From a virus: 64,000 bases of DNA. The notes under the pieces are model-generated. The model made no database searches and had not been told where the DNA came from. It saw nothing but the letters and a program-made list of their open reading frames with translations. A program made the translations under genes and the position numbers. This document shows, one piece after another, positions 1 through 64,000 of the stretch. Location of the stretch: positions 1 through 64,000 of IMG/VR virus record IMGVR_UViG_3300042402_003062; one strand, written 5' to 3'. The stretch's first letter is position 1. Every line of letters begins with the position of its first letter.

Positions 1-42
1 GATTGTCTTAAACTCCTGCGCTATCCGTTGTGCTAAGTTCAT
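1..42 (-). CDS. Partial CDS at window edge, probable late virion gene
   Basis: Only the first 14 codons are visible (MNLAQRIAQEFKTI), running off the left edge. The start is supported by a strong GAAGGAG ribosome site 7 nt upstream, and the ATG overlaps the TGA of the preceding tail gene (ATGA), so the two are translationally coupled. The position at the downstream end of the tail-fibre operon suggests another fibre or tail component, but the product cannot be identified from this fragment. Confidence 0.6.
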   Translation of the reverse strand, partial: MNLAQRIAQEFKTI

Positions 43-662
43 GTTAATGCTCCTTCAAATTCAAGTATATTCCCTAGTGCAGAATCAGCTGCAGAAATAC
101 TATCTTCTATTAGAGCAATCTTATCAGACACTCCCTTAAATGTATCTAGGTCTACTGGAGCACCAGCAACCATGTCAGCAATCTTACTGTCAACGTACGA
201 CGTTATTTGTTGAGTAACAGAACCATATGCATACGTATAACGTAATTTATAGCCATCGTATAATCCAAGACCACTAATCAATGTAGGAGTTACGATTACA
301 TCCTCAAGACGAAGCTCGTTAATGATCGTGGTTCCATCAACTACATAGATGTCCCATATAACATTATTACTAGGCACATTTTGTGGAATAATTTTACCCG
401 CTACGATGTTGGACTCAACAGTCTCAAAAGACATTGTTTCAACTGTAGATTTACTTATCAGTAACCATTTATTAAGTTGCGCACTCCAACGATACGTTGC
501 AACACCACTACCTGCATCTGGATCAGAAATTGCATCTAATACAGTAACAACCATATTGTCTATTTTTTTATCTATACTATTTCTATCACTTATAGTATCT
601 ACTGTGCGATCTGCATTTTTATACAAAACAATAGCCATTAACCTCTCCTCATGATTTAACAA
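39..662 (-). CDS. Tail fibre-associated protein, 207 aa
   Basis: The C-terminal part (residues about 165-195) contains a PVDLDTFKGVSDKI stretch. This is the degenerate motif (A/P-x-x-LDTLKEL-like) common in phage tail fibres, including the neighbouring 451-residue fibre protein. The N-terminal 150 residues look like beta-rich virion sequence with no recognisable enzyme motif. It sits last but one in the visible minus-strand tail operon and overlaps the next start by 4 nt. A baseplate or fibre-tip component is inferred, not proven. Confidence 0.65.
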   Translation of the reverse strand: MLNHEERLMAIVLYKNADRTVDTISDRNSIDKKIDNMVVTVLDAISDPDAGSGVATYRWSAQLNKWLLISKSTVETMSFETVESNIVAGKIIPQNVPSNNVIWDIYVVDGTTIINELRLEDVIVTPTLISGLGLYDGYKLRYTYAYGSVTQQITSYVDSKIADMVAGAPVDLDTFKGVSDKIALIEDSISAADSALGNILEFEGALT

Positions 663-721
663 ATTTTTAAATAGACAAATAATATACGTCTATATTTAAG
701 TGGTAAGTGTCGCAATATATC

Positions 722-757
722 GTTGCTAATAGGCAACAGTAGGCTCGAAAGCCCACT
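722..757 (-). terminator. Two tandem hairpins between tail genes
   Basis: Read on the minus strand, a stem GTGGGCT-TTCG-AGCCTAC (one G-U pair, UUCG tetraloop) is followed by GTTGC-CTATTA-GCAAC. They lie in the 112-nt gap between the 451-aa fibre gene and the 207-aa gene. There is no long U tract, so an attenuator or RNA-processing site is as likely as a true terminator. Confidence 0.5.
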
Positions 758-774
758 ATATACTATTTTAAAGC

Positions 775-2130
775 TTACTCTGCAGTATATGGATACTGAA
801 CAGTAACAGCTTTGCCATCAAATTGTCCAGTTGTATTTGGGTGCAATTGATATTCTTTACCTGATACAAGTGTTACAGGAATGTCGTAAGATACGAACAA
901 TTCATCAGTGTGACGAACAGTTGCAAAGTTGAAGATCATTCCATTCTTTGGAGTATGCGTAAGAGTGATTTTATCAGCAGCTACAGATAGTCCTTCAGTA
1001 TAGAAAATAGCTCCACCAACTGTAATTGCGCTATCTACTTCTGCTTTGCTATAAACACTGATGTTGGTGCGAGCAGTAGCAACATTGGTAAGATCAGAAA
1101 GGTTGTTAGCTTTTACAAGTTTTGTACCTTCAGCAGCAATAGCACGAGTTTCTTCTGCAGTAATAAGACCTTCAAGGCGAGTTACTTCAGATTCACGATC
1201 TGCAATCTCATCATCCAATAGACCTTCGATACGTCCTTCTTCTGCAACACGTGCGTTATGCTCAGTAGCAGCAGCAGCCTCGATAGCAGATTTAGCATCA
1301 GCAACAGATTTAGCTACAGAACCTACAGTGCTTACATCTCCATTAAGAACATTAATCGCATCTTCTACTTCTTCAAGAGTATCGAATGCTTCAGAAACAG
1401 AACCTTTAAGTTCATTTTTTGCATCTGTAATTTTATTTGTAATTGCAGACAATACATCAGTATCTGGATCAACATTGATATAATCAGCAATTTCTTTCAA
1501 TGTGTTAAGTGCTTCAGGAGCAGCATTAATAACATCAGAGATAGCTTTAGCCATAGAACCTTCGACAGTACTATCACCTTCAATAATATCAAGACGACCT
1601 TCGATAGCAGTAATATCAGAACTTGCACTAGCGTTCAATGAATCAGCGTAACTATTTGCATCAGCAAGAGCTTTAGCGATTGAACCAACAGTAGAAGCAT
1701 CACCTTCTACAACATCCAAGCGTCCAGACAATCCTAGATCAACATCTTCAAGTTCAGAGACCTTTTCAGCAAAACTTGCAACAACTTCATTAATAGAAGC
1801 AACGATATTACTTTTTGCAGCAGTAGTCAACTCAGAAAGAGTGCCCTCTACACCTTTAGCACGATCATCAGCAGCTTTAATTGCAGCATCAAGCTTAACG
1901 TCAGCATCTCCAAGAGAAACAGCAGCAGCAATATAGTTACTTGAACCATTTACAACATATGCACCATCAGCAGCTAAGCCAGCACCAACTTGAGAAGCAT
2001 CAACTTCTGTTTGAAGAGCAGTATCTTTAGTACTACGAGCAGCAGCTTCATTATCGATATTTGTTTGTAGAGTAGTAAGACTTGTTTCCAAACCGTATAC
2101 AGTACTTTTTGAACGAGTTAAAACAGCCAT
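775..2130 (-). CDS. Tail fibre protein with coiled-coil repeats, 451 aa
   Basis: A long alpha-helical protein built of repeats such as 'GRLDVVEGDASTVGSIAKAL', 'GRLDIIEGDSTVEGSMAKAI' and 'VLNGDVSTVGSVAKSV', plus PEALNTLKEIADYI, a motif frequent in T4-like and other tail fibres. The N-terminus is also coiled coil (LETSLTTLQTNIDNEAAARS). The last 90 residues, after KAEVDSAITVGG, look like a beta-rich C-terminal head domain with AVTVQYPYTAE near the end. Its role is probably host recognition on the virion surface. Fibre genes of this type recombine readily, so the tip may differ between relatives. Confidence 0.8.
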   Translation of the reverse strand: MAVLTRSKSTVYGLETSLTTLQTNIDNEAAARSTKDTALQTEVDASQVGAGLAADGAYVVNGSSNYIAAAVSLGDADVKLDAAIKAADDRAKGVEGTLSELTTAAKSNIVASINEVVASFAEKVSELEDVDLGLSGRLDVVEGDASTVGSIAKALADANSYADSLNASASSDITAIEGRLDIIEGDSTVEGSMAKAISDVINAAPEALNTLKEIADYINVDPDTDVLSAITNKITDAKNELKGSVSEAFDTLEEVEDAINVLNGDVSTVGSVAKSVADAKSAIEAAAATEHNARVAEEGRIEGLLDDEIADRESEVTRLEGLITAEETRAIAAEGTKLVKANNLSDLTNVATARTNISVYSKAEVDSAITVGGAIFYTEGLSVAADKITLTHTPKNGMIFNFATVRHTDELFVSYDIPVTLVSGKEYQLHPNTTGQFDGKAVTVQYPYTAE

Positions 2131-2159
2131 ATGTGGCTCCTTATGTTATTAAAATTTGT

Positions 2160-2372
2160 CTATTCAGACTTAGAGGTTAATGACGCAAGTAGTTTTACAG
2201 TACGTCTTATCTCTTTGAGTATAGGTTTGTGTCCTAACTCATATTCTTCTTTAGCCTGCGTATATTGAGCAGGAGTCATACAGACTAATATCTGATTCCT
2301 GCCAACTACAAACTCATACCCTTTAACAATGTTGAGCCAGGCAATAAAATAATGATCGTTTAATTTTATCAC
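2160..2372 (-). CDS. Small protein between fibre genes, 70 aa
   Basis: A 70-residue protein starting MIKLNDHYFIAWLNIVKG, with no signal peptide and no motif I recognise. The C-terminal half is basic and helical (ILKEIRRTVKLLASLTSKSE). It lies only 2 nt after the 102-aa gene in the same operon, so it is probably a virion accessory or fibre chaperone. That role is inferred from position only. Confidence 0.55.
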   Translation of the reverse strand: MIKLNDHYFIAWLNIVKGYEFVVGRNQILVCMTPAQYTQAKEEYELGHKPILKEIRRTVKLLASLTSKSE

Positions 2373-2374
2373 AC

Positions 2375-2683
2375 TTACTCCTTATATGTTAAGTAGGAAA
2401 CTATACAATACATTCCCTTTACGTTATCTGAACTATCAAATAGCACATGTGTACCATTTGTAGTAACTGTAACTTCTTTAGATATCATACTAGACTCAGC
2501 ACTATCAAACAACAATGCCATGTTCCATACTATGTTGCCAAGAGCTAAGCTTGGGAGCAAAGCTGTACTATTTTCAGATATCAATATCTTCTCAGTGGTT
2601 CTAAGTAGTGAATTTTCTACGCTATTAGTACCATATGTAATCTGCTTACTGTCTTCTCTTATGAGTGCTCGAATTCTACTCAT
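2375..2683 (-). CDS. Small virion-associated protein, 102 aa
   Basis: Starts MSRIRALIREDSKQITYG and is rich in beta-prone residues, for example EVTVTTNGTHVLFDSSDNVKG. It lies between the 809-aa fibre gene and the 70-aa gene, all read leftward. Composition and place suggest a structural or fibre-attachment protein. No family is recognised. Confidence 0.55.
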   Translation of the reverse strand: MSRIRALIREDSKQITYGTNSVENSLLRTTEKILISENSTALLPSLALGNIVWNMALLFDSAESSMISKEVTVTTNGTHVLFDSSDNVKGMYCIVSYLTYKE

Positions 2684-2710
2684 TTAGGGGTTACTCCTTT
2701 AGTTGTTATA

Positions 2711-5140
2711 TTATAGTGCATCCTCAAAATCTGGAATGGTTCCTACGTCTATAGCTACCTGATCGTACAAGCTACTTGAAATAAGTATAGACTTGAATGA
2801 GTTTAGTCTATAGCCCATACTGTCTACTCTAACTTCTACCCTAATAGTTACAGGAGCAGACGGCAGTCCATTTCTGCCTATGGTCAAAAGCGTATTAAAC
2901 CCAGCTTCAAATGTAGTTCCATTAGGATACTCTAAAGATTTTACTTCCTGACCTATTATACTATTATCTGCTACATTTACTAATGTAAATGTTATATGCC
3001 TTTGGTTAGCAGTTAGAGCCACTAGTTCTATAGTGGATATGAAATTAAAACTGGCATCTCCTAGGAACGTAATTGTGTTGTTGGCGTTTACTGTCATTAT
3101 AGTAGCATTAGTACTTACTACATCTACATCCCATAGAAGTTGGGTTGGAGTGATTGGAATACTTGCAATAGCAGGATATGTGCTACTGCTGAAACTAGCT
3201 TGTGCAGATGACATATTTGCAATTGCTCTTGTGTTCACACTAATAGCATCTGTTAAATATGTTACTTTATAATCAATTTCTGATTTGGAGTAGGTATTAT
3301 TAAGTGCAACTTGTAAGTCCTCATCTGTGATCGCATCTGTTATTGAAAATCTGTTCCATGTACGTACAGTAATAACATCTCCAGTAGCATCAATAGGCAT
3401 GACTAAGATAAGCGTATTACCGCCTGTTAGATACCAGTCCGACTGACTAAGCAATCTACCATTATAAAAAGCTTCTATTGCAGCAGAGTCTGTGTAGTTA
3501 AATCCAAAGCTAGATTGGGCTTCAGTCCCAACGAACTCAAGCTCTACGAAGGCTGTAGCATTCCCTGCATTTAATAGTGCTGCAATGTTGTCAGCAATAG
3601 TATTTACATTCGCAATGTTATTTGCTACAGTTACAGTCTTGTCAATATTTATAGATACTGTTTCAATATCAGATTCAAGCTTTTGCAAGTTCTGCCCTAC
3701 AACATCTATCTCGCTTACCAACTCATTTAGGTCATCGGACACTGTTAAGATAGAAGCCATATTAGCAACCAAAGTATTTATGTTGTCTTTGTTGTCACTT
3801 ACATCCTGTATAACAGATATATTAGAAGAAACTGTAGTGATGTCTGTTGCTATAGCAATGGCACTTTCAACGTCACCCATAGATCCTACCAGTGATGTTA
3901 TATTATCAATGTTGTCAACAACTACTGTGATATTTGCATCTGCTGATGCAACAATATTTATATCATCAATGTTTGCGTACACTGAATCTAAAACAGACTT
4001 ATCTGAGTATAATGAATCTAGCTTAGACTTCATTGCATAAATAGTATCTAGTGTAGTCTTGTCCGAGTAAATTGATGTTAGACTTGCTAGTGAGGAATAT
4101 AAAGAATCTATCTTGTACGATATTGCATTTAATGCGTCTATAGCATCAGCAGATTCAGATACATTAACTACAGATGCTATGTTTGTTCCAACTTCTACTA
4201 CTGACTGCGCGATTGCAGATACGTTAGATATAGATGTAGCATTCGTAGCCACAATATCTATATTCGGTAGGTTATTTGCAACGTCAACAACAGACGCTAC
4301 GCTATTCGCAACCGTACTAATATCTATAGAGTTGTTAGCAACTGAAATGATATCACTTGAGATAGTAGATACATTATTTATGGAACCAATACTAGCAGCT
4401 ACGGTCTGCAATGAGCTAGATGCATCTGCTACAATATTTATATCTGCGATATTCTCTGACACAACAGATATATCTTCTACTATTAAAACCACGTTATGCA
4501 CTGTCGATGAAATGCTTGCTACAGTATTTACATCAGCAATATTGTCTGCAACAATAATTACATCATCAATATTCATACCAACTTTATTTATGTTACTTCC
4601 AGCAAGCATACTTAAATCATTAGCGACAGTAGTTATATCATAAAGATTTGCAGCTACATCTATTACTGAGATGATATTGGAGCCAGTTGCGACAATATCA
4701 ATTATATTTGTGCTGACAGTACCAAGAACAGCTATGACCTCAGCGTCAGCAACAACATCAATATTGGATAGAGTAGTCGGATTAGCCAACACTTCGATGC
4801 TATCTACTACATCAGCAACAAGAACAATGCTATCTGATATAGCAGCAACATTTTCTAGAAGTTCTATGTTATTAGCAACAACATCAATCTCTGATCTAAT
4901 TTTTTGCAGGTTTTGTCCTACAACGTCTACTTCTGATACTACTTCCTTCAGGTCTTCGGCTACAACTAATATATTCTGTATGTTTGTTGACACGTTTACG
5001 ATGTCTTCAACGTTATCTATTACTGAATTTATATGTGAAATATTATCTGCAACAGTTTTTACAGCATCATATTTACTATCAATCTCGCGAGCAATTGCAG
5101 TATCAGATGCATTTATAAGTGATGTTTGTCGTCTAGGCAT
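2711..5140 (-). CDS. Large tail fibre/appendage protein with NIxxV repeats, 809 aa
   Basis: Residues about 20-500 are a long array of short hydrophobic repeats of the form 'N-I-x-x-V-x-x-V-A' (VADNISHINSVIDNVEDIV, VAANLYDITTVANDL). This pattern is typical of elongated phage fibre shafts. Two copies of a VVGQNLQKIRSEIDVV/VVGQNLQKLESDIETV segment bracket the array. The C-terminal third switches to beta-rich sequence (FVELEFVGTEAQSSFGFNY, DVITVRTWNRFSITD) and is probably a T7-fibre-like head and attachment domain. The start overlaps the stop of the next gene upstream, so the two are coupled. By position it corresponds to N4 gp65/gp66-type tail genes (inference). Confidence 0.8.
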   Translation of the reverse strand: MPRRQTSLINASDTAIAREIDSKYDAVKTVADNISHINSVIDNVEDIVNVSTNIQNILVVAEDLKEVVSEVDVVGQNLQKIRSEIDVVANNIELLENVAAISDSIVLVADVVDSIEVLANPTTLSNIDVVADAEVIAVLGTVSTNIIDIVATGSNIISVIDVAANLYDITTVANDLSMLAGSNINKVGMNIDDVIIVADNIADVNTVASISSTVHNVVLIVEDISVVSENIADINIVADASSSLQTVAASIGSINNVSTISSDIISVANNSIDISTVANSVASVVDVANNLPNIDIVATNATSISNVSAIAQSVVEVGTNIASVVNVSESADAIDALNAISYKIDSLYSSLASLTSIYSDKTTLDTIYAMKSKLDSLYSDKSVLDSVYANIDDINIVASADANITVVVDNIDNITSLVGSMGDVESAIAIATDITTVSSNISVIQDVSDNKDNINTLVANMASILTVSDDLNELVSEIDVVGQNLQKLESDIETVSINIDKTVTVANNIANVNTIADNIAALLNAGNATAFVELEFVGTEAQSSFGFNYTDSAAIEAFYNGRLLSQSDWYLTGGNTLILVMPIDATGDVITVRTWNRFSITDAITDEDLQVALNNTYSKSEIDYKVTYLTDAISVNTRAIANMSSAQASFSSSTYPAIASIPITPTQLLWDVDVVSTNATIMTVNANNTITFLGDASFNFISTIELVALTANQRHITFTLVNVADNSIIGQEVKSLEYPNGTTFEAGFNTLLTIGRNGLPSAPVTIRVEVRVDSMGYRLNSFKSILISSSLYDQVAIDVGTIPDFEDAL

Positions 5141-5784
5141 TACATAAATCCTCGTTCTCTCACTCTATAACGCATGTCCAGGTTATCATTAGTCATCATA
5201 CCATCATTTTTAACTTTCTTACAACTAGCATCAAAACGCATATAGTGTGTGTTACTATCTGCTTGAATACTTCCATCCATGGCCCCATGAGCGCGATACC
5301 CAACATAGAATAAAAGAGGTTCCACTAGCTGCACCGGGATCTGAACATCGTCTAAAAGGTACATTCCAGCATCATCATAACTAATTTTTTGCGACGCATC
5401 TGGTGCTGCCTCATAAATTAAACTCACATACGCTCCAGCTATAGATACAGGAATTTGGACTTTATTCCAACTCACTGTATTTATACTCATAGGATTATCT
5501 TCATTATTAATATCAAGTTCCATAGTAGTGTACTGACTCTGATCTGCAGGGACCTCACCGTACGCAGAGATCAACCACATACAGTCGTTAGGTAATAAGT
5601 ACTCATTATTAGGTACTGTATTTAATTCTAACACAACTTCTTTAATGCTTAGTGGAAAGCGCTTATACAACTCGATAAGACCCAAGTTTAGGTAGGACAC
5701 TATAGCTTTGTCTTCAAACTCACCAAGCTTTAGGTTGCGGAGCTCACCGTACTTAGCCATATCAATTACTTCTTGTACAGTCAT
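5140..5784 (-). CDS. Head-tail connector/adaptor-like structural protein (N4 gp67-like), 214 aa
   Basis: The N-terminus (VQEVIDMAKYGELRNLKLG...YLNLGLIELYKRF) has the helical start seen in phage adaptor and head-completion proteins, followed by LPNDCMWLISAYGEVP and a long beta-rich body. It lies between the fibre and terminase genes, where N4 places gp67. Assignment as a connector rests on overall look and gene order. No catalytic motif is present. Confidence 0.6.
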   Translation of the reverse strand: MTVQEVIDMAKYGELRNLKLGEFEDKAIVSYLNLGLIELYKRFPLSIKEVVLELNTVPNNEYLLPNDCMWLISAYGEVPADQSQYTTMELDINNEDNPMSINTVSWNKVQIPVSIAGAYVSLIYEAAPDASQKISYDDAGMYLLDDVQIPVQLVEPLLFYVGYRAHGAMDGSIQADSNTHYMRFDASCKKVKNDGMMTNDNLDMRYRVRERGFM

Positions 5785-5839
5785 GAGTCCTCCACTAACA
5801 ATTTGCTCTATTATATCTGGCAGAGCCTTAATCTTGTCT

Positions 5840-6235
5840 TTACTTTACAAGGTTATCAAACCATTTGCAGTACTTATATAACCGATTGGCACCTGGTAAA
5901 GTTAACTTCCCCTCATACTTCCATTTATCAAGTACTATTTCAATAGCATTAAGCGTGTACCCTACTGTAATACTACTCACCTCACAGAACTCACCAATCT
6001 CCGCATGAATCCCAGCATTACCCCACATTCTATTAATTGCAGTACACCCATCTGTTACAGATTCTACACCCAACAGCATCACTATACCTGTATCGATACC
6101 ATCCTTGTATAAGTGGTACAGCACAGCATGCCCACTAACTCCAAGTCTTACACTACCTAGTATGTCTGTTGCAGTCTTATCAAGTTCTTCGTCGCTAAAC
6201 CACTCATCCGGTAATCTGTCCTGTGCTTCAATCAT
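5840..6235 (-). CDS. Conserved phage protein next to terminase, 131 aa
   Basis: A compact 131-residue protein (MIEAQDRLPDEWFSDEELDK...) with a central hydrophobic strand IVMLLGVESVTDG and a C-terminal LPGANRLYKYCKWFDNLVK. The start codon overlaps the terminase stop (TAATG), so it is translated with it. It might be an acetyltransferase-like or packaging accessory fold, but I do not recognise the family. Confidence 0.6.
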   Translation of the reverse strand: MIEAQDRLPDEWFSDEELDKTATDILGSVRLGVSGHAVLYHLYKDGIDTGIVMLLGVESVTDGCTAINRMWGNAGIHAEIGEFCEVSSITVGYTLNAIEIVLDKWKYEGKLTLPGANRLYKYCKWFDNLVK

Positions 6236-8115
6236 TAGAATACTGTACTCCCTTTGTAATTTTCTTCTTCTTTTTCAAAGTTCATATCACTATAGATACT
6301 TCGTTTTATGTTATCTTGCTTATCAATACGTGCTGCTTGCGTCGGTTGTACAACCACCATATGATTTAGCATACTCACTAAGTCTGGTCCGTCATCCGCT
6401 CTAGCAAAGTTCATATGGGTCGCTCCTCGGACTTGCTCAAGGAATTCTTTCATATCCTGTGTATCTTTTAGGTGCTCAGGCAACCATAACTTTTGTGGCA
6501 GCATAAACTGAGTAACAGCAATTCTAAATCGTTCATGCTTACTTCCTCCGGCTTTTCTACTAAGGATCCCTTTACGGATTTCATCCTTATCCACGCCTTT
6601 TTGCCTAGCAAATGTGTGCCAATCACTACGCTCCATCATTATCTTTTCTAGACTAAAGATATGTGCAGTCTGACTTCCATCTACCTCAACACCAATCTCC
6701 ACATGTTTGCCCATACGTCGGTAGCGTGCAGCCCAGTCAAGTACAGTTGTGTACTGTTCAGTCATACTCATTTTGCGTAGTGCGAGGTCAAGCATGAACC
6801 AGTCGCCATTATTTCCTAATGCCCAAGCAGCAGCTCCACTATTATCCGATGTTTCTCCACTAGTCGTCGTGAAGTCGGTGGTAATGTATATGTTATATGC
6901 ATAGAGATTATCTTGTATGAAGGTTGTGTCACAAAACTGTAGGCACTTCTCCGGGACCAATCGGTCCGCATCACTAGATAGACGTAACATACGCTCTTGT
7001 AAAAATGACTTTAACTTGTTTGCTTTTTTAGCATTACGTACCATCTTCGCTATCGATACTGCTGGATGCATATCTTCCCAACTACTCTCAATATCTCTAG
7101 CAGTTAGACCTTCCTTCTCAACATCAAAGTCTCGCGCAATTGGGATGACAGCTGGAGTAAACGCCCCATTAAGTAAAGCTTTTGTGTTTACATCATTGTA
7201 GTGGAATGGCGTAAACGTTAGGATCAATCGTCCTTGACCTCCACCTTTTAAGGCCGCAAGCGCATCACTATATATAATATCCTCTAGGTTCGATGTCATA
7301 ACCTTTGAGTACGCTGCTGCAGTATTGAGGATAGCATCATCAGCCCCAATTAAGTCAGGTCTTCGTTCACCATACCTTGATCCACGCACCCCGGTATTTA
7401 TACCTTGATAACGTATTAGGAAGGATCGATTCTTCTTAGGCCCTGGACCCTTACGAACAAACTCAGATTCTGTTTCTGTAAATCGCATCTCCTCAAAGTA
7501 ATCTTTTAAGTAGGCAGACTCTTCACACATTGCGCGTACTGCCAAGGCATTGATCCTCGCCCCACCTTTACTTGACGCAGCAAGCCATAGGTAAAAGTAC
7601 ACTTTACCAATTCCGTTAGGGAGCGTACCTTTAATAGCGCTGTACACACCAAAAAAAGAGATAACAATTGTTGACTTTGCAAGACCCCGTGATTCCATAA
7701 ATCCTATAGCCAATGGGTCAATCTCAATACTCTTACACACATCTTCAGAGTATGGGAAGCTTAACGGATCTGTAATATACCCAAGTAGCAAGTCCACCAT
7801 GAAGTAGTGCGCGATCGGTGTTGCAAAGTCAAAATCTTTACCTTCCACTAATCGCATTAGTGTGAAGAACTCAAATGCTTCAACACTAGGTGTGTACCGT
7901 GGGAATGTTGGATCATAACTATCTAGTGCTGCGTCAAGGTCAAACACCGCATTAGCTTTTGTCTCAGCCTCTAGTGCATGTGCAGCTTCCATCTCCTCTT
8001 CATCAACAATATTGTTTATTAAGTGCTCCGCGCTAGCCCCAAGTGTAGCAAGTAAGTATTCCTTATCCTCTACACTAAGATCTTCTACTTTGTACTCATC
8101 ATTATAGCCTCTCAT
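6235..8115 (-). CDS. Terminase large subunit
   Basis: DNA-packaging motor ATPase/nuclease, 626 aa. A non-canonical Walker A (SRGLAKST, residues 142-149) fits the R/K-x-x-x-x-K-S/T form of phage terminases. It is followed by an acidic Walker B-like segment (DLIGADDAIL) and coupling motif region (LILTFTPFHY). The C-terminal RNase H-like nuclease shows YITTDFTTTSG (first Asp) and KHVEIGVEVDGSQTAHIF (second acidic site). It is preceded by the gp69-like gene and followed by an overlapping small gene, the same arrangement as N4 gp68/gp69. It marks one end of the N4-type gene order. Confidence 0.92.
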   Translation of the reverse strand: MRGYNDEYKVEDLSVEDKEYLLATLGASAEHLINNIVDEEEMEAAHALEAETKANAVFDLDAALDSYDPTFPRYTPSVEAFEFFTLMRLVEGKDFDFATPIAHYFMVDLLLGYITDPLSFPYSEDVCKSIEIDPLAIGFMESRGLAKSTIVISFFGVYSAIKGTLPNGIGKVYFYLWLAASSKGGARINALAVRAMCEESAYLKDYFEEMRFTETESEFVRKGPGPKKNRSFLIRYQGINTGVRGSRYGERRPDLIGADDAILNTAAAYSKVMTSNLEDIIYSDALAALKGGGQGRLILTFTPFHYNDVNTKALLNGAFTPAVIPIARDFDVEKEGLTARDIESSWEDMHPAVSIAKMVRNAKKANKLKSFLQERMLRLSSDADRLVPEKCLQFCDTTFIQDNLYAYNIYITTDFTTTSGETSDNSGAAAWALGNNGDWFMLDLALRKMSMTEQYTTVLDWAARYRRMGKHVEIGVEVDGSQTAHIFSLEKIMMERSDWHTFARQKGVDKDEIRKGILSRKAGGSKHERFRIAVTQFMLPQKLWLPEHLKDTQDMKEFLEQVRGATHMNFARADDGPDLVSMLNHMVVVQPTQAARIDKQDNIKRSIYSDMNFEKEEENYKGSTVF

Positions 8116-8118
8116 TTA

Positions 8119-8904
8119 CTACTCCTCAATCTCAGTATCGATTACTATACCAACTCTTTGTACCTCTCTAAGTGATCTTCCGGACTGGAACTGTTGGCGC
8201 ATTAACTCAGCACTCTCTGCAATTTGCTTAGCCAAGTTCTGTTGCATCTGCATTGCTTCTTCATTCAACCCAACCTTTAACTCAATACTCTTATCTTCCG
8301 GTGGACGTAGGTAATCCAACGCTCCAAGGGCCGCATTTAACTGCACAGTTGGGCTAACGTAGTCATCCACTTTAGCACCAACCCCATTGGTAAGATCCAC
8401 CAACTTCTTAATTAGCTGATTACGCACCGGTAAGAACTCAATATGTGCATGAATCGCAGATCTGCTTAGGATCTCCACAACAGTCTTTGACTTAGCATAC
8501 TCCGTAGCAAAACTACTAGTATCACTCTTCCGTGCTTTAATCTCTAATGTCTTTACAGGAAACACAAGCTCATAGGCTCTTGTATTAGAGCACCCGGTCT
8601 GCACATGTGACACAAACTTAATCGCATTAATCAATCGATCAACCGATACCCCAGGCCCAATCAAGTCTGTGTATGATAGAAACTTCTCTTCAAAGTAATC
8701 TTGCAGCAGCCCATCAGATTCTTCAATATTATGGATACGTTCTAGTGTTGCTCGAATTGTTTCATCATTTACTTGGCCCTTCATTACACTACGTAATAGT
8801 TCTTCTGTGATTAAGGACTCATTAGACTCAGCAGCCTGGCGCATCTCACCTTTTACATTCTTTACTAAATTTTTTACTGAATTATTTATAACTTCTTTTG
8901 CCAC
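8119..8904 (-). CDS. N4 gp69-like protein upstream of terminase, 261 aa
   Basis: I place the start at a GTG (8904-8902) preceded by AGGAG at the right spacing and lying just after the stop of the previous gene. A longer upstream reading would overlap that gene by about 50 nt. The protein is mostly helical, with GPGVSVDRLINAIKFVSHVQTG and a C-terminal coiled coil (EEAMQMQQNLAKQIAESAEL). Length and position match N4 gp69 and suggest a packaging role such as a small-terminase or DNA-recognition function. That role is inferred. Confidence 0.6.
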   Translation of the reverse strand: MAKEVINNSVKNLVKNVKGEMRQAAESNESLITEELLRSVMKGQVNDETIRATLERIHNIEESDGLLQDYFEEKFLSYTDLIGPGVSVDRLINAIKFVSHVQTGCSNTRAYELVFPVKTLEIKARKSDTSSFATEYAKSKTVVEILSRSAIHAHIEFLPVRNQLIKKLVDLTNGVGAKVDDYVSPTVQLNAALGALDYLRPPEDKSIELKVGLNEEAMQMQQNLAKQIAESAELMRQQFQSGRSLREVQRVGIVIDTEIEE

Positions 8905-8912
8905 AGTATCTC

Positions 8913-9299
8913 CTATATTTCTATTAAATTTCGTACTTGTGCAGGGTAATCCGCATTCATACACTCTACATACGCAAGTTCCACTATAGTAAGGTCACAC
9001 TCCACCAATTCACTGCATCCATCAAACTCAAATGCTGGGTAGTATCGATGTTCTTTTAGTCGTTCCAGTAATGCAGCCTCAACTACATAGTTATTATGTG
9101 TTCGATCATTGCGCAGTATCTCTATCTTTGGGAGAAACTTATACACCCCATGAATAGCTTCTGATAACTCCAATGCTCGCTTAAGCGCACACCGATTGGT
9201 AGTCCCAATCTTTATAACAGATTTACCATCCAACTCTATACGCAACAGGTACACTTCACCATCGATCTTGCGCGGCTCCCTAGCTTTACCTCGTGCCAT
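8913..9299 (-). CDS. GIY-YIG/T5orf172-like protein, 128 aa
   Basis: Residues about 10-95 follow the T5orf172/MUG113 branch of the GIY-YIG fold: GEVYLLRI, then KIGTTNRCALKRALEL, an E-x-x-R (KIEILRND) and an E in VVEAALLERLKEHRY. The true GIY and YIG triads are degenerate (VYLL / VIKIGT), as is usual in this branch. Such proteins are DNA-binding or nuclease-like and often free-standing in phages. I chose ATG at 9299 over an in-frame upstream TTG. It lies in the terminase operon. Confidence 0.6.
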   Translation of the reverse strand: MARGKAREPRKIDGEVYLLRIELDGKSVIKIGTTNRCALKRALELSEAIHGVYKFLPKIEILRNDRTHNNYVVEAALLERLKEHRYYPAFEFDGCSELVECDLTIVELAYVECMNADYPAQVRNLIEI

Positions 9300-9300
9300 C

Positions 9301-9456
9301 TTAGATCCACCCAAGTAACAGCAATATCTTTTCTACACCCAAGTACCATGCATAAGGAATAAAGAATATAGCAAAAAACGTAGACCAGAACCCTTTAGCT
9401 AGGACAATCCCAACAAGCCAACTAATAACACATAGTGCAGTAAATACGTTACTCAT
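9301..9456 (-). CDS. Small hydrophobic membrane protein, 51 aa
   Basis: The sequence MSNVFTALCVISWLVGIVLA begins a protein that is nearly all hydrophobic, with two probable membrane segments (about 4-20 and 26-46) separated by a short KGFWS turn. It ends in LGWI and its stop lies 2 nt before the next ATG. Size and topology are compatible with a holin or other small membrane effector, but nothing specific proves that. Confidence 0.5.
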   Translation of the reverse strand: MSNVFTALCVISWLVGIVLAKGFWSTFFAIFFIPYAWYLGVEKILLLLGWI

Positions 9457-9458
9457 AG

Positions 9459-9644
9459 TTAGTCCGCCCTTTCCACAAAGAATTTACCGTACATAGCCCA
9501 AGGCGCACGACCAGACCACAATGACCGCAACTCGCGGGTGACTGTGGCCTCTGAGCCTAAGCAGGCGCACTTAACGATTGACCGGGCCGCCTCCCTAATA
9601 CTCTCGTACTCTACACCATTAACCTTCATTCTCTTCTTCTTCAT
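9459..9644 (-). CDS. Small basic NUMOD1-like DNA-binding protein, 61 aa
   Basis: The N-terminus is strongly basic (MKKKRMKVNG), followed by VEYESIREAARSI. This matches the modular helix-turn-helix repeats (NUMOD1/IENR type) found at the ends of homing endonucleases. It starts the minus-strand late/packaging operon, preceded by AAAGG. It could be a remnant of a homing endonuclease or a small transcription regulator. Confidence 0.55.
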   Translation of the reverse strand: MKKKRMKVNGVEYESIREAARSIVKCACLGSEATVTRELRSLWSGRAPWAMYGKFFVERAD

Positions 9645-9833
9645 TACATACCTTTGGTAATATCATTGGTCCTATTGTACTTTAGGTAACCTTAATCTAA
9701 CATGAGGGGGTACGTATGGTTAATTTTTAAATTTTCGGGGAGGTTGGCAATATCACCACCCAGCCCAGCCACAACCCGGACCCCCCCCGTACTTCCAACT
9801 GCTCCAGACAAATAACCTTACAAAACCCCAAGG

Positions 9834-9850
9834 CTTTTACAGTCTATCGG
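9834..9850 (+). repeat. Early-region motif copy 1
   Basis: CTTTTACAGTCTATCGG, first of four related copies clustered between 9.8 and 12.6 kb. A UUCG-type hairpin (TGAC-TTCG-GTCA) follows it directly. It is 63 nt upstream of copy 2. Confidence 0.5.
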
Positions 9851-9896
9851 TGACTTCGGTCAAGTTGTGTTAGTTGTTGCTGTTTTTGGTCCGTAC

Positions 9897-9912
9897 CTTC
9901 TACAGTCTATTG
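9897..9912 (+). repeat. Early-region motif copy 2
   Basis: CTTCTACAGTCTATTG. With the flanking bases it shares ACCTTYTACRGTCTATTGTT with copy 4. It lies 52 nt before the first rightward early gene (9964), so a promoter or operator role is plausible. Confidence 0.55.
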
Positions 9913-9963
9913 TTCTCCATTATTGTGTCCGCGAACGACCTTAAACTAAGTAAAGGATTAATT

Positions 9964-10263
9964 ATGTTAAAGAAACAAGAAGGCCTCTTGGGCACAACCA
10001 GTACTACCGTTATCGTTGGCTTCAATGCAGTACAGTCTGTTGTGAAAGCCGGTGCTAAAGTAATGGACGCTTTGGATATTAACTCAATGACTAACCTCGT
10101 TGAGACTGCATCAGACGCAATTGATGTGGCTATGTCTAATATGCACTCCATCCTTGAGGATACTGCGACTACCACAGACCCTGTTATGCTAGAGTTCCTT
10201 GCTATCAAGCAAAACTTGTGGTTGGGGTCAGCTAAGTACGCGTCTAAGATTGCGTCTAAGTAA
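9964..10263 (+). CDS. Early protein, 99 aa
   Basis: The start is fixed by the phage's extended ribosome-binding box (AAAGGATTAATT then ATG). The sequence begins MLKKQEGLLGTTSTTVIVGF and has alternating helical stretches (VVKAGAKVMDALDI, SDAIDVAMSNMHSILED). It is the first rightward early gene. It resembles the small 96-aa protein at 13378 in general layout (N-terminal K/G-rich start, then a long helix with V/N/A repeats). No function can be assigned; early host-takeover proteins of this size are usual. Confidence 0.65.
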   Translation: MLKKQEGLLGTTSTTVIVGFNAVQSVVKAGAKVMDALDINSMTNLVETASDAIDVAMSNMHSILEDTATTTDPVMLEFLAIKQNLWLGSAKYASKIASK

Positions 10264-10338
10264 TAACCTCTTACTGTGTGTTGGTGCCTTCGGGCTAACT
10301 CTCTGGGCCCATGCGGGCTCTACTATAAGGATTTAATT

Positions 10339-10659
10339 ATGAAAAAGCTTACTCTTACCGAAACCCAAGTCTCTGAAGTTCTCAACAAACTTACTCCATC
10401 GTGGGTTGGTTGTATTAACGCAGTAGATTTAGAGCGTGCTCAAGTTGCGAAGTCTCAAACCCGTAATTGGTTGTTCGGGACTATCATCAACCAAAAGTTT
10501 ATTAAGTTAAACAAAAACTTTGCTACCTTTAAGGCAGGGGAGTTGGTGTCTATCGCCGACATATATGATACCGATTCAGCCCAGTCTTTGGCCGGTCTCA
10601 TCATATACCGACTAGCCCACTCAGGCTTAGTCAAAGCACCAAGTATCGTTGGTGTTTAA
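10339..10659 (+). CDS. Early protein, 106 aa
   Basis: Preceded by TATAAGGATTTAATT, which sets the start at ATG 10339 rather than an upstream in-frame codon. The protein (MKKLTLTETQVSEVLNKLTP...) ends in a helical segment AQSLAGLIIYRLAHSGLVKAP, which looks like a winged-helix-type C-terminus. It is followed at once by a strong intrinsic terminator, so 9964-10691 forms a short early transcription unit. Function unknown. Confidence 0.65.
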   Translation: MKKLTLTETQVSEVLNKLTPSWVGCINAVDLERAQVAKSQTRNWLFGTIINQKFIKLNKNFATFKAGELVSIADIYDTDSAQSLAGLIIYRLAHSGLVKAPSIVGV

Positions 10660-10691
10660 CAAGCTCTTCGGAGTTTGTTTACCTTTTTTTT
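10659..10691 (+). terminator. Intrinsic terminator of first early unit
   Basis: Eight-base-pair stem ACAAGCTC / GAGTTTGT (one G-U pair) with a TTCG loop, followed after TTACC by eight T residues. It starts at the last base of the 106-aa gene and lies before the oppositely directed operon. Confidence 0.8.
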
Positions 10692-10731
10692 ATCACATCT
10701 CACTTCGCAGACTGTTTAATAAATCTTTATA

Positions 10732-10747
10732 CTTTTACAGTTTATTG
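10732..10747 (+). repeat. Early-region motif copy 3
   Basis: CTTTTACAGTTTATTG in the convergent gap after the terminator and before the end of the minus-strand 111-aa gene. No rightward gene follows, so this copy argues for a role other than, or beyond, a simple promoter. Confidence 0.45.
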
Positions 10748-10775
10748 ATTATTTTTATTGTTCGGTGGACTCAGG

Positions 10776-11111
10776 TTAAGAATAGTTGCTAAGCAAGGAT
10801 TTCTTTTGACCTTCTGTAATTCCACCTCTATCTTGATAGAACTTAGACACACTTAGTGTAAAACTATTAGATGGAAGCATAGGTAAACCTACCAACACAG
10901 CTAGCTTATCCAAATCCTCTTGCTCTTTAACAAGCTGTTCAGCTCTCATGATTTTAGCAAGCTCTAGTGCTACCGCTTTATTTATTTCCACAAGTTGTTT
11001 ATCTTTATCAGACTCTTTGACCTGCAAGCTAACCAACAGAAACTCCTCTGATGGTAACTCCTTGCGGAGTATATCTTGTGCCTTAAGTTTAATTCTATCT
11101 TTATCAGTCAT
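10776..11111 (-). CDS. Protein of ParB-like operon, 111 aa
   Basis: Helical and charged (MTDKDRIKLKAQDILRKELP...), with a probable coiled coil VEINKAVALELAKIMRAEQL and a C-terminal segment GGITEGQKKSLLSNYS. The start overlaps the stop of the ParB-like gene by 8 nt, showing coupling. It is the last gene of the three-gene leftward unit. No family is recognised; a partner or regulator of the ParB-like protein is the simplest guess. Confidence 0.6.
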   Translation of the reverse strand: MTDKDRIKLKAQDILRKELPSEEFLLVSLQVKESDKDKQLVEINKAVALELAKIMRAEQLVKEQEDLDKLAVLVGLPMLPSNSFTLSVSKFYQDRGGITEGQKKSLLSNYS

Positions 11112-11886
11112 TTGTGATCTCCTTTAGCTTGTATTTTAGATTGAGCAATTCACACATAAGTTTTTTAACTTCTATCGATACTGAATCATTCTTTCCAATG
11201 GTTGTCCAGAAGATATCCTTAGCAGTTTCAGTATTCAAATACTCATTGAAGTCTACTTGTGCTTCTTCAATTACTTCTGTTTCATCAACGATTAACATTT
11301 CTTGCTCCTCTAATTTAGCAATTTGAGTTCTAATACTCTTTAGGGCCACTCCTAAATACACCACTTCACCGGTTAAAGATTTAATCTCAGCCTTTCCACC
11401 CTCTGCTTCTAAGTGTTCAATCACTTTAGCATGTCTAGTATCGGCAATGTATCGCACATACCCAATTGCTTTTGGGTCTTTTAACCCAGTTATTCTAACT
11501 GCCATAACATCAGTGTACCCAAATTGCTTAACTAGCTTGTATGCTTTGATTGCCATCTGTGTTGGTGTTGGATTTCTCACACCAAATATGTTGCTGTTAC
11601 ATAAACGTATGTACACATCATCAGGAGTACTTGGGTCAACATGTTGAATTAACAATTTTCTACCCAATTCTTGTGCAATCTGAAGTCTATTTCTTCCATC
11701 ACCTAATAAATCTCCTCGCATCAGCACCGGATTTGTTTGGCCATCTCGTTCAATGGTATCCTTAAGTGCACCATATCCTGCAGGATCTTTGGCGGGATTA
11801 AACCCTGCTATCTTCTCATCAATCTTCACATTATGCGGACTAATCCATTCCGGTTCTCCAATGTAGTACTTACTTATTATGTTCAT
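11104..11886 (-). CDS. ParB/Srx-domain protein, 260 aa
   Basis: Residues about 10-90 carry a ParB N-terminal-like domain: an I-x-x-(D/Q)G-x-x-NPV strand (DTIERDGQTNPVLM) and the box LLGDGRNRLQIAQELG. A helical middle (FGVRNPTPTQMAIKAYKLV...MAVRITGL) follows and could be a helix-turn-helix. The C-terminus is acidic and helical. ParB-like proteins bind centromere-like DNA sites and use CTP; in phages they may also regulate transcription or act as nucleases. No ParA is seen in the window. It is coupled to the gene on each side. Confidence 0.75.
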   Translation of the reverse strand: MNIISKYYIGEPEWISPHNVKIDEKIAGFNPAKDPAGYGALKDTIERDGQTNPVLMRGDLLGDGRNRLQIAQELGRKLLIQHVDPSTPDDVYIRLCNSNIFGVRNPTPTQMAIKAYKLVKQFGYTDVMAVRITGLKDPKAIGYVRYIADTRHAKVIEHLEAEGGKAEIKSLTGEVVYLGVALKSIRTQIAKLEEQEMLIVDETEVIEEAQVDFNEYLNTETAKDIFWTTIGKNDSVSIEVKKLMCELLNLKYKLKEITND

Positions 11887-12052
11887 TTATGTACCTTTTA
11901 TATGTGTAGCCCAATCGTTTTAACTCTGTGTCTACCAAGTTTCCTATGAGTGCACTCTGTGTCTCTTTATTACCACGAATGTTACTAAGCATCTTCAACC
12001 TCTTGGTCAAATCCTTAGTGACTGCTACTCTAACAGTTTCATTGTCAGTCAT
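11870..12052 (-). CDS. Ribbon-helix-helix-like small protein, 60 aa
   Basis: The start MTDNETVRVAVTKDLTKRLK has the short basic beta strand of ribbon-helix-helix proteins, then two helices (KMLSNIRGNKETQSALIGNLVDTELKRLG). It is the first gene of the leftward operon and overlaps the ParB-like gene by 17 nt. It probably regulates its own operon or nearby early promoters. Confidence 0.6.
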   Translation of the reverse strand: MTDNETVRVAVTKDLTKRLKMLSNIRGNKETQSALIGNLVDTELKRLGYTYKRYINEHNK

Positions 12053-12648
12053 TTACTACTCCTTCAGCCAAATATTCATAATTTTGCCACCATCTAGCTT
12101 TAACTTAGCTTAAATATGTACATATTAATACCACTAGATTGTACAATGTAGTAATTACCACCATCCAAAAACATCATGGTAGTAATTTTGTCAAACAATT
12201 CAGACTGTCTATATAGTATATATTAAGCATTGGGGAAGCTTTTACGAAATTATTTGCTTAATCTAATCTTAACCAAACAACTCTTCGCGTAGCAGTGTCT
12301 CGCTGTTGTTGGATTTCAATGAACCCACCACCCAACTAAGCAAGCCACCAACCAGAATGACCTCAACCTTAACCAAACCTTAAGACAAATTCAAGAATTT
12401 TACCTAAATTCCTCAACACTCACTCAACAATGCCTATTATCTGTACAACTACCTGTATAAATTTTATACAACTTTAGTGGTCACTATTTCATCACTAGTT
12501 GTTTATTATTTATACAGTGTATTAGTTCATAACCTTTTACGGTCTATTGTTGTTCTAATTTATTTATATTTTAGTACATCCATATTATCTACAGCCGTCC
12601 GCGCCCAACCACAAGCGCCTACCCACACCAAACCATAAGGATTTAACA
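12053..12648. promoter_or_regulatory. Divergent 600-nt non-coding region, candidate promoters / genome end / origin
   Basis: No coding sequence is visible. It separates the leftward ParB-like operon from the rightward early genes. It is AT-rich and holds motif copy 4 (12534-12549), a weaker related string (TATACAGTGTATTAG near 12511) and imperfect inverted sequence around CAGTGTCTCGCTG (about 12291). It also has a stretch of CAACC/CCAACC-rich sequence on the plus strand (12321-12380). A role as promoter region, replication origin or terminal repeat cannot be separated by eye. Confidence 0.4.
12534..12549 (+). repeat. Early-region motif copy 4
   Basis: CTTTTACGGTCTATTG, with flanks almost identical to copy 2 over 20 nt. 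It lies 100 nt before the early gene at 12649, matching the promoter-like position of copy 2. Confidence 0.5.
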
Positions 12649-12987
12649 ATGACCAAAGATTTAACAAAAATCGCAAAGCGCATTACCAAAGACCTAAGTG
12701 ACACACGTATTATCGAGTATATTCGCATGGAGGGAGTTACTGAATTCCCAGGTATACATGTATATGAAGCAGGCACACCAGCCCTAAAAGTAACATCAAT
12801 ATCACAATTCATGCGTGGTGTTGAGTTATATGTAGTGGCATACGCTCCAAAGCAATACCGAATCCACACGAGTTCGGGCTTTAGCAGTGTGAAGGCAATC
12901 AAACACATCATAATTGAGCTAGCAGTAATGCTAGAGTCAACACGTCTCAAAAACATTTACAAGGAGCCAGAATGCCCAAATACGTAA
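12649..12987 (+). CDS. Early protein, 112 aa
   Basis: Start set by CATAAGGATTTAACA-ATG. The protein begins MTKDLTKIAKRITKDLSDTR and has a central beta region (FPGIHVYEAGTPALKVTSIS) and a helical C-terminus (VKAIKHIIIELAVMLEST). It overlaps the next small gene by 16 nt. No known family is recognised. It heads the second rightward early unit. Confidence 0.65.
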   Translation: MTKDLTKIAKRITKDLSDTRIIEYIRMEGVTEFPGIHVYEAGTPALKVTSISQFMRGVELYVVAYAPKQYRIHTSSGFSSVKAIKHIIIELAVMLESTRLKNIYKEPECPNT

Positions 12988-13097
12988 TCAAACTCATACA
13001 GGCCCAAGACATTGTAGTCTTAACCGAGTGTGGCTTCCACCACATAGTTGCACATATCAATCACTATTTCAACCTATACAAGGAGGAATTAGTTTAA
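12972..13097 (+). CDS. Small early protein, 41 aa
   Basis: Starts at ATG 12972 after AAGGAG, inside the end of the previous gene. The sequence MPKYVIKLIQAQDIVVLTEC is short and partly hydrophobic and ends YKEELV. Start signal and tight coupling support expression; function is unknown. Confidence 0.5.
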   Translation: MPKYVIKLIQAQDIVVLTECGFHHIVAHINHYFNLYKEELV

Positions 13098-13150
13098 TCA
13101 GCTCATGTTGTGTCTAGTACACTAACCTACCACAAAATAAGGACTTAGCA

Positions 13151-13318
13151 ATGCAAACCTACAAAGTAATCGGCTCAATCGGCATCAAAAACAATCGTCC
13201 AGTTGGTCGTCGCTCAACAGCTACACGAACTCGTCTTACAAACCCAACTATGTCAGACCTTAAAGCATTGGGTTATAACACCAAACAAGCTCAACGTATC
13301 CTCGATCTAGTCGCGTAA
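13151..13318 (+). CDS. Small basic early protein, 55 aa
   Basis: Start set by ATAAGGACTTAGCA-ATG. Very basic in the middle (NNRPVGRRSTATRTRLTNP), with a C-terminal helix (MSDLKALGYNTKQAQRILDLV) like a small helix-turn-helix. It may bind nucleic acid or a host protein; this is inferred from composition. Confidence 0.55.
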   Translation: MQTYKVIGSIGIKNNRPVGRRSTATRTRLTNPTMSDLKALGYNTKQAQRILDLVA

Positions 13319-13377
13319 GCAACCCAAGACGTCCGCAACGACGTTAAATCTACACATCAAATTTGGAGATTCACACA

Positions 13378-13668
13378 ATGTTACAAACACGAACCCGTAA
13401 ACCAGGCGTATTAGGAAAAACTTATGACCGTATCGGTAACGCCGCAGATAATTCATTGGCAGTAGTAGACCACGGCACAAACGCACTAGCAATTGGCACA
13501 AGCTCATTGGTTCCAATGGCAGAAGAGTTAGTCAATAACTCCAAGGCAGACCTAGTTGAGTCTATCGTAAACTTGGGTCTTGTCCGCAAAAATGCAATGC
13601 TTACTTTGACAGAGGCTGGCTACACAGACCTCGAAATCGCAGAAATGCTAGCACCAACGCGGCATTAA
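13378..13668 (+). CDS. Early protein, 96 aa
   Basis: ATG at 13378 is preferred over an upstream in-frame TTG because GGAG lies at suitable spacing. The sequence MLQTRTRKPGVLGKTYDRIG leads into helices and a C-terminal ALTEAGYTDLEIAEML-like segment (NAMLTLTEAGYTDLEIAEML), which recalls the C-terminus of the 55-aa neighbour. Its layout resembles the 99-aa protein at 9964. Function unknown. Confidence 0.6.
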   Translation: MLQTRTRKPGVLGKTYDRIGNAADNSLAVVDHGTNALAIGTSSLVPMAEELVNNSKADLVESIVNLGLVRKNAMLTLTEAGYTDLEIAEMLAPTRH

Positions 13669-13743
13669 TTAGTACATCCGGCCAATCCCATAAACGTTGC
13701 AGAAATGCCAAGCTACACAACAATCAAAAAGGAACTTTAATTT

Positions 13744-14394
13744 ATGAAAAATACTAACACTCTAACATTCGAACAACAACTACAAGAAGCAGTAGCAAAC
13801 GCACAAGTTGCCCGTGATCAACAACACCTTGAGTCTCTTCAAAGTCTCCTTACGAATAGTGCATTTATTGAAGCACAGCGCACATTGTCCGCTAAAGACC
13901 ATGAACTTACCCGTCTTAACACAATCATGAATCAGCTTAACCAAATCAAGCCATTCGTTGCAAAAGACGGCACAAAGTACGCCATCAAGTGCTTCCCTGT
14001 AAGCTTCTTTGGCACAGGACTTAGCCAAGTTCTTGGTATTATCAGCGCATCTCGTGGTGCATTTACCGATGAGCTTGCTTTGCAGTACTCAGCAATATGT
14101 GGTATTAGCATGATTGAGCTTGCGGAAGCAAACGACGCTATGGGTTCACCAATGTACCTTAGCAAAGACGGCACTGTATCAGTACCAACTCCACCAAACT
14201 TGGGCAAATTGCGCCAACTTCTTGCATCTATTATGCTTAAGCTTAACATCAAAGAATTCTCGCCTGAAGTAATAACTCAAGACCGTATGGACTTGTGGTT
14301 TGCCAAAGCAGAACTTGCTGTATCTAAGAAGCAGGAAGAAATCGCAACAACTGCACAAATCGACGAGTCGTCAGCCTTCACAATCGAAGACTAA
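13744..14394 (+). CDS. Conserved early protein directly before RNA polymerase, 216 aa
   Basis: The N-terminal 60 residues are a long helix or coiled coil (FEQQLQEAVANAQVARDQQH). A globular part follows (YAIKCFPVSFFGTGLSQVLG, RGAFTDELALQYSAICGIS) and then an acidic C-terminus. It lies one hairpin upstream of the RNA polymerase gene, the position that N4 gp14 or RNAP1 would occupy. I see no RNA polymerase motif in it, so it is not a convincing separate polymerase subunit. It may be an accessory or activator protein. Confidence 0.65.
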   Translation: MKNTNTLTFEQQLQEAVANAQVARDQQHLESLQSLLTNSAFIEAQRTLSAKDHELTRLNTIMNQLNQIKPFVAKDGTKYAIKCFPVSFFGTGLSQVLGIISASRGAFTDELALQYSAICGISMIELAEANDAMGSPMYLSKDGTVSVPTPPNLGKLRQLLASIMLKLNIKEFSPEVITQDRMDLWFAKAELAVSKKQEEIATTAQIDESSAFTIED

Positions 14395-14397
14395 ACT

Positions 14398-14417
14398 AAG
14401 CCCTATATAGAGGGCTT
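14398..14417 (+). terminator. Hairpin between 216-aa gene and RNA polymerase gene
   Basis: Perfect 7-bp stem AAGCCCT / AGGGCTT with an ATATAG loop. Only three T residues follow, so partial termination, attenuation or mRNA processing upstream of the polymerase gene is likely. Confidence 0.55.
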
Positions 14418-14437
14418 TACACACATAAGGATTTAAT

Positions 14438-16336
14438 ATGAATACAATTCGTCAGCAAATACTAACCAATCGTTTGGAGCTACCAGTCATACGTGACCTA
14501 CAAGTAACTCCTGAAGTCCAAGCTATGTTCCGCTCTATGTGGAATCATTACGTGGCTCGTGGGGCCGGAGAACCCACTTCTATGACGTTTTGGGCACAAC
14601 AAATCCGTAACCCTAAACTACACAATCAAGTATTACGTATTTTAAGCGACGCAGGATGGATCACAGTATCCACTAAGCCTAACTCAAATTGGTCAGAAGC
14701 ATTCCTAAACGAGGCAAAACTCCTTAAGTACTGTACTCGTGAAGAATTGGACCGTACTCGTATGTTCCACAAATTCACCAAGTACCAACTTGAGCTGCAC
14801 CACGAAGACCAAGACTTCGGTGCTAATGTAACTAAAGTCCGTGGTAAACGTATGAATACAGGCTTATTTCGCCCAGGCTTTGCTAAATCCGGTAAAGTAC
14901 AGTATTCATTCGACACACAAGCTATCTTTGATAACCAGGAATTTGTTCTATCTCAAGTAAACAAAGGTATCATCAATATGATTGACAAATACCCAGATAT
15001 TCGTAATGACCACGCTAATTACGAAGAGCTCGGTAGAGAAATTCTAGAAGCATATATGTTCTCATCTACTAACCTATACTCAGGTGGACCGCGCACAAGT
15101 GACCCACGTGGTCGCAACAATCGCGGTGATCTCAACCGTATCGGCAACCCAGTCGGCTTCAAAGTTATGCGTTCACTACTAGTTATACCTGAACAGTATC
15201 GTAACCAAGCTACTACTGCAGGCCTACGCAATAAGTTCCTGTTTATCGCTGAACTTATGGGTTTCAAATCCGGATCGGCCCAAGCTAAAGTTGACTTCGG
15301 TCGTAAATGTTACTATACAGAAGCAACTCATCCAGGCACTACTGATGAGCATATCGTAGAGAACCTATGGATTCTACGCACATACCAAGACATTACCAAC
15401 GCATTTGGTAATACGCCACTATTCGGCATACTTAGTAAGCGTGCTATAGCAGGAAAGCTTAACTTTGCTGACCCAGTCATTGTTTCATATAAATGGCAAG
15501 TCCCTATTGAAATAGATATGTCAGCATCAGTCTTAGGCTACCTGTCTTTACTATTAAATCATCGTCCGTTCATGGAGCGTTGTAACATACTTGCAGGTGA
15601 CTTATCTGATGCTTGGGGTCACCCAGTTGTCACCAATCGCAAACAGTTCAAAACAGCTATGCGCCCAATGTACGGGTCTCAGCTATCTGCTCAAGCTATG
15701 TGGAATGACATGAACATTGTGTACACACCGCAAGAAGTAGTAGCGTTCCAGCACGAACTTGACCATGGTGAGTTCAAAGTTGCCACAGCATTTAAAGATT
15801 TCTTAATCAACAATGCCAAAATGCAACCAGAAATGAACCTAGTTGTAAACGGTCAAACAGTGCATACCTATTGTAACCGCTTCCACAATGTTGGTGAGCA
15901 AACTCTCACATATGACTTATTCGACACAGCTACAGGTCGTATTCGCCGTATCCAGAACACTACAACTACTCGCGTACCTGATCTTAAATCGTTTAAGCGT
16001 TACAGCATAACAGGCCTTATTCATGGTCTTGATAACCAACCTATGGATAACACTATCGGTCATGTCATTGATACATATGGCTTTGCTATTGATATTCATG
16101 ACGCTATCATCTGTTGTGCTGAATCAGCTGACTTTGCTCGTAATGTATATGCTAACGGCAAAACTCAAGACGAACCAAGCCTTAAGCAAATTCACACCAA
16201 TCGTAACTCTATCTTGCAAGACTACATCCGTAGCCTTAATATTCCAGCATCTGCTATGGCAGAATGGAAGCAAGTCCAAGCTCTTGTAGAACCTCTCACA
16301 GAAGAGCTACATATCTCTCCATTAGTCCTCAAGTAG
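14438..16336 (+). CDS. T7/N4-type single-subunit DNA-directed RNA polymerase, 632 aa
   Basis: All core motifs of the T7-like family occur in order in one chain: DxxGR as DPRGR (222-226); motif A with catalytic Asp in PIEIDMSASVLGYL (D360); motif B in KTAMRPMYGSQL (K405, Y412-G413); and motif C in IDIHDAIICC (H554-D555). The 200 residues before DxxGR are a reduced N-terminal domain; at 632 aa it is far shorter than T7 RNAP (883). In N4 the middle-gene polymerase is made of two subunits, RNAP1 and RNAP2 (about 270 + 400 aa); here they appear fused. It probably transcribes the replication genes. Start set by CATAAGGATTTAAT-ATG. Confidence 0.88.
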   Translation: MNTIRQQILTNRLELPVIRDLQVTPEVQAMFRSMWNHYVARGAGEPTSMTFWAQQIRNPKLHNQVLRILSDAGWITVSTKPNSNWSEAFLNEAKLLKYCTREELDRTRMFHKFTKYQLELHHEDQDFGANVTKVRGKRMNTGLFRPGFAKSGKVQYSFDTQAIFDNQEFVLSQVNKGIINMIDKYPDIRNDHANYEELGREILEAYMFSSTNLYSGGPRTSDPRGRNNRGDLNRIGNPVGFKVMRSLLVIPEQYRNQATTAGLRNKFLFIAELMGFKSGSAQAKVDFGRKCYYTEATHPGTTDEHIVENLWILRTYQDITNAFGNTPLFGILSKRAIAGKLNFADPVIVSYKWQVPIEIDMSASVLGYLSLLLNHRPFMERCNILAGDLSDAWGHPVVTNRKQFKTAMRPMYGSQLSAQAMWNDMNIVYTPQEVVAFQHELDHGEFKVATAFKDFLINNAKMQPEMNLVVNGQTVHTYCNRFHNVGEQTLTYDLFDTATGRIRRIQNTTTTRVPDLKSFKRYSITGLIHGLDNQPMDNTIGHVIDTYGFAIDIHDAIICCAESADFARNVYANGKTQDEPSLKQIHTNRNSILQDYIRSLNIPASAMAEWKQVQALVEPLTEELHISPLVLK

Positions 16337-16360
16337 GGCTATTACTCATAAGGATTTAAT

Positions 16361-16675
16361 ATGTTAATCAATCTTACACCACACACAATCACTGAAGTAA
16401 CTACAGGCGTAGCAATCCCTGCATCAGGCAGAGTTGTCCGTATCAAAACATCCACTGTCAAAACATCAGACTTCCTAGGATTTCCTATATTTGAATCTAT
16501 TCTAGGTTCAATTGAAGGCTTACCAGAGCCAGAGGAAGGTGTTATGTACCTAGTCTCAGCTCTTGTTATGTCAGCATGTCCACACCGTATGGACTTACTC
16601 GCACCAGGCAACGCAGTTCGTAATGAACACGGCCAAACTTGTGGCTGTGTAGGATTTCGTAGCAATCAAAAGTAG
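16361..16675 (+). CDS. Conserved phage protein after RNA polymerase, 104 aa
   Basis: Starts MLINLTPHTITEVTTGVAIP, the opening typical of a widespread small phage protein family ('NLTPH.I.i' N-terminus). The C-terminus has cysteines (ACPHRMD, TCGCVGF) that could bind metal. It follows the polymerase with its own TAAGGATTTAAT ribosome box and ends in a strong terminator. The exact function is not known to me. Confidence 0.65.
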   Translation: MLINLTPHTITEVTTGVAIPASGRVVRIKTSTVKTSDFLGFPIFESILGSIEGLPEPEEGVMYLVSALVMSACPHRMDLLAPGNAVRNEHGQTCGCVGFRSNQK

Positions 16676-16702
16676 TAGCCCATTTGGGTTACCCTTTTTT
16701 TT
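16675..16702 (+). terminator. Intrinsic terminator after RNA polymerase unit
   Basis: Seven-base-pair stem GTAGCCC / GGGTTAC (one G-U pair), ATTT loop, then CC and eight T residues. It overlaps the last base of the stop codon of the 104-aa gene. Confidence 0.8.
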
Positions 16703-16742
16703 ATTTGTTACAAAAGATAGAACCCCACATATCGGAGCATTT

Positions 16743-17264
16743 ATGGCTTATATTATATTCGTCCTCGTTGTCGTATTCTGGTGGCTATGGCTACCACCTT
16801 TAATTAACTTATTGCTGTACTTCACAAAGAATCTCCCATTTTCTTTTTTTGTACCAGCCAGAGCCCCATTTATTGAGCATTCCACAGAACCTAAACCACC
16901 TCGCTACATTGGTACAACATTTGATTCATTTATGAACCCAGATCCCTATAATGGTACTAGTATGGGCCAATTTATGTCAGCTGATGCCAAAGCTCACTAC
17001 CTACGTTCAGAGAAATGGCAGGAACTACGCAAAATCATACTTGAACGCGATGCGCATAGGTGTCAATCTTGTTGGTCACGCACCAATCTACAAGTACACC
17101 ATATATCCTATCTTAATCTTGGCAACGAATTGCAGGATGACTTAGTATGTTTATGCAGTACATGTCACGAAAAACTCCATTTAGACCTAGGGTATGACAG
17201 AGAAACGACTTTCGATATCTCAACAACCAAAAACCCTTTTTTCCCTCAACAAGCCCTCAACTAA
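16743..17264 (+). CDS. Membrane-anchored HNH endonuclease-like protein, 173 aa
   Basis: Residues 2-30 are a strongly hydrophobic anchor (IIFVLVVVFWWLWLPPLINL). After a proline-rich linker, residues about 83-145 form an HNH domain: W-QELRKIILERDAHRCQSC (first zinc Cys pair), LQVHHISY (catalytic His pair) and CLCSTCHEKLH (second Cys pair and final His). All zinc and catalytic residues look intact. A membrane tether on an HNH nuclease is unusual and would place the nuclease at the inner membrane, facing incoming DNA if the N-terminus is outside. Superinfection exclusion or host DNA attack are possible roles (inference). Confidence 0.75.
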   Translation: MAYIIFVLVVVFWWLWLPPLINLLLYFTKNLPFSFFVPARAPFIEHSTEPKPPRYIGTTFDSFMNPDPYNGTSMGQFMSADAKAHYLRSEKWQELRKIILERDAHRCQSCWSRTNLQVHHISYLNLGNELQDDLVCLCSTCHEKLHLDLGYDRETTFDISTTKNPFFPQQALN

Positions 17265-17273
17265 GGATTCACT

Positions 17274-17492
17274 ATGTCAAACGATTTACACACAATTTTA
17301 CAAACTATTAATATAGTCAATTATGAAGGTCTCAAGAACATAAATATAAAAGTGGAAGACCTATTATTGCTACGAGCAACAATTCTTGATCAACAGGTTG
17401 CATTAACTAGAGTAAGCAGAGAATTAACAAACGCTCAAAACCGAGCTCTAGCACGAATAGTAGAAACACATCACTTCGACACATACGTATAA
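17274..17492 (+). CDS. Small early protein, 72 aa
   Basis: Start after CTAAGGATTCACT. All helical (VEDLLLLRATILDQQVALTRVSREL), likely a coiled-coil oligomer. It lies 11 nt before the next gene. No function is recognised. Confidence 0.6.
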   Translation: MSNDLHTILQTINIVNYEGLKNINIKVEDLLLLRATILDQQVALTRVSRELTNAQNRALARIVETHHFDTYV

Positions 17493-17503
17493 AGGAGCAA
17501 GAA

Positions 17504-17893
17504 ATGGACACATCATTTAAAGTTGGAGACAAAGTCTTTAGTTACGCTAGACAAGAATGGGGAACAGTTAAAAATATTGATACTACCCATTATCCAGTAA
17601 AAGTATACTTTTTATCTGGGAATCTAGAAAACTACACCAAGTCAGGGACATACCAAATAACTGATAAAGCTCCAGATTTATTTTTTGATGAAGTATCAAT
17701 AGACCCTCCACTAAGACCCGTCACAAATCTTGCGATTGATACAAAAGTATTGGTACGAGAAGACGGAGCCACGCACAGACGTTACTTCTCTCATTTTTCA
17801 GATGGAGAGATATACTGTTTTAACAATGGTCAAACTTCTTGGACAGCAAGTGGTGCATCATCCTGGCCTTACTGGGAACTAGCCGACAAATAA
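17504..17893 (+). CDS. KOW/SH3-like 'FKVGDKV' protein, 129 aa
   Basis: The N-terminus SFKVGDKVFSYARQEWGTVK is the first strand pair of a small SH3/KOW-like beta barrel. A second similar element occurs near residue 75 (LAIDTKVLVREDGATHRRYF), so the protein may hold two barrels. Related openings (FKVGDWV, FKIGDWV) start the proteins at 19600 and 23272. Good AAAGGAG start signal. The function of this phage family is not known to me; nucleic-acid or protein binding is likely. Confidence 0.6.
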   Translation: MDTSFKVGDKVFSYARQEWGTVKNIDTTHYPVKVYFLSGNLENYTKSGTYQITDKAPDLFFDEVSIDPPLRPVTNLAIDTKVLVREDGATHRRYFSHFSDGEIYCFNNGQTSWTASGASSWPYWELADK

Positions 17894-17933
17894 AAAACCA
17901 ACCCAACCTTAATTCAAATATAAAGGAATCCAC

Positions 17934-18068
17934 ATGTCATTTAAAATATTCGCAGATGCAGTTAATGCTAAATTTATTGAGCTTTCAAAGCAAGGAGAGT
18001 TATTCTCCACCAATGTGAGTAAAGAGGAATTGCACGTTTACAGAATAACCTGTAAAGGACTCCTATGA
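17934..18068 (+). CDS. Small protein, 44 aa
   Basis: Starts at ATG 17934 after AAAGGAATCCAC. The sequence MSFKIFADAVNAKFIELSKQ is amphipathic and the stop overlaps the next start (ATGA). Coupling and ribosome site support it; role unknown. Confidence 0.5.
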   Translation: MSFKIFADAVNAKFIELSKQGELFSTNVSKEELHVYRITCKGLL

Positions 18069-18463
18069 AACTCTATCATTTTGATTTTAATTCATCATTT
18101 ACGTACAAAGAGTTACAAAAACATAAAGTATTGGAGTCTTTAGACATTCATTGGGAACGTAAATCAAATCATCCTGAATATGTGCATGTGTCAAATCCTA
18201 CTGAAGCTCACACTGATCACATGGAAGAACTTCAAGCTAATTGGCAAATATTTCCAATGGACTATATCATTGAACACTTTCCACAAGGTCTTGAAATGCC
18301 TTGGTCAGGACGCAAGCATTTACTCACCCATGAACAATTTGAGTGTGTGTATAAATTTGGTACATTAGACCAAATTATCACTACCCCAGAAACACAACAA
18401 ATCGATCTTGATAAATTATCAGATCTCATTGTTAACAAACTTAAACCACTCCTAAAGGATTAA
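18065..18463 (+). CDS. Hypothetical protein, 132 aa
   Basis: Begins MKLYHFDFNSSFTYKELQKH. Contains aromatic- and His-rich sequence (DIHWERKSNHPEYVHVSNP) and ends in a helix, LDKLSDLIVNKLKPLLKD. It is coupled to the 44-aa gene upstream and lies 2 nt before the next gene. No motif allows a functional call. Confidence 0.6.
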   Translation: MKLYHFDFNSSFTYKELQKHKVLESLDIHWERKSNHPEYVHVSNPTEAHTDHMEELQANWQIFPMDYIIEHFPQGLEMPWSGRKHLLTHEQFECVYKFGTLDQIITTPETQQIDLDKLSDLIVNKLKPLLKD

Positions 18464-18465
18464 CT

Positions 18466-18855
18466 ATGCAAATCACAACCGCCGCAGCAATTGCAGGTCT
18501 TCATACACGCTACGATGTCGCTACAAAGTGCAAGATCGTTTCATTTATCATGAGCTCTAGCTACCCAACTAAAGCAGCTCTCAACCTACGCATCGAAGGT
18601 CTTGCTGTTCAGTTTGGGGTAAACCCAGTATCGATCAAAGTTTGGTGTGCCAAATATGCTACAACATACATGCAAGGAATGGCACTCCCAGCAGGAGTTA
18701 TGTCATTCGTAGCAACACCAATCCTCAACGCAGAAATTAATGTTGTCTCACAAAAACTTGCCACAATCCGCAGCAACCTACTCGTTGTCCAACGTCAGTA
18801 CCATCCAGGGTCTACAAACAAATCCACAGAAATCCTTGGAAAACTTATCAAGTAA
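18466..18855 (+). CDS. Helix-turn-helix-like protein, 129 aa
   Basis: Residues about 28-66 (SSYPTKAALNLRIEGLAVQFGVNPVSIKVWCAKYA) have the spacing of a helix-turn-helix with a recognition helix VNPVSIKVWCAKY, as in transposase- or terminase-type DNA-binding domains. The C-terminal half is helical (LNAEINVVSQKLATIRSNLL). A transcription or DNA-binding regulator is the best guess. Start set by CTAAAGGATTAACT. Confidence 0.6.
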   Translation: MQITTAAAIAGLHTRYDVATKCKIVSFIMSSSYPTKAALNLRIEGLAVQFGVNPVSIKVWCAKYATTYMQGMALPAGVMSFVATPILNAEINVVSQKLATIRSNLLVVQRQYHPGSTNKSTEILGKLIK

Positions 18856-18879
18856 CAAACTATCTTAAAGGTCTGGCAT

Positions 18880-18981
18880 ATGAAACAAAATACTAAGCAA
18901 ATATTAGAATTGCTTCCAGTTATAGGCCTAATGCTAGCCCTTGCTATAATAATTGAACTGGCAAACTCTACAACGTTTTAG
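18880..18981 (+). CDS. Tiny membrane peptide, 33 aa
   Basis: The sequence MKQNTKQILELLPVIGLMLA continues as LAIIIELANSTTF, giving one probable transmembrane segment. AAAGG lies upstream. It sits shortly before the transglycosylase gene, so a role with lysis is possible but unproven. Confidence 0.45.
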   Translation: MKQNTKQILELLPVIGLMLALAIIIELANSTTF

Positions 18982-19055
18982 GAATAAATTTCTATAAAGC
19001 ACATTACTTAACTGCTGTGATGCTTAGAGTTATATTTTTACACTAAAGGAACAAT

Positions 19056-19603
19056 ATGATTAAACATATCATTGGATACTCATTAATAGTATCAGTAGCA
19101 ATCTACACAATCAACTTACAAGAACAGACAATTACAGAATTGGACCATAATAATTACTCACTAGCAGCTCAGTTATCTGTATGCAATGCAGAGTATAATG
19201 ATAGTGACGAGATTATAGCTCATCAGCAACTTGTCATTAAGATTATGGAAGATGGTGCTTCACTTAAAGAAGCTAATATAATTGTTGATACTGCTGAGGA
19301 TAACAATGTATCCCCAAAGTTTTAGCATCTATCTGTAAGTCAGAGAGTGACTATAGACAAGATGTTACTCATGCTGTACCTTATGTGATAGGTGCTTTTG
19401 GTATATCAATTAAAGATGGAGACCTATTGCCTTGTAGTCCTTATACGTTTAAAGGCAATGCTGAATGTTCAGCAGTACGATTAAGACGTAACCTAAATAA
19501 GTATCAAGGTAATTATATGAAAGCTCTTACTGCTTATAAGGGTATATGTAAGCTAGGTAGAGAACAAGCACGAGATGTGCTAAATCATTCAAAGGAGTTA
19601 TGA
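19056..19603 (+). CDS. Membrane-anchored lytic transglycosylase (SLT-like) read across a -1 frameshift, 182 aa if shifted
   Basis: The first frame (89 aa) has an N-terminal signal-anchor (HIIGYSLIVSVAIYTINL) and ends just after AEDNNVSPKF. The -1 frame continues the same protein, KVLASICKSESDYRQDVTH...GAFGIS...YMKALTAYKGICK. This is the SLT core with the catalytic Glu in ICKSESDY and the GAFGI loop. Alone, neither half is complete: the first lacks the catalytic domain and the second lacks a start. The shift falls at CCCAAAG (19313-19319), a heptamer of the XXXYYYZ type. Either programmed frameshifting makes the enzyme, or a one-base error or mutation is present. The product would cleave peptidoglycan from the periplasmic face. 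Confidence 0.7.
19313..19319 (+). other. Candidate -1 ribosomal slippery heptamer C CCA AAG
   Basis: Codons Ser-Pro-Lys (TCC CCA AAG) precede TTT TAG. A -1 slip of the Pro and Lys tRNAs gives CCC AAA then GTT TTA GCA, restoring the transglycosylase frame. It has the same AAAG A-site as the lambda G/GT slippery site GGGAAAG. A weak GTCA-gagag-TGAC hairpin follows about 16 nt downstream. Confidence 0.55.
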
Positions 19604-19932
19604 TGGAATTTAAAGTAGGCGATTGGGTTAGAAGTAATGTATTCGGTATAGGCAAAATAGATTCTTTACATAAAGGGTGCACTACTACTGTTCGTGTAAA
19701 AGGTTGGCATACTAGAGACACCAGAGACAACACTAGAAACTATGATATTAATATACAACACTGTGAACTTTGGCAACCAAAAGTAGGCGAATGGGTTTGG
19801 TCACAAGTTTTAGACTACAAAATTCCAACCATTATAGAGGTAACTCAACAACATATTGATGAAGATTGGTTAAATTATAGTAACTGTGAGCCATTTATAG
19901 GTACATTACCTAGTTTTATAAAGGAGTTATGA
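19600..19932 (+). CDS. 'FKVGDWV...LPSFIKEL' family protein, 110 aa
   Basis: Opens MMEFKVGDWVRSNVFGIGKI and ends EPFIGTLPSFIKEL, with a central WQPKVGEWVW. The protein at 23272 shares all three landmarks (FKIGDWV, WHPKEGEWCW, EPFIGELPSFIRE), and the one at 19929 shares the last two in weaker form. They are therefore paralogues. The fold is probably two small beta barrels. Start overlaps the transglycosylase stop. Function unknown. Confidence 0.65.
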   Translation: MMEFKVGDWVRSNVFGIGKIDSLHKGCTTTVRVKGWHTRDTRDNTRNYDINIQHCELWQPKVGEWVWSQVLDYKIPTIIEVTQQHIDEDWLNYSNCEPFIGTLPSFIKEL

Positions 19933-20282
19933 TGACAATATCAATGGACAAACAATACACATCAAACGGTAAACCAGTACGTATTTTATGTACTGATAGA
20001 CCATGTAATAAATCAGTAGTAACTATGGATGAAGATGGTTGTATTGGTACTTTTACATTAGAAGGAAAATGGCTTTGTTCAGAAGATAGTTCCAATGACC
20101 TAAAAGAAGTATGGACTCCTAAGTGTGGAGAGTTATGCTATTTTTGGGAAGATGGCTATTCAAGAATTGTAGTTGATGTGTTCCAAAAGAAGCGTGAGCT
20201 ATTTTATATAGATAGTTTGAATAGTTCTTGGCAATACTGTGCTCCATTTGATGGTACGCTTCCAGAAGGATTTGTGAAATGA
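19929..20282 (+). CDS. Paralogue of the 'FKVGDWV' family, 117 aa
   Basis: Lacks the first barrel motif but keeps VWTPKCGELCYFW and the end APFDGTLPEGFVK, matching its neighbours at 19600 and 23272. Several Cys residues (ILCTDRPCNKS) could bind metal. It overlaps both adjacent genes by 4 nt. Function unknown. Confidence 0.6.
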   Translation: MMTISMDKQYTSNGKPVRILCTDRPCNKSVVTMDEDGCIGTFTLEGKWLCSEDSSNDLKEVWTPKCGELCYFWEDGYSRIVVDVFQKKRELFYIDSLNSSWQYCAPFDGTLPEGFVK

Positions 20283-20551
20283 CACAAGATGAATTTTATA
20301 GCAAGTTAATGCAAGATGTAGAATATATATTCAGAACTGGTTTCAAACTATCACCTGAGATATTTATGCAAACAATGTCTTATGCTAGTGAACAATATGA
20401 GCTATTAAGTAAGCGCATTGCAGAACTTGAAGCACTGCAAGCTCCTAAAAGTTGTGATGGGTGTAAATGGGAAGATACTATTATTCATCTAATTTGTATG
20501 CATTGTAGTAGAGATGGTGAAGATTTATACGAACCAAAGGACTCAAAATGA
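20279..20551 (+). CDS. Small protein with Cys cluster, 90 aa
   Basis: The N-terminal half is helical and coiled (YEQY-like ASEQYELLSKRIAELEALQA). The C-terminus has CDGCKWEDTIIHLICMHCSR, a CxxC...CxxC arrangement expected for a zinc ribbon. This small ribbon (CxxCkw...C..Csr) is common in phage accessory proteins. Overlaps neighbours at both ends. Confidence 0.6.
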   Translation: MTQDEFYSKLMQDVEYIFRTGFKLSPEIFMQTMSYASEQYELLSKRIAELEALQAPKSCDGCKWEDTIIHLICMHCSRDGEDLYEPKDSK

Positions 20552-20763
20552 CTGAAACATACACATTTAGTAGAGCCCTACATTTGATGCGATATGGTCG
20601 GAAGAAGATGAAGTGTTTAGAAAGCGAAAACAACGAGATGGTTAAATATTTATTTGTTAATGAGTGTCAATTATATGGAATGACGGATGATGATATTCAA
20701 TTTGTTGCTAATATACATTCTCGTTTAATTATGGGAAGTTGGATTGAGGTTAAAGATGCTTGA
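20548..20763 (+). CDS. Hypothetical protein, 71 aa
   Basis: Begins MTETYTFSRALHLMRYGRKK and resembles the N-terminus of the widespread small phage DUF2829/Thoeris anti-defence 2-like family (opening 'FxxALxxMxxGxkv'). The usual following tryptophan-rich core is not clear here, so the link is weak. Coupled to the previous gene (ATGA). Confidence 0.5.
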   Translation: MTETYTFSRALHLMRYGRKKMKCLESENNEMVKYLFVNECQLYGMTDDDIQFVANIHSRLIMGSWIEVKDA

Positions 20764-20872
20764 ACTATCATTCTCAATACTACTGCTATCAATGTCAGTG
20801 CTATGCTTATCAGCATCAATAGCAATATTTCTAAACAAGGAGACAGAAGATGACCAAGCAAGAGATGATTAG
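20756..20872 (+). CDS. Tiny membrane peptide, 38 aa
   Basis: MLELSFSILLLSMSVLCLSA then IAIFLNKETEDDQARDD: one hydrophobic segment with an acidic tail. The start overlaps the previous gene and the end overlaps the next, part of a chain of four nested mini-genes (20756-21300). Confidence 0.45.
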   Translation: MLELSFSILLLSMSVLCLSASIAIFLNKETEDDQARDD

Positions 20873-21008
20873 TATGCTTATCCTACTATCACAGATGGAA
20901 GGATTCATACTAGGTAAGGTTGGAATGCATACTCTACCAGATTATGTAGCAGAGTCTCTATCAGATATGTGTGAGCTATTAGCTAAGAAGATAAAGGATG
21001 AAGAATGA
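20850..21008 (+). CDS. Small helical protein, 52 aa
   Basis: MTKQEMISMLILLSQMEGFI then charged helices (ELLAKKIKDEE). Preceded by AAGGAGACAGAAG, a good ribosome site. It shares 23 nt with the peptide before it in a different frame. Function unknown. Confidence 0.5.
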   Translation: MTKQEMISMLILLSQMEGFILGKVGMHTLPDYVAESLSDMCELLAKKIKDEE

Positions 21009-21088
21009 CAGTAACACTACTACTATCTGCTTCAGCATTATGTATAGCAGCAGTTATATCAATGCTTACAACAAAGGACTCAAAATGA
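21005..21088 (+). CDS. Tiny membrane peptide, 27 aa
   Basis: MTVTLLLSASALCIAAVISM plus LTTKDSK, a single hydrophobic helix. Start and stop both overlap neighbours as ATGA. Small size means it is supported mainly by its place in a tightly overlapped chain. Confidence 0.4.
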   Translation: MTVTLLLSASALCIAAVISMLTTKDSK

Positions 21089-21300
21089 CTTGTAAGGACT
21101 TATCTAGCGAAGTAGTAATATTTGTAGTAATAGTAGTAACAATATTAACAATATCTACAGCAATACAGTATATGTCTTGGCTAACTGCAATCCCAATCGA
21201 ATGTATTGATGGCGAACTATATGAAGTTACTTATGAAGGTAACATAAAAATACTAGACAAACAATATGGCGACATATGTATTGCAGAGAAAACGAAATAA
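21085..21300 (+). CDS. Single-pass membrane protein, 71 aa
   Basis: After MTCKDLSSEV comes a clear transmembrane helix (VIFVVIVVTILTISTAI) and a hydrophilic tail (ECIDGELYEVTYEGNIKILD). AAAGGACTCAAA precedes the ATG. It is the last of the overlapping mini-genes before thyX. Role unknown. Confidence 0.55.
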   Translation: MTCKDLSSEVVIFVVIVVTILTISTAIQYMSWLTAIPIECIDGELYEVTYEGNIKILDKQYGDICIAEKTK

Positions 21301-21330
21301 CAATATGAAAAATAAACTAAAGGATAAACC

Positions 21331-22092
21331 ATGTTAGAACCACAATGTAAAGTGCGATTGTTACATAATTCACCACTTTGGATCGGAGCAAATGGAGCTC
21401 GTACTTGTTGGGACTCAGGAGATAAATCAGATACTTGCATCCATCAACTTAAAAACAAATGGAATGGAAATAAAAAATGTTATTATTCAGAATGCAAATT
21501 ATGCGGCAAAACAACTTCAGCAAACATTCTTGAACCACAATGTGGACCTAAAGATGCAGAACTCTTAGATCGTGTTGGCAATAAATTCAAGCATGCTTCG
21601 ATTTTGGAACACTTAACATATTGTTTCTATATCACAGACATTAGTCGTGCTCTGCTTCAAGAGCTTAGTCGCCATCGTATGACATCACCAAGCGTAAAAT
21701 CTACACGATACACTCTCAAAGAGTTAAAAGAAGAAGATTCATTTACTGACGAAGAAGGATATTTTGAAAAAGATGAAAAAGCTAGAGCTCATAAATATCT
21801 TGTTTTCACTGGAAATGATCTAGTAGATCTTATGAGTATCCGTGCTCTTGAAAATCTTAGACAATGTATCCAATCTGGAACAAGCAATGATCTTGCAAAG
21901 TATTGTCTTCCAGAAGCCTACAAGACAGAAGAACAACTCACTATCAATGCTCGCAGCCTTCAGAATCTTCTATCTCTACGTAGCGATAAATCAGCTCTAT
22001 GGGAGATTCGTCAATTAGCACATGCCATTTACGATGCATTGCCAGAAGAACATACATATCTATTTGCAGACCATCTCAAGGAAGAGTTATGA
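21331..22092 (+). CDS. thyX: Flavin-dependent thymidylate synthase ThyX with inserted zinc-ribbon-like segment, 253 aa
   Basis: Converts dUMP to dTMP using FAD, NADPH and methylene-tetrahydrofolate. The signature RHRMTSPSVKSTRY (RHRxxSxxxxSxRY form) is intact, as are KHASILEHL before it and the NARSLQNLLSLR region after it. The sequence strongly recalls Helicobacter/Campylobacter ThyX in IRTCWDS/KSD...DRVGNKFKHAS...ISRALLQEL and ALPEEHTYLFADHL. Between KSD and GPKD there are about 36 extra residues with CIH...CYYSECKLCGK, a zinc-ribbon pattern. A short duplication (LEPQC) occurs at the N-terminus and at the end of the insert. The gene works with nrdAB and the MazG-like enzyme in dNTP supply. 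Confidence 0.92.
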   Translation: MLEPQCKVRLLHNSPLWIGANGARTCWDSGDKSDTCIHQLKNKWNGNKKCYYSECKLCGKTTSANILEPQCGPKDAELLDRVGNKFKHASILEHLTYCFYITDISRALLQELSRHRMTSPSVKSTRYTLKELKEEDSFTDEEGYFEKDEKARAHKYLVFTGNDLVDLMSIRALENLRQCIQSGTSNDLAKYCLPEAYKTEEQLTINARSLQNLLSLRSDKSALWEIRQLAHAIYDALPEEHTYLFADHLKEEL

Positions 22093-22346
22093 AAATAGAA
22101 ACTAAATTTAATATAGGTGATGAAATATTCATTCTAAATGGTGGCTCTATTGAGCATAGAAGAATAAATGGAATAAAGATAGACTGTTCTCAAGTAAATC
22201 CAATAACTAATGCTAGTATCAAAACAGCTACCATTATTACATACCTTCTTAATGGAATTTCAGCAAAAGAAGATAGTTGCTATGAAAAAAAAGAAGATGC
22301 TGCCAAACACTGGTTAAGAAAACAAGGCATCAACGATCTAAAATAA
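22089..22346 (+). CDS. Small 'FNIGDEI' beta-barrel protein, 85 aa
   Basis: Opens MKIETKFNIGDEIFILNGGS, a start common to phage SH3-like proteins, and continues INGIKIDCSQVNP and a C-terminal KKEDAAKHWLRKQG helix. This layout is shared by a common family of small phage proteins. Overlaps the thyX stop (ATGA). Function not known. Confidence 0.6.
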   Translation: MKIETKFNIGDEIFILNGGSIEHRRINGIKIDCSQVNPITNASIKTATIITYLLNGISAKEDSCYEKKEDAAKHWLRKQGINDLK

Positions 22347-22921
22347 TCATTAAACCCTCATATGGGTTGTGACTAATTTTTAATCATTAGAGCCACCATC
22401 TTAGGATGGTTGTGTGGAGTACACTATAGCAGAGACCCAACTAAATGCAAATTGGAGTGTACTCTCCACAGTCATCTAGAGAAGATACTGTCACAAACCA
22501 ATCTATGTGTGTTTAATCGTATAGCAGTGGTCTCAATTGGTTGAGATTGCAACTGTTATCCTCGCTGATAGCACGAGGTATTAGCTATCAAAAAACTTAC
22601 AGTGATAAACTTTTAAATAAAAGTCTAAAGATTTAGTCACGATATAGGAATGTTTCACTGTCATTCGCTATATCACATTAAATATTTAATGAAGTATACT
22701 GCTAATACAGTTAATGACTACAGCACCCTAAGAAGTGTTAAAACCTGTATAGATGTTTGACTTGGTAGTAGTAGCCAAGCCCTGAAAAGTCAGGGAGCAG
22801 TATGTTTCACAAAATATTTAATGAAGCATACTTGTAAAATCCGTGTTATTGTGCCATCGTTCGAGTTGGGTAAGCAAGACTTAGGCTAGTATGTTTCACA
22901 AAATATTTACTAGGAGCTATC
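22347..22921 (+). ncRNA. Hairpin-rich untranslated region of about 575 nt
   Basis: No plausible coding frame. Strong inverted repeats follow one another. They include AACCC-tcatat-GGGTT; ACCATC-tta-GGATGGT; a 13-bp stem TGTGGAGTACACT (22413-22425) with AGTGTACTCtCCACA (22456-22470); CAGT.ATCT-agaga-AGAT.ACTG; TCTCAA-ttgg-TTGAGA; CCTCG...CGAGG; GATATAGGAATG...CATTCgCTATATC; CTTGG...CCAAG; CCCTGA-aaag-TCAGGG; and AGTATGTTTCA...TGAAGCATACT. A 21-nt string around GTATGTTTCACAAAATATTT occurs twice. No canonical tRNA was found. A structured RNA or array of processed RNAs is likely. Confidence 0.5.
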
Positions 22922-23029
22922 ATGAAGAAATTCTTCGGAGAACGTGACTCCTTAACATTTATCATTGGAGCAGATTGTTACAAACCAGGAATCTCTGGTG
23001 AAAATATTACTGACGGTGGTGACATCTAA
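22922..23029 (+). CDS. Possible small protein inside the structured region, 35 aa
   Basis: ATG at 22922 preceded by TAGGAG at good spacing; encodes MKKFFGERDSLTFIIGADCY then KPGISGENITDGGDI. It follows directly on the second copy of the GTATGTTTCACAAAATATTT repeat. Without homologues it could be a leader peptide or chance. Confidence 0.3.
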   Translation: MKKFFGERDSLTFIIGADCYKPGISGENITDGGDI

Positions 23030-23271
23030 ATAACTACATAGTGGCGGAAGAATAAGTTTGAGCGGACCCGCTTGGTGGGTTGCCAGCCTCTCTTTATAGA
23101 CGCAAGGCAAAGTGACTAAGTGACAAACCATAGATAACCAACTAGGGCTTAGTATCATCCAAGAGTGTGAGTCTCTTGGCTATGTACATTCTAGTACTTA
23201 CTAGAGAGCATTGGAACATTAGCATCTTACTAATTGCATTGCCCCCCAATAAATACTATAAAGGAACTATA
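23030..23271 (+). ncRNA. Second non-coding stretch with hairpins
   Basis: No gene. Contains CCAAGAG-tgtgagt-CTCTTGG (about 23159-23179), TCTAGT-actt-ACTAGA (about 23189-23204) and ACCC...GGGT near 23064-23078, and ends in the leader of the next gene. It may be part of the same RNA as 22347-22921. Confidence 0.35.
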
Positions 23272-23565
23272 ATGAAATTTAAAATAGGTGACTGGGTAAT
23301 AGACCAATATGATAAACATTTACAACTAAATAATTCACACTTTTATGGAGTATCTTCTCGTACTCCGAATTGGTTTGATAATTTAAAACCTTGGCATCCA
23401 AAAGAAGGCGAATGGTGCTGGTTAAATAATAGTAGTTTCAAGAAACAAGCATCAGCAAAATTACATTTGATTAAATATAGCTATATATTTTTACCTGATT
23501 TTAATCAAGGAATACTAGAGCCATTTATTGGTGAACTACCATCATTTATAAGGGAAACACAATGA
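23272..23565 (+). CDS. 'FKIGDWV' family protein, 97 aa
   Basis: Starts MKFKIGDWVIDQYDKHLQLN, with WHPKEGEWCW in the middle and EPFIGELPSFIRETQ at the end. It is a clear paralogue of the protein at 19600. Start at ATG 23272 after AAAGGAACTATA; a longer upstream reading has no ribosome site. Having a second copy on the far side of thyX suggests duplication. Confidence 0.65.
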   Translation: MKFKIGDWVIDQYDKHLQLNNSHFYGVSSRTPNWFDNLKPWHPKEGEWCWLNNSSFKKQASAKLHLIKYSYIFLPDFNQGILEPFIGELPSFIRETQ

Positions 23566-23798
23566 AAACTATAGAATACTACTGCAGTCACCACTTCGAT
23601 CCAGCATCAGCTGCTACTATGCTAGCTCCTGATTGGCTTGAAGCTAAGATTAATGCAGCACACCTTACAATCACAGACTTATTATTCATTGACTATATGC
23701 ACCGTGACAACGGACGTATAGGTAAGATATCTAAAGCTGTTAAACACTGGATGAAACTCCTCGATGAAATTAATGGAGTACATTCCAGTATTGACTAA
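23562..23798 (+). CDS. Hypothetical protein, 78 aa
   Basis: MKTIEYYCSHHFDPASAATM..., mostly helical, with a C-terminal ISKAVKHWMKLLDEINGV. Overlaps the previous gene as ATGA. No motif recognised. Confidence 0.55.
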   Translation: MKTIEYYCSHHFDPASAATMLAPDWLEAKINAAHLTITDLLFIDYMHRDNGRIGKISKAVKHWMKLLDEINGVHSSID

Positions 23799-24215
23799 AA
23801 CACCATGTTACTGATTATGACTAGAGAGAGTAACAGTCGTTGGAGAGTCATAGCTCGTGAACGATACGTTGGATGTGATATTCCTCAAGTAGAGTACGTC
23901 ATTGGTAGTTGTCTTAATTGACTACATCAAAGCTCTACCCGTTACTGCTAATAACGGCCTTCTTTTGTCTACATTCTAGATACCTTCTGTCCAATACTAA
24001 CAGACACAATAAGTATTACTACGCTACGTCACTGCATGCACACGTAGCTTGTGTTGTCTTAAACTCAATTAATACATACACACCTGTCTAATCCGCCATT
24101 CTATATGTCTGAATAGCTTAATACAGAACAAAGCGCTGGTCGTCACTGACTAGAGATGAGGTGCAATTCCTCTGACGACACCTAACAAACATCACACAAT
24201 ATCATAAGGACTCAA
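23799..24215 (+). ncRNA. Third non-coding stretch, 417 nt, with hairpins
   Basis: No coding frame. Contains GTTACT...AGTAAC (about 23809-23836), GCTACGT-cactgcatgcac-ACGTAGC (about 24022-24047) and the tRNA-like minihelix at 24139-24182. It precedes the AAA ATPase gene, so it may be a long 5' leader or a separate RNA. Confidence 0.35.
24139..24182 (+). other. tRNA-acceptor/T-arm-like minihelix
   Basis: A perfect 7-bp stem GTCGTCA / TGACGAC encloses an 11-nt spacer plus a GAGG-TGCAATT-CCTC arm that abuts the 3' strand directly. It is followed by ACC. This is the acceptor plus T-arm geometry of a tRNA with a 7-nt T-loop (TGCAATT versus consensus TTCRANY). D and anticodon arms are absent, so it is not a normal tRNA; it may be a remnant or a mimic. 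Confidence 0.3.
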
Positions 24216-25397
24216 ATGAACCAACAAGAATTAACCATTATCACAAACAACATCAAAGGTCAAATCACAGACAAGCTAATCGCTCCTTTGTGTATAGCTG
24301 GAGCACCTGGAACAGGTAAATCTACTCAAATTCGTCTCATCGCAGAAGAACTTCGAATGAACCTAATCACTCAGTCAGCGCCATGTTTAACCGTGGAATC
24401 CCTCAGCGGCTTACCAAACGAGTACGCAGCACCGCAGTATCAAGCATTTGCTATTGATGGAGCACCCCCTCAAGCAACAGCTTGGTCTATTCCGGAACTC
24501 ATTGCCGCAACACTTCGCGCAGCATCTGAAAAGCCTACCATCTTGCTTTTAGATGATTTCCATATGGTTCCTCCACACCTTCAGGCGTACTTTTACAGCC
24601 TCCTACTCGAACGTCGTCTCGGTAACTATCGTCTCGCAGACAATGTAGCAATCATTCTTACCATGAATGACTCAGAACTCGCAGGATTTTCCGGTATTTC
24701 ATCACCAGTACGTAATCGTTTATCTATCCTACCTATCGAATTTAACTTCGAGCATTGGTTAAACACATTTGGTAATCGTCTGCACTACTTGGTGGCCTCA
24801 TTTCTTCGTGCCAAACCCCACTTTTGTATTGAGCCAGAAACTACTTCTGTTGAGGGATTTGCTTCAGCTCGTGCTTGGACATCGATTGCAGCTGAATTAT
24901 CAGTACACACCGATGACTTCCTACAAGCTAACGCAAAACGCATCGCAGGTATGCAAGTATCACACAGTGCCGCTCAAGCATTTCAAACTCATGTCAACTA
25001 CGTAGGAGCAATCGACTTTACAAAAACAGTAACATCCCGTACGCTAGTTGATCTAGCTAAACAAGATCCACTTGACTCAATCATTTACGCGTATATCACA
25101 AATTTCATTAATACAGTGGATGATGGGTTATACCTATTTGATCTTCTAACAACCAACAAAAACCAATCAGTATTCGTTGGCTTTATCTTTGGAGAACTGT
25201 ACACAAAGTACATCAACGTCTCTGCAGATCATCCATTATCCGATGGACTTTTATTTGTCATTGATAAGCTTCTTAACATGCCTATGGAACACTCAAAGTA
25301 CGCGCACACATCAAAAGAAAAACTCACTAAAGTCTTCGCAGAAGAAATTCCAAACCGCTCACATTTCATGGGCATAGCTCAGGAATACCTGCTTTAA
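24216..25397 (+). CDS. MoxR-type AAA+ ATPase (N4 gp24-like), 393 aa
   Basis: Walker A is GAPGTGKS (29-36), Walker B is TILLLDDFHM (about 110-119), and a sensor-like NVAIILTMNDSE and an arginine-finger-like SPVRNRLS follow. The order matches MoxR/RavA-type AAA+ proteins, which act as chaperones with VWA partners. Such a VWA protein is encoded two genes downstream, the same pair as N4 gp24/gp25. It probably remodels a phage or host complex during the replication phase. Start set by ATAAGGACTCAA-ATG. Confidence 0.82.
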   Translation: MNQQELTIITNNIKGQITDKLIAPLCIAGAPGTGKSTQIRLIAEELRMNLITQSAPCLTVESLSGLPNEYAAPQYQAFAIDGAPPQATAWSIPELIAATLRAASEKPTILLLDDFHMVPPHLQAYFYSLLLERRLGNYRLADNVAIILTMNDSELAGFSGISSPVRNRLSILPIEFNFEHWLNTFGNRLHYLVASFLRAKPHFCIEPETTSVEGFASARAWTSIAAELSVHTDDFLQANAKRIAGMQVSHSAAQAFQTHVNYVGAIDFTKTVTSRTLVDLAKQDPLDSIIYAYITNFINTVDDGLYLFDLLTTNKNQSVFVGFIFGELYTKYINVSADHPLSDGLLFVIDKLLNMPMEHSKYAHTSKEKLTKVFAEEIPNRSHFMGIAQEYLL

Positions 25398-25411
25398 GGA
25401 AACTTTAAGAA

Positions 25412-25931
25412 ATGGCGTTATACAACCTTCAAGACGTTCTCCCACTAGGAGTACTAACAGGCTCTCGCGCATTTAACTGTGCCACAGCTGAGTCTTGACT
25501 GGGACATTGTTATATTGCGTCGTCACTGTCCAGTATTAACTGAAGAAGCAATAGAAATTATCAGCAATACTAATTTTATTGATGATAGTTTAGATATTAA
25601 AGAATACTATGATGACGAATCAAATACTACTTTTTCAATTGCCGGATATGATTTGTCTGATCACCCAGAATTTGAGGACGAGCCATTCATTGGGTATGAT
25701 AAACCAACAATTTGGGGCCCTCTACTACAAATTATCAAGTATGTAGATGACTACGATAACATCATAAATTTATTTGTTTATGAGGGGAAGGATGCTATAA
25801 TACTGGATAAGTTTAAGGAACTAAATCAACTCATGGTATTTCTTTACAGCCACACAAATCACGACAAACAGGCACGTATCGAATCATTCATAAAACTCTG
25901 TGCCAATTGTAAAATCACAGATCACACATAA
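25412..25931 (+). CDS. Nucleotidyltransferase-fold protein read across a +1 frameshift, about 172 aa if shifted
   Basis: The first frame from ATG 25412 gives MALYNLQDVLPLGVLTGSRA-FNCATAES, then TGA. The next frame carries on with DWDIVILRRHCPVL. Joined, they form the Pol-beta-type nucleotidyltransferase signature GSRAx...SDWD, with the catalytic D-x-D split by the shift. A second reading from GTG 25479 would lack the G-S motif, so it is unlikely to be the real start. The shift point TCT TGA C resembles the release-factor-2 type of +1 frameshift (stop TGAC). It may be programmed, or a mutation or assembly error. The gene lies between the AAA and VWA genes. Confidence 0.6.
25493..25499 (+). other. 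Candidate +1 frameshift site TCT TGA C
   Basis: Skipping T25496 joins Ser28 to GAC TGG GAC (Asp-Trp-Asp). TGA followed by C is the poorest stop context, as in prfB (CTT TGA C). No AGGGGG-type stimulator is seen just upstream, so support is partial. Confidence 0.45.
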
Positions 25932-25941
25932 GGAGTCTTAA

Positions 25942-27357
25942 ATGACTAAACCAGAATTTCTATACGAAGCAAAGTCTTTTATTTTTAAAGAAGTTGCTAA
26001 ATCTACCAACCAATTAGTCGGGCAAAGCAAAACCTCATCAATGATCGCAAATTTATTTGTCAATCTACCAATCACAGTTGAAGCCCGCTTCATCGAAGAT
26101 CTACCAAAGCCAACAAAACAACTCAACCAACTGGAAGAATTTGTTACGGCTTACCTTAAACACGATGATACTTCTAAAGTAGTCATTGCATTTTTCTATT
26201 CATCTGAAAAACACCTTACAAAAATCATGAAACGTATCGAAAAGTTTCCACTTTACTTTGCATACTTGTACATGCGTGAAGCCCTAAAAGTAACACGACT
26301 TATGAACACTGCAACTCATTACCGCATGATGTCAAATATCATCAAACATCATAAACCTAGCCTATCACCAACTGAGCACTATCGCTACAGCATCATGGCA
26401 AACGAATATGTTGTCAACGCAACACTTACAAAATTGTTTGCTGCGTCAGCAATTCAGTCTAAGTTATCTGACATCCTTACCCACCAACGTTACAAAACGG
26501 AATGGGAAACTTTGTCTGAAATGGACATTCTTGTTGAACTTTTAAAATCTGCTGAAGTATCAAACACAACGATATTCGACGGATTCATGTTTGATGAAAG
26601 CAACGGGTTACTTGCTCCAGAACAAACTGAATGGGATCGTACTATCAACACCAATGAGTCAATCATCACAGATCTTGGGGAATCAGTTACAAACGCACTT
26701 GCTTCAGCATCTCGCGGAACTGGTACAGAATCAATCTTCGAAGCAGCATTTGCAGCAAAGAAAGTAAAAACTGGATGGTTCAAAAAACTCAGCGCTAAGT
26801 TTAGCAAAGACGTTTTCCACACAACAAGCTCATTCCGTTCAGAATGGTCTAGCCTAAACATCGTATACCGTCATAAGTTTAAATCTCCAAAACACACGTT
26901 TGAAGATCACAAACTTTCAGTCATCTTGTCAATCGATCACTCCGGTTCAGTATCGACCGATGGTTTGCAAAAGCTATTTTATCTGTTCACAAAACACTCC
27001 AAATCAATCGCAGACTTGCACATTCTTATCCATGATACGGAAATTGTTAAAGAGTTCCATATCAAATCGGACTATGACATCGCAACTCAGCCAGAATTTA
27101 CACAAGCACTTGGTAATCGTATTGCCTGTGGTGGAACAAGTCACTTTAAAGTATTTGAACGTATCTCAGATATGATCAAAACTAAAATAGTTGATCCAGA
27201 AAAAACGTTGTACATTTCATTCAGTGACAATTACAGCGATATCCAAGCATCTTGGAGTAAGCTTCCAATCATGCGAAAACTTTACACAACTATCTTCCTA
27301 GCTCCAGTTGATAACCCTATGGCAATCACTGGAACTATGGACATTGCAATGAGCTAA
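25942..27357 (+). CDS. VWA-domain protein (N4 gp25-like), 471 aa
   Basis: The C-terminal third has a von Willebrand A fold: SVILSIDHSGSVSTDG contains the MIDAS DxSGS (D331), and ACGGTSHFKVFE (about 396) supplies the MIDAS Thr. TLYISFSDNYSD matches the third metal strand. The N-terminal 250 residues are helical. VWA proteins of this kind pair with MoxR-type AAA ATPases, here the gene at 24216. The gene ends inside a strong hairpin. Confidence 0.82.
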   Translation: MTKPEFLYEAKSFIFKEVAKSTNQLVGQSKTSSMIANLFVNLPITVEARFIEDLPKPTKQLNQLEEFVTAYLKHDDTSKVVIAFFYSSEKHLTKIMKRIEKFPLYFAYLYMREALKVTRLMNTATHYRMMSNIIKHHKPSLSPTEHYRYSIMANEYVVNATLTKLFAASAIQSKLSDILTHQRYKTEWETLSEMDILVELLKSAEVSNTTIFDGFMFDESNGLLAPEQTEWDRTINTNESIITDLGESVTNALASASRGTGTESIFEAAFAAKKVKTGWFKKLSAKFSKDVFHTTSSFRSEWSSLNIVYRHKFKSPKHTFEDHKLSVILSIDHSGSVSTDGLQKLFYLFTKHSKSIADLHILIHDTEIVKEFHIKSDYDIATQPEFTQALGNRIACGGTSHFKVFERISDMIKTKIVDPEKTLYISFSDNYSDIQASWSKLPIMRKLYTTIFLAPVDNPMAITGTMDIAMS

Positions 27358-27374
27358 GGATTTTTCCTTAGCTC
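27351..27374 (+). terminator. Hairpin at the end of the VWA gene
   Basis: Perfect 9-bp stem GAGCTAAGG / CCTTAGCTC with an ATTTTT loop. It contains the VWA stop codon, and the 5' arm holds an SD-like TAAGG. There is no downstream T tract, so mRNA stabilisation or attenuation is likely. Confidence 0.55.
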
Positions 27375-27392
27375 CACTCTAAGGACTTAATT

Positions 27393-28355
27393 ATGATCAA
27401 CCCTATCACAGTAGCACAAGCAATTAACAAACTCAAACCAGATCTAAAAGAATTCTGGGAAGAACTTGAAGCATCTAGCAACTATCAGTCACTTGAAGGA
27501 TTTAACCCAGTTTCAGATTTGGATAAATTCAAAATGGAACTCCGTATAATCTACCTTCAACTACACTCTCAACGATACCTATCTTCACGTATGAAAATCC
27601 CAGCTTTTGACTATATTAGCTACACCAAAACCATGCAACTACCGAATCAAAAAACTATAGGTTTACCTAAAGAATTTATTCTCGGTCATGTAGAAAATCC
27701 TGGGCAGTACCTAAACAAGTATCTCCGTACTAAGTTAGAACTCACAGCAGGAACCAAACGCGCTCCAACCGCAGTATCATCCAACCTTCAAGCTAATGCA
27801 TTTTCTTTACAACTCTTTGATCAAGCACTTGCTAAACAGAAAAAAGTATCATCTGCTGACGCTATCAAGTACTTTGAACAAATCAAAAAATTTCCTGAGC
27901 CAATATTCACACAGTTTCTGGACACGATTTGTAAATATCTACCAGAACCTTCACAAAAATTTCAAGATACGTTAGCAAATTCTAGTACACTAACAACATT
28001 GCATCAAGCTACACCTAATACTACGTACATACGTTTGCAGCGTTGGCATATACGACATATTGCTAGTCAATTCGTGGTGCCATTGCTTTCTGCATCTTTT
28101 GGAGAAACAGATTCTGCTTTTGTACCATTTATTTGTGGTATTCCTCGAAAACCAACACCTACCCAAGCAGAAGTGGATGCTCTTGTGCAAACTGTTATTG
28201 TTATCGGTGCATCTAATAATCCAGCAAAAGAGTACATCATTTCTTGTCTCAAAACTCATTTAGCCCATCCGGCATATAAAGAGTATTACGCTGCCACACG
28301 CAAAGCTTTATTAAGTAATGCACAAATAACAATTGACTTACTTAAGGACGTATAA
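27393..28355 (+). CDS. Hypothetical protein, 320 aa
   Basis: Helical throughout (VAQAINKLKPDLKEFWEEL; ADAIKYFEQIKKFPEPIF). The N-terminal part has PNQKTIGLPKEFILGHV. The stop overlaps the next start (TAATG). It lies in the AAA/VWA operon and may be a partner of that system. No family is recognised. Confidence 0.65.
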   Translation: MINPITVAQAINKLKPDLKEFWEELEASSNYQSLEGFNPVSDLDKFKMELRIIYLQLHSQRYLSSRMKIPAFDYISYTKTMQLPNQKTIGLPKEFILGHVENPGQYLNKYLRTKLELTAGTKRAPTAVSSNLQANAFSLQLFDQALAKQKKVSSADAIKYFEQIKKFPEPIFTQFLDTICKYLPEPSQKFQDTLANSSTLTTLHQATPNTTYIRLQRWHIRHIASQFVVPLLSASFGETDSAFVPFICGIPRKPTPTQAEVDALVQTVIVIGASNNPAKEYIISCLKTHLAHPAYKEYYAATRKALLSNAQITIDLLKDV

Positions 28356-29029
28356 TGAATGAATTTCAATACCAACTCATGCTGCAAAAAATTGACGATT
28401 GTAAGTACTTAAAAGATCTAAAAACTCTTATTTATGGGCTACCTCTAAACGCATATAACTTTAACTCCAGTAATATCCAAATAGAAATTTATAAGTATAA
28501 ACTATTTGCAAAAGCTTTTACAAAGTTTCGAACTGAGTCTAAAAGTATTTTACCTGACAAGTTTTATGAACGTCGAGTATATGTGCAAAACAGACTTATT
28601 AATTATATTACAACAGAAGAATCATTAGTAGACAGAAAGCAATTTCTCTCACTTTTTGAATATGACGACCATGTTCAAGTCCCTTCACTCAGTGATACAC
28701 AAGTAAAAGCGCTAACATACATTATCGGTAATGAGATAGTACCTTTTGACATGCACACAAGCATTCGCTCATCCTCATTAGAACCAAGTAGTCTATTCCG
28801 TTTATATACTAAGGTAGATAGCACATATATACTTGAAACTTGGATCCGTTTTTATACTATACCAAGAGATCATATTTTGGTTAAATTACTACAACGTCAA
28901 TTTTTAGCTGAACATAACCCTACAGTATTTGCCACAGAAGCTGAAAAATTAGCAACTCATAAGATATTGTTACAGCATGCTATCGACGCAATTGATGCAC
29001 TAGACGGAAAATTTTATGAGCAACAGTGA
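28355..29029 (+). CDS. Hypothetical protein, 224 aa
   Basis: MNEFQYQLMLQKIDDCKYLK..., helical, with KFYERRVYVQNRLINYIT. Overall layout resembles the C-terminal half of the 320-aa protein just before it, and both end in long helices, so distant paralogy is possible. Overlaps the nuclease gene by 14 nt. Function unknown. Confidence 0.6.
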   Translation: MNEFQYQLMLQKIDDCKYLKDLKTLIYGLPLNAYNFNSSNIQIEIYKYKLFAKAFTKFRTESKSILPDKFYERRVYVQNRLINYITTEESLVDRKQFLSLFEYDDHVQVPSLSDTQVKALTYIIGNEIVPFDMHTSIRSSSLEPSSLFRLYTKVDSTYILETWIRFYTIPRDHILVKLLQRQFLAEHNPTVFATEAEKLATHKILLQHAIDAIDALDGKFYEQQ

Positions 29030-29510
29030 ATCAACTCTTCAGATGACAACAGTCTCAATGGTTAATCAGCTTTACCCAAGCTTATTACTAAATCTTTCTC
29101 TAAATGGTGTGACTCTACTTGGATCACCAACACAAAAAGCTCAGATCATTCAGCAAGCTCGTCGTGAAGGGCTTACTCCAGGCATTCCAGATCTGTTGGT
29201 ATATTTACCAGAAGGCAAAGTTCTTAACTGGGAGTTCAAACGTCCTAAAGGCGGAGTTCAATCGCAGGAACAACTCAATATCCAGCAACAACTCACTAAC
29301 CTTGGACATCACTACGAAATCATCCGCTCCACTGAAGCAGCATTTGTTTCTATTACTGCACACACAACAGAAGTATTTCGCCAAGCACAGTATGACTCTA
29401 TCAAACCGAAGTCTATAAATGAACGCACCATAGAAAAATTCCAGCATTGGCCAGTTGGTACTCATATTGCTCCAATCCTGATCAATCTGCAAAAACTCTA
29501 TGGTCTATAG
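29016..29510 (+). CDS. VRR-NUC-type nuclease, 164 aa
   Basis: The VRR-NUC signature is clear: RREGLTPGIPDLLVYLPEG (catalytic Asp), LNWEFKRPKGGVQS (E-x-K with basic residue) and QSQEQLNIQQQLTNLGHHYE (conserved Q and final helix). The fold is PD-(D/E)XK; members cut branched or flapped DNA. It probably works in replication or recombination with the helicase genes downstream. The following hairpin ends the unit. Confidence 0.8.
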   Translation: MSNSESTLQMTTVSMVNQLYPSLLLNLSLNGVTLLGSPTQKAQIIQQARREGLTPGIPDLLVYLPEGKVLNWEFKRPKGGVQSQEQLNIQQQLTNLGHHYEIIRSTEAAFVSITAHTTEVFRQAQYDSIKPKSINERTIEKFQHWPVGTHIAPILINLQKLYGL

Positions 29511-29584
29511 CGGATAAGAGCCACACTATATCGTTAAGATCATGGGGCCGGCAGCCTAAAGCTACCAAAAGTTTTAAACTCTTG

Positions 29585-29621
29585 AACTAATTGAGCCCAT
29601 TTTTATGGGTTCTATTTAGTT
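29585..29621 (+). terminator. Long hairpin after the nuclease gene
   Basis: Outer stem AACTAA / TTAGTT and inner stem GAGCCCAT-tttt-ATGGGTTC (one G-U) stacked with a small internal loop, followed by TAACTTTTAC. It resembles a weak intrinsic terminator. Confidence 0.55.
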
Positions 29622-29648
29622 TAACTTTTACACTCACTGGAGCATCGA

Positions 29649-29804
29649 ATGAAAACTATAAACGGAACAAAAATCCAACAAATTAATGGTAAGTTTCATG
29701 TAGTATTACTTAAACATCGCACAGTTACACATACTTACAAAATATTTGACACATTTCAAGAAGCAGCTCACTATAAACGATATACACTCCACATCACTAT
29801 TTAA
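29649..29804 (+). CDS. Small protein, 51 aa
   Basis: MKTINGTKIQQINGKFHVVL then an AP2/homing-type like beta start and a helix (FQEAAHYKRYTLHI). Preceded by GGAGCATCGA. The short strand-helix layout is common in small phage proteins; function unknown. Confidence 0.5.
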   Translation: MKTINGTKIQQINGKFHVVLLKHRTVTHTYKIFDTFQEAAHYKRYTLHITI

Positions 29805-29814
29805 GGACTCAATT

Positions 29815-30324
29815 ATGTCAATTGGATACTATGACTACGCAGGATTATGCAGAAATTTTTTATACCCAAATCAATTATCTGGTAAAACTGCAGAAAATCG
29901 AATGTCTTTTCGAGCTAGAACTATATACTCTTACAGTTCAGTCTTAGCAGAATTTGATACTGCTAACAATATACTTTGGGTTAACAAACATATTGCAAAC
30001 TATTCTAACACAAGCCGTAAACACGCAAACGCATTGTACACCGCAGCTAAAGGATTACGCAACAGTCCAGAAATAATGCAAACTGATCTTGATCAAACAC
30101 CTATCCAAAATCTTAACCAGTACTGGGAAGATATACAAACCGATACTGCTTCTTATCTAAGAGCACGTACTCGTAAAGAACAGCTCAAAGGGATCATTCA
30201 TGCAACATACCAAGAAGCCCTTAGATACGCAGATATTAAATGCATTGATAAACGTTTAGCTGTATACAAACACAAAAATGTAATATTCGCAAAACTCATG
30301 GAACACAAATTACTTTACCGGTAA
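29815..30324 (+). CDS. Hypothetical protein, 169 aa
   Basis: Start at ATG 29815 after TAAGGACTCAATT. The sequence (MSIGYYDYAGLCRNFLYPNQ...) contains a recurring phage element, NILWVNKHIANYSNTSRKHAN, in which hydroxylated and basic residues lie on helices. The C-terminal half is helical. I recognise the pattern from phages with replication genes nearby but cannot assign a function. Confidence 0.6.
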   Translation: MSIGYYDYAGLCRNFLYPNQLSGKTAENRMSFRARTIYSYSSVLAEFDTANNILWVNKHIANYSNTSRKHANALYTAAKGLRNSPEIMQTDLDQTPIQNLNQYWEDIQTDTASYLRARTRKEQLKGIIHATYQEALRYADIKCIDKRLAVYKHKNVIFAKLMEHKLLYR

Positions 30325-30374
30325 AAATAAGGTAGACAATAAAACAATTTACACAAAATTTTAAAGGAGCAACA

Positions 30375-32216
30375 ATGCAGTCTAGACCATATCAAACTTC
30401 AGCAGTTGAGCAAATCCAGTTGCATAAAGCTAATCTCATCATTTCACCCCAGCGTTCTGGTAAGTCCTTTATGATGGAATTAGCAATTGATACCCATCAG
30501 TTCCGCAAGGTATTGATCATTGTTGGTTTCCGCAAAATTGTCACCCAACTAGCAAGTTACTTCCCAAATGATCACACATTTATCCTTGCAGGAAAACAAT
30601 ATGATCACAACAACCGAGTTCATCTTGCCAGTTTCCAAACATTCGCCAACCGGGATATTCAGCTTGACCAATACGACTGCATCATCATTGACGAGTTCCA
30701 TTCACGAACCTCTCAAGCAGTTTATGAACTAGTCAACCAACCAGACTGCACCAAGCTTTTATTCACAGGAACCCCATTAACAAACTCAAATAAGCTAATC
30801 ACCAAAGGAATTGATCATTATATTCAGCCAACCTCCGTAAAGGAGTTACTGGATAATAACTGGCTAGCACCAACACGATTCATGTCTAACTCAAATATAT
30901 TGGGGGATCACGCAGCTGAACTACAAACTAACAAAACTGATTTTGATGAGTCAATGGTTCGTCAAATCATCAAAAAAGAGGACTTACTTCAGAATGTACT
31001 TAACCTCATCATCGAGCATGACCTTGACACACAGCATAAAGCAGTTGTATACGTAAACTTTATTGCTACAGCAGACGAGTTATATGAGCTCATCAAACAT
31101 CGCACAAACGTCTTTATTGTTCACTCTAAACTTACTTCAGCCCAGCAAGAAACAGCTCTCACACAGTACGAACAAGCTCAATCAGCAATCCTTATCAACG
31201 TCAGAGCCCTTTCTCTTGGGTGGGATTCTCCAACCACTGATACAATCATTTATGCAATGTTTACAAAAATTCATTCACTTGCATTGCAAATTATGTGGCG
31301 CGCATCAACAATCAATCCAGCCAATCCGCACAAAGTAGCAACAGTCTACGATCTTGTGGGACAATTAGCAATAATCAACCCTTACACAGATTTCAAAGCT
31401 TACTCCAAAAAGAAATCTTGCAGAGACTTATGTAATGAACAGTATGCCAACAGTCCTATGGAACACTACTTCTGTATGGAAGCATGCGCAGGTGAACCAA
31501 TTCTTATCAAGTGTAATGGAGAACTTGCTTATTCACACCAATCTAATCCATTTATTTCAAACTTTCAAGTAACAGCTGGTGTGCCTTGCCAACAATCTCG
31601 CCCAAGTTGGGAGTTTCAATTCAAACAAACTGATAACGGTATAGGATCGATCACTAAGTGGTCTAAATGCTCATGTGGCACAACAACTCGCTACGATGTA
31701 CAAACACTTGCAGAACCATCACAAATGATCCCTGTATACGACGATTCAATCCGTCGGAACACTGTGACAATCGTATACTCACAAGCTCACAAAAAAGCTC
31801 TGGCACTGTTTGATGATGTATCTAAACCACGTTACAAAATTCTTATGTTTAATTCATCAGAGGAATTATATACTCAAGCTTGTACATTTTTCCGTCCACA
31901 ACAATTCCAAATCATCTCTAACCGTGCCCTACCTAAATTACCTAATGTCGCAGTCAACAAACAACTTGACGCAGCAATGGATCTAATCTCATGGGAATCG
32001 CAGAACACTGGGTTTGTTAGGAAGTTAATCCGCATGAAATTTGAGCACATAGTAAACTTTTTCGGACTAAAATCAGGTATGGTATTTTACGTAATGAAAG
32101 CAGTTACTACGGATAATGAAAAATCCATTCTTGCACATTTAAGCAACACAACATTTGAACGTACAGATTTTATCCGATATTGCACAAAACTACAAAATAC
32201 TATTAAGGAGAAATAA
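30375..32216 (+). CDS. SF2 DNA/RNA helicase, 613 aa
   Basis: ATP-dependent strand separation during replication or recombination. Motif I is SPQRSGKSFM (about 26-35), motif II is DEFH in CIIIDEFHSR, and motif III is LFTGTPLTNS. Domain 2 has KAVVYVNFIATADELYEL, FIVHSKL, ILINVRALSLGWDSPTTDT (motif V) and IMWRAST (motif VI, with R in place of the usual QRxGR). The C-terminal 250 residues contain Cys-rich sequence (KWSKCSCGTTTRYDV) and may be a DNA-binding extension. N4 has a helicase in this part of its map (gp37). Confidence 0.85.
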   Translation: MQSRPYQTSAVEQIQLHKANLIISPQRSGKSFMMELAIDTHQFRKVLIIVGFRKIVTQLASYFPNDHTFILAGKQYDHNNRVHLASFQTFANRDIQLDQYDCIIIDEFHSRTSQAVYELVNQPDCTKLLFTGTPLTNSNKLITKGIDHYIQPTSVKELLDNNWLAPTRFMSNSNILGDHAAELQTNKTDFDESMVRQIIKKEDLLQNVLNLIIEHDLDTQHKAVVYVNFIATADELYELIKHRTNVFIVHSKLTSAQQETALTQYEQAQSAILINVRALSLGWDSPTTDTIIYAMFTKIHSLALQIMWRASTINPANPHKVATVYDLVGQLAIINPYTDFKAYSKKKSCRDLCNEQYANSPMEHYFCMEACAGEPILIKCNGELAYSHQSNPFISNFQVTAGVPCQQSRPSWEFQFKQTDNGIGSITKWSKCSCGTTTRYDVQTLAEPSQMIPVYDDSIRRNTVTIVYSQAHKKALALFDDVSKPRYKILMFNSSEELYTQACTFFRPQQFQIISNRALPKLPNVAVNKQLDAAMDLISWESQNTGFVRKLIRMKFEHIVNFFGLKSGMVFYVMKAVTTDNEKSILAHLSNTTFERTDFIRYCTKLQNTIKEK

Positions 32217-32271
32217 TTCAGATGCTACAGCAATGGATTGCTACTCCAACAATCACACAAAAGGAATCAGA

Positions 32272-33234
32272 ATGAGCACCCTTCTACAAGCTTCACAGTC
32301 CGCTACTGATATTATTATCAAAGGCCAAACATTTACAAATAACGGAAATCTCCCAAAAGAACTTGGAATCTTCGCAGCATACCACTCAACACTTTACTCA
32401 GGTAACCCAGCCCGTGCTGGAAAAGTTTCTACAACTGGTATCATTAGCCCACTGCGTAAACTCCTTCTAGCAATTAAGCACCCTGAGCAACCAGCTAAAG
32501 ACGTGGCTGATCTCATGGCGTCATCTAAAGGTACAGCTATGCATGAGGGGATGACTCGTGCACTTACTACACATGATTCTGGGTATATCTGTGAAATGCG
32601 CCTTGAACGAGAGATCAATGGTTGGAAAATTTCCGGAGAATTCGACATCTTAACTCCAAACAAACAAATCAAAGATCTTAAACACGTATCCAATTACAAT
32701 TTGAAATCACTTGAAGAAGATCGTTCAATCCTTGATTCAGCTTGGTCTATGGAAGAAATGCTTACATTCGTTCCAACCTATGCTAAGTTTGTATTGCAGC
32801 TATCCATTTATCGATACCTGTTGAATGATGAAGAGATTCTCCCATACGGATCAATTCTATTCTCATTGAACAATGGCTCAGATATGGGTAAATACAAAAT
32901 TGACTCAGAAGTTACATTCCCATTATTCCCTAATGACGCTGTTGAAGAATTTCTATCAAATCGTATACAAGTCCTTAAAGAGCACCTTGAAGCAGATACA
33001 CTACCTTTCTGTACAGATGTTGAACGGGGTTATCGAGCAGGAGAGTGGAAACTTCAACGTATGGGAACAACTGGAAAACTTGCTACTGTTCGTGGATCTA
33101 AATGCAACAGTGCTCTTGAACTCGCAGCATTTATTCGTTCCAGCGGAAAACCAGGGGATATTGAGTCAATCACAGAACCTAGCTACATCATGTGTAATTA
33201 CTGTAACGTACGATCCGTCTGTACCCAAGTTTAA
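32272..33234 (+). CDS. RecB/Cas4-like PD-(D/E)XK exonuclease, 320 aa
   Basis: Residues about 120-145 have the nuclease core: ISGEFDILTPNKQIKDLKHV (D, then K-D strand in place of E/D-x-K). KGTAMHEGM upstream is the family's helix with the catalytic His. The C-terminus YIMCNYCNVRSVC could, with an upstream Cys, bind an iron-sulphur cluster as in Cas4/AddB relatives. Start at ATG 32272 after AAAGGAATCAG; a longer upstream reading overlaps the helicase. Likely works with the helicase next to it. Confidence 0.72.
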   Translation: MSTLLQASQSATDIIIKGQTFTNNGNLPKELGIFAAYHSTLYSGNPARAGKVSTTGIISPLRKLLLAIKHPEQPAKDVADLMASSKGTAMHEGMTRALTTHDSGYICEMRLEREINGWKISGEFDILTPNKQIKDLKHVSNYNLKSLEEDRSILDSAWSMEEMLTFVPTYAKFVLQLSIYRYLLNDEEILPYGSILFSLNNGSDMGKYKIDSEVTFPLFPNDAVEEFLSNRIQVLKEHLEADTLPFCTDVERGYRAGEWKLQRMGTTGKLATVRGSKCNSALELAAFIRSSGKPGDIESITEPSYIMCNYCNVRSVCTQV

Positions 33235-33445
33235 TTCAAGAACCGGGTAAGGAAACTATTGACCCTCAAGCTGCACGCCTAAACTGGTAGGATTTGAAAG
33301 AGCAGATCGTAAACGACAACCAATTTTTGCTTCCGGGTATGGTCGGCTAGGAAGAGCAATCAGCTGATGGAGCACATTTAACTTTTACCAATCGGTATAG
33401 TTAATGTACTCTAGTGAGTTTATTTTAACATTTTAAAGGCCATAT
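33235..33445 (+). ncRNA. Non-coding gap of about 210 nt with hairpins
   Basis: No gene is visible. Contains an ATCAGCTGAT palindrome (about 33359), TTAACT...ACC-aatc-GGT..AGTTAA (about 33379-33405) and ACTC-tagt-GAGT followed by a T-rich tail (33410-33440), which may end the upstream transcript. The first 130 nt are G/A-rich and of unknown use. Confidence 0.35.
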
Positions 33446-33643
33446 ATGACAATCACAATTGTATTAGATACAGCTGTATCAATTCCAATCACTATTACTA
33501 TTATCTCATTCTTCTGGGCTATAGTCCTTGTAGGAAGAGATGATAGAGGAGGTATGTTCTCAGGACTAGAGAATCTTCTAGCTTGTGTACCTGCCAGTAT
33601 CATATCTATGATCGCCTGGATCATATACGCTACTTTTAAATAA
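33446..33643 (+). CDS. Small membrane protein, 65 aa
   Basis: Two probable membrane helices (about 8-28, VSIPITITIISFFWAIVLVG, and 43-63, ACVPASIISMIAWIIY) joined by the polar loop RDDRGGMFSGLEN. AAAGG ribosome site. This layout is seen in holin-like and other small phage membrane proteins. Confidence 0.55.
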   Translation: MTITIVLDTAVSIPITITIISFFWAIVLVGRDDRGGMFSGLENLLACVPASIISMIAWIIYATFK

Positions 33644-33653
33644 GGAACACACT

Positions 33654-33833
33654 ATGCAAGAAATTCTAGAATCAATCAAAAATGGACAACGTAAACAATC
33701 CTTGGAACAACTTAAAGAGTCTGCGTATATTTTGGAAGACCTTTTTGAAGTTCTTTTAAATCACGGAGAACCTGAAGAAGTTATTCGTATGTACCGAGTA
33801 GCAGTAAGTCAGGGCTATATCAAATTTAACTAA
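33654..33833 (+). CDS. Small helical protein, 59 aa
   Basis: MQEILESIKNGQRKQSLEQL..., amphipathic helices with FEVLLNHGEPEEVIRMY, resembling a common phage accessory sequence ('I..GQ..Q...QL.....Ld..f..l...g') found near replication genes. TAAGGAACACACT precedes the ATG. Function unknown. Confidence 0.6.
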   Translation: MQEILESIKNGQRKQSLEQLKESAYILEDLFEVLLNHGEPEEVIRMYRVAVSQGYIKFN

Positions 33834-33842
33834 AGGTTTATT

Positions 33843-34163
33843 ATGCAATTTAATACAATTGATGACGCACTAAAATTCATAGATTTTGACGCTATCGCTA
33901 CAGCTATGCGTGTGCTAAACTGGAAAGTTTTGCAACAACGTGACATAGTAGATCTATACTACCCAACGGCAGAAGAGCTTAAAACAGATTTGGCAAAATT
34001 ATACAATAGCATAGTTTTGTACCCAGAACCTACAAACCCTACACATTTGTACGGCAGCTCTGAATCAGGTGCATTTAAAGTCAGCAAATCCAAATACAAA
34101 GAATCCGAGCTAGTTGGAGTACGTTTTATGATTTCTGCTGACGTACTAATAACAAAGGAGTAA
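33843..34163 (+). CDS. Hypothetical protein, 106 aa
   Basis: MQFNTIDDALKFIDFDAIAT, then WKVLQQRDIVDLYYPTAEEL, and a small beta C-terminus (GAFKVSKSKYKESELVGVRF). Two nucleotides before the next gene. No known family. Confidence 0.6.
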   Translation: MQFNTIDDALKFIDFDAIATAMRVLNWKVLQQRDIVDLYYPTAEELKTDLAKLYNSIVLYPEPTNPTHLYGSSESGAFKVSKSKYKESELVGVRFMISADVLITKE

Positions 34164-34165
34164 TT

Positions 34166-34429
34166 ATGTACACATACAAAGAACTCTATGGAGCAGATGC
34201 AGATGGTAATCGGGGTCAAATGGTAACTGAAGCAGTCTTAGAACCAAGTGACACACCAACTATCAAAGAACTTATCTTAAAACAATATGAAGAAGGTGTG
34301 GACACTTATACAATTATCTTAATGGATCAGTTTGACGAAGACATTGAATTTGATGTCCTAGCCTCAGACTACTTTAACCAAGACGAACTAGAGGCTTTAG
34401 ATGACAGTACTATTAACCCATTACCCTGA
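34166..34429 (+). CDS. Acidic protein, 87 aa
   Basis: Acidic throughout (MYTYKELYGADADGNRGQMV...DEDIEFDVLASDYF). Overlaps the DNA polymerase start by 29 nt, so it is translationally coupled. Small acidic proteins can mimic DNA or bind polymerase, but nothing specific supports this here. Confidence 0.55.
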   Translation: MYTYKELYGADADGNRGQMVTEAVLEPSDTPTIKELILKQYEEGVDTYTIILMDQFDEDIEFDVLASDYFNQDELEALDDSTINPLP

Positions 34430-37400
34430 TCTATACAGAGAAACTATTGTAGCTCTTGTAGAAGAACGATACGGTATCAAAAATGCAACCTTTAACATCA
34501 AGTTCATTAATCAACTTGTTTACGCAGACGGCTACCAAGTCACCGGGTTAGTCCACCCAATCATCACAGATTACTGGGGCATCCAAGGTGACGGAGTTGT
34601 CCGGGTAGAAGATGTTGAAGACTTTTCAGCAATGACAGACATTGTTGCATCACAGTACATCAAACCAATTATCACATGGACTGATGAACTCGCAACAGCA
34701 GCCAAATGGTTAGCAACAATCGCTACCAAGTACCCAACTATCGCAGTAGACTTTGAGTCCAAAGACCTTACACTTCCACAGTTTAACCATTTAACAATGG
34801 TAACTATCGGATGGCACCGCACAAAATCTATTGTTATTGTGTTTAAAGATCAAGCAATCCAAGACTATGTTCTTAATTGGCTTGTCACTACAGACTGTGT
34901 TCAAGTCTATCATAACGCATTGTTTGATACTCGTTTAATTCATCATGCAACTGGGAAACTCCCCAAGCATATTGAAGACTCCCAACTACTTGCTGCAGTT
35001 TACCGTAACCATGTAGACCAATCCAAACGTTCATCAGGTCTTAAGGAACTAGCCAAATTTCCGTATTTAGACTGGGCTTCGGATAAAACCTCATTTGAAC
35101 TCTACCTTGATTCTTCAACATACGTAAATTCAAACCTTGTCTATGTCGGGAATAACCAAACACCGCACATGTATAACCTTCCACTCATTTACTACTGTGG
35201 AGTGGACTCATGTGCAACTCATCACGTTTGGACTAAGTTTGACACAGAGCCAGCAGTTCCATCACAATGGATCTTCCAACACAGCGAACCACGTTACAAC
35301 ACAGAACAGTTCAACCAACGGTATTACTATGAGTTCATTCTCAAGCCTGCAATCCCAGTAGTTGTTCGAATGTTAAACCAAGGTCAAGCCATCGATATTG
35401 CTGAAGTTCAAGCACTATCTGACCAAGTAGAGGAAGTTAAATCTCGGTGTCTTGGAGAAATTAATAAATTCAAAATTATCCAGGATTTTATGAAGCCTTT
35501 GGACGACGAACGTCTTGCTAAATTCCTTGAACCAATTCATAAAGTATGGAAACATCCACAATATACTGGGTTTAAAGCAAACCCTGATATGCGCGCATTT
35601 GTTGTCAATCATTTAATCGGTTCAACATATGAAACACTTTCAGACAAAGAACTGAAGCTATTAGTAGATCCTGTACTTCAACCTTTGAAAGACAAAAACT
35701 ATGATGCACCAGAAATTCTAGCTGCTTGTAATCTTTACGCAGAAGCGGAAGCACTACGTCAAAACACACAAGCCAACCGAATAGACAAAGTTACGCACCC
35801 AGAAAAATACATCGATCTGGGGTTTAACCCATACAACTACGTCCAACTCACAAAAATGTGGCTCACATTTGGACTTGAGTCAGATGAAATTTCAAAGAAA
35901 ACCGGTCAAATGTCTTTTTCTGGAACAGTTCTAAAAACGTTATCTAAAACAACAACCGGGGATCTTCAACAAATAATCAAACTCTACCTAGAAATCGCCG
36001 AATCTAAGAACATGGTCACACAGTATATTCCCAAATACATCGGGTCTACATTAAATGATCGTGTTTATGGATCTATCCGCCTAATGGGCACAATTTCAGG
36101 TAGACTATCTGGAAAAGCTGCAAAAATGACTGATGAAGAATCTAGACATCGCACAGGTATTAACTTAGTAACCCAACCAGCTTCATCATCAGCGTTCGCC
36201 AAACCTGTTAAAAAACTCTTTATTGCTCCAAAAGGTAAATTAATCATCGCAATCGATTACGCAAATCTTGAGGGCCATGTGGGAGCCATCCTTACACATG
36301 ACGAAACGTCTGTCAGAAATCTCCAACAGAATTTTGATACACACTGTCTTCACTCCGCTGCTTATTGGACACAAGCTTGGGAAGATTTATCAGGTATACC
36401 ATTTGATAAAACTTCACTGACGGTAAACAAACAATACAAAGCGCTTTGTAGCACAGATCCGGCAGCAGATAAATTACGCTCTAAGTCAAAAGGAGTTTCC
36501 TTTGGTCTCGCGTTAACTACTAGCCTAGCAGCTTAGTTATAGCGCCTTCATACAGTAATGTATGTCGAATAATTGTATATATGCTGGAAACCCGTAGTAT
36601 TAATTTACCGGCAATCAGCAGACCAAGATATTAAGTTTTGTCTAAGTAGAACCCTGGTACCAGTACCCAAAACAAAGGAGTTTTATATGACAAAAATAAT
36701 TACTGATTTTCCAAACTACTCTATCAATATAGAGGGTGCAGTAGTCAACACAGTAACAAACACAACCAAAAAAGCATGGTTAGGAAAAAATGGGTACTAT
36801 CATGTAGACCTATATAATAATAATATGAATAAAAAAGTAGCAATTCATAGATTACTTGCTATTCACTTTATACCTAACCCAGACAATAAACGAACAGTCA
36901 ACCACATAGATGGAGATAAAACTAACAACACTTTATCAAATCTAGAATGGGCATCAGACTCTGAAAATATTCAACATGCGTATGATAATGATCTTAATAG
37001 ATGTACTACTAAGAAAATATCAGAAGACGCTATGGATGAAATTTTAGTTCGTTTTTACAATGGGGAAAATTTAACAACTATTGTTAAGGATTACTCATTC
37101 AGTTTACCTACTTTAAGCACATATTTAGAAAAATATGTTATTTCTAAAGGAGAGCTGGACAAATTTAGTAATACGAAAAAAGAGCAGAAATTTAAACGAG
37201 CAGCTACAGCTAATCATAATAAATCTGCGATTACGGGAACTAGCTTGACTGACCCAGAGGATATTATTAAGTTTAACAGCTTATCAGAAGCATCTAAAGT
37301 ATTAGGAAAGTCCACAAGTGGACCTATTTCTAATTGTTTGTCAGGTAGACAAAAGTCAGCTTATGGTTATAGTTGGAAACGATCTTGATCTCAACGACTA

Positions 37401-38088
37401 TCCCGCAAGGGAGTAGGACCAAGTGGTCCGAAACGTACAACAACCAGAAATGGTTGATGATATAGTCTAGCCTGTATAGAAATATGCAGATGCACGTAAT
37501 GGTGCTGGCATGAACTAACGACTCATGTTGAATATACGCGACGGTGCATACCCACCAAAAGTAGCCAAGTCCATTGGTTGTTCCATAGAAGAAGCCCAAG
37601 TCATATTCGACAATTATCACAACGTACTTTACCCCGGTGTCACAGCATATCGGGAAGAGTATGTCCAACCAACAGTCCAAGATAACGGGTTTATTCACCT
37701 AAACTGGGGTCTTCGTCTCTATTCTACTGACGCTCGTAAAGATATTCGGACTTTAAACAACTCAACCATGCAGGGATACTCCAATCTCACACAAATTGCA
37801 GCAGTAGAGTTTGATAAAGTGTTACAATCCAGCCCCTATGCAGATGATATCAAGCTTACAAACATTGTCCATGACTGTCTATATTATGAGGTGACAGATG
37901 CTTTAGATATTATCAAGTTTATTAACGATACACTTCCACCCATCATGTGCAGACCCTTCATTACTGACCAAGCATTAACACTTAAAGCAGAAATCGATAT
38001 TGGCACTAGTTTAGGGCATGTTGTGACTCTTCCAAACAATGCAGATCTACAAACCATTCAAGAAAAATTATCCACTCTTAAGGAGTAA
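34401..38088 (+). CDS. Family A DNA polymerase with 3'-5' exonuclease, interrupted by a group I intron (886 aa when spliced)
   Basis: Exons 34401-36513 and 37541-38088. Exonuclease motifs: AVDFESKDL (D117, E119), YHNALFDTRL (N172, D176) and YYCGVDSC (Y265, D269). Polymerase motif A is LIIAIDYANLEGH (D619). Motif B is RSKSKGVSFGLA joined by splicing to YGAYPPKVAK. Motif C is NIVHDCLYYE (H815-D816). Unspliced, the frame adds TTSLAA and stops, losing motif C. The first 100 residues are a phage-specific N-terminal domain with no 5' nuclease. It is the replicative polymerase by analogy with N4 gp39. The gene overlaps the 87-aa gene; GAGG precedes the start. Confidence 0.92.
36514..37540 (+). ncRNA. 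Group I self-splicing intron in DNA polymerase motif B
   Basis: Boundaries fit group I rules: the 5' exon ends in T (36513) and the intron ends in G (37540). P1 forms between exon GCGT (36510-36513) and guide GCGC (36542-36545), with TAACTA / TAGTTA extending the hairpin. The Q-like CAATCAGCAG follows. P7 is GACTAT (37396-37401) with ATAGTC (37462-37467). Between them are CCC-GCAA-GGG and GGACC-aagt-GGTCC stems, consistent with subgroup IA, and CAACC-agaaat-GGTTG. Splicing restores FGLA-YGAYPPK exactly. Confidence 0.9.
36687..37388 (+). CDS. Intron-encoded HNH homing endonuclease, 233 aa
   Basis: The N-terminal NUMOD4-like part (FPNYSINIEGAVVNTVTNTT and KAWLGKNGYYHVDLYN) is followed by an HNH domain (AIHRLLAIHFIPNPDNKRTV, NHIDGDKTNNTLSNLEW). 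The C-terminal third has NUMOD/IENR-like repeats (FNSLSEASKVLGKSTSGPIS, CLSGRQKSAYGYSWK). It is the homing partner of the intron and cuts intronless polymerase genes, as in SPO1-type phages. It has its own AAAGGAG site at ATG 36687, inside the intron. Confidence 0.9.
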   Translation: MTKIITDFPNYSINIEGAVVNTVTNTTKKAWLGKNGYYHVDLYNNNMNKKVAIHRLLAIHFIPNPDNKRTVNHIDGDKTNNTLSNLEWASDSENIQHAYDNDLNRCTTKKISEDAMDEILVRFYNGENLTTIVKDYSFSLPTLSTYLEKYVISKGELDKFSNTKKEQKFKRAATANHNKSAITGTSLTDPEDIIKFNSLSEASKVLGKSTSGPISNCLSGRQKSAYGYSWKRS

Positions 38089-38091
38089 TCA

Positions 38092-38286
38092 ATGACTCAA
38101 CGTGATGTATACAATATGCTATATGCACTGGCCTTTGTTAATGCGCCTACTAGTCTAGATGAAGATAAAGCTCGTCGCTTAGCAACAAAAGTTGCTGTAC
38201 TAGGAACATGGAAAGTTTATACGGACCCAAAACTATTATTGACTCTTTATAAGAACTCGTTACCATTGTTCAAGGACATACAATGA
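38092..38286 (+). CDS. Small protein after DNA polymerase, 64 aa
   Basis: MTQRDVYNMLYALAFVNAPT..., helical and compact, 3 nt after the polymerase stop and overlapping the next gene. Preceded by AAGGAG. N4 has small genes (gp40-41) at this place, which fits. Confidence 0.6.
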   Translation: MTQRDVYNMLYALAFVNAPTSLDEDKARRLATKVAVLGTWKVYTDPKLLLTLYKNSLPLFKDIQ

Positions 38287-38663
38287 GCTTTTTTAACGTA
38301 CATAATAACTCGCTTAATACCATACACCAAAATCAAGCTATACATAGCCAAGATGTTGTCGGCCCTCGAGTTACAATAGATGCGTCTTTTCGACTATCTA
38401 ATGAAGAAGCTATTCAATTAAAATTTGCTCAAACTTTGGATGAGGTAGTGATGCATAAGCTATGTGCAGAATTAATTAAACGGGCTCTAAGAGAAAATTT
38501 AATAACCATCCACAGGCATATAACTCCGTTTGATCCTAAATCTAGTATACAACATTACACAACTTTTTACACAACTTTAACAATAATAAAACCAATAACG
38601 GAAAAGGATTCAAATGAAAATCGAACAACAAATTTTATCGGACCTGCAACGGCTTATCGTTGA
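38283..38663 (+). CDS. Hypothetical protein, 126 aa
   Basis: MSFFNVHNNSLNTIHQNQAI..., with a helical centre (EVVMHKLCAELIKRALREN) and a C-terminal beta-prone tail. Overlaps the 751-aa gene by 50 nt, which suggests regulated coupling. The first 60 residues include a segment like a DNA-binding hinge, but no family is recognised. Confidence 0.55.
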   Translation: MSFFNVHNNSLNTIHQNQAIHSQDVVGPRVTIDASFRLSNEEAIQLKFAQTLDEVVMHKLCAELIKRALRENLITIHRHITPFDPKSSIQHYTTFYTTLTIIKPITEKDSNENRTTNFIGPATAYR

Positions 38664-40869
38664 ATATGAAGACCAACTAGAATTTCTTCAAAATCGCAGT
38701 ATGGGCCACTTTGACACAACCGTTCTACCCACCGTTCTTCAAGATATGATCCGTATTGCAAATGCAAAAACACCATCATTCTCAAATATCTCAGCGCTTG
38801 CTGTATCCAATTTTGTGCTATCGCATATGTTTGGTCAAGTACGTCCACACCTAAACGATGGTGTATACTCAGACGATCCAATTGGTCTTAACACCTATGC
38901 AATCATCCTAGCACGTTCAGGATCTGGTAAAGACTCCACTTATCAAGCTTTGTTAAAAACCACTCAATCGGCTCTTGCATTAGTGAAAACTAAACAAGAC
39001 CAAGAAGCAACAGAAAAAGCTCGTGCTAAGTATATCCGGGAAATGAGCCGCGCCAACGCTAATTTTGACGAATCTAAAGTCGTCCCAGATGACTACATTC
39101 ATTCCATCCCAAAACCTGAAGCAACGATTACATCCCTTGCATCTACTCGGGGTGGACTCAGTACGTCGCTGAATCGTATGGCTCACTCATCATTCGGAAT
39201 CAAATCTTTATTTGCTTCAGAACTGGCTTTAGCCATTCAGTCAAATCCAACAGTCCTTGAAGTTCTTGAATTGTTCTCAGTTTTGTTTGATATGGGACAA
39301 TCAGTTAGCCCAGAATTCAAAACTCAGGAGTCTAAAGAAGAGTCCATCCAGGGGATGTTTCCAAACTTACTTGGTATTTCTTCACCAGCCCCATTTTATC
39401 AAGAAGGCAATGTCCGTAAATTACTTGTACCAATGTTGCTTACGTCTCTTGCCAGACGAATCACCGTTGTGTTTAGTACAGCCAAAGAGGAATTTGAAAA
39501 CGAGTCAATCGCAGTCAATATCCTTGAACAACGTAAACTTCAGGATCAAGCAAGAGTCACATTACAAAATCTCACACCAAAGCTTGATGAGCATTTCCAT
39601 GTATGTATGCGCGGTTTATTAAGCAACCCATCTCTGATGTTTGATGATGATGCATCTAATATATACAATGACTACAAATCCTACACACAACAAAAGTCAA
39701 AGTACTTACTACTTAAGGATGGAGATTCTGTCGAAGGTATTGAAATGTCTGGTCGAGCATTCAAAATGGGTCGTATTGCAGCATTATGGACTATCGCACA
39801 AAACAAGTACATTATCGATGAAGCCACTCTCAAAGCAGCAATTTATTTTGTGGACTATACCGCATCTCATTTAGTTCGCTTTGCAGCCACTCTTGCACTC
39901 AAAGATTATGAATTATTCATTGATGACTGGCAGCAAGGTTTCTTTGAAAACAATTTACCAGTCGATCAAGCAATCACTCGTGGATACATCACCACTAAAC
40001 AGCTCAATGAACAATCTCTTCGTAACTTCCTAAAGCCTGTAAACTCACGCTTAGAAGGTACAGCAACCGTCTCATATAACGACAAGTCTAATGCTTTTGT
40101 ATTCACACCAGTTACCAAAAATCTTGAGTCTACTTATACATATCGCGCAGTACCAGGAATTGTGGTTGACAAACCATTGTCAAACATTGCTAAGGACAAA
40201 CCTATTGAAGCTCTTGGTAAATTACTATCGCTTAGCTGTACATTCAACCCATTTGCAGACACTTCTGCTAAATTCGTTGTCATACCACTTAACGGAGCAG
40301 TTTTACCAGCAGCATTACTTAGCAAGTACTTAGAGTCTGTACACCACTTTATGACCGAGTCCACACTAATTCTGCCTCTCAACGCAGTTATTACTACTGA
40401 GCAGTATAAGTATGTCACAATGAGCATTGCTAACCAGTTAATGATCAAAGCTGCCCCAACAGATTGTGAGGCCGGCTCCCTACATCACGGGTCTACAAAT
40501 GCCCTAGTATTTAGCTCGCCACATACAACACCAAATTTATTTGACGTTAGTGGTATTCTTGGGAATTTTGCTTCAGGACTGGACACACCAATTCTTTATA
40601 CCAAACCGGATCTCAAACCAACTCCAATTACTATCGCAAAATACCTTAGAGATGACATCTACCCACACAAGCAAGCACTAGTCGAAGCTCTTGACGCGGC
40701 TAGTTTGCCAATCTTGTTATTTAGCTCTATTGTGCACGATATGTTCGCACACTCCGTGGAGCCGGAACGCATTGCAGAATTTGTTAACTCGGTAAATTCA
40801 TTGCTCACAGAGTCATTTCCAGAGGATGTTATCACTACTTACATCCTAAACCCATTTAACCAAATTTAG
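38614..40869 (+). CDS. DUF3987-like helicase/ATPase (N4 gp42-like), 751 aa
   Basis: Walker A is LARSGSGKDSTY (about 100-111). IYNDYKS near 350 and the helical sequences after it are typical of the DUF3987 family, which is found in primase-helicase loci. The N-terminal 90 residues and the C-terminal 300 residues (after KPVNSRLEG) hold no motif I know. N4 encodes such a protein (gp42) between polymerase and primase; the order is kept here. It is likely a replicative ATPase or helicase loader. Start by AAAGGATTCAA-ATG. Confidence 0.72.
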   Translation: MKIEQQILSDLQRLIVEYEDQLEFLQNRSMGHFDTTVLPTVLQDMIRIANAKTPSFSNISALAVSNFVLSHMFGQVRPHLNDGVYSDDPIGLNTYAIILARSGSGKDSTYQALLKTTQSALALVKTKQDQEATEKARAKYIREMSRANANFDESKVVPDDYIHSIPKPEATITSLASTRGGLSTSLNRMAHSSFGIKSLFASELALAIQSNPTVLEVLELFSVLFDMGQSVSPEFKTQESKEESIQGMFPNLLGISSPAPFYQEGNVRKLLVPMLLTSLARRITVVFSTAKEEFENESIAVNILEQRKLQDQARVTLQNLTPKLDEHFHVCMRGLLSNPSLMFDDDASNIYNDYKSYTQQKSKYLLLKDGDSVEGIEMSGRAFKMGRIAALWTIAQNKYIIDEATLKAAIYFVDYTASHLVRFAATLALKDYELFIDDWQQGFFENNLPVDQAITRGYITTKQLNEQSLRNFLKPVNSRLEGTATVSYNDKSNAFVFTPVTKNLESTYTYRAVPGIVVDKPLSNIAKDKPIEALGKLLSLSCTFNPFADTSAKFVVIPLNGAVLPAALLSKYLESVHHFMTESTLILPLNAVITTEQYKYVTMSIANQLMIKAAPTDCEAGSLHHGSTNALVFSSPHTTPNLFDVSGILGNFASGLDTPILYTKPDLKPTPITIAKYLRDDIYPHKQALVEALDAASLPILLFSSIVHDMFAHSVEPERIAEFVNSVNSLLTESFPEDVITTYILNPFNQI

Positions 40870-40900
40870 CTCATTCACCCTATTTTGTAAGGAGGTATTT

Positions 40901-41680
40901 TTGGACATTCGCTTATCAATTCATCCAGTCCCAGGTTTATCTAAAGATGAACGAGCAGATTTCACACACTTTACCAAGTACTTTCAATGTTCGTTTAAAC
41001 AGCTCATTCATCTATTGACTAAAGACTACATGTACTCTCCATTTGCATTCTTAGGAAATCATAGATTAACCTCAAATATTTGTTCAACTACACAGTTTGT
41101 TGTTATTGATGTTGATAGCACCAGTCTCACCATCCACCAGAGGCTTACCCAACTCCTTGATGAGGACTTACAATGTATCATTGGAACAACAAGTTCTCAG
41201 CATAATTTAACCAAATATAGGGTATTATTACCTCTTTCGACACCTGTCACACGTGACGAATATCGCAGACTTATTAAAGGTATTCAGTACCATGGATTAA
41301 TATCTGATATGGATCCAGCTAGTGCAAAACCTGCTCAAGTATTTTACTCATATGCGGACTCAATTGTCCTATCAAGTTTCAGTGGTCATCCCCTCATAGT
41401 CGAGGATTATATCCTCCCACCACCACAACCCGGTGAACATAGCCCAGATATATCTATGGACTTATCTGAACTTATTGACCAAGTGCCATTCTACCCATAC
41501 GCTTCCAAAGGCAGTCGTACCAGAGTCCTACTTCGTGCAGGATTTGAACTACTGGAACTTGGAGCCTCAGACCAACAATTGGAGCAAGCTTTAACTCAGT
41601 TAAATCAACGCTTCTTAGTACCAAAAGATCAACACTCCCTAAAAAGACGAGTAATCAATTTTATTAAATCAAGGAGGTAA
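40901..41680 (+). CDS. Archaeo-eukaryotic-type primase-like protein (N4 gp43-like), 259 aa, TTG start
   Basis: FVVIDVDSTSL (residues about 67-77) gives the D-x-D of an AEP/Prim-Pol fold. KYRVLLPLSTPVTRDEYRRL and MDPASAKPAQVFYSYAD match the family's later strand and the conserved Asp/Tyr region. The C-terminal 70 residues are a helical domain seen after AEP cores. The start is TTG at 40901, 5 nt after a perfect AAGGAGG. It probably makes primers for the family A polymerase. It lies directly after the DUF3987 gene, a combination known from other phages. Confidence 0.72.
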   Translation: MDIRLSIHPVPGLSKDERADFTHFTKYFQCSFKQLIHLLTKDYMYSPFAFLGNHRLTSNICSTTQFVVIDVDSTSLTIHQRLTQLLDEDLQCIIGTTSSQHNLTKYRVLLPLSTPVTRDEYRRLIKGIQYHGLISDMDPASAKPAQVFYSYADSIVLSSFSGHPLIVEDYILPPPQPGEHSPDISMDLSELIDQVPFYPYASKGSRTRVLLRAGFELLELGASDQQLEQALTQLNQRFLVPKDQHSLKRRVINFIKSRR

Positions 41681-41685
41681 CTTAT

Positions 41686-42417
41686 ATGTTACTAGAAAAT
41701 CTCGACCTAACAGCACGCAAAAAACTCACTAGTCAGTACCCAGTTCTATTCGCATCGGAAACAGGTTCAGGTAAAAGCTACGCATTCTCACAACTTGCTC
41801 CAGAAGAAAAGAAACGTACAGTAATCTTTAACTTTGATAACAAATCCATCAGTGATGATGACTCAGAATTTCTTTTCATCTACCACAGTTTCGACATCAA
41901 CGATATTGAAATGGTGGATAAAATCGAAGCTTCTATCTACAAATCATTTGCTTCAGACAAAGTTGATCGTATCCTCATCGATACATTTACTCTTATGACA
42001 AAGTTATTCAATCGTTGGGCTGCAGAACACTCTTCTGGGTTTGATGTATGGAACGCCTACAACAACTCAATCACACGTATCATTGAAGCCATTAAGTCAT
42101 CAACACTCACTTACGGTAAATTCTCATATGTCACAGCTCATTACCCTCCACGTTTGGGACACACTCCAAACACTAAACGGTACGTTACAACAAAAGGTAA
42201 AGAACACACCAACGTTATTGAAGAGTCATTCTCAACTGTTGTTGAAACTATCATGGAAGATCGTCAATTCAAGTACACGGCAGATGTATTCTCAGATACA
42301 GACACAACAAAAACAAAACTGCCTGAAGGCCACTTCAAATTTGTACGCAAATCTGTTGATGATCTTGAGCAGATTCTCACAAAATCAAAAAAAATTGTGG
42401 ATGAACAAGTAGTATGA
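41686..42417 (+). CDS. RecA-like Sak4/AAA_24-type ATPase (N4 gp44-like), 243 aa
   Basis: Walker A is ASETGSGKSYAF (about 24-35) and Walker B is VDRILIDTFTL (about 98-108). KFSYVTAHYPPRLG is the polar residue strand that follows in Sak4-type single-strand annealing ATPases. Such proteins assist SSB in recombination; the SSB gene lies downstream. Strong AAGGAGG start. Order fits N4 gp44. Confidence 0.75.
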   Translation: MLLENLDLTARKKLTSQYPVLFASETGSGKSYAFSQLAPEEKKRTVIFNFDNKSISDDDSEFLFIYHSFDINDIEMVDKIEASIYKSFASDKVDRILIDTFTLMTKLFNRWAAEHSSGFDVWNAYNNSITRIIEAIKSSTLTYGKFSYVTAHYPPRLGHTPNTKRYVTTKGKEHTNVIEESFSTVVETIMEDRQFKYTADVFSDTDTTKTKLPEGHFKFVRKSVDDLEQILTKSKKIVDEQVV

Positions 42418-42650
42418 GCACCCTATCCTCCAAACAAATCCGGGACTTAATGAGTGAATTCTCACCAAAGCCTGGATATGTTCTAAAATTAACTCGTATT
42501 GAATTTGAAGATGCTGTAGAAGCAGCAATTGGAATTGACATATCGGATGAGCCTGGCTCAAACGGAGCTCGTCTCAAAACTGTTCTACAAACATCCACCC
42601 CAGAGCAAGTAAATGATTTAGTGTTATATCTTCGCTCGTTGTCAGCCTGA
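42414..42650 (+). CDS. Small acidic protein between RecA-like and SSB genes, 78 aa
   Basis: MSTLSSKQIRDLMSEFSPKP..., acidic, with EFEDAVEAAIGIDISDEPGS. Starts inside the end of the previous gene (ATGA). Possibly a subunit or regulator of the RecA-like ATPase; not recognised. Confidence 0.55.
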   Translation: MSTLSSKQIRDLMSEFSPKPGYVLKLTRIEFEDAVEAAIGIDISDEPGSNGARLKTVLQTSTPEQVNDLVLYLRSLSA

Positions 42651-42729
42651 CCTTAACTGCCAACCACTCGCAATTTAGTCGCAGCATAGCTGGAACCATT
42701 TTAATTTAACTAAACAAGGAAACACAACT

Positions 42730-43482
42730 ATGAGTATAATTCTCAACGTAATGAACAACATGTCAGATGAAGACAAAGCAAAATTAGGTCGCAGCGGATC
42801 AAAGATCAACACAGCTGGAGCACACTTAGTAACAATCGTAGAAGCATACGAGATTGACAACCAACGTTTCTGCCTCAAACTGGAAGATGCTGAAGGTAAA
42901 ACCGTAGATTGGACTGGCTTCTTCAAAATGAAAGTCGGAAAAGATGACAAAGGTGTTGTTAAAGCAGGAGAGTATTCTGTTAACGGAGTCAAAACATTCC
43001 TTGATACTGAAGGCGCAGAGTACGATAACCTCCGTTCAATTGGACAAATCAAAAACCTTTGGAAAATCGTTGGTAATGACGAAGCAACATTCGGTGCAGG
43101 TATCACTAAAGGTACTGTTACATTCGCAAAAGCCGGTACAAAAGAAGTTGAACACTGGAAAGGTCTTGTTGGAAAACAATTTACAGCTGTTACATCATTC
43201 CTTGTAACTCTTGATACAGATGGTAAACGTACATGGCGTAACCAAGACATCAACATGGACGCAATGTTCACTAAAGATCGTCTTTCACAAACAGAAAAAG
43301 ATGCAGGAAAAACTGAGCCAGTAGCAATCGATGCTGCTATCGCAACTGCACTTGCTAACCCATCAATTGAGTACAAAAATCGTAACAACAAAATTTGTAT
43401 TCAAGAGCTTAACCTAATCAAAGGTGCCGGTAAAGCTCCAGCTATTGAAGTAGCTACTGAAACTGCAGCGGATCCATTTTAA
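42730..43482 (+). CDS. ssb: Single-stranded DNA-binding protein (N4 gp45-like), 250 aa
   Basis: The size, the OB-fold-like core (GAHLVTIVEAYEIDNQRFCL; KTVDWTGFFKMKVG; EVEHWKGLVGKQFTAVTSFL) and the acidic hydrophobic end (ATETAADPF) fit phage SSBs of the N4 gp45 and T7 gp2.5 kind, where the tail recruits polymerase. The last step of the gp42-gp45 order is kept. N4 SSB also activates late transcription by host polymerase; a similar role is possible here. Confidence 0.75.
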   Translation: MSIILNVMNNMSDEDKAKLGRSGSKINTAGAHLVTIVEAYEIDNQRFCLKLEDAEGKTVDWTGFFKMKVGKDDKGVVKAGEYSVNGVKTFLDTEGAEYDNLRSIGQIKNLWKIVGNDEATFGAGITKGTVTFAKAGTKEVEHWKGLVGKQFTAVTSFLVTLDTDGKRTWRNQDINMDAMFTKDRLSQTEKDAGKTEPVAIDAAIATALANPSIEYKNRNNKICIQELNLIKGAGKAPAIEVATETAADPF

Positions 43483-43682
43483 TGGTGGATCTACCACTAT
43501 TATATCAGCGAGTAGAGGCTCTTGAAGCCGAACTCGGGTCCATTACTGCTTTTATCCTTGTACAATCCAAGGAAGCTAGTAAAACAGTCCGAGACTGCAC
43601 AAAGATCACTGACTCTTTGAGTATTGAACTCCGCAGATCTCTAGTCGACTTTGACAAATCACTCACTACACAGGAGTCCTAG
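43482..43682 (+). CDS. Small coiled-coil protein, 66 aa
   Basis: MVDLPLLYQRVEALEAELGS then VQSKEASKTVRDCTKITDSL, a coiled coil. The ATG overlaps the SSB stop (TAATG). Function unknown; coupling suggests work with SSB. Confidence 0.55.
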   Translation: MVDLPLLYQRVEALEAELGSITAFILVQSKEASKTVRDCTKITDSLSIELRRSLVDFDKSLTTQES

Positions 43683-43683
43683 T

Positions 43684-43992
43684 ATGATTAACGAAACACA
43701 ACTCGAAGCCGAAATCCAGTCAAAAGGTCTTAACGCACCACGTTTAACTCCCGAGCATATTGACTCGTGCATTAAATACGTAGAGTATTGGGTTGTCCCT
43801 AACACTACTTCCACGGTATGTGCAATGGTCTTACAAAATAACTTTGTTATTATTGGAAAATCTGCTGCAGCTTCTATGGCAAACTTCGACGAAGAAATTG
43901 GCAAGAAGATTGCATACAGCGATGCGCGAGAACAGATTTGGGCTTTAGAAGGTTATCTACTAAAAGACAAGCTTTTTAATGAAGCCCATTAA
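43684..43992 (+). CDS. Phage gp49/gp66-family protein, 102 aa
   Basis: Pattern match to the small phage 'Gp49' family: GLNAPRLTPEHIDSCIKYVE, then STVCAMVLQNNFVIIGKSAA, FDEEIGKKIAYSDAREQIWA. The family is common in tailed phages and has no known enzymatic role. Start by GGAGTCCTAGT-ATG. Confidence 0.72.
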   Translation: MINETQLEAEIQSKGLNAPRLTPEHIDSCIKYVEYWVVPNTTSTVCAMVLQNNFVIIGKSAAASMANFDEEIGKKIAYSDAREQIWALEGYLLKDKLFNEAH

Positions 43993-44023
43993 CTATTACC
44001 ACCATATTTTAAAAGGGATCCAC

Positions 44024-44365
44024 ATGGAAATTATCAAATCTGAAATTCAAATTACACTCACTAAAGCACAGTTGCTTGACCTTATTCAAGAAGCACTTAC
44101 AACTGATGCAGGCCCAGCAATCAAACGCGCTATTACACCAATGCTGCAAGATGCTTTCCCACAATTCCCAGACTTCACTAATATCTCCATCGGAGAAACT
44201 GATGAGTCCGGTCAAACAACAGTAACCTTACGTCAACCAGCCGCACCTAAAGCAAAAGCCGCTGCTGCACCTAAAGCATCATCCGACCTCAAATCTCTTG
44301 AGCCTTTGGAAATTGCACCACAATCAGAGCCAGAATTAGTAGACGATATTGATTCAGTTCTATAA
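44024..44365 (+). CDS. Hypothetical protein with Ala/Pro-rich linker, 113 aa
   Basis: The N-terminal helical half (TLTKAQLLDLIQEALTTDAG; AIKRAITPMLQDAFPQFPD) is followed by an A/P/K-rich linker (PAAPKAKAAAAPKASS) and an acidic tail (SEPELVDDIDSVL). Such tails often bind partner proteins. Start at ATG 44024 after AAAAGGGATCCAC. Confidence 0.6.
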   Translation: MEIIKSEIQITLTKAQLLDLIQEALTTDAGPAIKRAITPMLQDAFPQFPDFTNISIGETDESGQTTVTLRQPAAPKAKAAAAPKASSDLKSLEPLEIAPQSEPELVDDIDSVL

Positions 44366-44405
44366 TCACTCTTGAGTGATCATACAGTACTCTTTAGAGT
44401 ATTGT
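44365..44405 (+). terminator. Two tandem hairpins after the SSB gene cluster
   Basis: ATCACTC-tt-GAGTGAT (44365-44380) and ACAGTACTC-ttta-GAGTATTGT (44384-44405, one G-U pair). No long T run. The pair could stall transcription or protect mRNA ends between the SSB group and the next genes. Confidence 0.55.
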
Positions 44406-44428
44406 ATTAATTACTTAAAGGATCACAT

Positions 44429-44728
44429 ATGCAACATAAAGTTATTTTACGCTACTCCGATGGATCTATTAGAAATTTAGACTTATATGATCTTAACTCA
44501 AATTTCAGACGTCCTTCAAAAGCAAATGTTATATCATTTATTTGGAAACAATCTACAGAATCGCCACACCCAGATACAATTGTTGAGTACATACATACGA
44601 GTCTTCTTCCAAGACTTAACACTAACCCAATACTCTTTGCAATTAGCATCAACACTTGTCCAGAATCTATTCGTCATCTGTTTGTCCTACCGCCAGAACA
44701 ACTTACTTTTAAAGGCGCAATACAATGA
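44429..44728 (+). CDS. Hypothetical protein, 99 aa
   Basis: MQHKVILRYSDGSIRNLDLY..., small beta N-terminus and helical C-terminus (ISINTCPESIRHLFVLPPEQ). Coupled to the following gene (ATGA). It shares with that gene the layout beta region, then helix, then L/P-rich end, so the two may be paralogues. Confidence 0.55.
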   Translation: MQHKVILRYSDGSIRNLDLYDLNSNFRRPSKANVISFIWKQSTESPHPDTIVEYIHTSLLPRLNTNPILFAISINTCPESIRHLFVLPPEQLTFKGAIQ

Positions 44729-45099
44729 ATTCATCGTTTTCTTTTCATGAAAAACATATGAACATTCCCTTATACATAGATGAAGAATCTTTTATGACTT
44801 GTCAAGCCTCAAGAGCAACCCATAGACCTTGTATCGAACTCATATTTGAAAATGGTTATAGTTTACAATTACCACTACTTGCAACAGTTAGAGGTTTAAA
44901 AATGGGAATACTTAGACCAAAAACTTTTAAATTTATACATTGTGAAAACATCCCAGTGACTAAGGAACTATATACCTGGGTTCTAACACAAGTATTACCG
45001 TCTTTAGACAGTAAATTAGACCCATTTATACTAACAGTTGTTCTAACTACTCTTCGTCCTTACTTAACACCAATTTCACTACATCAGCAGGAGTTTTAA
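44725..45099 (+). CDS. Hypothetical protein, 124 aa
   Basis: MNSSFSFHEKHMNIPLYIDE..., with CIELIFENGYSLQLPLLATV and helical VTKELYTWVLTQVLPSLDSK. The last segment (LTTLRPYLTPISLH) is like the end of the 99-aa protein upstream. Stop overlaps the helicase start (TAATG). Function unknown. Confidence 0.55.
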   Translation: MNSSFSFHEKHMNIPLYIDEESFMTCQASRATHRPCIELIFENGYSLQLPLLATVRGLKMGILRPKTFKFIHCENIPVTKELYTWVLTQVLPSLDSKLDPFILTVVLTTLRPYLTPISLHQQEF

Positions 45100-46550
45100 T
45101 GTCATTCGTTTGGTCCAACCAACAACTAGAAATCTTTGATGAATTTCTAAACCCCACAAGCCCCGTTCTTGCTATCGAAGCTGTCGCAGGAGCGGCAAAA
45201 AGCACATCACTAATTGAGGCTTCAGCACGGTTTAAAGCCCTTAACCCAACTAAGCTCATACGTTATCTTATATTCGGAGCAAAAGCTTCTGCAGACGCTC
45301 GTATTGAATTTGGCACTAATGCAATGGTATCAACACTTCACGCATTCGCACACGGTCAAGTACATGCACGATACGGCTTAGGACCGGTTAAACCATTTCT
45401 AACTTGGATGGATTTACAAAACCTACCAAAACGCCCTTTTGGTAAAGACTCACTCATTTTACAACTGATTGAATCTTACTGTAATTCTAAGTACACATCC
45501 TTAGATGACTACGTAAAAGATCAGGATGACGACTTTGAGTTTAGTCTAATCCCTCATGCAAAGATTGTAATGAACGCAATGGCTAAGGGAGACATACCAG
45601 TTACTCACTCATTTTACCTAAAACTCTTCCATGTTTTAGTCAAACGAGGAGTCATACAACTTCCATTTGTCGACAAATTATTAGTTGATGAAGCTCAAGA
45701 TTTATCCGCAATTGCACTTGATATTATCGAAGCGATCCCAACAGGTCACTTAGTCATTGTTGGAGATCAAAATCAACGCATCTTTGAATTCCTTGATCTA
45801 GAAAATGGCTTTGAACGTTTCGCAGACGCAAAAGTTCTTACTCTTACGCAATCCTTTCGTGTAGATAATATGTATGCCCCAGCAATACAAGAATTTCTTA
45901 ATACGCACCTTAATGCTTCCGCAGAGTTCCGAGGCATGCTTTATCCAGCAGATCCAGTCATCCGTACAAAAGCCTACATATCCCGCAATAATGTCACATT
46001 GATCGGCAAGATGATTGAACTTAACTCACGTAAAGTCCCATATAATTTATCGAGTTCCGCAAAATTGGCCCAGATGTTTAAATTACCTCTCGCCTTAGCA
46101 TACGCAAAACCAGGACATGTCCAACGGGATCATGAACTCAAACATCTTCAACATGACATTGATGAGTACGGTAAACAAACCCCACGCTTCCGTGAAACAA
46201 CATCACTATTTAAGTATCTTAAAAGTCTTGATGAAGTACAACCAGCAATCAAAGCCGCTATTAATCTTATCCTGAGTTTTGGATCTGAAGAAATTATTAA
46301 CGCGTACGAAAAAGCCAAAGAGCATAAAGGTACAAAACATCAGTTAACATTACTTACTGCTCATACCAGTAAAGGTGCCACATTTGACGAAGTGGAATTG
46401 GATGATGATCTTAATCTTACTATGAAAGAAATACTAACCGGTAAATTTAAAGGTGATGACAATGCAAAACGAGCTGAGCTATGTTTATACTTTGTCAGCG
46501 TGACACGACACAGGCATAATCTCATAAACGCTCAATATCTTAACTTGTAA
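45099..46550 (+). CDS. SF1 helicase, UvrD/Dda-like, 483 aa
   Basis: Motif I is AVAGAAKSTS (about 28-37) with Ala where G usually precedes K-S/T. Motif II is LLVDEAQDLS, motif III is LVIVGDQNQRIFEF, motif IV is TLTQSFR, and LTAHTSKGATFDEVEL is motif V. FVSVTRHRHNLINA is motif VI. At 483 aa it lacks the extra domains of UvrD (720 aa), like phage Dda-type helicases. It probably unwinds DNA during replication or recombination. It starts on the stop of the previous gene. Confidence 0.85.
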   Translation: MSFVWSNQQLEIFDEFLNPTSPVLAIEAVAGAAKSTSLIEASARFKALNPTKLIRYLIFGAKASADARIEFGTNAMVSTLHAFAHGQVHARYGLGPVKPFLTWMDLQNLPKRPFGKDSLILQLIESYCNSKYTSLDDYVKDQDDDFEFSLIPHAKIVMNAMAKGDIPVTHSFYLKLFHVLVKRGVIQLPFVDKLLVDEAQDLSAIALDIIEAIPTGHLVIVGDQNQRIFEFLDLENGFERFADAKVLTLTQSFRVDNMYAPAIQEFLNTHLNASAEFRGMLYPADPVIRTKAYISRNNVTLIGKMIELNSRKVPYNLSSSAKLAQMFKLPLALAYAKPGHVQRDHELKHLQHDIDEYGKQTPRFRETTSLFKYLKSLDEVQPAIKAAINLILSFGSEEIINAYEKAKEHKGTKHQLTLLTAHTSKGATFDEVELDDDLNLTMKEILTGKFKGDDNAKRAELCLYFVSVTRHRHNLINAQYLNL

Positions 46551-46560
46551 GGCCTCTTTA

Positions 46561-47640
46561 ATGACTCAAATACTCTACAAATCCACGAAATTAGGCGCCA
46601 CTCAACAATGGTCAGTTTCCACTGAAGGAGCAACTTTTACATGTACGTTTGGACAACTCGGAGGTAAACTTCAGTCACAAACAACAACGTGTACACCAAA
46701 AAATACCGGCCGTGCAAATGAAACAACTCCTGAACAACAAGCCATACTCGAAGCTGAAGCTCTTGTCACCAAGAAGCTCAAGTCGGGTTATTCAACAAGC
46801 CTTACTTGTGATAGTGAAGTTAAACTGCCTATGAAAGTAAAAGCTTATCAAGACCAATTAAACAATGTTAAATTTCCCTGTGTATCAACTCCTAAACTAG
46901 ACGGAGTTAACGCTATTGTTCGCCGAACCGGTCAAACACTTACTTGGTACAGTCGTGGCGGAGAAGTTTACCCATCTGTCAAACACCTCCACGAACAAGT
47001 CTTTGAAGCTATGGCTGCACTCAGATCAGAGGAGCTCAACTGTGAATTATATATTCATGGAAAGTACCTTCAAGAGATCCAATCTGCAGTTAAAAAACCT
47101 AATGAACTTTCAAAAGATCTAACAGCTGGAATCTTTGATATCGCAGACTCAGAACACGTATACAGCCAACGTAGAGCTTTCATGGCCAATTGGAAATCCT
47201 CTCAATTAAATCCAACAGTATTCGCTATTATTGGAACTATGTGTTACTCCCACGAAGATATAGAAATCTGTTATAACAAAGCAATTGCTGAGGGCTATGA
47301 GGGGACAGTTATCAAAAACTTAGACGGTCTATATCAGCACAATATTCGTTCATCCGATCAGTTTAAGTACAAAAAAGCACAGTCTGCTGAATTTATGATT
47401 GTCGGGTTTGACTTAGATAAACGCAATCATCCAGTATTCAATTTACGTAGTAAAGCTTCAACAGTATTTAGTGCAAAGCCCAAAGGTACGCATGAATTCT
47501 TAAGTTCAATTGATCCAGAGACTTATGTCGGAAAATATGCAACAGTTGAGTATGAAACTTTGAGCATGGCTGGGACGCCGCTGAAACCAATTTTTGTATC
47601 CCTAAGAGAATGTAATTCTCTTGGTGAACCAACGGAGTAA
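46561..47640 (+). CDS. ATP-dependent DNA ligase with WGR-like N-terminus, 359 aa
   Basis: The AMP-binding motif I is TPKLDGVNAI (K near 109), followed by YSRGGE (motif III-like), EGYEGTVIKN (motif IV) and FKYKKAQSAEFM (motif V). Residues 1-85 match a WGR-like domain (WSVSTEGATFTCTFGQLGGK, GRANETTPEQQA), a fusion known in some phage ligases. Seals nicks in replicated DNA. The C-terminal OB domain is ETYVGKYATVEYETLSMAGT. Confidence 0.88.
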   Translation: MTQILYKSTKLGATQQWSVSTEGATFTCTFGQLGGKLQSQTTTCTPKNTGRANETTPEQQAILEAEALVTKKLKSGYSTSLTCDSEVKLPMKVKAYQDQLNNVKFPCVSTPKLDGVNAIVRRTGQTLTWYSRGGEVYPSVKHLHEQVFEAMAALRSEELNCELYIHGKYLQEIQSAVKKPNELSKDLTAGIFDIADSEHVYSQRRAFMANWKSSQLNPTVFAIIGTMCYSHEDIEICYNKAIAEGYEGTVIKNLDGLYQHNIRSSDQFKYKKAQSAEFMIVGFDLDKRNHPVFNLRSKASTVFSAKPKGTHEFLSSIDPETYVGKYATVEYETLSMAGTPLKPIFVSLRECNSLGEPTE

Positions 47641-47643
47641 ACT

Positions 47644-47787
47644 ATGCGCAAAGACAAAACACCACCCACTTTTATGTTTTTCAAAGAAGAAGATATCACT
47701 ATTCTATACGATTTAAAGCAATTTAAGCTAACTGTATACATTGGACTGGGTATAATCCTGCTCTGCGGAATAGCCTGGTTTTTTTAA
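47644..47787 (+). CDS. Small single-pass membrane protein, 47 aa
   Basis: MRKDKTPPTFMFFKEEDITI, then a C-terminal membrane helix (LTVYIGLGIILLCGIAWFF). ATG 47644 is 3 nt after the ligase stop. A C-terminally anchored protein; function unknown. Confidence 0.5.
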   Translation: MRKDKTPPTFMFFKEEDITILYDLKQFKLTVYIGLGIILLCGIAWFF

Positions 47788-47795
47788 CCTATGGC

Positions 47796-47813
47796 TACGT
47801 CTTGAAGGACGTA
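47796..47813 (+). terminator. Hairpin upstream of HU gene
   Basis: TACGTC-ttgaag-GACGTA stem after a T run that belongs to the previous gene. No following T tract; attenuation or mRNA protection is possible. Confidence 0.4.
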
Positions 47814-47844
47814 AACCACAACATTAACCTCAAAGGACTTTCAC

Positions 47845-48132
47845 ATGGAAAGAATCTCAAAATCAGACCTCATCAAAGCAGTTGCAGCAGCAACTAACTC
47901 AACCCAAGCAACAGTTGGCGACATTCTTGACGCAGCTTTTACAACAATCGCTTCTACAGTTGCATCAGGAAAAGCAGTTCACATTGGTAATGAATTCGGT
48001 TCATTCGCACCTAAACGTACCAAAGCTGTTACAAAACAAATCCCAGGAACTACTAAAACAGTAGACGTACCTGCTAAAAATGTTATCAAGTTTTTGCCTT
48101 CCACTGCTCTTAAATCTACTGTGAATCAGTAG
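47845..48132 (+). CDS. HU/IHF-type DNA-binding protein, 95 aa
   Basis: MERISKSDLIKAVAAATNST has the HU start (K-S-D-L-I-x-x-V-A). It continues with IGNEFGSFAPKRTKAV (the GxF-x-x-x-x-R beta arm base) and AKNVIKFLPSTALKSTVN (C-terminal F-x-P-S-x-x-L-K). Binds and bends DNA and may compact the phage genome or aid replication. AAAGGACTTTCAC precedes the start. Confidence 0.9.
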   Translation: MERISKSDLIKAVAAATNSTQATVGDILDAAFTTIASTVASGKAVHIGNEFGSFAPKRTKAVTKQIPGTTKTVDVPAKNVIKFLPSTALKSTVNQ

Positions 48133-48141
48133 GTTTTGCAA

Positions 48142-50367
48142 ATGTCTGGTATCAATGTAGTCAAACACGACGGGACCACGGAACCATTGTTGATTGACAA
48201 AGCCACACTATCTCTTCAGTGGGCTGTTGGAGATCTTTCAGGAGTATCGGTATCAGACATTGAAATGCAGTCCAAACTGCACTTCTACGACGGTATTCAC
48301 ACTTCCTACATTTTAGATGTATTTATCAAAACCTGTGAGGATTTAGCTGATTTACGCCATATTAACTATGACGCAGTAGCTCGTAATCTCAAGTTACAAA
48401 AACTCTACAAACAAGTATTTAACTCAATTACTCCACCCTCTCTACAAAGTTTTTTATCAGATCGAGTACTGGACAATCATTACTCTCCTGAACTTAACCC
48501 AGCTCGTCTTATTTACAATGGAATTGATTTCGCTCAACTTGAAGCCGCTATGGATCACTCCAGAGACTTTACATTTACCGCTTCTGGTCTTGACTTACTA
48601 GTAAATGGATATGGAGTTTGTAAAAAAGAAACACCTCAATTTATGTTTATGGCTATTGCAATTGATATCTTCAGAGATTATCATATTGCTCCAACCCAAC
48701 ATATTGTTGATTTTTACCACGCTCTATCAACGTTCAAAATTACTCTCCCATCTCCAGAAATGCGTGCTTTACGAACAATCTCTACCGATTACGCATCTTG
48801 TATCACATTCCGTATAGGAGATTCTATTGACTCTTGGAAAGTTGGCGCAAATGCACTTATCGATCACACTGTAGCTTCTGCTGGAGTTGGTGTAGATATT
48901 GCAGATATAGCATCACTCGGAGATAAAGTAAAAAAAGGTAAAATCATTCACTCTGGAAAAGGTCCAATTATTCGCTCAATTGATGCAGATATTGCAAAAG
49001 CTTCACAAAACGGCCGCAGAGGTTCTGCAACTCCTTATGTAAACTTCTTTGATCCTGAGATTGAAACAATCTTCGCACTTAAATCGCCTCGAATGCCTGT
49101 CGAAGACAGAGTTAATGCCTTATCGTATGGCATTAAACTAAACCAACTTGCGTACGATCGCGCTAAAGCCGGAGGAGTTATTTCTCTATTTTCAGTCCGT
49201 ATGGCTCCACGTCTGCTTGACTTATTCTATTCAGATAATATAACAGCGTTCACAGAGTACTATGAAGAATGTGAAGCAGCTAATTTATTTACTTCACAAA
49301 TCGACGCCCGGTACTTCTGGGAACGTTTAGTTGCTGTAGAATCTGCTGAAACATCGGCTTATTACATCATGAACATCGATGAAATGAATGCAAACTCACA
49401 TATTCCTCGTCCGATTAATATGGCAAATATTTGCATCGAGTACATGACAGCAGTAGAACCACTGGACTCACAATACCCAGATCGTCCGGATATCGGCGTT
49501 TGTGTCTTATCAAATGCCAATCAAGGTCTTGTTTCTATTGAGGATATTCCTCATATTACAAATCTTATGGTTCGGGCACAATCCCATATTATGACACGTC
49601 AAAATCATCCGACACCACAAGCAAATGCTTATGTAGATATTTATCATGACATTGGGCTTGGTTTATCAAATCATGCATTCTGGTTAGCTAATCAAGGTCT
49701 TCGTTATGGGCAACAAGAAGCACTAGACAAACACAACGAGTGGATGGAGCACTTTAGCTTCAATTGTCACTTTGTGTCTATGCAGCTAGCAATGGAACTC
49801 GGCGCCGCTACCGGATTTGTGTACCACGATAAATTACTACCGATAGATCGATACAAGGCCACAGTCGATGAATTAGTCAGCCCAGATCTTTACTGTGATT
49901 GGAGTACTCTTCGTACCCTAATAAAACAATTTGGTATGTATAATGTTGGACTTATGATGGTTCCACCTGCTGAAACATCTGCAGGTCCATCTAACCAAGT
50001 TACGTCATTGGAACCAGTACGTGATCTCATCACTATCAAAGACAAATCAGGGATGAACTACAAACAGTTTGCTCCTGATGCAATTCGCTTGGCAGACAAG
50101 TATGATTTCGCGTTCGATCGAGAAATTAACACAGACTTTATCAAGCATGTGGCAATCACACAAAAATGGACTGACAAAGGTATCTCTGCAAATACATTTC
50201 ATAATCCAGAACACAATAATGGAAAAATCTTAGCAACTGATGTCATTAAAGATTTATTTTTAATGAAATACTATGGTTGTAAAGGTCGTTACTACATGAA
50301 TGTTAAACTACCAGATGAAATGGAAGCACAAACCCCAGTATGCGGAAACGGAGGCTGCAATGTCTAA
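48142..50367 (+). CDS. nrdA: Class I ribonucleotide reductase, large (alpha) subunit, 741 aa
   Basis: Reduces ribonucleotides to dNTP precursors. It ends VCGNGGCNV, a C-x4-C pair that takes electrons from thioredoxin/glutaredoxin. ASCITFRIGDSIDSW holds the first active-site Cys, and NGRRGSATPYVNFFDPEIE and SLFSVRMAPRLLDLF are conserved barrel strands. ICIEYMTAVEP carries the catalytic Cys region and MVPPAETSAGPSNQ the family strand near the active Tyr pair. It has an ATP-cone-like N-terminus (VVKHDGTTEPLLIDKATLSL). ATG at 48142 is preferred to an upstream TTG. Overlaps nrdB by 8 nt. Confidence 0.92.
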   Translation: MSGINVVKHDGTTEPLLIDKATLSLQWAVGDLSGVSVSDIEMQSKLHFYDGIHTSYILDVFIKTCEDLADLRHINYDAVARNLKLQKLYKQVFNSITPPSLQSFLSDRVLDNHYSPELNPARLIYNGIDFAQLEAAMDHSRDFTFTASGLDLLVNGYGVCKKETPQFMFMAIAIDIFRDYHIAPTQHIVDFYHALSTFKITLPSPEMRALRTISTDYASCITFRIGDSIDSWKVGANALIDHTVASAGVGVDIADIASLGDKVKKGKIIHSGKGPIIRSIDADIAKASQNGRRGSATPYVNFFDPEIETIFALKSPRMPVEDRVNALSYGIKLNQLAYDRAKAGGVISLFSVRMAPRLLDLFYSDNITAFTEYYEECEAANLFTSQIDARYFWERLVAVESAETSAYYIMNIDEMNANSHIPRPINMANICIEYMTAVEPLDSQYPDRPDIGVCVLSNANQGLVSIEDIPHITNLMVRAQSHIMTRQNHPTPQANAYVDIYHDIGLGLSNHAFWLANQGLRYGQQEALDKHNEWMEHFSFNCHFVSMQLAMELGAATGFVYHDKLLPIDRYKATVDELVSPDLYCDWSTLRTLIKQFGMYNVGLMMVPPAETSAGPSNQVTSLEPVRDLITIKDKSGMNYKQFAPDAIRLADKYDFAFDREINTDFIKHVAITQKWTDKGISANTFHNPEHNNGKILATDVIKDLFLMKYYGCKGRYYMNVKLPDEMEAQTPVCGNGGCNV

Positions 50368-51451
50368 TCATTTATTTAACCTAAACCCTATCGACTTTAC
50401 TAAAGAACCGTTATTCCTTGGTACAGGCCGCAACATCTCAAGACTTGACTTATCTATTGAACCGCATATTACCAAAATGCACAACGATGCATTAGGGAAG
50501 CTTTGGTTCGGTGGAGATTTCAGTCCATCAAAAGATGCTAAAAGCTACATGGAATGTTCTATAGAACTAAATTCTCTCTATATGAAGAATCTCAAGTTCC
50601 AAACATTACTTGATGCAGTTGCTGGCCGTTCAGTGGCAGAAGTATTTCTACCGATCACCACTAACCCACAACTTGCTTCTTGGTGGTACCAACATGCATT
50701 CTTTGAAGATTGTATTCATTCCCAGTCATACGCAGACATTCTAAAAGGTTTACCGGTCGACGCTAAAGCCATCTTTGATGATATTATGATCAACCCAAAT
50801 ATTCTTCGACGTGCTGCTTCTATTACAGCATGCTTTGAAGATACCGTACAGCACAATTGTCGTATGATCCTTAAAGATCCTTCATACAACAAAGAGCTGC
50901 ACAAAAAATCAATTGTTATGTCATTGTATGCGTTAAATATCCTTGAAGCTGTTTTGTTTAAATCTTCATTTCTAACCTCATTTGCTTTTAAAGAAAATGG
51001 GCTGTACTCAGTAACCGCTGATATTGTTTCAAAGATTGCTCAAGATGAGTCAGGGCACTACGCAATGACTATTAATCTACTTAACAGACTCCGTAAAGAT
51101 CCTGACTGGGCTTATATCTTCCATACAAATTCAGATCAAATCGGGGCTTTGTACCAGAGTGCCTTAGACGCAGACTACCTATGGATTGACTATTTATTTG
51201 AAGATGGCGCACGTCTTTTAGGACTGAATGCAGCAGTTGCAAAACAATATGTCACACATAACCTACACTCTGTTATGATTTCTGTTGGTCATCCCCCAAT
51301 CGTAGAAAAAGTACAAAACCCATGTGTTTGGGCTAATAAGTACACTCGTCCATCATCGATACAAACGGCACAGAAAGAAAAAACTTCTGGAAATTACCTA
51401 CTCGGAGTTGTTAACACAAATACTACTCCAGAATTTTGGAGCAGCTTATGA
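50360..51451 (+). CDS. nrdB: Class I ribonucleotide reductase, small (beta) subunit, 363 aa
   Basis: Di-iron radical subunit. FEDCIHSQSYADIL gives E...H plus the radical Tyr (as E. coli E115, H118, Y122). ILEAVLFKSSF is the later Glu and IAQDESGHYAM the E-x-x-H pair (E238/H241 type). Acts with NrdA to make dNTPs. The last residues (NTNTTPEFWSSL) resemble the tail that binds NrdA. Start overlaps the end of nrdA. Confidence 0.92.
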   Translation: MSNHLFNLNPIDFTKEPLFLGTGRNISRLDLSIEPHITKMHNDALGKLWFGGDFSPSKDAKSYMECSIELNSLYMKNLKFQTLLDAVAGRSVAEVFLPITTNPQLASWWYQHAFFEDCIHSQSYADILKGLPVDAKAIFDDIMINPNILRRAASITACFEDTVQHNCRMILKDPSYNKELHKKSIVMSLYALNILEAVLFKSSFLTSFAFKENGLYSVTADIVSKIAQDESGHYAMTINLLNRLRKDPDWAYIFHTNSDQIGALYQSALDADYLWIDYLFEDGARLLGLNAAVAKQYVTHNLHSVMISVGHPPIVEKVQNPCVWANKYTRPSSIQTAQKEKTSGNYLLGVVNTNTTPEFWSSL

Positions 51452-51759
51452 CACAAGACCAATTCGAAGACTGGTACAACAAATTACCAATCTTAACGTA
51501 TGGAGAACTAGATGATTTAGAACTGCTAGCGCATTTTAAAACCATTTTATCATGGAAAGCGAATGATAAATTCATTTCAGACAAAATACCAAATAATGAA
51601 TTCACAGTTCGAGAATACTGGTTACTGCTTGGCTTGCTCCGTGACTGCATTGACTACGGAACATCGCCTAGAGGCGCATGGTTAAGCGCCTTTGGAAAAG
51701 ACTTGCTTCAGTTTTTAACAGATGATCTTCATATCAATTCATTCCAGGAGTGCCAATGA
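51448..51759 (+). CDS. Hypothetical protein, 103 aa
   Basis: MTQDQFEDWYNKLPILTYGE..., acidic and helical, with REYWLLLGLLRDCIDYG. Start overlaps the nrdB stop (ATGA), preceded by GGAGC. Part of the nrd-clp operon. No family is recognised. Confidence 0.6.
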   Translation: MTQDQFEDWYNKLPILTYGELDDLELLAHFKTILSWKANDKFISDKIPNNEFTVREYWLLLGLLRDCIDYGTSPRGAWLSAFGKDLLQFLTDDLHINSFQECQ

Positions 51760-51911
51760 CCAAAGCAGAGTATTTAAAACTACGCTTTAACTATGAAATG
51801 TCAGATGCTCCAATTGAAGTACGTGAAGAAGCAATCCGGAAGCTTGATGCTAGATGGGTTGCACAAAACGAATCTATGGTTGAAGGAGGAGACTTAGATG
51901 ATCTCACATAA
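51756..51911 (+). CDS. Small protein, 51 aa
   Basis: MTKAEYLKLRFNYEMSDAPI, then EVREEAIRKLDARWVAQNES and an acidic end. Short helices only. CAGGAGTGCCA lies upstream, and its stop overlaps the next gene in another frame. Confidence 0.55.
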   Translation: MTKAEYLKLRFNYEMSDAPIEVREEAIRKLDARWVAQNESMVEGGDLDDLT

Positions 51912-52425
51912 AAGCGTTCATACAATTCCAGTAGATGGTTGTGTGTATAACTATGCAGTTGAAATCCATGCAGGGAACTCAACACAAACGTCATATATAA
52001 CATCTTTAGATTCATTGTTCACAAGAATAACCCATACTTTTGAACATAATGAAGCAGTCGAACATATACTAGAATGGGCAGAAACTGCTGTTGACAAACT
52101 TATTAGTCATATAATTTACAGTTCAACAGAACAAACTACTTCACAAATTCCTACCGCGTTATTTAACAAACTCAATTACCTTGGGTTAATTCCAAATGAA
52201 GTGAGAGATTACAATGTCGGAGCGTCTAATTACAGTAAGCATCTTATTCAACCTTGGACAATCTGGTTAGACTATCCAGCCTTATCGTCTTGGGATCATG
52301 ATATTATCAAACGTATTCTACGTGATAAATCTACTGAGCCACGCATAACAGACTATGAGAAAGTTATTCATATCTGCAACGAACGTATTCGACAAATCAA
52401 CACACTTAATCCAAAGGACAATTAA
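51898..52425 (+). CDS. Hypothetical protein, 175 aa
   Basis: MISHKSVHTIPVDGCVYNYA..., with a beta start (VEIHAGNSTQTSYITSLDSL) and helical body. GGAGGAGACTTAG precedes the ATG. Stop overlaps the ClpP-like start (TAATG). No known family. Confidence 0.6.
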   Translation: MISHKSVHTIPVDGCVYNYAVEIHAGNSTQTSYITSLDSLFTRITHTFEHNEAVEHILEWAETAVDKLISHIIYSSTEQTTSQIPTALFNKLNYLGLIPNEVRDYNVGASNYSKHLIQPWTIWLDYPALSSWDHDIIKRILRDKSTEPRITDYEKVIHICNERIRQINTLNPKDN

Positions 52426-53009
52426 TGGAACTTATTCTCGAACCGGTTAAACCTAAATCTGACTCCATCTGGGAAGATTACACACCGATTATTCATAAGG
52501 GTAATACCTATGATGTGTACTTAACAGATAACATTGCGTCCCCTGCTGAGTATAACCAATTGGTACACTTACTCAATTCTTTGGAATCGTACCATCAAGT
52601 GAACATGTTCATTAACAATGGTGGCGGAGCTGTTGACTCAGCATTTATGATCCGTGAATGTATGCTTCGTTGTCCTGCAACAATTAATGCACATTTATCC
52701 GGTACTGTTGCCTCTGCTGCAACAATTATTGCGTTAGCTAGTGATAATTTATACACAAGCCCATTTCTATCTTTCATGGCGCACAATTATTACCACGGTG
52801 TTCAGGGTACGGGAAATCAGGTTAAAGACTATGTAGACTTTACCGATCGTGAACTCAAACGTGCCTTCAAAAGCATTTACAACCACTTCTTAACTCCAGA
52901 AGAAATTCAATTAGTCACAGAACGTGACAAAGAGGTATGGCTTAATGACCTTGAGGTCATGGAGCGATGGGAAAACTACAAAGCTAAATCTCTAGAGCAT
53001 AGTGAGTAA
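52425..53009 (+). CDS. ClpP-like serine protease, 194 aa
   Basis: Residues about 65-125 show the ClpP core: INNGGGAVDSAFMIRECM, then GTVASAATIIALASD (nucleophile Ser in VAS) and FLSFMAHNYYHGVQG (catalytic His). The Asp is likely in a later helix. Length equals host ClpP (about 195). It lies among nucleotide-metabolism and PhoH genes, not near capsid genes, so it may process phage or host proteins during replication rather than act as a head protease. No ClpX is seen here. Confidence 0.85.
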   Translation: MELILEPVKPKSDSIWEDYTPIIHKGNTYDVYLTDNIASPAEYNQLVHLLNSLESYHQVNMFINNGGGAVDSAFMIRECMLRCPATINAHLSGTVASAATIIALASDNLYTSPFLSFMAHNYYHGVQGTGNQVKDYVDFTDRELKRAFKSIYNHFLTPEEIQLVTERDKEVWLNDLEVMERWENYKAKSLEHSE

Positions 53010-53012
53010 CGG

Positions 53013-54290
53013 ATGAAAATTTCACTTGATACTAACATACTTATCAATGACCCATCAATTGTTTTTAAAGCAGATCATGAATTTGTCATATCATTCACAG
53101 TCCTTCGTGAACTTGACAAACTCAAGCGTAATCCTGATCTTAAACGTGCTGCACAAGATGCTATTAAAAACATTTGGGCCCAAGTACAATCTGGCAACCT
53201 TAAAGTATTGAATGTGCCTACTCACCTGGGAGATTCCCCAGATGAGTGTATCATTCGTGACACCCTTGAGTCTCCAGATACAGCAATTCTCAGCGACGAT
53301 ATCGGAGCTAGACTCATCGCAAACGTCGTAGGAGTTCCAATCTATGACTTGGATACAAACCAAATTGACTACACCTATACCGGCTATGTTCAAATTGATG
53401 GTAATCTACTATACGAACGCGACTGTGTTGCTGTTCAGGAGATGCAACTTGAAGAATTTAACGAAGTATTCGAAGTATCTTTACATGAAAATGAATACTG
53501 TATCGTTAATCGAATTACCGGGAAGTACGATATTTGGGTAAATCACCGAGGCACAGTCAATCGTATCTCACAATCCAACAAACCTTACGGTGACGCAGGA
53601 ATCACACTACAGCCTATGGACGCGATCCAGGCTTGTGTTCTTGACGCTGTCTACCGAGCACCTAGTCCTCTTGTTATCATCGATGGCAAACTTGGTACCG
53701 GTAAAACTTTATTAACGCTTATGGGTGCCTTAGCTGCAACCACAGGCGGAGTCCGTAATCGACAATACTACAAAATCCTTGTCACTAAACCACCGGTTTC
53801 TATTAATAAAAATATGTATACTGGATTCAAACCAGGAACTTCCGAAGACAAAATGTCAGGACATCTAGGAGGGCTTAAGTCAAATCTCAAGTACCTATTG
53901 GACAAACGTACCCCTCGTCAAGAGAAACGCAAGGAAGAAGTTGCTGAAGATAAGCTCAAATCCACAGAAGTCTGGAACGATTTTTTTGAAGTTAAAGAAA
54001 TCGATGAAATCCAAGGCGAATCTATCCATGAATCAATTTTCATAGTTGATGAATGGCAGCTACTCGATGAGGATAGTGTCAAGCTGATTCTCTCCCGTAT
54101 CGCCAAAGGCTCTAAAATCATCTTAGTCGGTGATACAAAAGGTCAAACCTACGGAATGAACCGTGCCAGAGAAGGCTTTAAAGTCCTTTACAAACACTTC
54201 GGGACAGCTCCAGAATTCAGCTATATTAAACTTGAGAACATTTACCGTTCAGAGCTAGCCGAATTTGTTGCTCGCATCTTTCCAGACTAA
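53013..54290 (+). CDS. PIN-PhoH fusion ATPase/RNase, 425 aa
   Basis: The N-terminal PIN domain has KISLDTNILINDP (acidic site), RELDKLKRN and PDTAILSDDIGARLIA (second acidic cluster). The C-terminal PhoH ATPase has Walker A DGKLGTGKTLLTL (about 228-240) and Walker B SIFIVDEWQLLDED. The order PIN then PhoH is that of PhoH2-type RNA helicase/RNases. It may degrade host or phage RNA at the switch of gene expression. ATG lies 4 nt after the clpP-like stop. Confidence 0.87.
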   Translation: MKISLDTNILINDPSIVFKADHEFVISFTVLRELDKLKRNPDLKRAAQDAIKNIWAQVQSGNLKVLNVPTHLGDSPDECIIRDTLESPDTAILSDDIGARLIANVVGVPIYDLDTNQIDYTYTGYVQIDGNLLYERDCVAVQEMQLEEFNEVFEVSLHENEYCIVNRITGKYDIWVNHRGTVNRISQSNKPYGDAGITLQPMDAIQACVLDAVYRAPSPLVIIDGKLGTGKTLLTLMGALAATTGGVRNRQYYKILVTKPPVSINKNMYTGFKPGTSEDKMSGHLGGLKSNLKYLLDKRTPRQEKRKEEVAEDKLKSTEVWNDFFEVKEIDEIQGESIHESIFIVDEWQLLDEDSVKLILSRIAKGSKIILVGDTKGQTYGMNRAREGFKVLYKHFGTAPEFSYIKLENIYRSELAEFVARIFPD

Positions 54291-54298
54291 CCAGTCAC

Positions 54299-54324
54299 GC
54301 CTCGTTTTTAACGGTACTCGAGGC
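54299..54324 (+). terminator. Hairpin after the PhoH gene
   Basis: GCCTCG / CGAGGC 6-bp stem with a 14-nt loop that contains five T residues. Followed by CTTGTTG, not a T tract. Probably a weak pause or processing site. Confidence 0.4.
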
Positions 54325-54368
54325 CTTGTTGAATCCGTTACCCACACATAAACTTAACAAGGACCATT

Positions 54369-54764
54369 ATGAAAATTTACACAACTACATATGATGCCAT
54401 GAGCCCTGATCTTGAAAATCAACTTATGCTTGAAGCACAAGTAAAATATGCTATCGCTACCGATCACACACACATCATTGATAGCAATGAAATGCTCTTT
54501 ACAGTCCATTTTGACGGAGACGAATACTCTCTTGTAGAGGTTGAACAAGAGTATACTTGCAGCCCGGATGCTCCAGATGAGACAGATGATGATTCTGAAG
54601 ACGTAGTTACTGAAGACTTTACCAACCCAGAATTAATTGATCTTATCATCAATAACTCACTCAATTCTCGTCATCCAATCACTCTTGAGCAAGCACAAAC
54701 TATGCTCGTTTTGGCGAAAACTAAATCTGTGCTTATAGACATTGAGGAGCGCCCAAATGCTTAA
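54369..54764 (+). CDS. Acidic protein, 131 aa
   Basis: MKIYTTTYDAMSPDLENQLM..., with a highly acidic stretch DETDDDSEDVVTEDF in the middle and helix LEQAQTMLVLAKTKSVLIDI. Overlaps the start of the MazG-like gene by 8 nt. Function unknown; acidity suggests a protein- or DNA-mimic role at most. Confidence 0.6.
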   Translation: MKIYTTTYDAMSPDLENQLMLEAQVKYAIATDHTHIIDSNEMLFTVHFDGDEYSLVEVEQEYTCSPDAPDETDDDSEDVVTEDFTNPELIDLIINNSLNSRHPITLEQAQTMLVLAKTKSVLIDIEERPNA

Positions 54765-55218
54765 TCCTATTAAGGAGATCTACAAGTTTAATCAACAAGC
54801 CGGTCTCTTAGGAAAAGGGTACGATGACTTTTTGGAGTCATCTTTTCAAATCGAAGAAGCCCTTGAAGGTTTCAATCTAGATGTGCTACCAACTTTATTA
54901 AGTATGGTCCCAGAAGATGGAATACCATCGCCTAAGACTATCTCTCGTAAAATCATTTGGCATACTAATGGCCATACTATGACTGATGTAGATCGTCTTG
55001 ACAAAGCATGCGACGCAGTCGTATTCGCAGTAGGGTCTATGGCTAAACTTGGCCTTACCCCACATGAAATCACCAAAGCGCTTAACATTGTTATGTCAGC
55101 AAACTTCTCAAAACTTGGAGCACCGAAAGATGCATTTGGTAAACAGCTCAAGCCTGAAGGCTGGACTGGTCCAGAACCTGAATTGCAAAAACTACTCGAT
55201 ACAAGAGGCACAAAATGA
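54757..55218 (+). CDS. MazG-like NTP pyrophosphohydrolase, 153 aa
   Basis: All-helical nucleotide pyrophosphatase fold: ESSFQIEEALEGF gives the ExxEE-like metal site and DRLDKACDAVVFAVG the D...D partner helix. The C-terminal GLTPHEITKALNIVMSANFSKLG is the closing part of the family. Splits dNTP/NTP to monophosphates and may shape nucleotide pools or remove alarmones. Acts in the same pathway as nrdAB and thyX. ATG 54757 after GAGGAGCGCCCAA. Confidence 0.75.
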   Translation: MLNPIKEIYKFNQQAGLLGKGYDDFLESSFQIEEALEGFNLDVLPTLLSMVPEDGIPSPKTISRKIIWHTNGHTMTDVDRLDKACDAVVFAVGSMAKLGLTPHEITKALNIVMSANFSKLGAPKDAFGKQLKPEGWTGPEPELQKLLDTRGTK

Positions 55219-55541
55219 CTTCCTTAGACTCAATCCTTGCAGAAGGACTGACTACGGAGGAGTGTACTCAAGTCTTAGCGTACATCGAACGATTTAATGC
55301 TTTTGGGGATTACTGCAAACGCAACATAACTCGTGATGAAGCACTTGAGGTACTTATACAACACGATGATTTTCCTGAACATATTGTCCAGCACATTGAC
55401 TTTACCGGAGATATACTAGCAAGTGCAATCACTCACGCTAACATCAATGACATTGTGCACTCATTAGTAGCAATAGATCATACGTTAGCTGCCGCAATGC
55501 TTGCAGAATTGACTTACTATCGTTCAAAAGGAGTTATCTAA
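55215..55541 (+). CDS. Hypothetical protein, 108 aa
   Basis: MTSLDSILAEGLTTEECTQV..., helical with repeated short motifs (FPEHIVQHIDFTGDILASAI; AAAMLAELTYYRSK). Overlaps the previous gene as ATGA. No family recognised. Confidence 0.55.
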   Translation: MTSLDSILAEGLTTEECTQVLAYIERFNAFGDYCKRNITRDEALEVLIQHDDFPEHIVQHIDFTGDILASAITHANINDIVHSLVAIDHTLAAAMLAELTYYRSKGVI

Positions 55542-55780
55542 TGGAACTTATAATTATTGGATTAGCTGTTGCATTTAATTTCATCATTGTTCTGTATAAA
55601 TTTCAAGCAGGGCAGTATCTAAATGCAATTGTTGATGGCGGTATCTTAATCATTGTCACAATATTCTTTAGTATGTCTACAGCGGCTCTTACCATCGGCA
55701 CCATTGGTTCCCTTGTGGTGTCGTTGTACTTAATTAAGTTTCCATTTAAGTTTAATGGAGCTACTCGTGTCCGCTCTTAA
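55541..55780 (+). CDS. Membrane protein, 79 aa
   Basis: MELIIIGLAVAFNFIIVLYK, GQYLNAIVDGGILIIVTIFF and ALTIGTIGSLVVSLYLIKFP give about three hydrophobic segments. Similar small membrane proteins occur in many phage replication regions. The stop overlaps the next mini-gene. Confidence 0.6.
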   Translation: MELIIIGLAVAFNFIIVLYKFQAGQYLNAIVDGGILIIVTIFFSMSTAALTIGTIGSLVVSLYLIKFPFKFNGATRVRS

Positions 55781-55919
55781 AGCAATTGGTATTACCTTTG
55801 CTTTACTCATATTTGTAGCATTACTTGTTGCTTCTTGGTACATTATTTTACTTATCGCAGCAATTGCGGTTTTGTATACCTTAGCACGTAGCTATGTGTA
55901 CGTTAGGAGCATTAAATGA
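55755..55919 (+). CDS. Small membrane protein, 54 aa
   Basis: MELLVSALKAIGITFALLIF, VALLVASWYIILLIAAIAVL and a basic end (YVYVRSIK). Two membrane helices. Starts inside the 79-aa gene and ends overlapping the next (ATGA). Confidence 0.5.
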   Translation: MELLVSALKAIGITFALLIFVALLVASWYIILLIAAIAVLYTLARSYVYVRSIK

Positions 55920-55996
55920 GTGCAGTAGTAGCTTTCTTAGTCTTTCTTACATTCTTAATCATTATGGAGCACGTAACTCGTTCTCCAGAGGAGTAA
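55916..55996 (+). CDS. Tiny membrane peptide, 26 aa
   Basis: MSAVVAFLVFLTFLIIMEHV then TRSPEE. One hydrophobic helix. Its stop is 1 nt from the end of the oppositely directed 1255-aa gene, so it is the last rightward gene. Confidence 0.45.
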   Translation: MSAVVAFLVFLTFLIIMEHVTRSPEE

Positions 55997-55997
55997 C

Positions 55998-58900
55998 TTA
56001 TTCAATTACTGCTCGCACCAAGCCACCTTCAAACAGTGTGCCAAATATATTTTCCGGTCGAGTCCATAGACTTGTTTTATGTGACAACGTTCCGATCGGA
56101 TCAAAAAACTGATCTAATGGTGTTTCTACATTGATACCAGTCAAACTTTGAGCTGTTTCAGTCATCGCTACTGTCAAACCTTTCGTTGCAACCATTCTAG
56201 CCATAGCAGGTAAAATCCTGAAGAAGTATTTAGTAAACACCAATCCCCCCATATCATTGGCGTATTTTATGTACTTATTATCCAAATATCCATAGTTTAC
56301 ATGTAACCCATCCATATGACTTAACCAACTCTTTGGAATATCTCCGCTCTTGAAAAATACCTCCATCTCCTTCTCTGTTGCACCAAACAACAACTCCCCA
56401 ATTACCTGATTACTTTCACCTCTATTTCTTAGCTTTACTGCTTGCTCCTTTGCGTCCATCAGTATTATCATTTTGTTAATCGCATCTGAATACGTAGTTG
56501 CTTTCATAATTGAATCATGTATCGCAGTATCTTTTCGTAAATAAATTACATCTACTACTGACTTCAGTATATTTCTACCCCGCTTATCCTCCGCTTTTTT
56601 AAGCATCTCATTTATTTTACCTTCAATAATCCCCTCTTTATCAAAGTAAGACGTATTTAAGTCTTCAAATATTACATTGTACTGTCCATCTTCAACTATC
56701 ACATGCACTGGGTTTGCACGCATACTAGCGTCTAACGCAGCAATTCTTCTGTCCAACCCTTTCTCACCAGCTCTGCGTTTCAGATCCAGGTCAATACGTT
56801 CTCTACGGAGCTTTTGGTAGTCATTCATCATACCCCAAACTTGTCGATACTTATTCATGTACGTCAACGGATTTTTAAACGATGTGTACTGCAGCGCAAT
56901 GAACATATTGGATATATTATTACCAACTACTGTTGATCCTGTAAACGCTACTATCTGTAATTTCCAGTTACGCAACAACTCCATTACAATCTGCTCAAAT
57001 TTCTTCGCAACCAGTTGTCGTTTTTTACTATCTCGTATCCACGGTGCATTGATTATACTCGCATCGTGATACCCAAAAAAGTCCGTTAACATCGTTTCTG
57101 TAACCATTAGTGGTTCTTTTTTCTTGTTAATTTCAGATTTTATGTAGTACGGAAGCATGTCCCAATACTCTTTGAATTTGCCTTCACTTCTTGGCCCAAT
57201 TTCCACAAACTTGTGCTCTGCATCTGTTTTATACATCTGGTGGAATCTTTTCAAATACGCTAATGATGCATAATTACTCAACATAGCTTGTTGCTTATGT
57301 GTTAAGTTTGCCACAGTTGCCGCAACAGTCGCAATTATGTCATTATCCATTTCCATCAGCAATGTTTTATCAGCATGCGCCACTCGGATTCTATAGTCAT
57401 ATATCTCACCCATTCCGCTACGTTCTGGGACCAATGAGCTCTTCGCGCCACCTTTGCGTTTGCGTAACATCTCGAGTCTGACGTCTACATCTTCCTCCGT
57501 GTATTCTGTCAATTTCATCAACATACTTTTAAGGCTATCCCCTTCATTGGATAGTTGTACTACTTTAAGGAGTCCTTCACTATATTTTGTATCCAGACTA
57601 TCACCAATCATCACGTATATTGGTTGCCCAGCAATTTCACTTAACTCTTGGTCTTTACCCAAGTTATGTATTTTTGCTTTGCTTAATGCTTTCATCTCTG
57701 CTTCGCCCACCAAGTATCGTTTTCTGTCTTTGGTGTAGTACTCTTGCTTTGCACCTTTTGTCACATATAACTTGTTCCCTTTATATGCTTTTTCAAGGAT
57801 CATTGCTTGTTCCTCACGAACTAATTCCATAGCAGCATCAAGTCCCTTTGGGTTCTGCTCTAGTGCTTGCAGTGCTCCGGCTCGTTCTTCAGCACTAAGC
57901 TTTTGCAATGCTCGTAGTGTAATAGCTTTGTCAATATTAGCTATTGTTTCTTTAGTGGAATTTGCTGTTCGCTCAAACGCTATTTGATGTGCATTGGTAT
58001 ACACATTTGCTGAGTTACTGTAGTTATTAACTAGTAACTCTGCCGTATTATCAATATCTAGTATCACCGTAGGGCTTAATCCTGCAGTTGACTCATTTAG
58101 CTCTCGCTCAATCTTTGCGTCATCCCGTAAATATTCTGCTATCGCAGCACTGTCCCCAAGCATTTGTGCATCTGCATCTATCAGCACGCGTTTAGCAGCC
58201 TCTCTAGCCCCTTTCTGAACTTTACCCAATCCATATACCTCATCCAGGTTTTTGGCTGTCCTCTGGCGTATCGCAACAACTTCCTTCTCTACAAACTCTT
58301 TACTATGTCGAAACATTTCGTAGAATTTTGCAATATCCGGGTTTTTCATATTTTTTGCAAGACTGCTGAACACATTGTTTTGTAGGGCAAAACTTCTGGC
58401 TTTCGCCAATGCTTTAATATTCCACAACTTTGCAACAATCTGTTTAGCCTTACCACGTTTTGTATTTTCGATCATTTCTTGATATGTTTTGTACTCACCA
58501 TCAATCTCTTCAGTTATCTTTGCAATTTTTGAATCTGTACGAGCAATGGTATCAAGTAGTTTTTCATAGCTACTTCGATCCTCTAATCGCTGCACTCTAT
58601 GTTCCACTTCAAGTAACTTGTGCACCATACTTACAGCATGTTCATGTGCACTCTTTCCATCAAGCATTATGTCAGCATAAGCCTTATTCACCAAAGCTAC
58701 CAATTGATTCCATAGTTTTGCCCACATACGCCCTTTTTCTTCAATAGGGCTCAGCAACTCCAGCTTTTCTGTAGTACTGATGCCAATTAGTCCACGTACT
58801 AAGGCCTGATTAGTTGTTGCATGTGCTAAGAACTCATCAATCGGCCAATCTTTATTGTTGAATGCATAGTTCCACTGTCCAACAGCTTCATCAATTTGTG

Positions 58901-59765
58901 TTTGTGTAGGAGTTTCTATCCCCTCAAGGAATACTTTGTACCCTGCTCCATCATACTTTTTGTTTAGCTCTGCTTTCATAGCAGTACGGAACTGATCTGC
59001 TTTATAGGCCAAGACATCATTATTCTTAATCGCATTTTTCATAAGTACGTGTTGCATTTCTTCAGCAAGAATTTCAGTATGTGTACGAAGTCTTGTATTA
59101 CCTATCATCAGACGAATCTTGCCATTTTGTGGATTAGCATCACCGAATGCTTTAGTCGATTCATCCAACGCTTTGAAGAATTCTACATTCAGATCAATAT
59201 CTTTTCCGGCTTCTTGCAGGACCCCCTCATACATCTTGAAAATGTTTCCTAAGTAATCTTTGAACTCTGGGGATAATTTATCCCCGTCTAAGGCATGCAC
59301 ATCAGCAATTAGGGTATCCATGTTTTCCAGCAATGTACCACTAATTTCATTCACCTTCAGCTTGGCTTTAAATTCTGTCCCTTCTTTGGCACTACCAAGG
59401 ACTTTCTTTTCCAATATTACATAGTGCGATCCATCAGTTGTTACACCATCTTTTAGGTTAATTTTATATGCTCCACCATTAATTGTCACAACATCTTCTG
59501 ATACTGCAGAAGCATTACGCACTGTCACAAATTTTGCGGTGTATCCATCAATTGTTTGGATCATTAATCGTTGCCCAACCAATTTTTGGCTATGGTCTAT
59601 AAACGAATGAATTCTTTGTGATGGCGCAAAATACTTCCCAGTTTTACGCTTACGCCCCTCTGCTTCAGCCATTCGTTTACCGTAATTTGCTCGATCAACT
59701 ACTCTGTCCAAGTAGCTTATATCATCATTATCTTTGATCAATTCATTTAGTGCAGCACATTCCAT
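55998..59765 (-). CDS. C-terminal vRNAP-associated virion protein, 1255 aa (split part of polyprotein)
   Basis: Abuts the 877-aa gene in frame, separated by a single TAA. Starts MECAALNELIKDNDDISYLD. Residues 235-239 EEMQH, in TEILAEEMQHVLMK, look like a degenerate HEXXH peptidase site (first His missing) within a polyvalent-protein-type domain. Long helical and coiled-coil stretches follow (residues about 370-800). The end (FTKYFFRILPAMARMVATKG and SLTGINVETPLDQFFDPIGT) looks like a conserved virion-protein tail. In N4, one 3500-aa chain carries the polymerase and a large C-terminal region needed for packaging; this ORF probably corresponds to that region. Likely ejected with DNA. Confidence 0.7.
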   Translation of the reverse strand: MECAALNELIKDNDDISYLDRVVDRANYGKRMAEAEGRKRKTGKYFAPSQRIHSFIDHSQKLVGQRLMIQTIDGYTAKFVTVRNASAVSEDVVTINGGAYKINLKDGVTTDGSHYVILEKKVLGSAKEGTEFKAKLKVNEISGTLLENMDTLIADVHALDGDKLSPEFKDYLGNIFKMYEGVLQEAGKDIDLNVEFFKALDESTKAFGDANPQNGKIRLMIGNTRLRTHTEILAEEMQHVLMKNAIKNNDVLAYKADQFRTAMKAELNKKYDGAGYKVFLEGIETPTQTQIDEAVGQWNYAFNNKDWPIDEFLAHATTNQALVRGLIGISTTEKLELLSPIEEKGRMWAKLWNQLVALVNKAYADIMLDGKSAHEHAVSMVHKLLEVEHRVQRLEDRSSYEKLLDTIARTDSKIAKITEEIDGEYKTYQEMIENTKRGKAKQIVAKLWNIKALAKARSFALQNNVFSSLAKNMKNPDIAKFYEMFRHSKEFVEKEVVAIRQRTAKNLDEVYGLGKVQKGAREAAKRVLIDADAQMLGDSAAIAEYLRDDAKIERELNESTAGLSPTVILDIDNTAELLVNNYSNSANVYTNAHQIAFERTANSTKETIANIDKAITLRALQKLSAEERAGALQALEQNPKGLDAAMELVREEQAMILEKAYKGNKLYVTKGAKQEYYTKDRKRYLVGEAEMKALSKAKIHNLGKDQELSEIAGQPIYVMIGDSLDTKYSEGLLKVVQLSNEGDSLKSMLMKLTEYTEEDVDVRLEMLRKRKGGAKSSLVPERSGMGEIYDYRIRVAHADKTLLMEMDNDIIATVAATVANLTHKQQAMLSNYASLAYLKRFHQMYKTDAEHKFVEIGPRSEGKFKEYWDMLPYYIKSEINKKKEPLMVTETMLTDFFGYHDASIINAPWIRDSKKRQLVAKKFEQIVMELLRNWKLQIVAFTGSTVVGNNISNMFIALQYTSFKNPLTYMNKYRQVWGMMNDYQKLRRERIDLDLKRRAGEKGLDRRIAALDASMRANPVHVIVEDGQYNVIFEDLNTSYFDKEGIIEGKINEMLKKAEDKRGRNILKSVVDVIYLRKDTAIHDSIMKATTYSDAINKMIILMDAKEQAVKLRNRGESNQVIGELLFGATEKEMEVFFKSGDIPKSWLSHMDGLHVNYGYLDNKYIKYANDMGGLVFTKYFFRILPAMARMVATKGLTVAMTETAQSLTGINVETPLDQFFDPIGTLSHKTSLWTRPENIFGTLFEGGLVRAVIE

Positions 59766-59780
59766 TTAACAGCCTTCTTT
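59757..59780 (-). repeat. Stop-start junction 2 (KEGC-stop-MEC)
   Basis: Minus strand AAAGAAGGCTGTTAAATGGAATGT. Matches junction 1 at all but two or three positions. It encodes K-E-G-C, TAA, then M-E-C. GAAGG doubles as the ribosome site for the next ORF. Confidence 0.7.
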
Positions 59781-62399
59781 GAGCAATTTTTGCACGGCTT
59801 CATTCTCCGTACGTTCTCGGTCTTTGAGGTGAATTGTACCCATGTTTTGTTTAGCTTTGGCTTCCGTAACCATCTGATCTTTTACTTGAACATCAGACAT
59901 CACAGTTTTAGTAAGTGCATCAAATGCTTCTTTATTTGCTATACCTATACCAAACTTAGTACCCTTTACAGCAAAGCTTATATGTGGGTATGGATATGGG
60001 AATTTAGTTCCTAGCTCTTTGTTCACTGCGTCAATTAGGGCATTTACCCCAGGAGCATCTACTAACTGAATCATAGCCTCTTCATGTACCATATGTTTAC
60101 CTAAGTCTTGATTGGCCCAATCTTTAAACATTTCTATATCTCGCTCTATTTTGTATACTTCAGGACGCTCTGTATAGCTTAAGTCTGCTTTCTCTATAAG
60201 CTTTTGCACTATTCCAGCCTTTTTTGGGTCCTCTTCAAATATTTTCTGCAATTGCTTACCTTCAGGAAAACCCCACACTGTTAAGTGGGTCTCTTCTTTT
60301 GGAGTAAATCCAGCAGGAATATCTTTAGCAGCAGAAGGGATTTTTACTTTTATCAACAAGGATTTAGACTTTGGACTAAATCGTGGGCCTTCTGCTTTTT
60401 TCTCAATTGCTTTCACTAGCTCATAAATTTTATCAGCGTAGACTTGACCTTCTACACCAAACAATACTTGTTTAATTTTGTCAATCACACGTTGTAGCAA
60501 ACTACGCATATCATTTCCAATTAACTTCTCTAACTCTACCTTTACATCTGGCTCAGCCATTAGAACCGCTACATTTTCTTGCAACAATCCTAACTCACCA
60601 TTTTTACTATCCCAAGTTAATCGCTCGTTAAGCATATACACATCTATGCCTTCTACTCCACCACGCACTACCTTATCAAGTTTGCTACGTACTTGAGCCA
60701 TCATCTTGCCAAGTCGTACCACATCTGTATCCTTTTGATTCGACTCCAGCCAACGAGCTGTTTTATCATGCGCTATCTCATGGGCCAAGTATACAGCACG
60801 TTCTCCGGCTGTTGCATCTTTGTCAAGTGTTATCGTACCATCACTCCAGTGGAACATATTCCCTTCTTCTACTGTCACATCTGGATTTTCCGTTAGATAT
60901 GCTTTGTTATTAGCTTCTATTACAGCAATCTCTTCTTCAGTTATATTTTGCTCAAATGTTTCACCTGCCCCAAGAGCCATTTCATAATTACTAGTAGCTG
61001 CTTGCGATGCTTCTTGGGCAATTGCAGCAATTTCAGCTCTTGTCATTGACATTAGCTTTTGTAACAATTCCTTTTCTACTTTAGTTACCTTTTTAGAATC
61101 AAATGTTAATGTTTTTTTCACGACGCGTTTTAATGAGTTTAGCTCTATCTTATTTTTAAGCAGTTGCTGCCAAAATTCTCCAGACTCACTAACTACCGCT
61201 CTATCTCGATTTCTTTTAAATGGAGTACCATCTGCATTTACTTCTCCATAAGATTTGTCAATTACATAGCTCCACTCGGCTTCGTATTCTTCTAGCATCT
61301 TCTCTAGATCACTAACTTTTAATTTAGTATTGTCCCCAGCAAATACTTCCATAATTGGACCTGTAGCTAGAATAGGTTCTACTTCAACTATACTAACAGG
61401 AGTTTCAGAAGTGCTTCTTTCTTTTTGTAACTTATCTCTAATCTGCATCAATAATTCTGGAAATTTATCTTTCCATATTTTATCTGCCACATTATGAGTT
61501 AAGTCTGCAGTTCCTGTACTAAGTAATAACTTGGTTGCTTCAGGATTTTGTTCAAATGAACGCAACATTATTGCAGGCATAAGTGTTTTAGTATTCCAGT
61601 TATTTATAGTTTTAGTACCTTTAGTACCTCGTGCAACTAATCCACCGTTGTTCCAATTTTTATTATATACATCCTCTTCAAGTCCAGTCCCACTCTTTAG
61701 TGACTGATAGGCATGCTCTACACTCTGAAATGTGCGACCTTGCATAGTAAATGGACGAACTGCTAAGTTACTTAACTCTTCATACCCATTTTTATCTTTT
61801 GAGTACACATTAATAGATTCTACTGGGGCTACTGAAGGCTCTACAACAGTCTGAGGCACTATCTTTAGTGCACCAATTTTATCTTTATTCTGATTTATCG
61901 CATAAAGCAATACTAGGGCATGGGATAATGGTTGCCCTACAGCAGTTCCTTTATAGTATAACTTTTTCTTACCATCCAGAACGGCTCTAATCTGTGGTAT
62001 AGCTCGGAATGTTTTCTGCCTAGCCTCTTCCAAGGCTGTTAAGTCCCCGGTGTAGCTAGCAGGTACAATATTCCGTACCAACCAATCATAGTACATAGCC
62101 GATAGATCTCCATCGGATTTAGTATTAACATTAGTACGTTCAAATGGATTTCCAAAGAATGAGTTTGGCCCGCGCATTCCCCACACATCATTTGTTGCTT
62201 TTTTAGGTCCACCTACAATCATCTCTGCGTATGGAGCCACAGCTTTTGTTAATGCCTCAATCATCGCCGAATACGATTTATCTTTGATAATTTTTGGAAA
62301 GCTATTATCTTTAATTTCTTGGACACGTTTTTGTATCTCAGGGTACGCTTCCAATGCTAGGATCAATTTATCCACATACTCAGGTATTCTGCATGCCAT
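59766..62399 (-). CDS. Polyvalent virion protein: DUF4326-like, NADAR-like, HEXXH and 2H-phosphoesterase-like modules, 877 aa
   Basis: Modules in order: (1) about 68-175, GNPFE...YDWLV...LYYKGTAVGQPLSHALVL, resembling DUF4326. (2) About 196-327, INVYSKDKNGYEELSNLAVR and GRTFQSVEHAYQSLK, the NADAR/YbiA signature (SVEHAYQ at 226-232). (3) About 340-500, helical. (4) AVYLAHEIAHDKTA, an intact HEXXH zinc site (HEIAH near 539). (5) About 690-830, HLTVWGF (H705) and PHISFAVKG (H806), the paired HxT/HxS of 2H phosphoesterases. It abuts vRNAP upstream and the 1255-aa gene downstream in frame. Such polyvalent proteins enter the cell with phage DNA and act on host defence; that role is inferred. Confidence 0.7.
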   Translation of the reverse strand: MACRIPEYVDKLILALEAYPEIQKRVQEIKDNSFPKIIKDKSYSAMIEALTKAVAPYAEMIVGGPKKATNDVWGMRGPNSFFGNPFERTNVNTKSDGDLSAMYYDWLVRNIVPASYTGDLTALEEARQKTFRAIPQIRAVLDGKKKLYYKGTAVGQPLSHALVLLYAINQNKDKIGALKIVPQTVVEPSVAPVESINVYSKDKNGYEELSNLAVRPFTMQGRTFQSVEHAYQSLKSGTGLEEDVYNKNWNNGGLVARGTKGTKTINNWNTKTLMPAIMLRSFEQNPEATKLLLSTGTADLTHNVADKIWKDKFPELLMQIRDKLQKERSTSETPVSIVEVEPILATGPIMEVFAGDNTKLKVSDLEKMLEEYEAEWSYVIDKSYGEVNADGTPFKRNRDRAVVSESGEFWQQLLKNKIELNSLKRVVKKTLTFDSKKVTKVEKELLQKLMSMTRAEIAAIAQEASQAATSNYEMALGAGETFEQNITEEEIAVIEANNKAYLTENPDVTVEEGNMFHWSDGTITLDKDATAGERAVYLAHEIAHDKTARWLESNQKDTDVVRLGKMMAQVRSKLDKVVRGGVEGIDVYMLNERLTWDSKNGELGLLQENVAVLMAEPDVKVELEKLIGNDMRSLLQRVIDKIKQVLFGVEGQVYADKIYELVKAIEKKAEGPRFSPKSKSLLIKVKIPSAAKDIPAGFTPKEETHLTVWGFPEGKQLQKIFEEDPKKAGIVQKLIEKADLSYTERPEVYKIERDIEMFKDWANQDLGKHMVHEEAMIQLVDAPGVNALIDAVNKELGTKFPYPYPHISFAVKGTKFGIGIANKEAFDALTKTVMSDVQVKDQMVTEAKAKQNMGTIHLKDRERTENEAVQKLLKEGC

Positions 62400-62414
62400 T
62401 TAACAACCTTCTTT
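62391..62414 (-). repeat. Stop-start junction 1 (KEGC-stop-MAC)
   Basis: Minus strand AAAGAAGGTTGTTAAATGGCATGC. TAA at 62402-62400 is followed at once by ATG. K-E-G-C ends vRNAP and M-A-C starts the next ORF. Nearly identical to junction 2. Confidence 0.7.
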
Positions 62415-64000
62415 TAAATTCTCAAACATATCTTTAAATAGTGTTTTACCTATAGTAGTGCCAGTCATTTCGCTAGCAACTTGCTCCATTATTTTTCTAG
62501 GCCCTTTATCTCCACTTGTGAATAGATCAATAGCAAGAGCTCTAATTTCTTTAGCCATTTTAGCACCATCTTGCTTAACAGGAGCCTCCGTAGCAACTTC
62601 CTGCACAATACCAGCTCTTACGCTATCTACTAGCCATTCAAGCCCTTCTAGCACAGCAGTATCAGCTCCTTCTTCAGCAAATACTGCGTATCGTTTATCA
62701 ACTAACTCTTCTGTAGTCTTACCTTTAGCTTCATAACCTTTAATGTCTCCGGCAGCAGCGTATTGATTGACTACCAATTCTTGCTCAACCAAGTCACGTC
62801 TAGCAGTGTCTATGCTCCGTAGGGTATGAATCACATCTCCTACCAAGTCTAATACTGACTCACCTTCTTCTACCGGTCCAAGTATACGCTCAAGGTCACC
62901 AAGTACTTGTGAAGCCATTTCAGGATCCATTTCCAAGCCTTCTCGTTTACCAAGCATGAACTCCATTTTTTCAACGGCTTTTCCAAGCATACTATGTGTC
63001 ATATTAATATCGTAGAACGACTCATTCATTTTTTGGAGTTGTTTTGTGTTCTTTGTTAAATCTGTACCCATCATCAGTGCATCATAGATATTCAATACAG
63101 CCATTACATGCCCTGTTATCATAACTGACCCATCCGCAGCATGTACTGTTGTTACACCAATTGCTCCAACGTTAGCAACCAGCTCTTTGATTGCTTGATT
63201 ATAATTTCTTGAGTACCCTGTTCCACTTTGGAAGGTGCTTGTGTTAATTGTTACGGAAATCTGGTTGGACTCACCTTCCTTATTCTCTGTTTTCCAATAA
63301 TCTACCAAACCGCCTTCAATCGCTGCTTCAGTAGCGTAATAGGTACCTTCTGAAAGCATCTCTGACTTAATATCAGTTAGCTCTGCAATTGTAAGTTCAC
63401 CCATTACTCCTTTTACAGAAGTTTCTCTTCCAGCAAGTTTATCCTTCACTTTTTTGTTAAAGTTCATTTTAAAGATTGTATAGTTAACTTCTTCTACAGT
63501 TTGGAGCGCTTTTCTAAACTCAATAACCGGTCCAAATGTTGATTTGAAGCTCTCTGCAAACAAATCTCCAAGCTTTTCATCAATTGCTTTAGTAAGTAGT
63601 CCTACTTGATACTCACTCAAGTACGCATATAGCTTTTTCTCATCATCGTTTAACTCATCTTCATTGAGTTTTGTAGATATAAGCTCACCATCTTTTATAG
63701 CGTATTTCACATACGTTGGTTTAATATCTTTTAATCCAGAAATTTCTAGCAAAGTTTCTAATTTACCTCTTGCCAATCCACCAGGAATATAGCTATTACC
63801 AACAATCAGTGACTGCGCCATTGCTTCAGTAATGTTCTTAAGCCCTGCACCATATATAAAGATCATTACTGGGTTTTTCATGAAATTTCTCCATGCCCCA
63901 CCAATAACATCATCGATTTGTGCATGAGCTTTTTTGTCAAGCAGTGTGTTTAGAATTTTTAAAGGCGCTTCATAAATATCTTTACCTTTATTTTCTTTGA
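62400..64000 (-). CDS. Virion RNA polymerase (vRNAP), catalytic C-terminal part; continues beyond window edge
   Basis: Open from the window edge; Met 63881 is internal. Motif B is AWRNFMKNPVMIFIYGAGLK. Its K and Y are eight residues apart and Y is followed by G, exactly as in T7 RNAP (K631, Y639-G640). Motif C is VLNIYDALMMG (Asp at residue 267 counting from Met 63881), with Tyr replacing the usual His of HDS. Upstream motifs lie outside the window. This gene ends in NLKEGC about 225 residues after motif C, where N4 gp50 carries on for about 1400 residues. The enzyme is packaged and injected to transcribe early genes. Confidence 0.85.
   Translation of the reverse strand, partial: KENKGKDIYEAPLKILNTLLDKKAHAQIDDVIGGAWRNFMKNPVMIFIYGAGLKNITEAMAQSLIVGNSYIPGGLARGKLETLLEISGLKDIKPTYVKYAIKDGELISTKLNEDELNDDEKKLYAYLSEYQVGLLTKAIDEKLGDLFAESFKSTFGPVIEFRKALQTVEEVNYTIFKMNFNKKVKDKLAGRETSVKGVMGELTIAELTDIKSEMLSEGTYYATEAAIEGGLVDYWKTENKEGESNQISVTINTSTFQSGTGYSRNYNQAIKELVANVGAIGVTTVHAADGSVMITGHVMAVLNIYDALMMGTDLTKNTKQLQKMNESFYDINMTHSMLGKAVEKMEFMLGKREGLEMDPEMASQVLGDLERILGPVEEGESVLDLVGDVIHTLRSIDTARRDLVEQELVVNQYAAAGDIKGYEAKGKTTEELVDKRYAVFAEEGADTAVLEGLEWLVDSVRAGIVQEVATEAPVKQDGAKMAKEIRALAIDLFTSGDKGPRKIMEQVASEMTGTTIGKTLFKDMFENLKEGC

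Follow-up and report, generated by a model that had tools for sequence, protein, structure and literature searches.

The window (the whole stretch of DNA analysed here: 64,000 nucleotides, positions 1 to 64,000 of the 69,557-base virus record IMGVR_UViG_3300042402_003062) is predicted from its sequence to encode one N4-type virion RNA polymerase (vRNAP) as three proteins, with the middle piece lying between the two vRNAP parts. Cysteines in the three proteins are confined to the ends that face one another, a pattern that we regard as a stronger finding than the module content of the middle piece. A preliminary description of this DNA had captured that content largely correctly, but missed the split of the vRNAP and the cysteine pattern. 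We propose that the pieces of the split vRNAP form a train linked by disulfides between terminal cysteines, that the train is taken apart in the host cytoplasm and that the middle piece is counter-defence cargo; we give this explanation as a whole a probability of about 0.6.

The three genes are consecutive (Table 1) and encode a core of 2,569 amino acids, a middle piece of 877 and a C-terminal piece of 1,255, together 4,701 amino acids. The complete core was read from an identical contig (L003, 2291–10000), and the middle open reading frame is real, with an ATG start and a TAA stop. Both junctions read TAA-ATG. The polyprotein proposed earlier is therefore replaced by three genes, each with its own start and stop codons. 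The virion RNA polymerase family phrog_2206 matches both flanking reading frames (E = 9 × 10−19 and 8 × 10−56), at profile positions 1573–2023 for the gene upstream of the middle piece and 2335–3371 for the gene downstream, and homology to N4 vRNAP extends over the RNAP and C-terminal domains (HMM, E = 1 × 10−81). The vRNAP neighbourhood originally described for the middle gene is thus borne out, but the gene sits between two vRNAP parts and not beside a complete vRNAP.

Table 1 Features of the split vRNAP locus, in window positions
Feature	Position	Strand	Remarks
vRNAP core gene (N-terminal domain and RNAP domain), 3′ part in window	62400..64000	-	phrog_2206 match; full gene via L003
Core terminal Cys codon TGT, immediately 5′ of TAA	62403..62405	-	Position calculated from junction sequence
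AAAGAAGG, ribosome-binding-like sequence of middle gene, doubling as K-E-G codons	62407..62414	-	
Middle piece P0001, 877 aa (DUF4326-like, NADAR, HExxH zincin, 2H)	59766..62399	-	
Cys3 codon TGC of middle piece	62391..62393	-	
DUF4326-like module, residues about 68–180	61860..62198	-	Through relatives; AF2 model of low confidence
NADAR module, residues about 196–328	61416..61814	-	Pfam, PHROG, YbiA structure, core residues
Zincin-like module, residues about 488–650	60450..60938	-	HEIAH, residues 540–544, at 60768–60782
2H phosphoesterase-like module, residues about 674–830	59910..60380	-	HLTV at 705, HISF at 806
Cys877 (final residue) codon TGT of middle piece	59769..59771	-	
vRNAP C-terminal piece (C1+C2 of N4 vRNAP), 1,255 aa	55998..59765	-	phrog_2206 match
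Cys3 codon TGT of C-terminal piece	59757..59759	-	

The 4,701 residues contain four cysteines: the last residue of the core (2,569), residues 3 and 877 (the last) of the middle piece, and residue 3 of the C-terminal piece. Two relatives whose C-terminal pieces are 64% and 56% identical to that of the window place their cysteines identically around different middle proteins (661 and 430 amino acids); in a full middle-piece alignment of three relatives, the payload halves could not be aligned. The same rule is obeyed by five further relatives with 24–30% overall identity in the core. L012 has no middle protein, one joint and two cysteines (counting that of an MSC start). The vRNAP of Alteromonas phage AD45-P1 consists of two genes, with a cysteine third from the end of one and at residue 4 of the next; this locus (L016:27399–39123; NC_021532 90623–102347) is annotated as a ‘potential frameshift’, but both genes are intact. 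The single-chain vRNAPs of N4, nACB1 and phi50-12 contain no cysteine at all, and the N4 ejection proteins gp51 (644 amino acids) and gp52 (150 amino acids) are likewise cysteine-free (L015 15127–17524).

A wider survey, in which chains were built by adjacency and blind to cysteine, yielded 35 non-redundant split chains with 140,442 residues. These hold 107 cysteines, compared with about 888 expected from the 0.63% rate in other reading frames of the same contigs, and 104 of the 107 fall inside 8-residue segments facing a joint, which make up 0.6% of the residues. Cysteine is present on both sides of the break at all 51 joints and absent from the outer N-termini (0 of 32) and outer C-termini (0), which argues for a pairing of consecutive ends. 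Of the 51 joints, seven were located through cysteine prediction, and the remaining joints are independent of it; where an N-terminal cysteine was unaccounted for, a partner was predicted upstream, and in each of the six cases checked that partner ended in cysteine. The exceptions are single internal cysteines in L032, L062 and L066. Unsplit chains are cysteine-free in 10 of 11 cases; L056 is unsplit, yet its C-terminus reads SCDC. Two apparent breaks without cysteines (L036 and L068) are single-base contig frameshifts. The contig of L068 also carries a NADAR module with 51% identity (L076), within what seems to be a single-chain vRNAP broken by a contig frameshift. In L049, the partner of a piece ending in cysteine lies 1.6 kb away, beyond an opposite-strand reading frame of 258 amino acids (L049:12310–13086), and the joint cysteines are retained.

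A tree of the RNAP domain implies at least five changes between split and unsplit states; for the unsplit group, well-supported branches require at least three of them. Unsplit L044, which lacks the junction segment, is placed beside split L055 and L058. The end branches of the tree are long, which makes exact placement uncertain. The breaks map to N4 residues of about 898–952 and 2183, at or close to the domain linkers of N4 vRNAP at 907–1006 and 2102–2123 (PMC12633501).

As an out-of-sample test, eighty NADAR relatives were collected via the NADAR sequence alone. Many of these sit in giant, mostly cysteine-free reading frames; where such a frame had a terminal cysteine and a readable next gene, the next gene had a cysteine at residue 3–5 in 26 of 26 cases. 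The next-gene rule is absent from standalone NADARs. Among the giant frames, L083, L086, L095 and L101 are N4-type, and others belong to crass-type RNAP systems, judged by similarity to crAss001 gp50 and phi14:2 gp77; we take the crass virion RNAP to be of another type than the N4 enzyme. In the cultured phage phi14:2, gp78 has a cysteine only at its last residue, gp77 at positions 3 and −2, and gp76 at 3, and all three are annotated as virion proteins by tandem mass spectrometry. In crAss001, cysteines occur at −3 in gp47 (plus strand), at 5, −9 and one internal position in gp50, and at 5 in gp49 (both minus strand). These crAss001 proteins were found in virions by mass spectrometry, and the virion tail contains inter-protein disulfides (PMC10172136); the terminal cysteines go unmentioned in that 2023 study of the virion. 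The phages cr111_1 and DAC17 keep the first, middle and last grammar; their middle pieces also contain internal cysteines, and the last piece of DAC17 contains a single internal one. DAC17_56, like crAss001 gp47, is encoded on the strand opposite to its partner pieces. By contrast, cr116_1 is irregular, with one piece that has a terminal and no initial cysteine. Some pieces of the gut crass phages L155, L161 and L163 contain internal cysteines and retain the terminal ones; the internal cysteines are perhaps tied to anaerobic hosts.

Within the middle protein, the DUF4326-like module precedes the NADAR module, the reverse of the order first given. The assignment to NADAR is well supported overall: PF08719 matches residues 201–309 at E = 1.1 × 10−5 and 26.2 bits (below the curated cut-off of 35.1), PHROG 1017 matches at E = 8 × 10−9 and the YbiA structure 2b3w at E = 2.7 × 10−5, and the core residues (LSN, SVEHAYQ.K and others) are present in the window protein and in over 30 relatives. 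The putative DUF4326-like identity is supported only through relatives. The region aligns with part of L101 at Z = 11.8 and is probably homologous to it; the best Pfam match of that L101 segment is PF14216 (E = 0.013, under the cut-off), and PF14216 is among the weak matches of four of six relatives, all under the cut-off. Direct comparison did not recover the module named in the preliminary description: PF14216 gave no Pfam match at E ≤ 1 to the whole window protein or the excised domain and none across the window's own virus record, an HMM built on four divergent DUF4326-like segments did not recover the window protein, and the AF2 model (pLDDT 59) was too weak for a structure search.

The zinc site recognized earlier is intact, and H540, E541, H544 and a downstream glutamate are invariant in five middle pieces. 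A low-confidence model of the region gave a top Z of 6.7, with lethal-factor zincins at Z = 6.6 and N4 vRNAP C1 (9pnr) at Z = 5.4 over 155 residues. At residues 230–240 of the window's C-terminal piece, the zincin site is degenerate and reads AEEMQH in place of HExxH. The 2H module shares 53% identity with a module in L041, a distant split vRNAP that keeps both HLTV and HISF, and neither these HxT/HxS residues nor the SVEH-type residues, whose loss had been named as a possible objection, are lost in relatives. Fold comparison of the 2H module gave a weak match to a phosphodiesterase of phage BCSR5 (Z = 4.7), and Foldseek gave weak matches to poxvirus cGAMP phosphodiesterase, LigT and CPDase, none below E = 0.04; no entry named Acb1 is among the fold matches listed, which is uninformative either way on a relationship. 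With at least two effector-type domains in one chain and a virion gene context, the middle piece has the defining features of a polyvalent protein.

The middle slot holds different proteins in different phages: NADAR alone in L009, zincins in L061 and L062, and a RecD/Pif1-like SF1 helicase carrying an HExxH region at its N-terminus in L045:3370–5820, L046:4397–7429 and L052:3370–5997. By eye, the L014 middle protein appears to be SLOG-like plus DUF4326-like, and the N-terminal part of the L005 middle protein (L005:8016–10001) looks ART-like, with no Pfam match. We consider it somewhat more probable than its opposite that N4- and crass-type phages thread such polypeptides through the tail as a reducible, disulfide-linked train, with the middle slot as an exchangeable cargo bay whose candidate contents would be NADAR, ART-like, SLOG-like, 2H, RecD-like helicase and zincin modules.

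In the explanation that we favour, the vRNAP would be made as separate polypeptides, cut at flexible interdomain linkers, with a cargo protein occupying the cut between the RNAP and C-terminal domains and the bodies of the pieces kept cysteine-free, as in N4. At each cut, the upstream piece would have a cysteine at its C-terminus and the downstream piece would have one at residue 3–5, and a disulfide between them, formed in the virion or the oxidising periplasm, would allow the pieces to be ejected as a single chain in fixed order. The reducing host cytoplasm would then break the chain, releasing polymerase and cargo. For a pair of cysteines in chains that are otherwise free of them and cross an oxidising periplasm, a disulfide would be the simplest chemistry. 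Phage assembly occurs in the reducing cytoplasm, and anaerobes are among the hosts of crass phages, both of which count against a disulfide; the internal cysteines of gut crass phages, the irregularity of cr116_1 and the SCDC end of L056 also count against the train. The cargo of the window would be a polyvalent protein (DUF4326-like, NADAR, zincin and 2H) and would most likely act on ADP-ribose or cyclic-nucleotide signals of host defence. Such counter-defence is plausible, and is suggested by the known or proposed roles of NADAR and DUF4326 (PMC9503650) and of 2H enzymes. A separation task like that of the reducing cytoplasm was assigned to the zincin by Iyer et al. (PMC5512222).

The positional data would be equally compatible with pairing of the terminal cysteines by a metal (Zn or Fe–S) or by a non-covalent or other covalent contact, as they show the pairing of consecutive ends and not its chemistry. 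We find this unlikely: there are two cysteines per joint, and two-piece chains (L012, L030, AD45 and others) hold a single pair, not enough to build a Cys4 site from one chain alone; moreover, an unsystematic look at the ends noted no conserved histidines. Less likely still is that the middle protein is an ordinary early counter-defence enzyme, made in the infected cell and not injected. In phages, NADAR genes are frequently early ones (PMC9503650), and standalone NADARs exist, but here the gene lies between vRNAP pieces and its product has a cysteine-free body with cysteines at both ends; these features, and the crass equivalents in virions, strengthen the original proposal that the protein is virion-delivered.

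Readings that place the pattern in the DNA are far less probable. Little or no space separates the genes at many joints (TAATG or TAA-ATG), and a Shine–Dalgarno-like sequence lies within the 3′ end of the preceding gene, as would suit cysteine codons acting as a nucleotide signal for translational coupling, readthrough or frameshifting. However, the joints use TGT and TGC, all three frame relations, all three stop codons and gaps of −11 to 1,626 nt, which argues for selection on the protein, and the opposite-strand cases (the gene between the L049 pieces, crAss001 gp47 and DAC17_56) already largely refute this reading. Two related candidates were rejected: joining of the three genes by readthrough or frameshifting, as the genes do not share a frame and an opposite-strand gene intervenes at one joint, and the junction motif AAAGAAGGNTGTTAAATG as a special signal, as only the two joints of the window match it (about 0.4 expected by chance) and it is lost in relatives. 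Least probable of all is a reading of the split vRNAPs as broken genes or as frameshifts introduced by assembly. The AD45 annotation and the real single-base frameshifts in L036 and L068 lend this some colour, but the split recurs across dozens of lineages, start codons are present and the ends conserved, cargo genes lie intact inside the break, and crass pieces are detected in virions.

The terminal-cysteine grammar would offer a simple answer to how a 3,500-residue polymerase passes through a channel of ~35 Å and how injected multi-domain proteins later separate, with reduction-labile joints in place of cleavage by a protease. Apparent frameshifts are recognized by it as genuine split genes, and it provides a sequence rule (cysteine-free body, cysteine ends) for finding more injected cargo, anti-defence candidates included. 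The terminal cysteines are not mentioned in the literature that we searched, which lacks key subscription articles such as the one on the crass-like RNAP structure, and they may have been described before.

Among known systems, N4 gp50 (Schitoviridae) shares with the window homologous RNAP and C-terminal regions, a cysteine-free body, an HExxH C1 domain and the flexible linkers near which the cuts fall, but it is one 3,500-residue chain with no cysteine, whereas the window has three chains, four terminal cysteines and extra cargo. The cysteine-free body of N4 vRNAP goes back to Kazmierczak 2002 (cited in PMC2784036) and is also seen in PMC3715699; the lack of cysteine in N4-like vRNAPs is published. 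Polyvalent proteins (Iyer et al. 2017) similarly combine several effector-type domains and a zincin in a virion-linked protein, and that study describes fusions of N4-type RNAPs with MPTase and ART domains, as well as 2H in phage types, with no occurrence of NADAR (PMC5512222); in the window, by contrast, the domains are spread over separate cysteine-ended proteins instead of one chain. Crassvirales (crAss001 gp47, gp49 and gp50; phi14:2 gp76–78) have three giant virion pieces with the same first, middle and last cysteine placement, and differ in the internal cysteines that some pieces of gut members contain. Finally, NADAR and DUF4326 co-occur in viruses, where processing of ADP-ribose derivatives has been proposed (PMC9503650); outside RNA-virus polyproteins they are typically standalone, whereas here they are embedded in vRNAP cargo, across two RNAP types.
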